39,071 nt of DNA, taken from NCBI GenBank assembly GCA_014874175.1, contig JACWAD010000081.1, forward strand, positions 1-39,071. Direction: 5' to 3'. Both the position numbers and the translations under genes were made by a program. The notes beneath the pieces are model-generated. The model was not told the DNA's origin. It made no database searches and saw only the letters and a list, made by a program, of their open reading frames with translations. How positions within the stretch are numbered: the first letter of the stretch is position 1; every line of letters begins with the position of its first letter. Below, piece after piece: positions 1 through 39,071 of the stretch. Origin of the DNA: Thermoleophilia bacterium. Lineage in GTDB: Bacteria; Actinomycetota; Thermoleophilia; BMS3ABIN01.

Positions 1-1478
1 ATTTGATTGAGCGCATTCCTCTTTATTTTCCCGGGGTAGACATTAAAAAGCTGCCCCTGCGCAATTATCCAGGCGGCTCGGAGGCGGCGCAGCTTCTGGG
101 GCATGTGGGGCAGATAGACCAGCAGGAACTGACTCAGCCACATTTCAAGGGGTACAAGGCTGGCGACGAGGTCGGCAAGGACGGTATTGAGTATGAGTAT
201 GATAAATGGTTAAAAGGCGTCAACGGCGGCACGGAAATTGAAGTTGACGCCAGCGGCCGCCCCAAGAGCGACGCTGCCGGCCAGCCGGTAGAGTTAAACA
301 GCAAGGCGGCAATCCCCGGCAACGATGTCGTTCTTACCATCGACAGCCACCTCCAGCAGGTGACCGAGCAGGCTTTGGCGCAGGGCGTCGACCTTGCCCG
401 CAGCCTGCACTATCCGGCTTCCGGCGGCGCCGCAGTTGTCATGAACCCGAACAACGGCGAGATACTGGCTATGGCCAGCTATCCCACTTACGATCCATCT
501 GTTTGGGTGGGAGGCATGAGCGATTTACGATACAGCCAGCTCACGGACCCGGGTGCCCATGACCCTCTTTTAAACCGAGCCATCGCCGGACAATATCCGC
601 CTGGCTCAACGTTTAAGTCGATTACCACCATCGCCGGTCTCCAGGATGGATTGATAAACCCCTCTGAAACTGTCAACAGCACCGGCGTCTGGCACGTGCC
701 CGGCGATCCCGGCACAGTCTTTCATGACTGGTCTGCTCTCGGCGTCGTTGACCTGAACCGGGCAATCGTCATGTCCTGTGACACTTATTTTTATGATGTT
801 GGCTACCGCTTTTACAAGGCGAACAGCCAGGGCATACAGCAGTGGGCACGGGAGTTGGGCCTGGGAAATCCCACTGGGATTGATATACCAGGGGAAGCTT
901 CAGGCCGCGTACCGGATCCGGCCTGGAAGCAGAGAGTAGGCCAGACGGCCATCGACAAGATGTGGCTGCCGGGCAACAGCGTCAATATGGCAATCGGCCA
1001 GGGGGATGTCCTGGTGACGCCCCTGCAGATGGCGACCGTTTATTCCGCCATCGCCAACGGTGGCAAGCTGGTTACGCCCCATATTGGCCTCGAGGTGGAA
1101 GATGCGGTAACGCACGCCCGGATTCAGGATCTGCGGCCGCAGACCCCGCCGAAGGATCTGGGCATATCCCCCGACACCATTCAAAGGCTGCACAGTGCCC
1201 TTATCGGGGCAGCCCAGCCGGGTTCCGCCATTGGCGGCGTGTTTGCCGGCTTTCAGCCCCAGATAGCCGGAAAGAGCGGCACATCCCAGGTGGCTGGCAA
1301 AACAGACTACGCCTGGTATGTTGCCTATGCGCCCGCGGCCAATCCTCAGTACGTTGTCGCGGTTCTTGTCGAGCAGGGCGGCGGCGGCGCGGCCGTTGCG
1401 GCGCCGACTGTGAAAAAGATCCTGTCTGCCATTTTCCCGCAGTCGGCGCCGCCGGCCGCAGGCCGGCCGCGGAGGTGA
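1..1478 (+). CDS. mrdA: Penicillin-binding protein 2 (transpeptidase), 5' end truncated by window
   Basis: ORF with PPGSTFKS (SxxK) active-site motif, SCDTYFYD and KSGTSQV motifs; directly followed by rodA. Confidence 0.93.
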   Translation, partial: LIERIPLYFPGVDIKKLPLRNYPGGSEAAQLLGHVGQIDQQELTQPHFKGYKAGDEVGKDGIEYEYDKWLKGVNGGTEIEVDASGRPKSDAAGQPVELNSKAAIPGNDVVLTIDSHLQQVTEQALAQGVDLARSLHYPASGGAAVVMNPNNGEILAMASYPTYDPSVWVGGMSDLRYSQLTDPGAHDPLLNRAIAGQYPPGSTFKSITTIAGLQDGLINPSETVNSTGVWHVPGDPGTVFHDWSALGVVDLNRAIVMSCDTYFYDVGYRFYKANSQGIQQWARELGLGNPTGIDIPGEASGRVPDPAWKQRVGQTAIDKMWLPGNSVNMAIGQGDVLVTPLQMATVYSAIANGGKLVTPHIGLEVEDAVTHARIQDLRPQTPPKDLGISPDTIQRLHSALIGAAQPGSAIGGVFAGFQPQIAGKSGTSQVAGKTDYAWYVAYAPAANPQYVVAVLVEQGGGGAAVAAPTVKKILSAIFPQSAPPAAGRPRR

Positions 1479-1482
1479 CAAC

Positions 1483-2643
1483 GTGGAGCTGCGGACTTAC
1501 CTGAGGCATTTTGACTATGCGCTGCTGGCGGCCGTCCTGGGACTTATAGTTTATGGAATGGTAATAATTTACAGCGCTACCCACTCTGACCCCAATTTAT
1601 CAAGTCCCTACTATTACATCAAAATCCAGGCCGTTGCCGCCATCATAGGCGCCATTCTTCTGCTTGTGGTTGCCATGATTGATTTTCGCGGCCTCAGGGC
1701 TTACCGGCTGCACATGTACGGCGGCGTTGTCGGCCTCATGCTGCTGGTGTTTGTCGTGGGCGCGGCCGCGCGGGGCGGGCAGCGCTGGATCGGGCTGGGA
1801 TTCTTCAATTTGCAGCCGTCCGAGGTCGCCAAGGTCGTGATGATCCTGGTGACTTCTTCCTTTCTTGCCAGCCGCCGCCGGGGCGACCTCGAGTCCCGCA
1901 CCACCCTGATTACGCTGGGATACGTTATGCTGCCCGCCCTGCTCGTTTTTCTGCAGCCGGATTTCGGCACCGCCCTGGTGCTCGTCGCCGAGGCGGTGGC
2001 GCTCCTGTTTGTTTACGGAACGCGGCTGCTCCACTTTGTTCTCATGGCCGCCGCCCTGTCGGCAGGACTGCTGTTGATGATTGAGCTCCTGCCCGCCGTT
2101 GGCATCCAGCTGCTCAAGTCCTATCAGATTGACCGCCTGCTCGTTTTCTTACATCCCGGCAACGACCCCGGCGGCGCCGGGTTTCAGCTGCTACAGTCAA
2201 AGATAGCAATTGGCTCCGGCATGCTCACGGGGAAGGGGCTTTACCATGGCACTCAGACACAGCTTAATTTTCTGCCGGAGCATCACACCGATTTTATTTT
2301 TTCAGTCCTGGGAGAGGAGCTGGGTTTTCTGGGAGTGGCGGCGCTGCTGGCTCTTTACGTTGTTATTATCTGGAGGGGTCTGCGGATCGCGATAATCTCG
2401 GGAAGCATGTTTGGCAGCCTGGTCGCCGCCGGTGTTGTCTCAATGCTGGTCTTCCAGGTTTTTGTTAACATAGGCATGACGGTAGGCATCATGCCAATTA
2501 CCGGCATTCCGCTTCCGTTTATGAGTTACGGGGGAAGTTCAATGGTCGCCAATCTGATCGCAGTCGGCCTGCTGGAGAGTGTTCACATACGCAGCCGGCT
2601 GATCGGGGACAGGAGGTATGCGCGTGCGAAAAATGCCGCTTAG
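1483..2643 (+). CDS. rodA: Rod shape-determining protein RodA/FtsW (SEDS family)
   Basis: 386 aa polytopic protein with SEDS signatures (QPDFGTALV, LPFMSYGGSSM); GTG start 4 nt after mrdA. Confidence 0.94.
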   Translation: MELRTYLRHFDYALLAAVLGLIVYGMVIIYSATHSDPNLSSPYYYIKIQAVAAIIGAILLLVVAMIDFRGLRAYRLHMYGGVVGLMLLVFVVGAAARGGQRWIGLGFFNLQPSEVAKVVMILVTSSFLASRRRGDLESRTTLITLGYVMLPALLVFLQPDFGTALVLVAEAVALLFVYGTRLLHFVLMAAALSAGLLLMIELLPAVGIQLLKSYQIDRLLVFLHPGNDPGGAGFQLLQSKIAIGSGMLTGKGLYHGTQTQLNFLPEHHTDFIFSVLGEELGFLGVAALLALYVVIIWRGLRIAIISGSMFGSLVAAGVVSMLVFQVFVNIGMTVGIMPITGIPLPFMSYGGSSMVANLIAVGLLESVHIRSRLIGDRRYARAKNAA

Positions 2644-3517
2644 CCCTTTTAAAATTGCCGCACTGGCAAGAGAGGCGCGCCGCCTGGCGGAAAGTCCGGG
2701 CCGGGTAGTCATGATGGGCTCGGATGATGAAGCGCTTGCCTCAGTCGGGAGGTCGCTTGCCGCCGGCGCTTCTCCTGAAGCGGCAGCCTATTTGATAGAC
2801 ACCCGCTCCGGTGAAGGCGCCACCATGCCGAAGAAGAATGGCTCGGCCGGGGTGGCGATTGTCGTCGCCGGCAGCGATGATCTTTCTTCCGGCGATCTGG
2901 GCGCACGGCTGGACAAGATTAACAGGGCGGGTGTTCCGGCCGTGGTTGTGCTGACTCAGGCTCCAGGGGTGGAAGTGTCGTTTCCGTCCGCCGGAATAGC
3001 TCCCCGTCGCGTCGTCGGCATGGCTCCCGGCGGAGTCGTGCCGGAAGATGTCCTGGCTGAAGCAGTGGTGAACGCGATGGGCGATGGGGCGGTGCCGCTG
3101 GCCTCCCGCTTGCCCGTACTCAGACAGGAGACTTGCAGGCAGTTGATACGAAAAACGGCGCGCCAGAACGCCGTTGTGGGGGCGCTGTTTTTCCTGCCTG
3201 GATCAGACATGCCGGTCATGACTTTAAACGAGGCAAAAATGGTGATGAAGATTGCAGCGGCCCATAGCGAACCCGTCGGCACCGAGAGGCTGCTGGAGCT
3301 CCTGGGCGTGGCAGGGACCGGTTTCGGCCTCAGGGCTGCCGCCCGCCAAGCGCTGGATTTTATGCCTGGCCCGGGCTGGATCGTCAAAAGCGGGATAGCC
3401 TATAGCGGCACGCGCGCCCTGGGCGAGGCCGCCCAAGCCTATTTTAACGGCCCGGTCCGTGTCACGCCCTCGCGGCTGGCGCCGGCAATCAACAGGGTTA
3501 AAGGACTAAGAGGATAA
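2618..3517 (+). CDS. Hypothetical protein, DUF697-like C-terminal segment with degenerate GTPase-like N-terminal half
   Basis: ORF overlaps rodA; segment VVGALFFLPGSDMPVMTLNEAKMVMKIAAAH resembles DUF697; alternative ATG at 2633. Confidence 0.7.
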   Translation: MRVRKMPLSPFKIAALAREARRLAESPGRVVMMGSDDEALASVGRSLAAGASPEAAAYLIDTRSGEGATMPKKNGSAGVAIVVAGSDDLSSGDLGARLDKINRAGVPAVVVLTQAPGVEVSFPSAGIAPRRVVGMAPGGVVPEDVLAEAVVNAMGDGAVPLASRLPVLRQETCRQLIRKTARQNAVVGALFFLPGSDMPVMTLNEAKMVMKIAAAHSEPVGTERLLELLGVAGTGFGLRAAARQALDFMPGPGWIVKSGIAYSGTRALGEAAQAYFNGPVRVTPSRLAPAINRVKGLRG

Positions 3518-3563
3518 CCGTTTCAGTTTCTGGTTCTGGTTTCCGGTTCCGCATGACGAAAGG

Positions 3564-3591
3564 TTAACTTGAACTGGAAACTGGAAACTTT
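3564..3591. repeat. Degenerate heptanucleotide repeat TTAACTT/GAACTGG/AAACTGG/AAACTTT, with inverted related tract at 3521-3551
   Basis: 7-bp register; left tract is an approximate reverse complement. Confidence 0.7.
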
Positions 3592-3599
3592 TTTTTATC

Positions 3600-5366
3600 A
3601 TGACAATTTCATTGAATGACAGGATCGAGCCGTTGCTCGAGCAGGTGGAGAAGCCGGCCCGTTATATCGGCGGCGAGATTGGCAGCGTTGTAAAGAAGGA
3701 ATATTCATGCCGCATCGTCCTTAGCTATCCCGATGTCTACGAAATCGGCACCGCCAATCAGGCTGTGCAGGTAATTTATTCGCTTGTTAATGAGACTACC
3801 TCAGCTTGGGCCCAGCGCGCCTTTTGCCCCTGGACAGACGCAGCCGAGGCAATGCGGAAGATGAAATTGCCCCTGTTTTCGCTTGAGAGCTGGCAACCGG
3901 TCAGGGACGCTGACCTCTGGGGCATTACGATGCAGTTCGAGCTAACCTATACCAATATTCTTGAGCTGCTGGATCTGGCCGGCGTCCCCGCCCGCAGCCG
4001 TAAACGGACCGAAGCTGATCCCATCGTGTTTGGCGGCGGCCCGGCAGCCAGCAATCCCCACCCAATGGCGCCTTTCTTTGACTTTATCATCATTGGCGAT
4101 GGTGAGCTTCTTGTGCCGGAGGTTATCCGCACTTATGAGGAAAACCGGGGGTTATCACGCCAGGAAATCATCAGCAGGATCGCCGGACTGGAAGGCATTT
4201 ACGTCCCCGGGACCGGCCGGCCGGCCGTCAGGGCGGTTGTGCCAGGGCTTTCGCTCAGGGAGACTCCCTTAAAGCCGGTGGTGCCCGTCATGCATTCAGT
4301 ACATGACCGCGCCACGCTGGAAATCATGCGGGGCTGCACCCGGGGCTGCCGCTTTTGCCTGGCGGGTTTCTGGTACAGGCCAGTGCGGGAGCGGCCCTGG
4401 GAAGAGGTGTGCCACGCCGCCGCATGCCTGCTGGAAGCGACAGGGTGCGAGGAAGCGTCTTTAAGCTCGCTGTCGACGACTGATTACAGCAATATTTCCA
4501 CCGTGATCAGGAAGCTGGCCGAGCAGAGTCCGGGACTCACGATCTCTTTGCCATCGTTACGGGTTGATGCTGACGTTTTCCCGTTGCTTCAGCTCATCCC
4601 GGCAAGGAAAGGCTCAATCACGTTCGCTCCTGAAGCCGGCAGCCAGCGCCTGCGGGACGTGATCAACAAGCAGGTGACCAGCAGCGACATCGAGACTGCG
4701 CTGACCGAGGCCTTCAGGCTCGGCTACATCACGGTCAAGCTTTATTTCATGATTGGCCTGCCCGGGGAGACGGAAGCGGACCTTGAGGCGATTGTTGACG
4801 CCGCTGCCACCGCCCGCAGCATTGGCCGAAAGAATGCCCCCGCCCCGGGCCGGCTGCAGATAAACGTCAGCGTCTCGACCTTCGTACCCAAGCCGCATAC
4901 CCCGTTTCAGTGGGAAGGAATGAACAGCCGGGCGGAGCTGCAAAGAAAACAGGGATTCCTCAGGCAGAACGTGCCCCGGAAGCAGATTCGCCTTAGCATG
5001 CATGACATCGGTCCCAGCCTGGTGGAAGGGGCGATTGCCCGCGGCGGCGACATGACTGCAGACGCGATTGAAGCTGCCTGGCGCGCAGGCGCCCGCTTTG
5101 ACGCCTGGACGGAGATGTTTGACCTGGGGGCGTGGCAGCAGGGCTTCAGAGCTATTTCCAGCACGATAGAAACCGAAGCCATGCGGCAGTTCTCTGTTGA
5201 AGGTGCGCTGCCGTGGGATGATATTGACTCGCGCGTTGACAAACAATTCCTTTTGGAGGAAAAGAAGAAGGCGGAAAGGGCCGAGGTCACGCCCGACTGC
5301 CGCCAGACCGGCTGCTATCTATGCGGCGTCTGCGAAGGAGACATTGAGATGCGGGTTGCAGAGTGA
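3600..5366 (+). CDS. TIGR03960-type B12-binding radical SAM protein
   Basis: RGCTRGCRFCLAGF radical SAM CxxxCxxC; N-term KPARYIGGEIGSVVKK; C-terminal Cys cluster CRQTGCYLCGVC. Confidence 0.9.
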   Translation: MTISLNDRIEPLLEQVEKPARYIGGEIGSVVKKEYSCRIVLSYPDVYEIGTANQAVQVIYSLVNETTSAWAQRAFCPWTDAAEAMRKMKLPLFSLESWQPVRDADLWGITMQFELTYTNILELLDLAGVPARSRKRTEADPIVFGGGPAASNPHPMAPFFDFIIIGDGELLVPEVIRTYEENRGLSRQEIISRIAGLEGIYVPGTGRPAVRAVVPGLSLRETPLKPVVPVMHSVHDRATLEIMRGCTRGCRFCLAGFWYRPVRERPWEEVCHAAACLLEATGCEEASLSSLSTTDYSNISTVIRKLAEQSPGLTISLPSLRVDADVFPLLQLIPARKGSITFAPEAGSQRLRDVINKQVTSSDIETALTEAFRLGYITVKLYFMIGLPGETEADLEAIVDAAATARSIGRKNAPAPGRLQINVSVSTFVPKPHTPFQWEGMNSRAELQRKQGFLRQNVPRKQIRLSMHDIGPSLVEGAIARGGDMTADAIEAAWRAGARFDAWTEMFDLGAWQQGFRAISSTIETEAMRQFSVEGALPWDDIDSRVDKQFLLEEKKKAERAEVTPDCRQTGCYLCGVCEGDIEMRVAE

Positions 5367-5408
5367 CCATTCCAATGCTTGAGTTGGTCTGGAATTCCTC
5401 GGCCTTCT

Positions 5409-5439
5409 TGAACCCGGAACCGGAACTTTGAACTTTAAC
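5409..5439. repeat. Degenerate 6-7-nt repeat (GAACCCG/GAACCG/GAACTTT/GAACTTT/AAC)
   Basis: Same GAAC-centred unit as other sites; overlaps TTG 5428. Confidence 0.7.
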
Positions 5440-6117
5440 TACCGAATGCAGTTCTCAAAAACGGGGCGAGCCAGGTTTATCGCCCATCTTGATACCCTCA
5501 GCCTGCTGGTGCGGGCGATCAGGCGGACGGGATACCAGCTGGCGTTCACGGAGGGCATGCGCCCCAAGCCCATTCTCAGCCTGGCGATGCCACTCGGGGT
5601 TGGCGTTGAAGGGGAGGACGAAATCTGCGATTTTGCCCTTAGGCAGCGGGTGCCGTTGGACGAGTTTTCACGCAGGCTGAGCCGGCAGCTGCCGGAGGGA
5701 ATCATTTTCAAGTCCGTCGCTCCCTGTTACGAGCGCAGCAAGTCGGCCTCCCGGGTGGCGTCCGTGTCCTACCGGGTTGAGTTTCCGGGCGGTGAAGACT
5801 GGGAGGAAGCCGCAGCCAGATACAACCGCGAGAAAGAGCTGGTGACTCTAAGGAAACGTCCCAAGGGAGACAAGAACGTTGATGTTAAGAGGTATGTTGA
5901 CAAAGTTGGCATAGGCAGGGAAGGCTGCCTGGAGTTTGACATGAGGGTGACATCCGGCGGCACGGCCCGCCCGGAAGAAGTGATCAGGCTGCTGGAAGAA
6001 TTTGCGGGTCGCAAATCAGGCAGATACAGAATAGTTCGTACCGCCGTCATCCTGGACAGGGAAAAGCCGCCCCGGCCAAACGGGCGGCCCGGGCGCAGCC
6101 GGCGCCTTCACCGCTAG
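5428..6117 (+). CDS. TIGR03936/DUF2344 radical SAM-associated protein
   Basis: MQFSKTGRARFIAHLDTLSLLVRAIRRTGYQLAFTEGMRPKPILSLAMPLGVG; TTG start at 5428 or ATG at 5446. Confidence 0.88.
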   Translation: MNFNYRMQFSKTGRARFIAHLDTLSLLVRAIRRTGYQLAFTEGMRPKPILSLAMPLGVGVEGEDEICDFALRQRVPLDEFSRRLSRQLPEGIIFKSVAPCYERSKSASRVASVSYRVEFPGGEDWEEAAARYNREKELVTLRKRPKGDKNVDVKRYVDKVGIGREGCLEFDMRVTSGGTARPEEVIRLLEEFAGRKSGRYRIVRTAVILDREKPPRPNGRPGRSRRLHR

Positions 6118-6161
6118 CAACAGGCAAAAAGCCGCTGTTTCATTCCGGATTCCGGGCGCGG

Positions 6162-6167
6162 TATAAT
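6162..6167 (+). promoter_or_regulatory. Putative -10 (TATAAT) of a promoter upstream of rng
   Basis: TATAAT about 165 nt upstream of the rng start; -35 weak (TTCATT, spacing 17). Confidence 0.35.
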
Positions 6168-6329
6168 TCCGGTTTGCCGGCGAAAGAAACTCCAGGGCCT
6201 GGCGGTCGTTTCCATCGGGCAGCTTTAGGGAATTCTCTGACCGCCGGGCGGGCAGAAGAAACAATCAGGTTTATAAATTTTTGAGCAGGTTGTTTATTTT
6301 TCAGCCTGCAGTTCAGGAAAGGTTGAAAT

Positions 6330-8093
6330 ATGGCCACTCGCGCCAAGCAAATCCTGGTGAGCACCGAGCCAGGCGAGACCAGGGTCGCAATCCTCGAAAA
6401 CGGCCGGCTGTGCGAAATCTATGTCGAGCGCAAGGGGCGGCGGCAGCTGGCCGGCAACATTTACAAAGGCAAGGTTGAAAACGTCCTTCCCGGGATGGAG
6501 GCGGCGTTTGTCGACATCGGGCTGGAGAAGAACGGTTTTCTCTACGTGGAAGAGGTGATGGTCCACGAGAATCCTGACAAACGGCCCAAGAAAATCACGC
6601 AAATGCTTAAGTCAGGCCAGGAGATACTCGTCCAGATCGTCAAGGATCCGATGGGAACGAAAGGCGCGCGCCTGACTACCCAGCTGTCCATCCCCGGCCA
6701 TTTTATTGTTTATATTCCTGACGGCGAGGGTGTAGGCGTATCCCGCCGGCTACCTGACGAAGAGCGGCTGCGGCTGCGGCAGATCTGCCGGGAGCTGGAT
6801 GTTGGCAAAGCCGGCCTGATCGTGCGTACCGCCGCCGAGGGCGTCTCAAAACGCGATCTCGCCAATGACCTCAAGTTCCTGAAGAAGATGTGGCAGACAG
6901 TACGGGGCCGCGAGAAGGCAACCAAGGCCCCGGCTCTGCTTTACTCGGAAATGGAGGTCTCGCTCAAGGTCCTGCGCGACGTTTTCAATGAGAGCCACCG
7001 CCAGATCCTTGTTGATTCACAGAAAGAATATGACAAGATGCGCTCTTTTCTGAAAAAGACTTCTCCGGAACTGGTAAGCCGTGTGGAGCTGTACCAGGGC
7101 AGCGCCCCCCTGATGGAGACATACGGCGTCGATGAGGAGATGAAACTGGCGCTGGAAAAGCGCGTCGATCTGCCCAGCGGCGGCTACCTTGTCATCGAGG
7201 AGACTGAGGCCATGACCATCATCGATGTTAATACCGGCCGTTATGTGGGACGGACCAGGCTGGAAGACACGATTGTCAGGACCAATATGGAAGCCTGCAA
7301 GGAAGTCGTCCGCCAGTTGAGGCTGCGGGACATCGGCGGCATCATCATCATTGACTTTATTGACATGACGCGCGCGCGCAACCGCCAGCAGGTGCTGGAG
7401 ACGCTTGACCGGGAGCTTGAGACAGACCGGACAAAAACCTATATCGTCGAGCTGTCGCCGCTGGGGCTGGTGGAAATGACCCGGCAGAACGTCACGGAGG
7501 GGCTGCGCGACATCCTTACAAAAACCTGCCCCACCTGCAACGGGGAAGGCGTGATTGTCTCCGAAGAGACGATGGCGATTGACATCGAGCGGCGGCTCAG
7601 GCGGCTGGCTGCTTCATCCGCCAGCGAGGCTTTCCTGGTGGAGGTGCATCCAAAAGTGGCGGCGATGCTTATTGGCCAGGGAGGCGTCAAGCTGAAAGAG
7701 CTTGAGCAGGAGACGGGCAAATATTTCAGCTTCGAGGGCCTGGACATCATTCCAATCGAAACATTTGAAATCACCGCCGAAGGCAGCCGCGAAGCGATCC
7801 AGCGGGCTTCGCTGCCAGTGGCCGAAGGCGATGAGGTCCGGCTCAGAATTGAAGAGCCGCATATGTACAACCCCTCAGACGCAATCGCAAAGATTGACGG
7901 TTACGTGGTAAGCATCGCCGGAGCCAGCGGCATGGTGGGCGAAGACAGGAAAATACGGATAGACAGCGTTACCAGGACTTGCGCGTATGGCACGGTTGTC
8001 ACGGAAGAGAAGAAAGAAGAGAAACCTGCAGGCGAGGAGGAGCCCGAAGAAGCCGAGGTTCCCAAGCGGCAGGACTACGGGCTGAAGAAGTAA
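6330..8093 (+). CDS. rng: Ribonuclease E/G family protein with C-terminal TRAM-like domain
   Basis: S1-like N-term, DVNTGRYVG, IGGIIIIDFIDM, Zn-link CPTCNGEG; C-term segment ending VGEDRKIRIDSVTRTCAYGTVV. Confidence 0.93.
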   Translation: MATRAKQILVSTEPGETRVAILENGRLCEIYVERKGRRQLAGNIYKGKVENVLPGMEAAFVDIGLEKNGFLYVEEVMVHENPDKRPKKITQMLKSGQEILVQIVKDPMGTKGARLTTQLSIPGHFIVYIPDGEGVGVSRRLPDEERLRLRQICRELDVGKAGLIVRTAAEGVSKRDLANDLKFLKKMWQTVRGREKATKAPALLYSEMEVSLKVLRDVFNESHRQILVDSQKEYDKMRSFLKKTSPELVSRVELYQGSAPLMETYGVDEEMKLALEKRVDLPSGGYLVIEETEAMTIIDVNTGRYVGRTRLEDTIVRTNMEACKEVVRQLRLRDIGGIIIIDFIDMTRARNRQQVLETLDRELETDRTKTYIVELSPLGLVEMTRQNVTEGLRDILTKTCPTCNGEGVIVSEETMAIDIERRLRRLAASSASEAFLVEVHPKVAAMLIGQGGVKLKELEQETGKYFSFEGLDIIPIETFEITAEGSREAIQRASLPVAEGDEVRLRIEEPHMYNPSDAIAKIDGYVVSIAGASGMVGEDRKIRIDSVTRTCAYGTVVTEEKKEEKPAGEEEPEEAEVPKRQDYGLKK

Positions 8094-8096
8094 ATG

Positions 8097-8125
8097 TTAC
8101 ACTTCAATCTGTACTTTGTTATAAT
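8097..8125 (+). promoter_or_regulatory. Sigma70-type promoter TTACAC-N17-TATAAT upstream of rplU
   Basis: TTACAC 8097-8102, 17-nt spacer, TATAAT 8120-8125. Confidence 0.65.
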
Positions 8126-8214
8126 CGCAAAGGCTTGAGTTAAGCGACACACCTGAGTTAACAGGATGGGCATAAATTTTCTGCTCATACAACTGCTCAG
8201 GTTCGCAGGAAAAA

Positions 8215-8305
8215 TGTCATTCTGAGTAGCCCTATCGGCTCCGCTCAGGGCAGGCTCCGGCGACGAAGAAACTGGATCTTTAGCCCTATTAAGCCCAGGA
8301 TGACA
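8215..8305. repeat. Imperfect palindromic intergenic repeat (TGTCATTCTGAG...CAGGATGACA), copy 1
   Basis: Terminal inverted ends; internal GCTCAGGGCAGGC is the reverse complement of GCCTGCCCTGAGC in copy 3. Confidence 0.65.
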
Positions 8306-8345
8306 CAGGACCTGAGTCATTGGGAACCTGGAGCTTGGTTTTTTT

Positions 8346-8729
8346 ATGTACGCAGTCATTGACACAGGCGGCAAACAATACAGGGTCGAAAAAGGCGACG
8401 ATATAATTGTTGACCGCCTTGGCCTTGCGGAGGGCAAGGCTGTGTCTTTTAAGCCAGTGCTGCTGGGTGGCGGCAAAGCCGCCACAACCGCTGCTGAGCT
8501 TAAAGGCGCGCGGGTCAAAGCCAGAGTGGAGGAACATCTGCTGGGAAAAAAGATCCGGGTTTTCAAGTACAAGCCCAAGAAGACTTACAAGCGAATGCGC
8601 GGTCATCGCAGCCGCCTGTCGCGGATTAGAGTCCAGTCCATCACCGCGGCTTCGTCCAGAAAAAAGCCGGAAGCGGCTGCAAAGACCGAGCCGGAGAAGA
8701 AAGCAGAAAAAAGGGCAAAAGCGGAATAA
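8346..8729 (+). CDS. rplU: 50S ribosomal protein L21 (bL21) with Ala/Lys/Glu-rich C-terminal tail
   Basis: MYAVIDTGGKQYRVEKGDDI...KKTYKRMRGHRSRLSRIRV. Confidence 0.96.
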   Translation: MYAVIDTGGKQYRVEKGDDIIVDRLGLAEGKAVSFKPVLLGGGKAATTAAELKGARVKARVEEHLLGKKIRVFKYKPKKTYKRMRGHRSRLSRIRVQSITAASSRKKPEAAAKTEPEKKAEKRAKAE

Positions 8730-8790
8730 GGCTTGCCCGGCCTGGTGGTTTTCGGCCGCGGATAATTATTTAGAGTAAAGAGGAAAAAAA

Positions 8791-9048
8791 ATGGCGCACA
8801 AGAAAGGATCGGGCACAAGCAGGAATGGGCGCGACTCGCGGGCGCAGCGGCTTGGCTGCAAGCGTTTTGGCGGCCAACTGGTGCCGGCGGGAGCGATCAT
8901 TGTCCGTCAGCGCGGCACCAGGTTTCTGCCCGGGCCGGGCGCCGGCATGGGTGGCGACAACACCATCTTCGCCACCGTTTCGGGCCGCGTTGTCTTTTCC
9001 AACGGAAGCGCGCGGACGATCAGCGTGATCGCGGGGGAAGGCTCCTAG
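8791..9048 (+). CDS. rpmA: 50S ribosomal protein L27 (bL27)
   Basis: [31 protein letters not shown]. Confidence 0.97.
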
Positions 9049-9302
9049 ACCATAATCTTGGGCGCCTCTGTCAGGCGCACTGCGGAACGCATCTCGATTG
9101 GAATCAGGCCGTTTGAGACCGCCGAAAGCTAGACGCCGAAGAGAACTTTTTCGGCAAAAAAGGTAACGTCGTGAGCCCCCCATCCTTGACGAAAGTTTTT
9201 CCCTGCTCCGGTCAAATCTTTGACACTCAGCTCTTTTCTTAATTGCTGGCCTAAGCTAGTTTTTTTGCAATCCCAAAACGAAAGCTGCCGGTTTTTAACC
9301 CG

Positions 9303-9376
9303 GGATCCTTCGGCTTTGCCTCAGCGCTTGCCCTGAGACAGGCGAAGGGATGACAAGAAACCTGAGTGAAGGATGG
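9303..9376. repeat. Palindromic intergenic repeat, copy 2 (GATCCTTCGGC...CTCAGCGCTTGCCCTGAG...AAGGGATGACA...CCTGAGTGAAGGATGGG)
   Basis: Clear homology to 26551-26634. Confidence 0.7.
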
Positions 9377-9383
9377 GCGCTTA

Positions 9384-10784
9384 ATGTTTTACGATCAGGC
9401 AACTGTGGAGATACAGGCCGGGAAGGGCGGCAATGGCTGCATCAGTTTCCGCCGTGAAAAATTCGTTCCCAGGGGCGGCCCCGACGGCGGCGACGGCGGC
9501 AGCGGCGGCGATGTCATCTTTGCCGCTGGCGCTAGCCTGCGCGATCTGGCTTTTTTACGCAGGCGCCGCAAACTTAACGCCGGCAACGGCAGGGCGGGGG
9601 AGGGAAACAAAAAACACGGCAGTCGCGGCCGGGACCTGTTGATCGAGGTGCCGTGCGGCACACAGGTTTTCGAGCAAGGCTGGGCGGAAAAACAGGGTTC
9701 CGGTGCCGCGGCGGGAGCGCAGCATGCTGCCCTCCCGCTGGCCGATCTGGTCGCGGCTGGCCAGCGCTATACTATCGCCCACGGGGGTGAAGGAGGGCGT
9801 GGCAACGCCCGCTTTGCAACCTCTACGCGGCGCGCGCCACGTTTTGCCGAGCTGGGCCTGCCAGGCGAAAGAAAAAGGATTATGCTGAAGCTGAAATTGC
9901 TCGCTGACGCCGGCCTCCTCGGTTTTCCCAACGCCGGCAAGTCTTCCCTCATTAGAATAATTTCCAACGCAAAGCCAAAAGTGGCGGATTATCCGTTTAC
10001 CACTGTAGCTCCCATGCTTGGCACTGTAGAAGATCCGCGGTCGCGGAATCAGTTCACCATTGCGGATATTCCCGGCTTGCTGGAAGGGGCAAGCAGGGGT
10101 TCCGGGCTGGGTGACGAGTTCCTGGCGCATCTGGAGCGCAGCAGCCTCCTTATCCATCTTGTTGATGTCAACGGTTATTACGGCAAAAGACCTCTGCAAA
10201 ACTTCAAGATTATCAACAGGGAGCTGGCCGGCTTTAGCCGGGATTTGGCGGCAAAGCCGCAGTTTGTGGTTGTAAATAAAACCGATTTGGTCAGTGAGGA
10301 GCGGGCAGGCGCGGTGGCCAGGTCCCTGGCTGCGGAGGTTGCCAGGCGCTTCCGGGTGGGCGATCCCGCTTTTGCATGGCTTGGGGATGGGGAAGGCCAC
10401 ATTTCGCGGAAAGGCGGCCCGGCGGTGTTAATGGTTTCTGCAGCAACGGGGCAGGGGGCGCAAGCCCTTATCAGCCGCGTTTTTGACCTTCTTGCCCGTT
10501 TACGCCTGAAGCTGCCCGCTAAGCAAGCTGAACAGCTGAGTCATGTCATCTACCGTCCCGGCGAACGGGAAGGCTTCAGCGCAACTGCCGAAAACGGGCG
10601 TTTTTTTGTCAGGGGCCGCGCAGTGGAAAAGCTGGTGGCCCGCATTGATTTTGGCAATGATGAAGCCGTGTCATACCTTAAGCAGCAGCTTGAGCGTTTG
10701 GGTGTCAGTGAAGCTTTACGCCAGGCAGGCGCCAGGAGAGGACAGGCCGTGCAGATCGGGGGAACGGAACTCGAGTTTTGGTAA
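9384..10784 (+). CDS. obgE: GTPase Obg (CgtA)
   Basis: MFYDQATVEIQAGKGGNGCISFRREKFVPRGGPDGGDGG; GFPNAGKSSL P-loop; C-terminal OCT-like domain. ORF extends to GTG 9366 but ATG 9384 fits the family. Confidence 0.95.
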   Translation: MFYDQATVEIQAGKGGNGCISFRREKFVPRGGPDGGDGGSGGDVIFAAGASLRDLAFLRRRRKLNAGNGRAGEGNKKHGSRGRDLLIEVPCGTQVFEQGWAEKQGSGAAAGAQHAALPLADLVAAGQRYTIAHGGEGGRGNARFATSTRRAPRFAELGLPGERKRIMLKLKLLADAGLLGFPNAGKSSLIRIISNAKPKVADYPFTTVAPMLGTVEDPRSRNQFTIADIPGLLEGASRGSGLGDEFLAHLERSSLLIHLVDVNGYYGKRPLQNFKIINRELAGFSRDLAAKPQFVVVNKTDLVSEERAGAVARSLAAEVARRFRVGDPAFAWLGDGEGHISRKGGPAVLMVSAATGQGAQALISRVFDLLARLRLKLPAKQAEQLSHVIYRPGEREGFSATAENGRFFVRGRAVEKLVARIDFGNDEAVSYLKQQLERLGVSEALRQAGARRGQAVQIGGTELEFW

Positions 10785-10836
10785 CGGGGCGGTTTCTAGT
10801 GATTCCAGCCCGGGTTTCGTAGTAGAATCCCCAGCA

Positions 10837-11769
10837 GTGGAAGTATTTGCCGACAGGCTTGCAGCCAGAATTCTAGAAAAGAAATCCCAGGTTTGCGTCG
10901 GACTCGACCCCAGGATTGATTTGATCCCGCCTTTTTTTCTCGCCGGCAATGGGCGGAATGAAAAAGACGGCGGTCAGCTGTCCCGCGTGGCTGAGGCATT
11001 CAAGCAGTTTTCGCTTGCCATTATTGACGCCGTTGCGCCGCACGCGGTAGCCGTCAAACTGCAGCTTGCCTGTTTTGAGCCCTATGGGCCGCCCGGATTT
11101 AGCGTGCTTTGGGAGCTTGCCCGGGCCTGTTCCCGGGCCGGCCTCCTGGTAATTGCCGACGGCAAACGTGGCGACGTTGGCGCTTCGGCCGCCTTGTACT
11201 CGGCGGCGTTCATCGGCCGGCCAGCAGTTTCCGGGGAAGCTTCCGGCTCCGGCCCCGGGTTCGACGCCATGACCGTCAACCCGCTGTTTGGCGAGGACGG
11301 CGTCAAGCCTTTTCTCGATGATTGCCGCCGGTACGGAAAGGGAATTTTTATCCTGGTCAGAACTTCCAATTCTGCCGGAGCCCAGCTTCAGGATCTGCCT
11401 CTCGCAGATGGAGGGTTGTGGCATGAGCGCCTTGCCGGCCTGGTAAATTATTGGGGCTCCGGCCTGACGGGGAGCTCTGGCTACAGCAGCGTGGGGGCGG
11501 TGGTGGGCGCCACCCGTCCTGACGCAGTCATGCGCCTGCGCCGGTTAATGCCGGCGGCCTTTTTTCTGCTGCCGGGATATGGCGCCCAGGGCGGGCGCGC
11601 AGGCGATGTTTGCACCACCTTCGATGCTGAAGGCCTCGGAGGGCTGGTCAGCGCTTCACGTAGTATAATCTACGCTGGCAGCGGCGCCCGTTTTGCGCCC
11701 GCGGCGGCGGCAGCAGCAGAGCAGATGAAGAAAGAACTGTGGAGCGCTGTCAGGCAAAGGCACGGCTAG
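10837..11769 (+). CDS. pyrF: Orotidine 5'-phosphate decarboxylase (subfamily 2)
   Basis: FADRLAARILEKKSQVCVGLDPR; catalytic ADGKRGDVG; PGYGAQGG. ORF track start (10543) overlaps obgE and is too far upstream. Confidence 0.92.
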   Translation: MEVFADRLAARILEKKSQVCVGLDPRIDLIPPFFLAGNGRNEKDGGQLSRVAEAFKQFSLAIIDAVAPHAVAVKLQLACFEPYGPPGFSVLWELARACSRAGLLVIADGKRGDVGASAALYSAAFIGRPAVSGEASGSGPGFDAMTVNPLFGEDGVKPFLDDCRRYGKGIFILVRTSNSAGAQLQDLPLADGGLWHERLAGLVNYWGSGLTGSSGYSSVGAVVGATRPDAVMRLRRLMPAAFFLLPGYGAQGGRAGDVCTTFDAEGLGGLVSASRSIIYAGSGARFAPAAAAAAEQMKKELWSAVRQRHG

Positions 11770-11802
11770 GCCGGAAGCGGCCCGGACCGGCAGCGAGGAT
11801 TC

Positions 11803-12183
11803 ATGGACACCGAGGCTAAAATTATGCGTTTTCTTGCGGTTCTCGGGCTTGCTGGCGCCCTGCTTGCAGTGGGGGTCCTGGCCATTAACGCTGGCGTTTT
11901 GGGAGACGGGTCCGGCGCCGCTGTGACAGTGATGACGGCTGCAGCCGGAGACTCCGGAGGCGGAACAGCCGAGTCCGCGAGTTCCGGAAGCGTAATAGGC
12001 GCATCTCAAGGCCAGCAGGCCGGTGCGTCCACAACTGCCGGCAAGACATATGTTGTGCAGGATGGGGATACTTTTTACAGCATAGCAAGAAAATTTAATG
12101 CTACCATCTCGGATATTCAGAAGCTTAACCCCAACATTGACCCTCAGAACTTGACAACCGGCGTAAAGTTGATTGTGCCGTGA
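11803..12183 (+). CDS. Membrane-anchored LysM-domain protein
   Basis: N-terminal TM, then TYVVQDGDTFYSIARKFNATISDIQKLNPNIDPQNLTTGVKLIVP. Confidence 0.85.
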   Translation: MDTEAKIMRFLAVLGLAGALLAVGVLAINAGVLGDGSGAAVTVMTAAAGDSGGGTAESASSGSVIGASQGQQAGASTTAGKTYVVQDGDTFYSIARKFNATISDIQKLNPNIDPQNLTTGVKLIVP

Positions 12184-13435
12184 GGGAGATACGCTTGGCT
12201 CAAGGGAGAGAAATAAAATCAGGCCCGGCCAGATAAAAAGGGGTTTATTATTACCTCTGCTGGCGCTGCTTTGCTTGGGGGCGTCCCTGGTCCTTGCTCC
12301 GGTGGCTGCGGCGCAGGAGCAACCGCCCCCCGATATCGCCGCCAAGGCCGCCGTAATGATCAATGCCGGCGACGGCCGGGTAATTTACAGCAAGAACCCC
12401 GATATGCAGCTGCCCATGGCCAGCACGACAAAGATGATGACGGCGCTTCTCATCATCGAGGATGGCCATAACATGAACGATACGGTCACCTGCAGCAAGC
12501 GCTGCGCCGAGATAGGCGAGTCTTCCATTTATCTTAAGGAGGGAGAAACCCTGACCGTTGAGCAAATGCTTTATGGCCTGATGCTTCCCAGTGGTAATGA
12601 TTGCGCCATAGCGCTGGCTGAATATGACGCTGGCAGCGTTGAGGCCTTCGTAAACAAGATGAATCAGCGCGCCGCTCAACTAGGCTTGACAAACACTCAT
12701 TTTGTAACTCCTCACGGACTGGACGAGCCGGGGCATTACACCTCTGCCCGAGACTTCGCCAGACTGGGCGCCGTTTTAATGACGCACCAGAAAATTCGCG
12801 AGATTGTCAAGCATTCAGTGTACTCAATTCCCGGCTACGGGCAGCCGGACGGCCGCACACTTATTAACACAAATCATCTATTGGATAAGTATCCGTTCAT
12901 TGACGGCGTCAAGACCGGTTATACGGACAACGCCCAGGAATGTATCATCATCTCCGCCGAGGATCACGGCAACGAGTTTATCCTGTCTTACCTGGGCGGA
13001 CCGACGCTCGGCCAGTGTGACCAGGATGTAATCAACGTGCTTGAATACGGCTTTAGCAAATATGTGGACCGGACCGTAATTGCCACCGGCAGGCAATATG
13101 CACAGCTTGATATCCCGTATTCTCATGGCAAGCTGCCGCTGGCTGCGGCATCAAGCCTGGTCATGCATGTTTACAACCTGGACAATGTCCAGGAGCGGCT
13201 GGTGCTGCCGGACCCGCCGACGCTGCCGATACGGAAGGGAGACAAGGTGGGGCTGGTTGAAGCCTATGACGGCAACAACCTGCTGGGGAGTGTCTATCTG
13301 CTGGCAGGCGAGGACGTCCCCGCCCCGGGCTTCGTTGACAGGATCGGTTATTATCTGTCGTCAATTGTACACGTGTTTGGCCTGGTGTCTGTCTGGCTTC
13401 TCAATAGCGGCCTCAAGGAGACATTTGCTCCATGA
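12173..13435 (+). CDS. dacF: D-alanyl-D-alanine carboxypeptidase (PBP5/DacF family, S11)
   Basis: SxxK STTKMM, SGN (LPSGNDCA), KTG (VKTGYT), signal-like N-term; exact start uncertain (TTG 12173). Confidence 0.9.
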   Translation: MCREGDTLGSRERNKIRPGQIKRGLLLPLLALLCLGASLVLAPVAAAQEQPPPDIAAKAAVMINAGDGRVIYSKNPDMQLPMASTTKMMTALLIIEDGHNMNDTVTCSKRCAEIGESSIYLKEGETLTVEQMLYGLMLPSGNDCAIALAEYDAGSVEAFVNKMNQRAAQLGLTNTHFVTPHGLDEPGHYTSARDFARLGAVLMTHQKIREIVKHSVYSIPGYGQPDGRTLINTNHLLDKYPFIDGVKTGYTDNAQECIIISAEDHGNEFILSYLGGPTLGQCDQDVINVLEYGFSKYVDRTVIATGRQYAQLDIPYSHGKLPLAAASSLVMHVYNLDNVQERLVLPDPPTLPIRKGDKVGLVEAYDGNNLLGSVYLLAGEDVPAPGFVDRIGYYLSSIVHVFGLVSVWLLNSGLKETFAP

Positions 13436-14379
13436 TTGTCACTGTGACGGTAAATGCCGCTCTTGACCGCACGCTGACGGTGCCCAACTTCCAGGCCGGT
13501 TTCCGGCACCGGGCCAGCGAGAGCCTCACGTTACCAGGCGGCAAGGGAGTCAACATCGCCCGGGCGCTGAAGACCCTGGGCCAGCCGGTGATTGCCACCG
13601 GCCTGGCCGGGGGAAAGACAGGCACACGGATTGTTGAGGATCTTACCGCTGAAGGAATCCTTAATGATTTTGTCCGCATCCGGGACGAGTCCAGGACATC
13701 AACGGCCATCATCGACCCCACCAGCAATATCCAGACCGAGGTCAACGAGTACGGGCCGGTCGTGACGCCCCGGGAAGTGCGGGCGTTTATGGAAAAATTT
13801 GCTTACATAGCCAAGGGGGCCGATGTGGTTATCCTGGCCGGGTCGCTGCCCCGCAAGGTCAGGGAAGGCTTTTACCGTGACATGACTACGGCACTGGCCG
13901 CGGCCAATGCCCTGGTGGTGCTCGACAGCGCCGGCGAGCCCTTAAGGCTGGCAGTCAAGGCGGGCCCCGGTCTTGTATCTCCTAACATTTTCGAGGCGGA
14001 AGCGCTTGTTGGGCATGAATTCAGCGAGGACGCGGATTTTCTCATGGCGGCCCGGCAGCTTTGCAAAATGGGCGCCAGGTCCAGCATCATTACCCATTCG
14101 GGCGGTTGCTATGCCTGCCTGGATGATGGTAACGGCAGGAAAGAATTATTCAAGGTTACGATCCCGCCGCTGGATCCGATCAGCACGGTTGGGTCCGGCG
14201 ACTCGTTCCTGGCAGGATTTGTCTCCGCCCGTGTCTCGGGCAGAGAGGGCGGTGACTGCCTCCGCCACGGCGTCGCCTGCGGAGCGGCAAATACGCAGAA
14301 ATACGGCGCCGGAGTCTTCGACCTGCATGAAATGAAGCAACTGCTTGCTAAAACCAGTGCCGAAAAACACGAGCTTTAG
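13432..14379 (+). CDS. 1-phosphofructokinase / tagatose-6-P kinase family (PfkB)
   Basis: TVNAALDRTLTVPNFQ, PGGKGVNIARAL, STVGSGDSFLAGF (GxGD). Confidence 0.9.
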   Translation: MIVTVTVNAALDRTLTVPNFQAGFRHRASESLTLPGGKGVNIARALKTLGQPVIATGLAGGKTGTRIVEDLTAEGILNDFVRIRDESRTSTAIIDPTSNIQTEVNEYGPVVTPREVRAFMEKFAYIAKGADVVILAGSLPRKVREGFYRDMTTALAAANALVVLDSAGEPLRLAVKAGPGLVSPNIFEAEALVGHEFSEDADFLMAARQLCKMGARSSIITHSGGCYACLDDGNGRKELFKVTIPPLDPISTVGSGDSFLAGFVSARVSGREGGDCLRHGVACGAANTQKYGAGVFDLHEMKQLLAKTSAEKHEL

Positions 14380-14400
14380 CGTCCTTGCCTGGCAGAGCAT

Positions 14401-14430
14401 AAAAAAGGAAGCTGACTAGGCTTCCTTTCT
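14401..14430 (-). terminator. Bidirectional intrinsic terminator (stem AAAGGAAGC/GCTTCCTTT, loop TGACTAG)
   Basis: 9-bp perfect stem 14404-14412/14420-14428; A6 at 14401-14406 gives U6 for minus-strand transcription; TTTCTT on the + side. Confidence 0.75.
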
Positions 14431-14625
14431 TAGAGGATGAAGGGTGTTTTGTTGTTCAGAAAATTACGGTGTCCGCTTGCGGAGAGCGGGAAGCTCCGTC
14501 TGGTTTCGACCTGTTCGGCCGTCTTGGCGGGTCTGGTCTCTCTTACCCACTGCAACTTTCCACGATTGCTTTATCGTCAAAGTTCACTGAAAACTTTACA
14601 CCTTGGATCTGATTCAGACGCGCCG

Positions 14626-14766
14626 CTATTTCAGATTGATCGCCGCCGCCAAACCAATGGCGACCATCAGGCCGCTGTAGCCGTGATATCCTGAAAACCA
14701 GAGGTAGACGGCGGTAATAAAACATCCAAGGGTTATAATGAAGTAGACTGGGCGCGGCACTTCCAT
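14626..14766 (-). CDS. Small membrane protein, 44-46 aa (MEVPRPVYFIITLGCFITAVYLWFSGYHGYSGLMVAIGLAAAINLK)
   Basis: AAAGGAG SD upstream (better spaced for GTG at 14760), two hydrophobic segments, upstream TATAAT on minus strand, terminator downstream; below ORF-track cutoff. Confidence 0.6.
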   Translation of the reverse strand: MEVPRPVYFIITLGCFITAVYLWFSGYHGYSGLMVAIGLAAAINLK

Positions 14767-14777
14767 GCTCCTTTGCG

Positions 14778-14806
14778 GTGACAATCAGGCAGACTGATCA
14801 TATTAT
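14778..14806 (+). promoter_or_regulatory. Promoter GTGACA-N17-TATTAT upstream of plsX
   Basis: GTGACA 14778-14783, TATTAT 14801-14806; overlaps a minus-strand TATAAT (14802-14807). Confidence 0.5.
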
Positions 14807-14956
14807 ACTCAATGTTTAAACTGATGATCGTTCTTGCGGCAGCAACAAGGAATGCTGCGCTGCGACGCAGCCTTTTAAGAAAGATTACGACATGGTGATC
14901 GTGTGAAGCGGGGGCAAGGAGGCGGCGCTGCCGGCGGAGAAAATCGCTCCGGCGAC

Positions 14957-15952
14957 ATGGTTGTGCTGGCGCTGGACGCCATGGGCGGGGATTTTGCCCC
15001 GGAGGAGGTGGTTTTGGGCGCCGCTGTTGCCGCCGGGCCATCCTTAAAGGTGCAGCTTGTTGGCAGGAGGGCCGGGATAGAAGAGGCTCTGGCCGGCGCG
15101 AAAGGAAGCGGACGCGATTTCATTGAGGTTATCGATGCTCCGGACGTAATCGGTTTTGACGAGGAGCCGGTGAAGGCCGTGCGCCTGAAGGGCGGCTCTT
15201 CTTTGGTTACCGCCTGCCGCCTGGTTGCTGAGGGACGCGCATCCGGAGCGGTTTCTGCCGGCAATACCGGCGCCATGTTGGCGGCGGCCCTAATACACCT
15301 GGGCCGCATGAAGGGGCTTAAGCGCCCGGGTCTTTGCACAGTGCTTCCGACACCTGGCAAGCCGACCGTATTTATTGACGTGGGCGCAAATTCCGAGGTG
15401 AGGCCGCTGCATTTGCTTGAGTTTGCTAACATGGCCAGCATTTTCGCCGAGAACGTCCTTGAAAGAGCGAACCCTTCCATCGGCCTGGTCTCGATAGGAG
15501 AGGAATCAGTCAAAGGAAACGAGCTGGTGCTAGAGGCGCACAGGCTGATGGCCTCCCAGCCGCAGCTGAATTTCTATGGAAACGTCGAGGGGCGGGATAT
15601 TATCCGCAACGTGGTCGATGTGGTTGTGACCGATGGATTTACCGGCAATGTCTGCCTGAAACTGATGGAAAGCACTTCATCATTAATAGTAGAAGAAGTC
15701 AAAAAAGCTGCGACCGGCAGCGTGCCGGCAAGAATTGGCGGGGCGCTGCTTAAGCGCCGGCTCAGCAATTTCAAGAAAAGCATCGATGCCAAGGAAATCG
15801 GCGGCGCCTACCTGCTGGGAGTGCGCGGGCTGGTGGTTGTCTGCCACGGGAACTCGGGCCGCCGGGCAATAGCCAGCGCCCTCGGCTATGCTGCCCGGGC
15901 TGTGCAGCAGGATCTGGTCGGGAGTCTGGGGGAAAGGGTTGCCTCGCTTTGA
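14957..15952 (+). CDS. plsX: Phosphate acyltransferase PlsX
   Basis: VVLALDAMGGDFAPEEVVLGA, SAGNTGAMLAAALIHLGRMKG; ORF extends upstream to GTG 14903. Confidence 0.95.
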   Translation: MVVLALDAMGGDFAPEEVVLGAAVAAGPSLKVQLVGRRAGIEEALAGAKGSGRDFIEVIDAPDVIGFDEEPVKAVRLKGGSSLVTACRLVAEGRASGAVSAGNTGAMLAAALIHLGRMKGLKRPGLCTVLPTPGKPTVFIDVGANSEVRPLHLLEFANMASIFAENVLERANPSIGLVSIGEESVKGNELVLEAHRLMASQPQLNFYGNVEGRDIIRNVVDVVVTDGFTGNVCLKLMESTSSLIVEEVKKAATGSVPARIGGALLKRRLSNFKKSIDAKEIGGAYLLGVRGLVVVCHGNSGRRAIASALGYAARAVQQDLVGSLGERVASL

Positions 15953-16012
15953 AAATTGTTTTCTTTCGTGTTAGATTCACCCGGATTAAAATGCCGGGCT
16001 ATGGAGGTACGC

Positions 16013-16252
16013 ATGACAAAAGAGGAGATTTTGGGGCAGATAAGGGAGATGCTCGTGGAGCAGCTTGGAGTCGATCAGGCTGACGTGACCATGGAGGCTT
16101 CATTCCAGGATGACCTGGATGCCGATTCCCTGGACCTGGTCGAAATGATAATGGAAATGGAAGACAAGTTTTCAGTCAAGATCTCTGATGAGGAGGCTGA
16201 GCAAATCCGCACGGTGGGGCAGGCCGTCGATTTCGTCGCCGAGCGGGCTTAA
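16013..16252 (+). CDS. acpP: Acyl carrier protein
   Basis: DDLDADSLDLVEMIMEMEDKFSVKI (phosphopantetheine Ser); SD TGGAGG; ORF-track start 15956 not favoured. Confidence 0.96.
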   Translation: MTKEEILGQIREMLVEQLGVDQADVTMEASFQDDLDADSLDLVEMIMEMEDKFSVKISDEEAEQIRTVGQAVDFVAERA

Positions 16253-16281
16253 TGCTTTTCTGAAACGGAGAATCATATTTA

Positions 16282-16962
16282 GTGTTATCTCTTGCTGAAC
16301 TAGCGCAGCAGCTTAAGCCGGATCTTGCCCGGCAGGTTTTCACCCACTCCTCGTGGGCGTCGGAAAGAACTCTCTCCTATGAGCGCCTGGAATTTCTTGG
16401 CGACAGCGTTCTTGGCATTTGCATCAGCGCAGAAATTTACCGCCGTTACCCTGATTACAATGAAGGCGAGCTGGCCAAGGTGCGCGCCTACGTTGTCAGC
16501 CGGTATACCTGCGCCAAGGTTGGCGCCTTCCTGGGTCTGAACCGGCGGCTGGCCGAGTCTGCCGAGGAGGCAGAGGTGGCCAATCTGGCCTCTTTGGCTG
16601 AGAACGCCAACGTGCTGGCGGCGGTGCTGGAGGCGCTTATCGGCGCCCTTTACCTGCAGTTCGGACTTAAAGACATGATGGGCGCCGTGATCGGCGCTTT
16701 CGATGAGCATATTGCCTACGCCGCCAGCGAGCATGAGGATTACAAGACTGTTCTCCAGGAACATGTGGCCAAATCAGGTCAGGAAGTCTCTTACGAAGTC
16801 GTGGACGTGGAGGGGCCGCCGCACGCGCGCACCTTCACATCTCAGGTGAGCCTGGAGGGCAGGGTGCTGGGCCGGGGAACCGGCAGGACAAAGAAGGTGT
16901 CGCAGCAGGAAGCGGCGAAGGAAGCCCTAAGTGTGCTCAGGATACAGGGGGGATCAGACTGA
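16282..16962 (+). CDS. rnc: Ribonuclease III
   Basis: ERLEFLGDSVLG signature and C-terminal dsRBD; GTG start. Confidence 0.95.
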   Translation: MLSLAELAQQLKPDLARQVFTHSSWASERTLSYERLEFLGDSVLGICISAEIYRRYPDYNEGELAKVRAYVVSRYTCAKVGAFLGLNRRLAESAEEAEVANLASLAENANVLAAVLEALIGALYLQFGLKDMMGAVIGAFDEHIAYAASEHEDYKTVLQEHVAKSGQEVSYEVVDVEGPPHARTFTSQVSLEGRVLGRGTGRTKKVSQQEAAKEALSVLRIQGGSD

Positions 16963-16981
16963 CTTTTTTGAGAGGAGGCTG

Positions 16982-19900
16982 ATGTTCTTAAAATCAGTGA
17001 AGGCGCGGGGTTTTAAATCATTTGCCCGGCCGGTTGAGTTTGGCTTTGAACCGGGCATTACGGTGGTTGTTGGCCCCAACGGCAGCGGCAAGAGCAATAT
17101 CGCTGATTCGGTCATGTGGGCAATGGGTGAGCAAAGCCCTTCTGCCGTCAGGGGCGCCAGCATGCAAGACGTCATCTTTTCCGGAAGCGACAAGCTGCCC
17201 CCGGCCGGGATGGCGGAGGTAGAGCTCGTTTTTGACAACGGCAAAGGCATTCTGCCAATCGAGTTTTCGGAGGTCGCCGTGTCGCGTCGCCTCTACCGCG
17301 ACGGCGAAGGAGCCTATTTTATCAACAGGTCGCCCTGCCGCCTTTTGGACGTCGCGGAGCTGCTTTCTGACGCCGGCCTGTGGAAGGGGACCCACATCGT
17401 CAGCCAGGGCCGCGTCGAGGCCATTCTGGAAAGCAGGCCTGAAGAGAGGCGCGGCTATATTGAAGAGGCCGCCGGCCTCGGCAAATTCAAGAAGCGGCGT
17501 CACCGCGCCGGCCTCAAACTGGCGGCCGTACGACGAAACCTCGATCGTCTTTCAGACGTTGAAGAAGAATTGAAGTCAAAAGCCAGGCCCTTGAAGCGGC
17601 AGGCGACGGCCGCGGAGCGTTCCACCAGGCTGAGGCAGCAGTCTGCCGAAGCAGAAACGCGCCTTTTAAAAGGAAAACTGGCGCTGCTTGCCAGGCGGCT
17701 GGAAAAAGCCGATGCCGCAATCGCCGAGGCTGACGCAGAACGGCAGAACCTGGAAAGGCAAATAACCGAGGCGGCCGCAATGCGCCGGCAAACGGAGGAG
17801 CTTCTTTCGGCTTCTCTGAAACAGCACAAGCAGATGACGGCGAGCTTCTACCAGCTTAGGTCGGGACAGGATAATTTATCCGGCAGGCAAAGTGAACTTA
17901 AGCAGCGGTTAGGCGTCCTCAAAGAGGCAGGGAAAAAGGCAGCTTTAAGAAAAGACAACCTGCAGGGCCAGCTTTCGCGTCTACGCTCCGAGCTGGCGCA
18001 GGCCCGCTCCAAGCGTGAAACCGCCATGTCAAGCATAGAGAAGACCGATGCCGACCTGGCTGGAAAACTTGCTCAGCTTGAGCGTGTGGAGGAGGAGATT
18101 GCCCGCCGCCGGCAGGCAAGCGAAGTAAAAAACCGCCGCCGCAGCGAACTTGCCGCCCTAAAGGAAAAATATAACCTTCAGCTTGAATACCTGTCCGAGC
18201 GGCGGGAAAAATTGGCTGCGGCAGCCGAGCGCTCCGGCCTGGAAAGCCAGGACCGGCGCCGGCAGCTTGAGCTGATTGAGGAGCAGACTCGCGCCAGGCA
18301 GGCGCAGATGGATGAGCGCCGCCACAGGGCTGCCGAAGCCGAGGTCCGGCTTAACCGGATCAGTGCCGGTCTCAGGGAGGTCGACAAAAGCAGAGCGGAA
18401 GCCGAGACCTCTCTAAGACGGGTTAATGAGGATTTGAGGATTGCCAAGGCGCGGCTGACATTTATTGCTGGCAACGACCAGGAGCGGGCCGGGCTCTCGC
18501 CTGCCGCCAAGAAGCTGTCGCAAAAGAGCGGTATTCCCGCGGTGATGGATTTGATTGAGGTGGAGCCCGGTTACGAGCAGGCTGCCGCTGTTGTTCTAAA
18601 CGAGGTTCTATTTGCGCTTGTGGTTCAGGACCTGAATCAGGCGCGTGAACTTTTGGAAGAAGCGATCAGCGCCAATCTGGGAGGTCTTGATATCGTCACG
18701 CCGCCCGCCGGCCCCGCGGCCCCGGGAAACGATGGCGATTGTCTGATCAACCATGTGACAATTCCGGCCCGGTGGACTGCCTGCCTGGCGCCGTTCCTGA
18801 AGGGCGTGCGTGTTGCCGGCAGCATCGAAGAAATTTCAGAGCGGGTACAAGCAACCAAAAAAGATGATGATCGTCAAGCATCTGTCTGGGTGACGAAGGA
18901 TGGTGTTATTTACCGGCCCGGCCAGCGCTTGCTCAGTTACCGGTCCCAACTGCCGGCCTCGCTGGTGATGAAGCACCGCAACGAGCAGCGGCTGCTTGAA
19001 CGGGAGCGCAACCGGGCCAAGCAGCTTTTCCGTGAACTGGAATCAAGGCTGGCTGAGATCGAGCGTGAGCGGGAGAGGCTCAGGGAAAAAACGACAAAAT
19101 CGGAAGCAGATCTGGGCAGGAGCTGGCGTGAGCGGGATGACGCCGAGGCGGCAGCCGCTGCCGCCCAGCGGCAGAAAAAGGTGCTGCAGCATGAAGTTGA
19201 GCTAAAAGACGGCGCCAGGCGTCAGTTGCTGGCGGAGCAAGAGGCGCTTGAGGAAGAGATGGGCAGGGCGGCTGCTAGGTTGGGCGAAACTGAATCTTCA
19301 CTGCGTGAGATCTCGGCTTGCGGCAGTGATGGTGGAGATAACAGCGATGAAGCGCTGGTTGCTGCCCGGCTCAATTTGTCACAAAAAACCACTGAGCATA
19401 AGATAGAAGCTGCTCAGATGCGAGAACGCGCCCAGGTGGCGGCTCAAGCAGAAGAGCGCCTGCAGTCTGTGCTCACCGGGCAGAAAAGCGAGCTTGAAGG
19501 CGCCCTGTTTCAGATGGACGCCTGCGGGCGGCTTGAGCCGGCTTGCTCTCTGCTGCTGGAAAAAATGGGGCGCCTGACGGATTTGTACCGGACCGCCACA
19601 GGCGGTCTTGAAGAAAGGCTGGCGCGGGGAGAACAGCTTGCAGAGCAGCATTCGGCTTCTCTTGGGAAGCTTTCCACCCTGGAGGCGGGGCTGCAGCAGA
19701 AGCTTGCCGGAGCTGGCAAAAAAGGGACAGACCGTGAGGTCGACGCTGCCCGGCTGCGCGAGCAGGCGGCTGAGTTGTCCTCAAGGCTGGACGGTCTCTA
19801 TGAGCGGTTTCCGGAAGCAGGACCGGCGGAAACCGAAGCGGCTGCTGAAAGCGATCTGGAGGAAGCGGAAGCTCATCTTGACAGGCTTGCCCGCCGACTC

Positions 19901-20656
19901 GAGCTGATCGGCCCGGTTAATCCATTGGCGCAGCAGGAATATGAAGAGCTGCTGGAGCGGCAGCAGTTCCTGGCCGGGCAACGGGCCGACCTGGAGAGCA
20001 GCCTGAAAGAGCTTACCGGTCTGATCGCAGAGCTGACCAGCCGTATAGAAAAAAGTTTTAATGATACCTTTGCCGCCGTTCGCGACCACTTTGCTGATGT
20101 TGTGTCAACATTATTCCCGGGAGGAAAGGGGCAGTTGGAGTTGACCTCGCCGCTGCGGGATCCGGAGGCCGGAGATGAGGAGGCTCCCGAAGCGGGAGGG
20201 TCTTTCGAGGAAGAAGCCGATGATGATTACTCCGCAGGCGACCGCCGTGGCATCGAGATTTCAATCAAGCCGGCGCGTAAGGCGGCGCGAAGCCTGTCGC
20301 TGCTATCCGGAGGCGAGCGATCGCTGGTGGCTGTTGCCTTCCTGTTTGCCATCTTCCTTGCCCGTCCGGCGCCCTTCTACATTCTGGATGAAATCGAGGC
20401 AGCGCTTGATGATGTCAATATTACGCGCCTGCTTAACATGATCGGATGCTACCAGGACAAAACCCAGTTCATCGTCATCACTCACCAGAAGCGGACGATG
20501 GAATGCGCGGATGTGCTTTATGGAGTCAGCATGGGCGCCGACGGCACATCGAAGGTCCTCTCACGGCGGATGGACAAAACCGCCACAGCCGCCGGCGAGG
20601 CGGAAGCTGAAAGGGAGGCCGGCCGCAAGGAAGCCGAGGCGGCGCTGGCAGGGTGA
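16982..20656 (+). CDS. smc: Chromosome segregation protein SMC
   Basis: MFLKSVKARGFKSFA, VVGPNGSGKSNI Walker A, coiled coils, hinge, LSLLSGGERSLVAVAFLFA ABC signature, DEIEAALDD; SD GAGGAGG. Confidence 0.96.
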   Translation: MFLKSVKARGFKSFARPVEFGFEPGITVVVGPNGSGKSNIADSVMWAMGEQSPSAVRGASMQDVIFSGSDKLPPAGMAEVELVFDNGKGILPIEFSEVAVSRRLYRDGEGAYFINRSPCRLLDVAELLSDAGLWKGTHIVSQGRVEAILESRPEERRGYIEEAAGLGKFKKRRHRAGLKLAAVRRNLDRLSDVEEELKSKARPLKRQATAAERSTRLRQQSAEAETRLLKGKLALLARRLEKADAAIAEADAERQNLERQITEAAAMRRQTEELLSASLKQHKQMTASFYQLRSGQDNLSGRQSELKQRLGVLKEAGKKAALRKDNLQGQLSRLRSELAQARSKRETAMSSIEKTDADLAGKLAQLERVEEEIARRRQASEVKNRRRSELAALKEKYNLQLEYLSERREKLAAAAERSGLESQDRRRQLELIEEQTRARQAQMDERRHRAAEAEVRLNRISAGLREVDKSRAEAETSLRRVNEDLRIAKARLTFIAGNDQERAGLSPAAKKLSQKSGIPAVMDLIEVEPGYEQAAAVVLNEVLFALVVQDLNQARELLEEAISANLGGLDIVTPPAGPAAPGNDGDCLINHVTIPARWTACLAPFLKGVRVAGSIEEISERVQATKKDDDRQASVWVTKDGVIYRPGQRLLSYRSQLPASLVMKHRNEQRLLERERNRAKQLFRELESRLAEIERERERLREKTTKSEADLGRSWRERDDAEAAAAAAQRQKKVLQHEVELKDGARRQLLAEQEALEEEMGRAAARLGETESSLREISACGSDGGDNSDEALVAARLNLSQKTTEHKIEAAQMRERAQVAAQAEERLQSVLTGQKSELEGALFQMDACGRLEPACSLLLEKMGRLTDLYRTATGGLEERLARGEQLAEQHSASLGKLSTLEAGLQQKLAGAGKKGTDREVDAARLREQAAELSSRLDGLYERFPEAGPAETEAAAESDLEEAEAHLDRLARRLELIGPVNPLAQQEYEELLERQQFLAGQRADLESSLKELTGLIAELTSRIEKSFNDTFAAVRDHFADVVSTLFPGGKGQLELTSPLRDPEAGDEEAPEAGGSFEEEADDDYSAGDRRGIEISIKPARKAARSLSLLSGGERSLVAVAFLFAIFLARPAPFYILDEIEAALDDVNITRLLNMIGCYQDKTQFIVITHQKRTMECADVLYGVSMGADGTSKVLSRRMDKTATAAGEAEAEREAGRKEAEAALAG

Positions 20657-21645
20657 CCAAATCCTGGCATGAAGTCTTTAAAGGCGTTACGGTTTCAGGG
20701 CCGGCGCTGGCGGCCGATGAAGCCGAAGCTGAGGGAAAAAGCGGCTGGTTCAAGCGCCTGCGCAAGGGCCTTTCCAGGAGCCGCCAGGCCATGCAGCAGC
20801 AATTGTCGGCGATTATGCTTGACAAACTGGACGCCGGGGTCTGGGAGCAGCTCGAGGAGACGCTTATCCACGCCGATTGTGGCGTTGCCAGCACCGTAGC
20901 CATTGTCGAGAGGATGGAGGAGGCGGCCAATCAGGGCAAGATCAGGGACAAGGACCAGTTTTTCGCCTTTCTGAAGCAGTCTCTCGTTGACATGTTTGCC
21001 ACCGCCGATTACCAGATAGACGTTTCTCATCAACCGTCGGTGATCATGGTCGTGGGTGTCAACGGCACCGGCAAGACCACAACAATCGGCAAAATTGCGT
21101 ACCACCTGAAGCGGGAGGGCAAAAGCGTGCTCCTGGCGGCGGCGGACACGTTCCGGGCCGCAGCCATCGAACAGCTGGCCGAATGGGGAAAGCGCACCGG
21201 CTGCCCCGTAATCAGGCAGGAGCACGGCAGCGATCCGGGGGCGGTTGTCTATGACGCAATCGCGGCCGCCCGCTCCCGCGGAAGCGACGTGATCATTGCT
21301 GATACCGCTGGGAGGCTGCATACGCAGGCCCCGCTGATGGAAGAGCTGAAAAAGATCCGCCGCGTTATCGCCAAGCAGATTCCGGACGGTCCTCACGAGA
21401 CGCTGCTTACGGTCGACGCCACCACGGGGCAGAACGGCCTTATCCAGGCGCGCCTCTTTGGCGAGGCGGTGGATGTCACCGGCATCGTGCTGACAAAGCT
21501 GGACGGCACGGCCAAGGGCGGCATTGCTGTCGCCATCTCGCACGAGCTGGGCCTGCCCATCAAGCTGGTCGGGGTCGGGGAGCAGATGGAAGACCTAAGA
21601 CCTTTCGACGCGGCCGGCTTCGCCGGGGCGCTCGTTGAAGCTTGA
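20653..21645 (+). CDS. ftsY: Signal recognition particle receptor FtsY
   Basis: [43 protein letters not shown]; 4-nt overlap with smc. Confidence 0.96.
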
Positions 21646-21682
21646 GGACCTACAGGGATAGTCCAGGACCTATCCCTGTAGG
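21645..21682. repeat. Near-perfect inverted repeat immediately after ftsY stop (AGGACCTACAGGGATAGTCCAGGACCTATCCCTGTAGG)
   Basis: 13-bp perfect arms 21649-21661 / 21670-21682; the interarm GTCCAGGAC is itself palindromic. Confidence 0.85.
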
Positions 21683-21844
21683 CACATTCTGCTGCGGCCG
21701 ACTGCGAAGGCCTCTCTACGAATAACCTGCCGGGGCAGGTCCTAAGTCCTTTTCTTTTAGCGCAATTATCCAGATTGTTCAGGAATAAGCCCGAGACTTG
21801 CCCGGGGCTGCCTGCGTGTTTGCCTTTGTCCGGCTTTTACAACC

Positions 21845-21873
21845 TTGACACTTGCAATTGTAATTTCTAATAT
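21845..21873 (+). promoter_or_regulatory. Sigma70-type promoter TTGACA-N17-TAATAT in ftsY-ffh intergenic region
   Basis: TTGACA 21845-21850, 17-nt spacer, TAATAT 21868-21873. Confidence 0.7.
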
Positions 21874-21881
21874 TAATGTTG

Positions 21882-21906
21882 CCATGCAGCAACTGCATGG
21901 TTTTTT
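21882..21906 (+). terminator. Intrinsic terminator CCATGCAG-CAA-CTGCATGG-TTTTTT
   Basis: 8-bp perfect stem, 3-nt loop, T6; starts within a few nt of the predicted TSS. Confidence 0.8.
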
Positions 21907-22003
21907 GGGCGCCGGAAAGCAGTTGCTCCTCAGCGTCCCGTAGAGGAAGCGGAAACGGGCAGTGCGCCAGGCGGATTGTTGAATAGCGGTGGAGGTTCTT
22001 TTC

Positions 22004-22111
22004 ATGGGTTTAACGCGACCAGGCGCCGGCGATGCCCGCCGCGCCGGCTGGTTGCGCCTGTCAGGAATTGCCCCTTTTTTCCCGATCTTGAGCGGCTTAA
22101 GCCTCGATTAA
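22004..22111 (+). CDS. Possible 35-aa upstream ORF/leader peptide (MGLTRPGAGDARRAGWLRLSGIAPFFPILSGLSLD)
   Basis: GTGGAGG SD 8 nt before ATG; ends 15 nt before ffh ATG, which has no evident SD. Confidence 0.4.
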   Translation: MGLTRPGAGDARRAGWLRLSGIAPFFPILSGLSLD

Positions 22112-22126
22112 GTCCACCTTTGAATT

Positions 22127-23458
22127 ATGTTTGATACGTTGTCAGATAAATTACAGGGAGTGCTTGGCGGCCTCAAAGGCCAGGGCCGGCTGAGCGAGGA
22201 AGACGTGGCCGCAGCCATGCGTGAGATCCGCCTGGCTCTGCTGGAAGCAGATGTCAATTTCCGGGTAGTGAAGGAATTCGTGGCCGCCGTCAAGGAGCGC
22301 GCCCTTGGCGAAGAAGTTATGGAGAGCCTGACTCCGGGCCAGCAGGTTGTAAAGATCGTACATGAGGAGCTCGTCAGGCTGATGGGCTCGTCCTCGACCA
22401 AGCTCACCTTTTCAGCCCGGCCGCCCACAGTGGTGTTAATGGTAGGCCTGCAGGGATCTGGCAAGACGACCGCCTGCGCCAAGCTGGCGCGCCAACTGCT
22501 TGCGCAGGGAAAGCAGCCGGAGCTGATTGCCGCCGACATTTACCGTCCGGCTGCCATCAAGCAGCTGAAAGTGCTGGGCGAGCAGGCAAAGGCCCCGGTA
22601 TTTGCAATTGAAGGCGGCCGGGACGCCGTCGAGATCGCCCGGAAGGGCGTCGCCGACGCTGAATCTGCCGGCCGTGACGTTGCCATCATTGATACCGCCG
22701 GGCGGCTTCATATCGACGAAGAGCTGATGCAGGAACTGGCACAGATCCGCAGTCAGGTCAAACCACATAATATCCTTCTGGTGCTGGATGCGATGACCGG
22801 CCAGGACGCCGTTAACGTCGCGGAGCAGTTTCAGCAACAGGTAAATTTCGATGGCGTCGTGCTGACAAAGCTGGACGGGGACGCCCGCGGCGGCGCCGCC
22901 CTGTCCGTGAAGGCAGTCACCGGTAAGCCGGTCAAATTTGCTTCCACCGGTGAGAAGTTAAAGGATTTTGATTATTTTCATCCCGACCGGATGGCAAGCC
23001 GCATTCTGGGAATGGGCGACGTGCTGACCCTGATCGAGCGCGCTCAGGAAACCATCACCGAAAAGAAAGCGCTGGAGATAGAGGAGAAGCTGCGCAGGGC
23101 GCAGTTTACTTTCGATGATTTTCTGGATCAGATGCGAAGCATGCGCAAGATGGGGCCGCTGGCGGGCATCGTGTCAATGATCCCGGGCATCCCAAAACAG
23201 TTAAGGCAGGCGCAGATCGACGAGAAGGAGCTTGACCGGGTGGAGGCGATCATCTGCTCCATGACCGTTGAGGAGAGGCGCCATCCGGAGATTATAAATG
23301 GCAGCCGCCGCCGGAGAATAGCCTTGGGGAGCGGCTCTGATGCGCATGCGGTCAACCAGCTTTTAAACAGGTTTAAACAGATGCAAAAGCTGATGAAGCA
23401 ACTGGCAGGCGGCAAGAAAATGAAGGGGCTGCCGCCGGAGCTGCTGAGGGGTCTTTAG
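22127..23458 (+). CDS. ffh: Signal recognition particle protein Ffh
   Basis: [29 protein letters not shown]-domain MRKMGPLAGIVSMIPG. Confidence 0.97.
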   Translation: MFDTLSDKLQGVLGGLKGQGRLSEEDVAAAMREIRLALLEADVNFRVVKEFVAAVKERALGEEVMESLTPGQQVVKIVHEELVRLMGSSSTKLTFSARPPTVVLMVGLQGSGKTTACAKLARQLLAQGKQPELIAADIYRPAAIKQLKVLGEQAKAPVFAIEGGRDAVEIARKGVADAESAGRDVAIIDTAGRLHIDEELMQELAQIRSQVKPHNILLVLDAMTGQDAVNVAEQFQQQVNFDGVVLTKLDGDARGGAALSVKAVTGKPVKFASTGEKLKDFDYFHPDRMASRILGMGDVLTLIERAQETITEKKALEIEEKLRRAQFTFDDFLDQMRSMRKMGPLAGIVSMIPGIPKQLRQAQIDEKELDRVEAIICSMTVEERRHPEIINGSRRRRIALGSGSDAHAVNQLLNRFKQMQKLMKQLAGGKKMKGLPPELLRGL

Positions 23459-23459
23459 T

Positions 23460-23480
23460 TTAACTCGAAACTCGGAATTC
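23460..23480. repeat. Short heptanucleotide tract TTAACTC/GAAACTC/GGAATTC between ffh and rpsP
   Basis: Three units in 7-bp register. Confidence 0.5.
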
Positions 23481-23497
23481 ATTAAGGAGGTGATTTG

Positions 23498-23743
23498 ATG
23501 GCGGTAAAGATGAGGTTGAGCCGGGTCGGGCGCAAGAAAAAGCCGATATACCGGATCGTGGTCACCGATTCCCGTTCCCCCCGGGACGGGAAGGTGATTG
23601 AAAACATCGGCCGTTATGGCCCCCAGGAAGAGCCCTCCCTGATCGAGATTGATGAAGTCAGGGCGCGCGACTGGCTGGCGAAGGGGGCGCAGCCGACAGG
23701 CACTGTCAGCAGGCTGCTGGCAAACAAAGGGATCTCCAGATAA
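23498..23743 (+). CDS. rpsP: 30S ribosomal protein S16 (bS16)
   Basis: MAVKMRLSRVGRKKKPIYRIVVTDSRSPRDGKVIE; extended SD AAGGAGGTGAT. Confidence 0.97.
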   Translation: MAVKMRLSRVGRKKKPIYRIVVTDSRSPRDGKVIENIGRYGPQEEPSLIEIDEVRARDWLAKGAQPTGTVSRLLANKGISR

Positions 23744-23790
23744 GTCACTGGGGGGCGACAGGTTGAACGGATGTGGAAATGGAGGAGAAC

Positions 23791-24021
23791 GTGAGAGAGT
23801 TACTTGAATATCTGGCCAAGTCTTTGGTTGACAAACCTGATGAGGTAGTTGTTCAGGAGACAGAAACAGACACCACGGTTGTGCTGGAGCTGACAGTCGC
23901 CAAGGATGACATCGGTAAGGTGATCGGCAAGCAGGGCCGCATTGCCCGGGCGCTGAGGACAATCGTCAAGGCGAGCGCGGTCAAGAACGGCAAGCGGGCG
24001 ATTGTGGAGATTGTTGACTGA
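23791..24021 (+). CDS. khpA: KH-domain RNA-binding protein (KhpA/YlqC family)
   Basis: RELLEYLAKSLVDKPDEV..., VIGKQGRIARALRTIVKA; GTG start after GGAGGA. Confidence 0.9.
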   Translation: MRELLEYLAKSLVDKPDEVVVQETETDTTVVLELTVAKDDIGKVIGKQGRIARALRTIVKASAVKNGKRAIVEIVD

Positions 24022-24084
24022 CTTCTGGAAGCGCCTCCGGAAAATCGCATCAGGAGCGCGGCAGGCGCGGGAAAGGACTTCCGC

Positions 24085-24747
24085 TTGCGCATTGACATCT
24101 TTACCCTATTCCCCCAATGGTTTAACTGGTTTTTTCAGCAGCGTCATCTGACAAACGCCATCCAGTCAGGAAGACTCACGGTGCGGCTGTTTGACTACCG
24201 TGATTATTCACCCCTTAAGCATGGGCAGGTCGACGATAACCCTTATGGCGGCGGAGCCGGCATGCTGCTGCGCGTTGACGTTGTTTGCGCCGCGCTCAGT
24301 GAGGTTTACGGCCGGAACTGCGAAGAGGTAAGGGAAAAGCTGCCCGTTTTCCTGCTCTCTCCTAGGGGCCGGCGTCTGGGAGGAGAGCTGCTGGACGAGA
24401 TGGCCGGCTGCGGCGATTTCGCCCTTCTTTGCGGGCGCTACGAAGGTTTTGACCAGAGGATCTCCGATCACCTGGCCAGGGAGGAAATTTCAATCGGAGA
24501 TTACGTTCTTAGCGGCGGCGAGCTGGCGGCCATGGTCGTCGTTGACGCGCTGGCGCGCCGGATTCCGGGAGCGCTGGGAGATGAGGGCAGCGCCTTGCTT
24601 GAATCCTTTTCCGCCGGGCTGGACGGCCGGCGCGAGTATCCCCAGTACACGAAGCCGGCAGAATTCCATGGCTGGCCGGTTCCCGATGTGCTTTCGTCCG
24701 GCAATCATGCTGAGATAGAGAAATGGCGGCAGGAGCACCTGGGCTAA
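24085..24747 (+). CDS. trmD: tRNA (guanine-N1)-methyltransferase TrmD
   Basis: [52 protein letters not shown] start. Confidence 0.96.
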
Positions 24748-24784
24748 CCAAAGTTGCGCTTCATTGTTTTGTCAAACATTCCTG

Positions 24785-24813
24785 TTGCAATCCCTGGCAA
24801 AACCATCTAGAAT
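24785..24813 (+). promoter_or_regulatory. Promoter TTGCAA-N17-TAGAAT upstream of rplS
   Basis: TTGCAA 24785-24790, TAGAAT 24808-24813. Confidence 0.5.
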
Positions 24814-24844
24814 TTCGAATTTGGCACTAGTTGACAGGGAGATC

Positions 24845-25192
24845 ATGAACCAGACCATCGCCAGAATCGAAGAGCAGCAGCTAAAAAAAGGCATCCCCCA
24901 GTTCAAGGCAGGCGACACGGTGAGGGTGCATTTCCAGGTTGTTGAAGGCAGCCGCCGCCGCACGCAGGTTTTTCAGGGCATAGTTATCAAGCGTCAGGGA
25001 GAGGGCGTCCGTGAGACTTTCACGGTGCGCAAGCATTCATTTGGCGTTGGAGTGGAGCGGACCTTTCCCCTTTTTTCCCCCAAAGTCAGCAAGATCGAGG
25101 TGGTCAGCATCGGCGCTGTTCGCCGGGCCAAGCTTTATTACCTTCGCTCCAAGGTCGGCAAAAAGGCACGGGTGCGCGAGAAACAACGCTAG
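24845..25192 (+). CDS. rplS: 50S ribosomal protein L19 (bL19)
   Basis: [59 protein letters not shown] 24845 after GGGAG. Confidence 0.97.
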
Positions 25193-25209
25193 GCATTGCT
25201 TGAAAATTT

Positions 25210-25848
25210 ATGGGCGATGAATCAAAGCACGCGCCCGCAAGCAAAGATCCGGACGGCTGCGAGCCTGAAGGATCCGGGAAAACGTTTTCTGACTCAGGCC
25301 TTTCCCGCCCTGGATCTCGCCGGGAGGGGGGGCGCAATTTCAAGCGCAGCGCCCTTGAGTTCATTGCCTTTGCCGCTATTGCCGTAGTTGTTGCCTACCT
25401 GCTGCAGCTGTTTCTGGTCAAGCCGTTTGTGATCCCCTCCGGATCGATGGAAAATACCCTCAGGATAGGCGACCGGGTGCTAGTGAACCGGCAGGCATAC
25501 CGGTTTGGATCTCCCAAGCAAGGCGACATTATTGTCTTTACCTCACCCCAGGAGCCGGGGATTGATCTTATCAAACGGGTTATTGCCGTCGGCGGCGACA
25601 AGATCCGCGTGGAAAATGGCCAGGTCATTGTCAATGACAAACCGCTGGCTGAACCATACATCAGGAAAGACAGAAGCAATTTCCAGGAGCGGACCGTTCC
25701 GCCGGGAACCGTGTTTGTGATGGGAGACAACCGTCCCGACAGCCGCGACAGCCGTTACTGGAAAACCCCCTGGGTGTCAGATAATGACATTATTGGCCAG
25801 GCGTTCATGATCTACTGGCCGCTCAATCATATTTTCTGGCTGGGGTAA
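25210..25848 (+). CDS. lepB: Signal peptidase I
   Basis: VIPSGSMENTLRIGDRVLVNR, DLIKRVIAVGGD, FVMGDNRPDSRDSRYWK. Confidence 0.95.
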   Translation: MGDESKHAPASKDPDGCEPEGSGKTFSDSGLSRPGSRREGGRNFKRSALEFIAFAAIAVVVAYLLQLFLVKPFVIPSGSMENTLRIGDRVLVNRQAYRFGSPKQGDIIVFTSPQEPGIDLIKRVIAVGGDKIRVENGQVIVNDKPLAEPYIRKDRSNFQERTVPPGTVFVMGDNRPDSRDSRYWKTPWVSDNDIIGQAFMIYWPLNHIFWLG

Positions 25849-25850
25849 CC

Positions 25851-26501
25851 TTGCCTGCCGAAGACGCCAGCGGCCTGTTTGAATTTGACCTTGGGTTAGG
25901 AAAGGCCGCCGGGCCGGTGGCAGGCGCTGACGAGGCCGGACGGGGCTGTTTTGCCGGCCCGCTGGTGAGCGCCGCTGTGATATTCGATTACTCCCGGTTT
26001 AGGCAGCAGGGCTGCGGGCCAATGCTTGCCGGCCTAAAGGATTCCAAGAAACTGACGCGCCAGGCCCGCGAGCGGCTTTACCCAAAAATCATCAGGTGCG
26101 CTGCCAGAATTGCCGTGGTGGTGTCAAGCACTGAAAGAATTGACGAAAACGGAATACACAGAACCAACCTTGCAGACCTTTCCCGCTGCCTTGAGATGCT
26201 GGCGCCTCTGCCTGAGCTGGTTTTGATTGACGGCTGGCGCCTTCCGGAAGCGGCGCCGCCTCACATGGCGGTCAAGGGTGGAGATTCCCTGAGCGCCTGC
26301 ATTGCAGCGGCGTCTGTTGTTGCCAAGGTCACACGCGACAGCCTCATGCGCCGGTTCCATGGCCTTTATCCTGCCTACGGGTTTAACCGGCACGTTGGTT
26401 ACGGAACCCTGGCTCACCGGCAGGCAATTGCCAGGCATGGATACTGCCCGCTGCACCGCCGGTCATTTAAGATCCGGACGCTGGAAGCTTTAAATGGATG
26501 A
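25851..26501 (+). CDS. rnhB: Ribonuclease HII
   Basis: VAGADEAGRGCFAGPLVSAAVI, DSKKLT, VAKVTRDSLM; TTG start. Confidence 0.94.
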   Translation: MPAEDASGLFEFDLGLGKAAGPVAGADEAGRGCFAGPLVSAAVIFDYSRFRQQGCGPMLAGLKDSKKLTRQARERLYPKIIRCAARIAVVVSSTERIDENGIHRTNLADLSRCLEMLAPLPELVLIDGWRLPEAAPPHMAVKGGDSLSACIAAASVVAKVTRDSLMRRFHGLYPAYGFNRHVGYGTLAHRQAIARHGYCPLHRRSFKIRTLEALNG

Positions 26502-26550
26502 TCAAATTGCTGAATGATGATTCCTGGACTTTGGATTCCCCTTAAAAGCA

Positions 26551-26634
26551 GATCCTTCGGCACTCTTCAAGCGCCTCAGCGCCTGCCCTGAGCATTACAA
26601 AGGGATAACAGTTTGCTGAGTTAACCGGATGAGA
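26551..26634. repeat. Palindromic intergenic repeat, copy 3 (GATCCTTCGGC...CTCAGCGCCTGCCCTGAG...AAGGGATAACA...CTGAGTTAACCGGATGAG)
   Basis: Homologous to 9303-9376 and, in opposite orientation, to the core of 8215-8305. Confidence 0.7.
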
Positions 26635-26637
26635 AGT

Positions 26638-26672
26638 TTAACTTTGGACTGTGAACCTTGAACCTTGAGAAG
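26638..26672. repeat. Degenerate heptanucleotide repeat TTAACTT/TGGACTG/TGAACCT/TGAACCT/TGAGAAG
   Basis: Perfect 7-bp register over 5 units. Confidence 0.75.
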
Positions 26673-27062
26673 CCCGGAATCAAGCCGCCGGACGCGAGGC
26701 GGCAGCGTGGCCGCACCGGCGAGGAAATCGCCCGCCGCCATCTCAAGCGGCGGCTGTACAGGATAATTGAGACAAATTACCGCAGCCGCTATGGCGAGAT
26801 TGACATCATCGCCAGGCGTGGCAACATTATCGTTTTTATTGAAGTCAAGGCCCGCAGCGGCAAGCTTCTGGGCGAGCCCTTCGAGGCGGTTGGTCCCCGT
26901 AAACAGCTTCAGATTCGCCGCATGGCAGCCATGTGGCTGGCGCAGCATCAGCATGATGAAAGAATCGGCAGTTGTGAATTCCGCTTCGACGTGATTTCTG
27001 TTTTGCTTGCTGAAAACGGTGGCGCTCGGGAGTTCAGGCACATCAAGGACGCGTTTAGATAA
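26658..27062 (+). CDS. yraN: YraN/UPF0102 family nuclease-like protein
   Basis: RRQRGRTGEEIARRHLKRRLYRIIETNYRSRYGEIDIIARRGNIIVFIEVKAR; TTG start. Confidence 0.93.
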   Translation: MNLEKPGIKPPDARRQRGRTGEEIARRHLKRRLYRIIETNYRSRYGEIDIIARRGNIIVFIEVKARSGKLLGEPFEAVGPRKQLQIRRMAAMWLAQHQHDERIGSCEFRFDVISVLLAENGGAREFRHIKDAFR

Positions 27063-27077
27063 TCAACGGCACCATTT

Positions 27078-27106
27078 TTGTATTAGCAGGTTTTTCTTGA
27101 TATCAT
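27078..27106 (+). promoter_or_regulatory. Promoter TTGTAT-N17-TATCAT upstream of comM
   Basis: TTGTAT 27078-27083, TATCAT 27101-27106. Confidence 0.45.
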
Positions 27107-27159
27107 AGTTTCCCCCTCCATGACCGCACGGCAGCATCTCCCTGAGGAGTGGTGCAAAG

Positions 27160-28698
27160 ATGCTTGCCAGGATGCAAAGCCACGCCGTCATGGGAATGGA
27201 TGCGTGTCCCGTTTCAGTCGAGGCCGATCTGGGCCGGGGCCTGCCCGCCTTCAGCATTGTTGGCCTTCCCGACGCGTCTGTGCGCGAAGCCAAGGAGCGC
27301 GTCCGGGCTGCGGTCGCCAACTCCCAGTTTGAATTCCCGCTAAGAAGAATCACGGTAAACCTGGCCCCGGCCGATCTGCGCAAGGAAGGGCCGCAGTTTG
27401 ATCTTCCAATTGCGCTGTCGCTGCTCGCCGCCTCAGGGCAAATAAAATCAACGCTTCTGAAGCACTACGCGGCGGCCGGCGAGCTTTCTCTTGACGGCGC
27501 CGTGCGCAGCATAAGCGGCGCGCTATCCATGGCGGAAGGAGCAAGGCGCGGCCGTCTGTGCGGACTGATCGTGCCTGAAGCAAACGCTAAAGAAGCCGCC
27601 TTGATCGGCGCCGTAGAGGTCATCGGCGTAAGCAGCCTCAGGCAGGCGGCCGCTTTTTTCTGCAAGGAGGAAAAGATAGAGCCGGCGCGTGTTGATAGCG
27701 CCGCGCTTCTTGGGGCTGGACTTGGCATAGAACCGGACCTGGCCGAGGTCAAAGGGCAGAACCTTGCCCGGCGGGCTCTGGAGGTATGCGCCGCCGGCGG
27801 CCACAACCTGCTCATGATCGGCCCGCCCGGATCAGGCAAAACAATGCTCGCCCGCCGCCTGCCTTCCATTCTCCCGCGGCTTGACATCAACGAGGCAATC
27901 GAAGTGACTCGCATCTATAGCGTTGCCGGCCAGCTTAACGGCAGTTGCCTGATCTCCAGGCGGCCATTCCGCTCTCCTCATCACACAATATCGCACGTTG
28001 GCCTTGCCGGCGGCGGCGCCAGCCCGCGTCCGGGCGAAGTCAGTCTGGCGCATCTGGGGGTCTTGTTTCTTGATGAGCTGCCCGAGTTCTCGCGGATGGC
28101 GCTGGAGACGCTCAGGCAGCCAATGGAAGACGGCCAGATTTCCGTGTCACGGGCTCTGATTTCGGTGACTTACCCGTCCAGATTCATGCTGGTGGCGGCC
28201 ATGAATCCCTGCCCGTGTGGTTATCTGGGCGACTCCCGCCGCACCTGTTCCTGCCCGCCCCAGAAAGTAGCTTCCTACCGGAACCGTATAAGCGGCCCCC
28301 TGATGGACAGGATCGATGTCGCCGTCGAGGTTCCCTCGCTTGATAAAAAAGATTTGATGTCAACAGTGAAGCGGGAGGCGTCTGCGCCCGTGGCCGCCCG
28401 GGTAATGGCTGCCCGCCGGCGCCAGCTTGAGCGGCTTAACGGAAGCGGCGTTTATTGCAATGCCGGCATGCAGGCCCGGCAGACGGAGCGTTTCTGTCAT
28501 CCTGTCGATGACGCCGTCCGACTGCTCGAATCAGCCATCGACCGCCTTGGTTTAAACGCCCGCTCTCACCAGCGCGTTCTCAAAGTGGCGAGAACGATCG
28601 CCGATCTCGAAGGGGCCGCCGCCATCGAGCCTGCGCACCTGGCGGAGGCAATCAGCTACCGAAGCATTGATCGCCGGGGCTGGCTTGGCGTTGAGTAG
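27160..28698 (+). CDS. comM: YifB/ComM family Mg chelatase-like AAA ATPase
   Basis: VEADLGRGLPAFSIVGLPDASVREAKERVRAA, MIGPPGSGKTMLARRLPSILP, AMNPCPCGYLGD. Confidence 0.95.
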   Translation: MLARMQSHAVMGMDACPVSVEADLGRGLPAFSIVGLPDASVREAKERVRAAVANSQFEFPLRRITVNLAPADLRKEGPQFDLPIALSLLAASGQIKSTLLKHYAAAGELSLDGAVRSISGALSMAEGARRGRLCGLIVPEANAKEAALIGAVEVIGVSSLRQAAAFFCKEEKIEPARVDSAALLGAGLGIEPDLAEVKGQNLARRALEVCAAGGHNLLMIGPPGSGKTMLARRLPSILPRLDINEAIEVTRIYSVAGQLNGSCLISRRPFRSPHHTISHVGLAGGGASPRPGEVSLAHLGVLFLDELPEFSRMALETLRQPMEDGQISVSRALISVTYPSRFMLVAAMNPCPCGYLGDSRRTCSCPPQKVASYRNRISGPLMDRIDVAVEVPSLDKKDLMSTVKREASAPVAARVMAARRRQLERLNGSGVYCNAGMQARQTERFCHPVDDAVRLLESAIDRLGLNARSHQRVLKVARTIADLEGAAAIEPAHLAEAISYRSIDRRGWLGVE

Positions 28699-29857
28699 AC
28701 GGAACTTGTGCAAACAGCCGGACAGGCGGGCTGCCCTGGCGCTTTCTTTTTTTCTGGGAGGCGTCATCCAGCGGCCGGTGGTTCTGCCAACCGCAGAAAT
28801 GACCCCGGGTGAGATCTGGGAATGCCCTGCCGCGTCCCTCGTCGCCATGCTTAAGCTAACCGCAAATGAAGCCAGCCGCCTGGAATCTTTCCGGGCTTCT
28901 TTTTCTCCCGCATGTGCGGAGCGGCAGTTAAGAGCAACTGGAATGGAGTTCGTGGCGCTGGGCGGAGAATTTTATCCCGCCGGGCTGGCAACGATTTACG
29001 ATCCTCCCCTCGGCTTATTTTTAAAATGCGGCCACGCGGACAACCTGAAAATACCCGCTTCAGAAGACGCTGGTGAGGTTGCCTGCCGCCGTTTGCAGGA
29101 ACTCATGTCACGTCATCGAATTGCCATAGTAGGAGCACGGGCTGCGTCCCGTTATGGCCTTGACGCAGCCGGGCGGCTGGCGACGCAGCTTTCGCACCGG
29201 TCCGTGTGCGTCATCAGCGGGCTGGCATTGGGCGTGGACGCGGCTGCTCACTGCGGGGCCCTCGAGGGCGGCGGCGGCACTATTGCCGCGATGGGCTGCG
29301 CGGCTGATCACGTCTATCCCAGTGCCAACAGCGGTCTTTACCGGCGGCTGCTAAAGTCAGGCCTGGTAGTTTCCGAATATCCGCCAGGGACCATGCCGCT
29401 GCCATGGCGGTTTCCGGCACGCAACCGCATCATTGCCGGGCTGTCCGAGGCCGTAGTTGTGGTCGAGGCGCGCCAGAAAAGCGGAGCCTTGATAACCGCC
29501 GATTTTTGTCTTGAACAGGGCAAGGAGGTTTTTGCTGTGCCGGGAAGCATTTTCTCAGACCTTTCGGCAGGCCCGAATGAGCTGATCAAAGTGGGAGCCA
29601 CGCCCCTCACCAGTGCGGCTGACGTTCTGGAAAGCTGGGGAATGGAAACCGGCAGCAAGGGCATTTCTGAACCGTCCGGTTTAACCGATGCTGAAAGGGT
29701 GGTTGTGAAGGTGCTCGATGCAACCTTTCGCCATCAGGACGAGTTGGCCGCAAGGGCCGGGATCGACAGCCGCAGGGTCGCAGCACTGCTGGTGTCCCTG
29801 GAGATCAAAGGTCTGGCTCGGCACGAGCCCGGCCGCGGCTATTCCTGCCAGCGTTAA
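28667..29857 (+). CDS. dprA: DNA-processing protein DprA
   Basis: IAIVGARAASRYGLDAA, VISGLALGVDAAAHCGAL, FPARNRIIAGLS, C-term winged helix; start ambiguous, overlaps comM. Confidence 0.93.
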   Translation: MIAGAGLALSRRNLCKQPDRRAALALSFFLGGVIQRPVVLPTAEMTPGEIWECPAASLVAMLKLTANEASRLESFRASFSPACAERQLRATGMEFVALGGEFYPAGLATIYDPPLGLFLKCGHADNLKIPASEDAGEVACRRLQELMSRHRIAIVGARAASRYGLDAAGRLATQLSHRSVCVISGLALGVDAAAHCGALEGGGGTIAAMGCAADHVYPSANSGLYRRLLKSGLVVSEYPPGTMPLPWRFPARNRIIAGLSEAVVVVEARQKSGALITADFCLEQGKEVFAVPGSIFSDLSAGPNELIKVGATPLTSAADVLESWGMETGSKGISEPSGLTDAERVVVKVLDATFRHQDELAARAGIDSRRVAALLVSLEIKGLARHEPGRGYSCQR

Positions 29858-29884
29858 TGACAATTGCCGCCGAATTGATGTAAA

Positions 29885-30862
29885 TTGGAGTTCAAGGCCG
29901 TTGACATATCGGAAGCAAAAGAAAATGATCCCATCGTTGAAGGGGCCAGGAAGCGCGACCTGGCAATCCTGGGGCGGTACCTCTCATCGCTGGCTCAATC
30001 CGGCAGTTCTGAGAAGACCGTGCGTGCCTACGGCCAGGACTGCCGCCAGTTCCTCAGGTATGCCGCCTCCGAGAAGGCCGGTTTCCCAGCCGGGGTTGAT
30101 TACCGCCTGCTTAGGCGATATGCCGTATTCCTGGCCGGGTTTAATTATCAGAAGTCGACTGTGGGCCGCAAGCTCTCCGCTGTGCGGGGGCTGTTAAAGT
30201 TCTGCCGGGCGGAAGGTCTGATCCGGTCAAACCCGGCCGAGCTGCTGGCGTCGCCAAAACAGCCGCGCAAGCTGCCTCAAGTTCTAAGGCCGAAAGAAGT
30301 GGAATTATTTCTGGAAGCGATTGATGTTTCTAGTCCTCTTGGGATGAGGGACAGGGCCATCTTTGAGCTGCTTTACAGTTGCGGGCTTCGCAGCGAGGAG
30401 ATCATTTTTCTTGATACAATCAGCATTGACTTTGAACAGGAAGAGGTCACCGTTCGCGGCAAGGGAAACAAGATGCGGGTAGCGCCCGTAGGCGAGATTG
30501 CGCTTGGTGCGGTATGGGCATATTTGCAGAAAGGCAGGCCGCAGCTTGCCCGCCGCCTGGAAGCGAAGGTTGAAAAAACAGCGGCCCTTTTCCTGTCTGC
30601 GCGGGGCAGGCGGATGGGAACATCGGATATCAGGCGCCGGACAATAAAATACGTGAGAAAGGCGGCCGTCGGTCAGCGAACTTCATCACATACATTCCGG
30701 CATTGTTTCGCCACCCACCTGCTTGAAGGAGGGGCCGATCTGCGGGCAGTTCAGGAGTTGCTTGGTCATGCTTCCATTGCGACGACACAGCGCTATACTC
30801 ATGTAAGCGGGGCCCATTTGAGAAGGGTCTATGAGCATTCCCACCCCCGGGCTCATTCTTGA
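29885..30862 (+). CDS. Tyrosine recombinase XerC/XerD family
   Basis: ELLYSCGLRSEE, SSHTFRHCFATHLLEGGADLRAVQELLGHASIATTQRYTHV. Confidence 0.92.
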   Translation: MEFKAVDISEAKENDPIVEGARKRDLAILGRYLSSLAQSGSSEKTVRAYGQDCRQFLRYAASEKAGFPAGVDYRLLRRYAVFLAGFNYQKSTVGRKLSAVRGLLKFCRAEGLIRSNPAELLASPKQPRKLPQVLRPKEVELFLEAIDVSSPLGMRDRAIFELLYSCGLRSEEIIFLDTISIDFEQEEVTVRGKGNKMRVAPVGEIALGAVWAYLQKGRPQLARRLEAKVEKTAALFLSARGRRMGTSDIRRRTIKYVRKAAVGQRTSSHTFRHCFATHLLEGGADLRAVQELLGHASIATTQRYTHVSGAHLRRVYEHSHPRAHS

Positions 30863-30888
30863 TATAAATTAATAATTGTGAGGTTCAC

Positions 30889-31677
30889 TTGCCCGAAGAA
30901 GACAAGGAAATAAACGAACTCTGGCGCCGGTACAAGAAAGAAGGAGACCCGCAGGCGCGGGACCGCCTCATATTAAACTACGCTCCCCTGGTGAAATATG
31001 TCGCCGGCCGGCTGGGCACTAATTTCCCATCCCATGTGGATGAATCGGACCTGATAAGTTATGGCCTCCTGGGGCTCATCGGCGCCGTCGAGCGTTTTGA
31101 CCTGTCGCGCAATATCAAATTTGAAACTTACGCCATCACCCGCATCAAGGGATCAATCCTGGACGAGCTTCGGTCACTGGACTGGGTGCCGCGGTCGGTG
31201 CGCAGCATGGCCCGACAGATTGAGCGCAGCAGCGCCAAGCTGGAGAACAAGCTCCATCGCGCCCCCAGCGACGAGGAGTTGGCGAAGGATTTGGGAATAA
31301 CGGTGAACGAGTTTCAGGAGGCTCTGACAAAAATCAGCTCCAGCTCAATGGTGGCCCTGGAAGAGCTATGGACCATTTCCAGCACCGGCACCGAATCGGT
31401 AGCCCTGATAGACACCATCGAGGACCGCCAAAGCAAGGATCCCGCTTCTGTTGTTGATGTCAACGAGATAAAGGAGAGGCTGGCGGCGGCCATCTCCAAA
31501 CTGCCTGAACGGGAAAAGATTGTAGTAGCTCTTTACTATTACGAGGGCCTGACGCTGAGGGAGATCGGCGATGCCCTGGGAGTGACCGAATCACGGGTGT
31601 CGCAGCTTCACACCAAGGCGATCCTGCGGTTAAAGGGCCGCCTGCGGGATCAGGTAGAGCCGGCGCAGATACCGTAA
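30889..31677 (+). CDS. whiG: FliA/WhiG-family RNA polymerase sigma factor
   Basis: YAPLVKYVAGRLGTNFPSHVDESDLISYGLLGLIGAVERFD..., LDELRSLDWVPRSVR, EGLTLREIGDALGVTESRVSQLHTKAILRLK; dprA-xer-whiG synteny. Confidence 0.9.
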   Translation: MPEEDKEINELWRRYKKEGDPQARDRLILNYAPLVKYVAGRLGTNFPSHVDESDLISYGLLGLIGAVERFDLSRNIKFETYAITRIKGSILDELRSLDWVPRSVRSMARQIERSSAKLENKLHRAPSDEELAKDLGITVNEFQEALTKISSSSMVALEELWTISSTGTESVALIDTIEDRQSKDPASVVDVNEIKERLAAAISKLPEREKIVVALYYYEGLTLREIGDALGVTESRVSQLHTKAILRLKGRLRDQVEPAQIP

Positions 31678-31695
31678 AAGTTTTATGTCACGCGC

Positions 31696-32178
31696 TTAAC
31701 GCTTCACGTATTCGAGGCTGACTTTATCGCCGACCTGGACGCCATTGCGGGAGAAAAATCCCCGGCTGGCTTCCACTGCGCAGCGGTAAGGCACAGGCGG
31801 ACGGTGGTCGTCAAGTGAGAGGGGGGCCATTTCCTGGATGCCGACGATGGTGCCGTTCCCCGCGATAAAAGCCACCGACAGGGGAATAAGCGTATTCTTC
31901 ATCCAGAAACCTTCGCGAACATCATGACCCCACACGAAAATCATGCCCTGGTCGGGCGCCAGCGAGGTTCTGTTCATGAGGCCTTTTTCCCTTTGCTCGG
32001 GCGTAGAGGCAACTTCAACCTTGAGGATAACATCGTGACGGGCGTGGAATATTACTTGAGGTCGCTGACTGGTGGAGGTGGTGAATGGGCCGGCGCCTGT
32101 ATTTCCGTTACAGCTTGCCGCCAGCAACACAAGTGCAAGGCAGGCCGCTTTGAAGCCAACAGAACGGAAAGACCGCAT
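31696..32178 (-). CDS. DUF192 family lipoprotein
   Basis: Lipobox LLAASC; VEVASTPEQREKGLMNRTSLAPDQGMIFVW...FWMKNTLIPLSVAFI. Confidence 0.9.
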   Translation of the reverse strand: MRSFRSVGFKAACLALVLLAASCNGNTGAGPFTTSTSQRPQVIFHARHDVILKVEVASTPEQREKGLMNRTSLAPDQGMIFVWGHDVREGFWMKNTLIPLSVAFIAGNGTIVGIQEMAPLSLDDHRPPVPYRCAVEASRGFFSRNGVQVGDKVSLEYVKR

Positions 32179-32195
32179 TAAACGGACAGAAACCC

Positions 32196-32318
32196 TTAAC
32201 TCTTTGTATCTTCATCTTCCTGTCCACAAGTCCCCCTGATGCCGCAGTAGGCAAGTACTGCAACTACTGGCGCCAGCACTAGGATAAAGAACAGGAAAAT
32301 GATGGCTTCTACAGGCAC
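32196..32318 (-). CDS. Small single-pass membrane protein, 40 aa (VPVEAIIFLFFILVLAPVVAVLAYCGIRGTCGQEDEDTKS)
   Basis: GGGAGGTGA SD 8 nt upstream of GTG, one TM helix, 17 nt before DUF192 start on same strand. Confidence 0.65.
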   Translation of the reverse strand: MPVEAIIFLFFILVLAPVVAVLAYCGIRGTCGQEDEDTKS

Positions 32319-32356
32319 TGCTGTCACCTCCCAGTGTGCAAATAAATCCTATTGTA

Positions 32357-32365
32357 ATTATACCA
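32357..32365 (-). promoter_or_regulatory. Extended -10 promoter (TGGTATAAT) for the small protein-DUF192 pair
   Basis: Reverse complement of ATTATACCA at 32357-32365; -35 not convincing. Confidence 0.45.
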
Positions 32366-32684
32366 TTCAGGCCCAGTAGTAACACCTGGTAAAAACCGCC
32401 AGGCATTCGTGGCAATAATAGCCGCCCTGCAGCTGCAATTGCAAGCCAGATACCTACGCGGGTATTTCATCTTATTGATCGGGAAGGCCAAGCGCGTTCT
32501 TTAGGAGCAATTATCTTTCGAACGAAAAAGGAAAAGCAGCCAGGGATTTCAGGTTTAAACAGTATTTTTTGAATTTTTTCTCATCAAAAAAGTTGTGTAA
32601 AAGAAACGACCTCCGGCGGCGCGTCAGGTAATAATCATAATAATTCCTGCAAACACTGCCATTTTATAGTGCTTTGCCACTGGT

Positions 32685-32714
32685 TTGACACCGTATTGTG
32701 CCGAAGTGTAGAAT
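32685..32714 (+). promoter_or_regulatory. Promoter TTGACA-N18-TAGAAT upstream of the cytochrome operon
   Basis: TTGACA 32685-32690, TAGAAT 32709-32714. Confidence 0.55.
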
Positions 32715-32726
32715 TTCGTCCGGCGT

Positions 32727-32756
32727 TTGTGCCTTTTTTCACCGATGTAATATAAT
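32727..32756 (+). promoter_or_regulatory. Possible second promoter TTGTGC-N18-TATAAT
   Basis: TATAAT 32751-32756, about 22 nt upstream of the ATG. Confidence 0.4.
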
Positions 32757-32777
32757 TAGCTCTGTCAAGGGAAGTGA

Positions 32778-33956
32778 ATGAAGGGTAGAACAATTTTAGC
32801 CTCGCTGGTACTGGTTCTGTTCCTGGGACTGGTCGGCTTCACGGTCTGGGGAGTGCACAAGACCAACTCTCCGCAATTCTGCGAAAGCTGCCATATCATC
32901 AAGCCCTACGTGGATACCTGGCAGGCTTCCTACATGGGGAAGCGCGGCGTTACCTGCATCGACTGCCATTTTGACCCCGGCGTACTGGGTTATTTCCGGG
33001 GCAAGGTCTATTCTCTTATCAAGCTCACTGAGTACGCCTTCCGGACGTACGACCGGCCGCCGGCATCGGCCACCCTGCTCACCAGCACCGCCTGCCTGCA
33101 ATGCCATGGCGACCAGAAGAACTCGAAATATCCAGATGCCCAAGACGTGGTCAATCCAAATGCGGCCAGCTATCCAAAAATTGCCGTTACCGATCAGTAC
33201 GACCCAAATCCAGCGACACGGACCATCATGTTCCCTCACGACTTCCATGTCAATACGGCTCAGATCGCCTGCGCTGACTGTCATTCGGGCGTGGTGCATG
33301 GCAATAAGCTGCCGGGAACCAGCGATCAGCCGCAGGCGGCGGCAAAGACGGAGTTTTGCGCCAGCTGCCACACCGGCGACACGGCTCCCATCCTGTTTGG
33401 CAAGGTAAAGCTGACCGGCCAGCAGCACCCGGGGGTGCCCAAGATCGACATTGCCATCTGGCGCAACAATCACTGGCGGGTGGCGCACGGCCCCGGAGTC
33501 ATTAACGGCGTCATGTATGACAAGATACAGCCGCAGACATGCCTTGCCTGCCACCAGGATCCGACGGTGGCAAAGGTATGCAAGAGCTGCCATCTGCCGA
33601 CGGAGCCGACTTTCTCGGCAACGACCCAGACGCAAGAGGCCAGCGCCGCTCCGCTTAGCATGTTCGGCCTAGTGATCGGCATCTTTCTGGTGACGCTGGT
33701 GCCGTATCCGAAAGTACAAAAGTTTATTTTCGAGGGCTGGATTGCGCTCGTCCTTGCCGCTGCTGTCATGGTTACTGATCTTTATGCGATTTATGTTGTT
33801 ATGTCGGAGGTTGTGAAAACTACATCGGGCAACCGCAACATCGGGCCTGTAACACTATGGATTGCTTATATGATTGCCAGCGCCAGCCTGCTGACTTTCC
33901 TGTTCCACCAGGGCGTGCTGAAGCCGAGACGCAGGAGGCTGGAGCGGAAAAAATGA
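32778..33956 (+). CDS. NapC/NirT-like membrane multiheme cytochrome c (7 CxxCH) with C-terminal TM helices
   Basis: CESCH, CIDCH, CLQCH, CADCH, CASCH, CLACH, CKSCH; N-term TM and about 3 C-terminal TM segments. Confidence 0.9.
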   Translation: MKGRTILASLVLVLFLGLVGFTVWGVHKTNSPQFCESCHIIKPYVDTWQASYMGKRGVTCIDCHFDPGVLGYFRGKVYSLIKLTEYAFRTYDRPPASATLLTSTACLQCHGDQKNSKYPDAQDVVNPNAASYPKIAVTDQYDPNPATRTIMFPHDFHVNTAQIACADCHSGVVHGNKLPGTSDQPQAAAKTEFCASCHTGDTAPILFGKVKLTGQQHPGVPKIDIAIWRNNHWRVAHGPGVINGVMYDKIQPQTCLACHQDPTVAKVCKSCHLPTEPTFSATTQTQEASAAPLSMFGLVIGIFLVTLVPYPKVQKFIFEGWIALVLAAAVMVTDLYAIYVVMSEVVKTTSGNRNIGPVTLWIAYMIASASLLTFLFHQGVLKPRRRRLERKK

Positions 33957-34432
33957 ATGAAACAGAAAAAACAGGCGTGACGGAAGAAGAAAAGCAGGGC
34001 GGGCTGGAGGTTACACGCCGGCGCTTTCTCAGCTTTCTCTTCGGGCTGGCGACCGCCATTGGCCTGGGCGCCTTTGTGGCGCCGCTGGTCAGGTACGCCT
34101 ACCCCGTTATCAAGCCGGAGGAATACCCGAAGGTTAAAGTTGCTTCCGTGAGCGATGTCACCAGCGAGGGCGTCCGCTTCGACTACCAGGATGTGCCGTC
34201 CGAGCTGATCCAGCTGAAAGACAAAAGCTTTGCGGCCTACTCGCTTGTATGTACACATCTAGGATGTATTGTCAAATGGGAAGCAAACAACCATATTTTC
34301 CACTGCCCCTGCCACGGCGGCAAATTCGACGAGACGGGCAAGAATATCAGCGGGCCGCCGCCTAAACCTTTGACAAAATACAAGACTTCAGTTCAGGGTA
34401 ACGATATTTACGTGGAGGGAATTGCTTCATGA
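33953..34432 (+). CDS. Rieske 2Fe-2S protein
   Basis: CTHLGCIVKW and FHCPCHGGKFD; N-term TRRRFLSFL Tat-like segment; ATG overlaps preceding stop (ATGA). Confidence 0.95.
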   Translation: MNETEKTGVTEEEKQGGLEVTRRRFLSFLFGLATAIGLGAFVAPLVRYAYPVIKPEEYPKVKVASVSDVTSEGVRFDYQDVPSELIQLKDKSFAAYSLVCTHLGCIVKWEANNHIFHCPCHGGKFDETGKNISGPPPKPLTKYKTSVQGNDIYVEGIAS

Positions 34433-35079
34433 AGCTGGGCGTAGTTGATTTCCTGGATGAGCGGCTGGATGTCAGGCGCATTGCCCGCGAGTTTGCCGAG
34501 CACAGGGTGCCGGACCACGTCAACTGGCTGTACTGTTTTGGCGGCATTACTTTCCTGTGTTTCATGGTCCAGGTGGCGACGGGCATCCTGCTGGCGTTTT
34601 ATTACCAGCCCACGACCGCCAGCGCTTACACCAGCGTACTGCATATTTCCGATGACCTGCCCTTTGGCGTCATATTGAGGAGCCTGCACGCGTGGACTGC
34701 CAACATCATGATCATCATGGTTATTGTGCACATGCTGCGCGTCTTTTTCCATGGCGCCTACAGGCCGCCCCGGGAGCTAAACTGGGTCACGGGAGTGTTG
34801 TTGTTCTTCATGACGGTAACCTTTGGGTTCTCCGGTTACCTGTTGCCCATGAACCAGCTCTCCTACTGGGCAACCAAGGTCGGCAGCGAGATTGCGGGCG
34901 CGATGCCTTTTGTGGGCCAGTACATCCAGAATTTCATGCTGGGAGGCGCCAAGATCAGCGACCCGACGCTGACCAGGTTTTACGCCATCCACGTGGTTAT
35001 TCTGCCCGTTGTGCTGTCGGCTTTTCTGGCGGCGCATTTTTACATGATTCGCAAGCAGGGAATTGCAGATCCGCTCTAG
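34429..35079 (+). CDS. petB: Cytochrome b6-type subunit
   Basis: HVNWLYCFGGITFLCF..., paired heme-b His LHAWTANIMIIMVIVHMLRVFFHGAY and AIHVVILPVVLSAFLAAHF; ATGA overlap. Confidence 0.94.
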   Translation: MKLGVVDFLDERLDVRRIAREFAEHRVPDHVNWLYCFGGITFLCFMVQVATGILLAFYYQPTTASAYTSVLHISDDLPFGVILRSLHAWTANIMIIMVIVHMLRVFFHGAYRPPRELNWVTGVLLFFMTVTFGFSGYLLPMNQLSYWATKVGSEIAGAMPFVGQYIQNFMLGGAKISDPTLTRFYAIHVVILPVVLSAFLAAHFYMIRKQGIADPL

Positions 35080-35092
35080 GCGAGGGAGAGTA

Positions 35093-35506
35093 ATGAGTCC
35101 GGAAAATGAACAGCACTCTGATCACGGCGAAGGCGGAGTACCGTTTCTTCCCGATCATTTCGTCAAGGAACTGGCGGTAATTACCCTGATCATGGGAGTG
35201 CTGATTTTTTTGGCGACGCTGATGCCGGCGCCGGTGGGCCTGCCTGCTGATCCTCTAAAGACGCCGGCCGGCATCAAGCCTGAATGGTATTTCCTCAGCG
35301 TTTACCAGATACTAAAATATGTTCCAAAAAATGTCGGCATCGCCTGGTCTTTTCTGATCTTCCCGCCAATTTTGATAATTTTCCCGTTTTTTTACAGGCA
35401 GTACACTCGTTTCAAATACGGGCGGCTGATCCTGCACACATTGGGGGCGCTGGGAGTGCTGTTTGCGGTTTTCCTGGCCTTCCTTGCTTATCTGGGGTTT
35501 GAGTAA
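35093..35506 (+). CDS. petD: Subunit IV-type (PetD-like) C-terminal cytochrome b polypeptide
   Basis: KPEWYFLSVYQILKYVP (PEWY Qo motif), three TM segments; ATG 35093. Confidence 0.9.
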   Translation: MSPENEQHSDHGEGGVPFLPDHFVKELAVITLIMGVLIFLATLMPAPVGLPADPLKTPAGIKPEWYFLSVYQILKYVPKNVGIAWSFLIFPPILIIFPFFYRQYTRFKYGRLILHTLGALGVLFAVFLAFLAYLGFE

Positions 35507-35702
35507 GGAGAAGCAGGGCCGCTTTGTGTTTCGGCAAGAGTTTTGTTAGAAAGGGGCGGCGTTTGGATCAGCAAAGGGGTGGTGGCTCAGGACAAAGGCT
35601 TGCGCCGGCCGAATGAGGTAAATGCTTTTCCCAGTTTCCCTATCCGGGAAGGATGAACCGCCGGGGCCGCATATGAGCGGACGGTTGAGGCGGGGAGGTG
35701 AC

Positions 35703-35840
35703 TTAACGGATGGGAATATCGCAGCGGTTGCGCCTCAGCTCGCGCCGCCAGGTGACGATCAGCTCGCCGATGACAAAAGCAGTGATTCCCAGGCCGAAGC
35801 CGATCACCGTGAAAGCCTCAATGGTTGCCATTGTATCCAA
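35703..35840 (-). CDS. Small single-TM membrane protein, 42-45 aa (MATIEAFTVIGFGLGITAFVIGELIVTWRRELRRNRCDIPIR)
   Basis: One TM helix with positive-charged tail; ATG 35831 or TTG 35840; upstream minus-strand TTGCTA-N17-TATGAT (35886-35914). Confidence 0.6.
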   Translation of the reverse strand: MDTMATIEAFTVIGFGLGITAFVIGELIVTWRRELRRNRCDIPIR

Positions 35841-35885
35841 GGGGCACCTTCCTTTTCTTCCTGACGTTTGCAGCGTTAGCATAGT

Positions 35886-35914
35886 ATCATAGTTGGCTTT
35901 AGCCCTTTTAGCAA
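35886..35914 (-). promoter_or_regulatory. Promoter TTGCTA-N17-TATGAT for the 35703-35840 small protein
   Basis: Reverse complement of ATCATA 35886-35891 and TAGCAA 35909-35914. Confidence 0.45.
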
Positions 35915-35926
35915 GCGGCTGATAGA

Positions 35927-37612
35927 GTGGCTCCGGTGCGGGGAGTACCGGAACCAGAGGGGAGCAGAATGGCTGCGGAGGCATCCGGGTCAAACGCTGT
36001 GGCTGGCAAGAAACAGGAAAGCCCGATCATTTTCTGGCTGCTGGGTGTCTTTTTGCTGGCGGCAGCACTGAGGACCATCGCCGTGTTAACACGGCAGATG
36101 GTCCAGTTTGATGAAGCATCATACGCGCGAATGGCCGAAAACCTTCTCCTTGGCCATGCCCCCTGGGACATTACCCATACTTCCGCTGTTCATCTTTCTG
36201 TTCTTTATCCAGTTGTTATTGCCTCCTTCGCCGTTGTCATCCGCAGCTATGTTGCTGCCGGTTATGTCGTCTCGGTTCTGTTCGGCTCATTGCTTGTTTT
36301 ACCAACATTTATGTTTGGAAAGGTGATGTGGAACCGCCGCGTGGGCGTTGCTGCGGCGGCGCTGGTTGCCGTGCTGCCGGTGATGATTGACAAGAGCAGC
36401 ACTATCGATGGCCAGAACCTGTATGCGTTCTGGCTTATGTGCGCCATGTTTTTTGGTTACAGAATGCAGTTTACGAAGCGGTGCATGTGCGGCATGCTGG
36501 CCGGGACCTGCCTGGGCATCGCATATCTTGATGATCCGACGGCGCTTTATTATCTCGTTGTCCTGTTCGGTCTGCTGGTCATTATAGGCTTCCGGCAGGA
36601 AGTCGCCAGCTACGCCAACAGGGCGGCCTCCCATTTTGTCCTTATGTTTGCATTGTTCGCCATTCCCAATATCATCTTCATGTCAGTCGAGGTTGGCGGT
36701 TTTACCGTGCAGGCGCGGCCGGTTGACGAGCTGTATGCGGCTGTTCATAACCTGAGGCCGCAGAGCCTTGAGTGGGACCGGCAGATGATGAGGCTGGACA
36801 GCTCGGGCAACCTGGTCTTGCCGCGCCTGCAGCAGGGTGACGGACTGGCTGTGACCCTCATCAGGAATCCCACCGGTGTTTTTACGGCAATACTCAGGCA
36901 GATCAATTTCTATTACATTCGAAATGTGGCGACACTTTTTCCAGCCTGGCTGCTGATGTTGATCGGGCTCGGAGTCTTCAAAACGGTCTGGAGCCGCAGG
37001 GAGGCATTAAAATACGGCTATTTTGCGCTGATGCTGCTGCCGCTGGCCACGCTGCCCCTCAAGTGGCCGGATGTGCGCTTCATGATGCCGTATATACCAA
37101 TATTCATGCTCTGGGCGGCCAGAGGCTGGCTTGGCCTGGAGGCCTGGGGTGTCGGCTCAGTGAGCCAGGTGCTGGGATGGAAGCATGACAATCCGCGCCG
37201 AAAGTTGGCAGTGCAGGTGGCGATTGCGATACTGGTGCTCGCGCCGGTGGCGGCGCTTGGCCTCTGGTCTGTAGCCCAAACAGATTATCCGGTCCAGTAC
37301 AAACAGGCGGGCGAGTGGCTCAAGGACCATGGCGGCGATGGCAGCCGCATTATGAGCCGCGAGTCATCTACTGCATATTATGCCGGCGGCACTCTGGTGA
37401 TGTTGCCATACGCGTCGATGCAGCAGGTGCTGGATTATGGCCACCGCCAGCATGCTGACTTTCTGGTAATTTCACAGCAGCAGGTCGATCAGTTGCGTCC
37501 CCAGCTTAAGGATTTGATGAATCCAGCCCTTGCCGGACCTAGGCTTAAGATGGTATACCGTTACGGCGCCGGCACGGGCGCTGATATAATCGTTTACCGG
37601 CTCTTAAGCTGA
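35927..37612 (+). CDS. Polytopic glycosyltransferase, GT39/ArnT-PMT-like
   Basis: Many TM helices; FDEASYARMAENLLLGHAPWDIT motif; start may be ATG 35969. Confidence 0.75.
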   Translation: MAPVRGVPEPEGSRMAAEASGSNAVAGKKQESPIIFWLLGVFLLAAALRTIAVLTRQMVQFDEASYARMAENLLLGHAPWDITHTSAVHLSVLYPVVIASFAVVIRSYVAAGYVVSVLFGSLLVLPTFMFGKVMWNRRVGVAAAALVAVLPVMIDKSSTIDGQNLYAFWLMCAMFFGYRMQFTKRCMCGMLAGTCLGIAYLDDPTALYYLVVLFGLLVIIGFRQEVASYANRAASHFVLMFALFAIPNIIFMSVEVGGFTVQARPVDELYAAVHNLRPQSLEWDRQMMRLDSSGNLVLPRLQQGDGLAVTLIRNPTGVFTAILRQINFYYIRNVATLFPAWLLMLIGLGVFKTVWSRREALKYGYFALMLLPLATLPLKWPDVRFMMPYIPIFMLWAARGWLGLEAWGVGSVSQVLGWKHDNPRRKLAVQVAIAILVLAPVAALGLWSVAQTDYPVQYKQAGEWLKDHGGDGSRIMSRESSTAYYAGGTLVMLPYASMQQVLDYGHRQHADFLVISQQQVDQLRPQLKDLMNPALAGPRLKMVYRYGAGTGADIIVYRLLS

Positions 37613-37687
37613 CGCCCGGCGGCGCTCGTAAAATGCAGTACATCTGTAGCATCTGCTTTTATTACGGTATGACCGGCAGTCAAAATC

Positions 37688-38530
37688 ATGGATAACGGTT
37701 TTCCCGACAGGCTGTATAACTGGGGCACGAGCAGCGGTTTGCGCATTGTCGCCATCGTCGTTGCCGCAGTTGCCTTTTATTTCATAACCCGCACCCTGTT
37801 CCGGCGCTTGCTGAAAGTTGCCCGCCGGGTAGGCGAGGGCGATCTGGTCACGCGCGAGCAGGAGATGCGGGCCCGCACGCTGGCCGGCATCATCCGGGGC
37901 TTGCTTATCGCCGTTATTTTCGTGATCGTGTCCCTGATGGTGTTGCATGAGCTGGGTTATGACGTCGGCCCGCTCCTGGCAGGGGCCGGCATTGCCGGTC
38001 TTGCTGTCGGCCTGGGAGCCCAGACGCTGGTAAAGGACATGATTGGCGGTTTTTTCATTCTGCTGGAAGGCCAGTTTAATGTTGGCGACGTGGTTGAAGT
38101 TGGCGGCGTCACGGGCAAGGTAGAGGCGATTAAGTTAAGGACTACCCAGGTCCGGGATGATGAAGGCGTCCTGCACGTGGTTCCAAACGGGGAGATGCGT
38201 GTTGTCTCAAACCTGACCAAGGACTGGTCAAAAGTAAACCTTGATTTCGATGTTGACATCCAGGAGGATGTTGACAAAGTGATTGACATAATCAAGGATG
38301 CGTCGCGCAGGGCGGCTCAGGATGGATCGCCTGTTGGTGTGTATATTCTCGAAGGGCCTGATGTACTTGGAGTCGAATCGCTGAAGGGCAAGACGGTCAG
38401 CATCCGTGTGGTGGCGCGGACCGAGCCCTTCCGGGACGCGGCGGTGGCCCGCGAGATCCGCCGGCTGGTGGCAAAGTCGCTGGCGGAGAACAAAGTAAAT
38501 GCAGGGGACTATACCGGATCTCAGGCTTAA
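37688..38530 (+). CDS. mscS: MscS-family small-conductance mechanosensitive channel
   Basis: LLAGAGIAGLAVGLGAQTLVKDMIGGFFILLEGQFNVGDVVEVGGVTGKVEAIKLRTTQVRDDEGVLHVVPNG. Confidence 0.93.
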   Translation: MDNGFPDRLYNWGTSSGLRIVAIVVAAVAFYFITRTLFRRLLKVARRVGEGDLVTREQEMRARTLAGIIRGLLIAVIFVIVSLMVLHELGYDVGPLLAGAGIAGLAVGLGAQTLVKDMIGGFFILLEGQFNVGDVVEVGGVTGKVEAIKLRTTQVRDDEGVLHVVPNGEMRVVSNLTKDWSKVNLDFDVDIQEDVDKVIDIIKDASRRAAQDGSPVGVYILEGPDVLGVESLKGKTVSIRVVARTEPFRDAAVAREIRRLVAKSLAENKVNAGDYTGSQA

Positions 38531-38566
38531 ATGTTGATCAGTGGATCAAGTTTCTGATTTGTTTTT

Positions 38567-38594
38567 ATCCAAAGCCTAACATCCAAAATCCAAC
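38567..38594. repeat. Heptanucleotide repeat ATCCAAA/GCCTAAC/ATCCAAA/ATCCAAC
   Basis: Exact 7-bp register over 4 units directly upstream of the 38619 CDS. Confidence 0.65.
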
Positions 38595-38618
38595 GTCTGC
38601 TTTTAGGAGGCGATCGCC

Positions 38619-38939
38619 ATGTCAAGAATGGATCTGCCTGACTGGTATGTGAATGTGCGCAGCAAGTATCCCCAGCTAATGGAGGCTCTTGATAACCTGG
38701 GCGAGGTAGTCAGCCATCAGGGCCCCGTCGATGAAAAAAACGGGCACCTTATCCGTTTGGCTGCCGCCGCCGCCATCCGCTCCGAGGGCGCTGTCCACAG
38801 TCACGCGCGCCGGGCGCTTCAGGCGGGAGCATCCCCCGAGGAAGTAAGTCAGGCCATTATTATGCTTACAAGCACCGTCGGTTTTCCCGCCGTTTCGGCG
38901 GCCCTTACCTGGGTGGATGACATTCTTGAGGAACGCTAG
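38619..38939 (+). CDS. Carboxymuconolactone decarboxylase (CMD)-family protein
   Basis: LIRLAAAAAIRSEGAVHSHARRALQAGASPEEVSQAIIMLTSTVGFPAVSAALTW; SD TAGGAGG. Confidence 0.85.
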   Translation: MSRMDLPDWYVNVRSKYPQLMEALDNLGEVVSHQGPVDEKNGHLIRLAAAAAIRSEGAVHSHARRALQAGASPEEVSQAIIMLTSTVGFPAVSAALTWVDDILEER

Positions 38940-38962
38940 CGGCCAGCCCCGGTGAGAATCCT

Positions 38963-39055
38963 TTATTTCTTCTTCCTCGAGAGGAGTGCCAGGGCGGGGT
39001 ATGCAAATGGTGGGAAAAACCCTACAAACAAGCCAAAAAAGGGCCAGAAATTCAT
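38963..39055 (-). CDS. Possible small hydrophobic protein, at least 30 aa (MNFWPFFGLFVGFFPPFAYPALALLSRKKK); may extend past window edge
   Basis: Hydrophobic ORF with basic C-terminus; upstream context truncated. Confidence 0.4.
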   Translation of the reverse strand: MNFWPFFGLFVGFFPPFAYPALALLSRKKK

Positions 39056-39071
39056 CTGGAATTGCCTTGAC

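Follow-up and report, generated by a model that had tools for sequence, protein, structure and literature searches.

A conserved b6f-type operon with a seven-heme cytochrome c in two families of Thermoleophilia

The c-type subunit of a Rieske/cytochrome b complex determines where the complex can deliver electrons, and the locus described here has a membrane cytochrome with seven heme sites as the first cistron of an operon that otherwise resembles those of cytochrome b6f complexes. The window, by which we mean the whole stretch of DNA analysed (39,071 nucleotides), belongs to an uncultured Thermoleophilia-like actinobacterium whose genome assembly comprises 1.78 Mb in 107 contigs and is estimated to be 95.7% complete. 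A first-pass annotation had described four coupled or nearly abutting genes at this locus, and the coordinates agree with that description (Table 1): the stop codon of the cytochrome gene and the ATG of the Rieske gene overlap in an ATGA, the Rieske stop and the b6 ATG overlap in the same manner, and the ATG of subunit IV lies 13 bases downstream of the b6 gene. The redox motifs that it had reported for the four proteins are also confirmed, and all five Pfam families named in Table 1 match above their cut-offs.

Table 1. Features of the operon and of its seven-heme cytochrome, with positions in the window.
Feature	Position	Strand	Basis
Promoter-like site, TTGACA-18-TAGAAT	32685..32714	+	63 bases 5' of the cytochrome gene; 11/12 consensus matches only
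Membrane cytochrome c with seven hemes (first cistron, 392 aa)	32778..33956	+	7 CxxCH; PF03264 and PF14522
Residues 10-91: NapC/NrfH-like module with N-terminal anchor, hemes 1-2	32805..33050	+	PF03264; match to NrfH 2j7a
c7/c3-like part, hemes 3-7, residues ~105-275	33090..33602	+	PF14522 at residues 151-203; invariant columns
C-terminal membrane part, three predicted helices (283-306, 321-347, 357-381)	33624..33920	+	AlphaFold2 helices
Rieske [2Fe-2S] protein, 159 aa	33953..34432	+	CTHLGC / CPCHGGKF; PF00355
Cytochrome b6, 216 aa	34429..35079	+	His 87/101/188/203, Cys36; PF00033
Subunit IV, 137 aa from ATG 35093	35093..35506	+	PEWY at residue 63; PF00032

The genes for the core subunits place the operon with the b6f-type complexes. 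Cytochrome b is split into two chains, unlike the single-chain cytochrome b of the bc1 complex with its seven to eight helices, and Pfam searches find no cytochrome c1 in the operon, which does not belong with the bc1 complexes. The features expected of a b6f-type core are present, namely a four-helix b6 separate from subunit IV, bis-histidine heme ligands, the PEWY motif and the heme ci/cn cysteine of b6, Cys36, which aligns with the heme-ci cysteine of 1q90_B and 2zt9_A. Profile searches find no match to cytochrome f in the operon, and the seven-heme protein is encoded in its stead. The first-pass annotation had named the operon a quinol oxidase, a name that has to be dropped because nothing in the set reduces O2; the genes are those of a quinol:cytochrome c reductase, and we read the operon as encoding a putative menaquinol:multiheme-cytochrome c reductase.

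The CxxCH motifs of the cytochrome are at residues 35, 60, 106, 165, 194, 255 and 268, and the protein appears to be built of three parts. It had been described as NapC-anchored, which is correct for the N-terminal ~90 residues and fails beyond them: the PF03264 match covers only positions 14-99 of the 174 in the profile, the full-length NrfH and napC_nirT profiles score below their cut-offs (52.6 bits against 134.2, and 19.9 bits against 310.6), the CxxCHxM of NrfH heme 1 is absent (CHI-I here, CHI-M in 2j7a_C), and three extra helices follow at the C-terminus. The match to PF14522, the cytochrome c7 family, lies in the middle part, and no Pfam family reaches its cut-off over the C-terminal membrane part. 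AlphaFold2, run with 26 sequences, predicts one long helix at the N-terminus and three at the C-terminus, these three with pLDDT values mostly of 63-86; the heme part of the model is poor (mean pLDDT 50).

All seven heme sites are kept in the 26 homologues, and the cytochrome gene is under strong purifying selection, with a dN/dS against a congener of approximately 0.055/0.85 (approximately 0.015/0.66 for b6). The low dN/dS and the retention of every heme together argue that the seven-heme cytochrome is not a chance arrangement. Two homologues (L015 and L016) have Cx4CH rather than CxxCH as the heme 3 motif, with the sequences CLQIGCH and CLQKGCH. Exactly five histidines outside the CxxCH motifs are invariant across the 26 sequences (154, 157, 174, 217 and 232), so that at most five hemes can have a conserved distal histidine; two of the seven may be open or otherwise ligated. 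Lys76 and Lys82 are invariant as well, the former lying 12 residues past the second heme histidine, which we take to be the spacing of Lys82 in NrfH.

The cytochrome is obligately linked to the Rieske and b6 genes. Its family occurs in 22 of 299 genomes of the class, 15 in the host family (f1) and 7 in a second Thermoleophilia family (f5), and every full-length relative adjoins Rieske/b6 unless a contig ends; the first-pass annotation had held that finding the cytochrome apart from Rieske/b6 in relatives would refute it, and these genomes offer no such case. In the host family the cytochrome and b6 are found together in 15 genomes and are both absent from 4 (G010, G012, G014 and G016). In the second family the two disagree only at contig ends (cytochrome in G100, b6 in G091), and in G104 the locus is split over two contigs. 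Second copies of the cytochrome gene in G057, G082 and G100 were considered as detached genes and rejected, as all of them lie at contig ends. The block whiG-(DUF192)-cyt7-Rieske-b6-IV-STT3 is kept in the host family wherever contigs reach far enough, often with mscS next after STT3.

Outside these two families the full-length cytochrome was not encountered among 397 genomes of the phylum, in which the other families match the N-terminal NrfH-like part only. Scanning the genomes of 84,980 species with the family alignment, by means of two-peptide patterns that favour close relatives and may let distant homologues escape, returned only Actinomycetota and Bacterium BMS3Abin01, for which no phylum is given; the named relatives are uncultured Actinomycetota, several of them labelled Thermoleophilia, plus the latter. 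A plasmid collection searched with the cytochrome gave no match.

Sister families of the class carry smaller c proteins beside the same core. The Rieske/b6 loci of family f3 have an adjoining heme protein with two CxxCH motifs, and those of families f4, f6, f7, f9 and f10 have a one-CxxCH protein just downstream of b6. Because a one- or two-heme c protein thus stands beside Rieske/b6 in these families, the seven-heme cytochrome can be said to occupy the place of the c subunit, and the c subunit has been exchanged on one core within a single class. No substitute for cytochrome f or c1 is present in the seven-heme loci. In a tree of 41 b6 sequences, those with a seven-heme partner from both families form one branch with support of 100/99, and the one-heme and two-heme sequences each group together (93/100 and 90/88); the tree has a midpoint root and only partly settled bootstrap values, and gives no order of exchange. 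The heme-ci cysteine is present in the seven-heme and two-heme b6 proteins (YCFGG, NCFGG) and replaced in the one-heme proteins (YTLGS). The f5 loci encode, besides the seven-heme protein, a four-heme protein after subunit IV, and some of these complexes then carry genes for 6-heme, 2-heme and 10-heme cytochromes (L038, L073 in G086 and L081 in G104).

Synteny, co-occurrence and the b6 clade accordingly bear out the earlier proposal of a Rieske/b6/IV complex that has recruited a multiheme c subunit, and we conclude that the operon is a genuine, conserved and lineage-restricted b6f-type variant.

The Rieske protein has CPCHGGKF where the Rieske proteins of solved b6f complexes have CPCHGSQY, a replacement of Ser and Tyr by Gly and Phe, and the corresponding motif in the second family is CPCHAGxF or CPCHGGAF. 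The Ser and Tyr of this motif are hydrogen-bond donors that raise the potential of the cluster; since the pair is missing, the motif suggests that a low-potential cluster of the menaquinol type is to be expected. The heme-ci cysteine of b6 combined with a Rieske protein of this kind fits a menaquinol complex.

We consider it probable, and hold with good confidence, that the operon encodes a Rieske/cytochrome b complex of the b6f type, which oxidises menaquinol through a Q-cycle and in which the seven-heme membrane cytochrome stands in for cytochrome f. One electron per quinol would pass through hemes bL, bH and ci back to the quinone pool, and the other would enter the heptaheme chain by way of the low-potential Rieske cluster, to be handed on to a multiheme partner in the periplasm or at the cell surface. 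We infer from the sequence evidence that the cytochrome belongs to the complex as a structural subunit, that the quinone is menaquinone and that the net flow runs from quinol outward, and any protein named below as the partner is a candidate on the same terms. It is plausible, as the first-pass annotation had proposed, that the heptaheme chain acts as an electron wire of some length and not in the manner of a monoheme shuttle.

The same complex could also run mainly in reverse, with a donor in the periplasm or outside the cell feeding electrons through the heptaheme chain to menaquinone, driven by the proton gradient. The organisms that carry the operon are uncultured actinobacteria that probably take part in sulfur cycling, and one comes from an acidic pit lake; the reverse reading is favoured by dsr genes in the host and in a congener. 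One contig of the host genome (L106, G000:C5, 2-10517, + strand) encodes DsrK and a DsrJ-like protein followed by dsrA, dsrB and a DsrL-like gene for an NAD(P)-binding protein, and then an apparent second dsrAB set, recognised by eye without a profile, with another DsrL-like gene. To judge by its name, B_ACT_11 (L028), a congener, is apparently a metagenome-assembled genome from the study of the pit lake Cueva de la Mora, in which Actinobacteria including ACT_11 are described with both reductive-type and oxidative-type dsrAB (PMC9326234). However, the operon has no donor oxidase linked to it, forward menaquinol oxidation would suit a low-potential Rieske cluster equally well, and direction cannot be set from sequence; we regard operation mainly in reverse as unlikely.

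It is distinctly unlikely, in our judgement, that the cytochrome is instead a separate menaquinol dehydrogenase of the NapC/NrfH type that is co-transcribed with the Rieske/b6 complex and remains outside it. Such an enzyme would account for the NrfH/NapC-like module at the N-terminus and for the invariant Lys76 with its presumably NrfH-like spacing, but it would not be expected to occur invariably with Rieske/b6, it would leave these loci without a c subunit to fill the role of cytochrome f or c1, and the missing CxxCHxM and the low NrfH score speak against it as well. A bifurcating complex that passes the low-potential electron to NAD(P)+ is highly improbable, since the complexes of Kuenenia that would be its model, although likewise b6f-type with a multiheme c subunit (PMC12954380), include an NAD(P) oxidoreductase subunit, a gene for which is found neither in the operon nor in the conserved block around it.

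The window contains no gene for an electron acceptor, as the first-pass annotation had stated. Searches of the host genome found neither NrfA nor a full COX1. A COX1-like sequence of 147 aa (L108, G000:C59, 3974-4417, - strand), matching profile positions 311-404, is either a fragment or a small stand-alone protein, and a cydA-like sequence (G000:C58:5939-7221, - strand) is split between two frames with one TGA inside, possibly through a frameshift or an assembly error. The bd oxidases accept quinol directly. The genome also encodes a second Rieske/b complex, with a diheme c subunit (L078, G000:C101, 7389-10335, + strand). A further locus (L110, G000:C94:32000-44000, 4168-10418, - strand) encodes a Phs/Psr-like molybdoenzyme with ferredoxin-like and NrfD subunits together with 7-heme (258 aa) and 12-heme (335 aa) cytochromes, and by its gene content would be a reasonable candidate partner of the operon. 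A specific link between the two was considered and rejected, because the Mo subunit, present in 18 of 19 family members, is kept in three that have no operon. The scan of the host genome for CxxCH codons covers contigs up to 72.

A biochemical characterisation of the exact gene set would, by the first-pass annotation's own account, also have refuted it; the open-access literature, which gives incomplete coverage and excludes subscription journals, yielded neither such a characterisation nor any paper on a heptaheme Rieske/b6 set. We put forward tentatively, with somewhat less than even confidence, that the operon encodes a previously undescribed menaquinol:heptaheme-cytochrome c oxidoreductase restricted to two Thermoleophilia families, that in its c subunit a NapC-like module is joined to a string of c7-like hemes and to a three-helix membrane domain of a new kind, and that c subunits with one, two and seven hemes have been exchanged on a single Rieske/b6 core within one class.

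The b6f complexes of spinach, Chlamydomonas and cyanobacteria (1q90, 2zt9, 6rqf) share with the operon a separate b6 and subunit IV, a Rieske protein, bis-histidine ligands, the heme-ci cysteine and PEWY, and differ from it in having cytochrome f in place of a seven-heme membrane cytochrome and in the Rieske motif. The NapC/NrfH quinol dehydrogenases (2j7a) resemble the cytochrome in the N-terminal anchor and the first two heme sites, whereas the cytochrome has seven hemes, four membrane helices and no CxxCHxM, and is always beside Rieske/b6. Rieske and cytochrome b genes are also clustered with multiheme c genes in Methanoperedens (PMC4683180), but that cluster is archaeal and consists of eight genes, including those for two pentaheme cytochromes and another c-type subunit.

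The closest bacterial precedents, to which the first-pass annotation had not pointed, are in Geobacter and Kuenenia. The ext cluster of Geobacter encodes ExtN (10-heme), ExtO (Rieske), ExtP (cytochrome b), ExtQ and ExtS (4-heme) (PMC5877670), and like the operon it combines a multiheme c protein, a Rieske protein, a cytochrome b and a small membrane protein; the four-heme gene of the f5 relatives recalls ExtS. The heme counts differ, b6 narrowly misses the ExtP equivalog (266.8 bits, cut-off 290), subunit IV misses that of ExtQ (23.6 bits, cut-off 150), and no porin or rhodanese gene is among the annotated neighbours of the operon. In Kuenenia, Kustd1480-1485 and Kuste4569-4574 encode complexes with a b6f-type core in which a hexa- or octaheme c protein replaces cytochrome f (PMC12954380); the operon differs in its seven hemes, in lacking the NAD(P) oxidoreductase and an HAO-like subunit, and in its short subunit IV, which has five helices in the Kuenenia complexes. 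The exchange of a one-heme for a multiheme c subunit on a b6f core is thus already known in a few bacteria, and the seven-heme version, set beside these hexa-, octa- and decaheme precedents, is a new one. The same core with one-, two- and seven-heme partners in one class forms a compact natural series for studying c-subunit exchange, and lets one ask whether the choice of c subunit goes with the acceptor, with the quinone or with heme ci.
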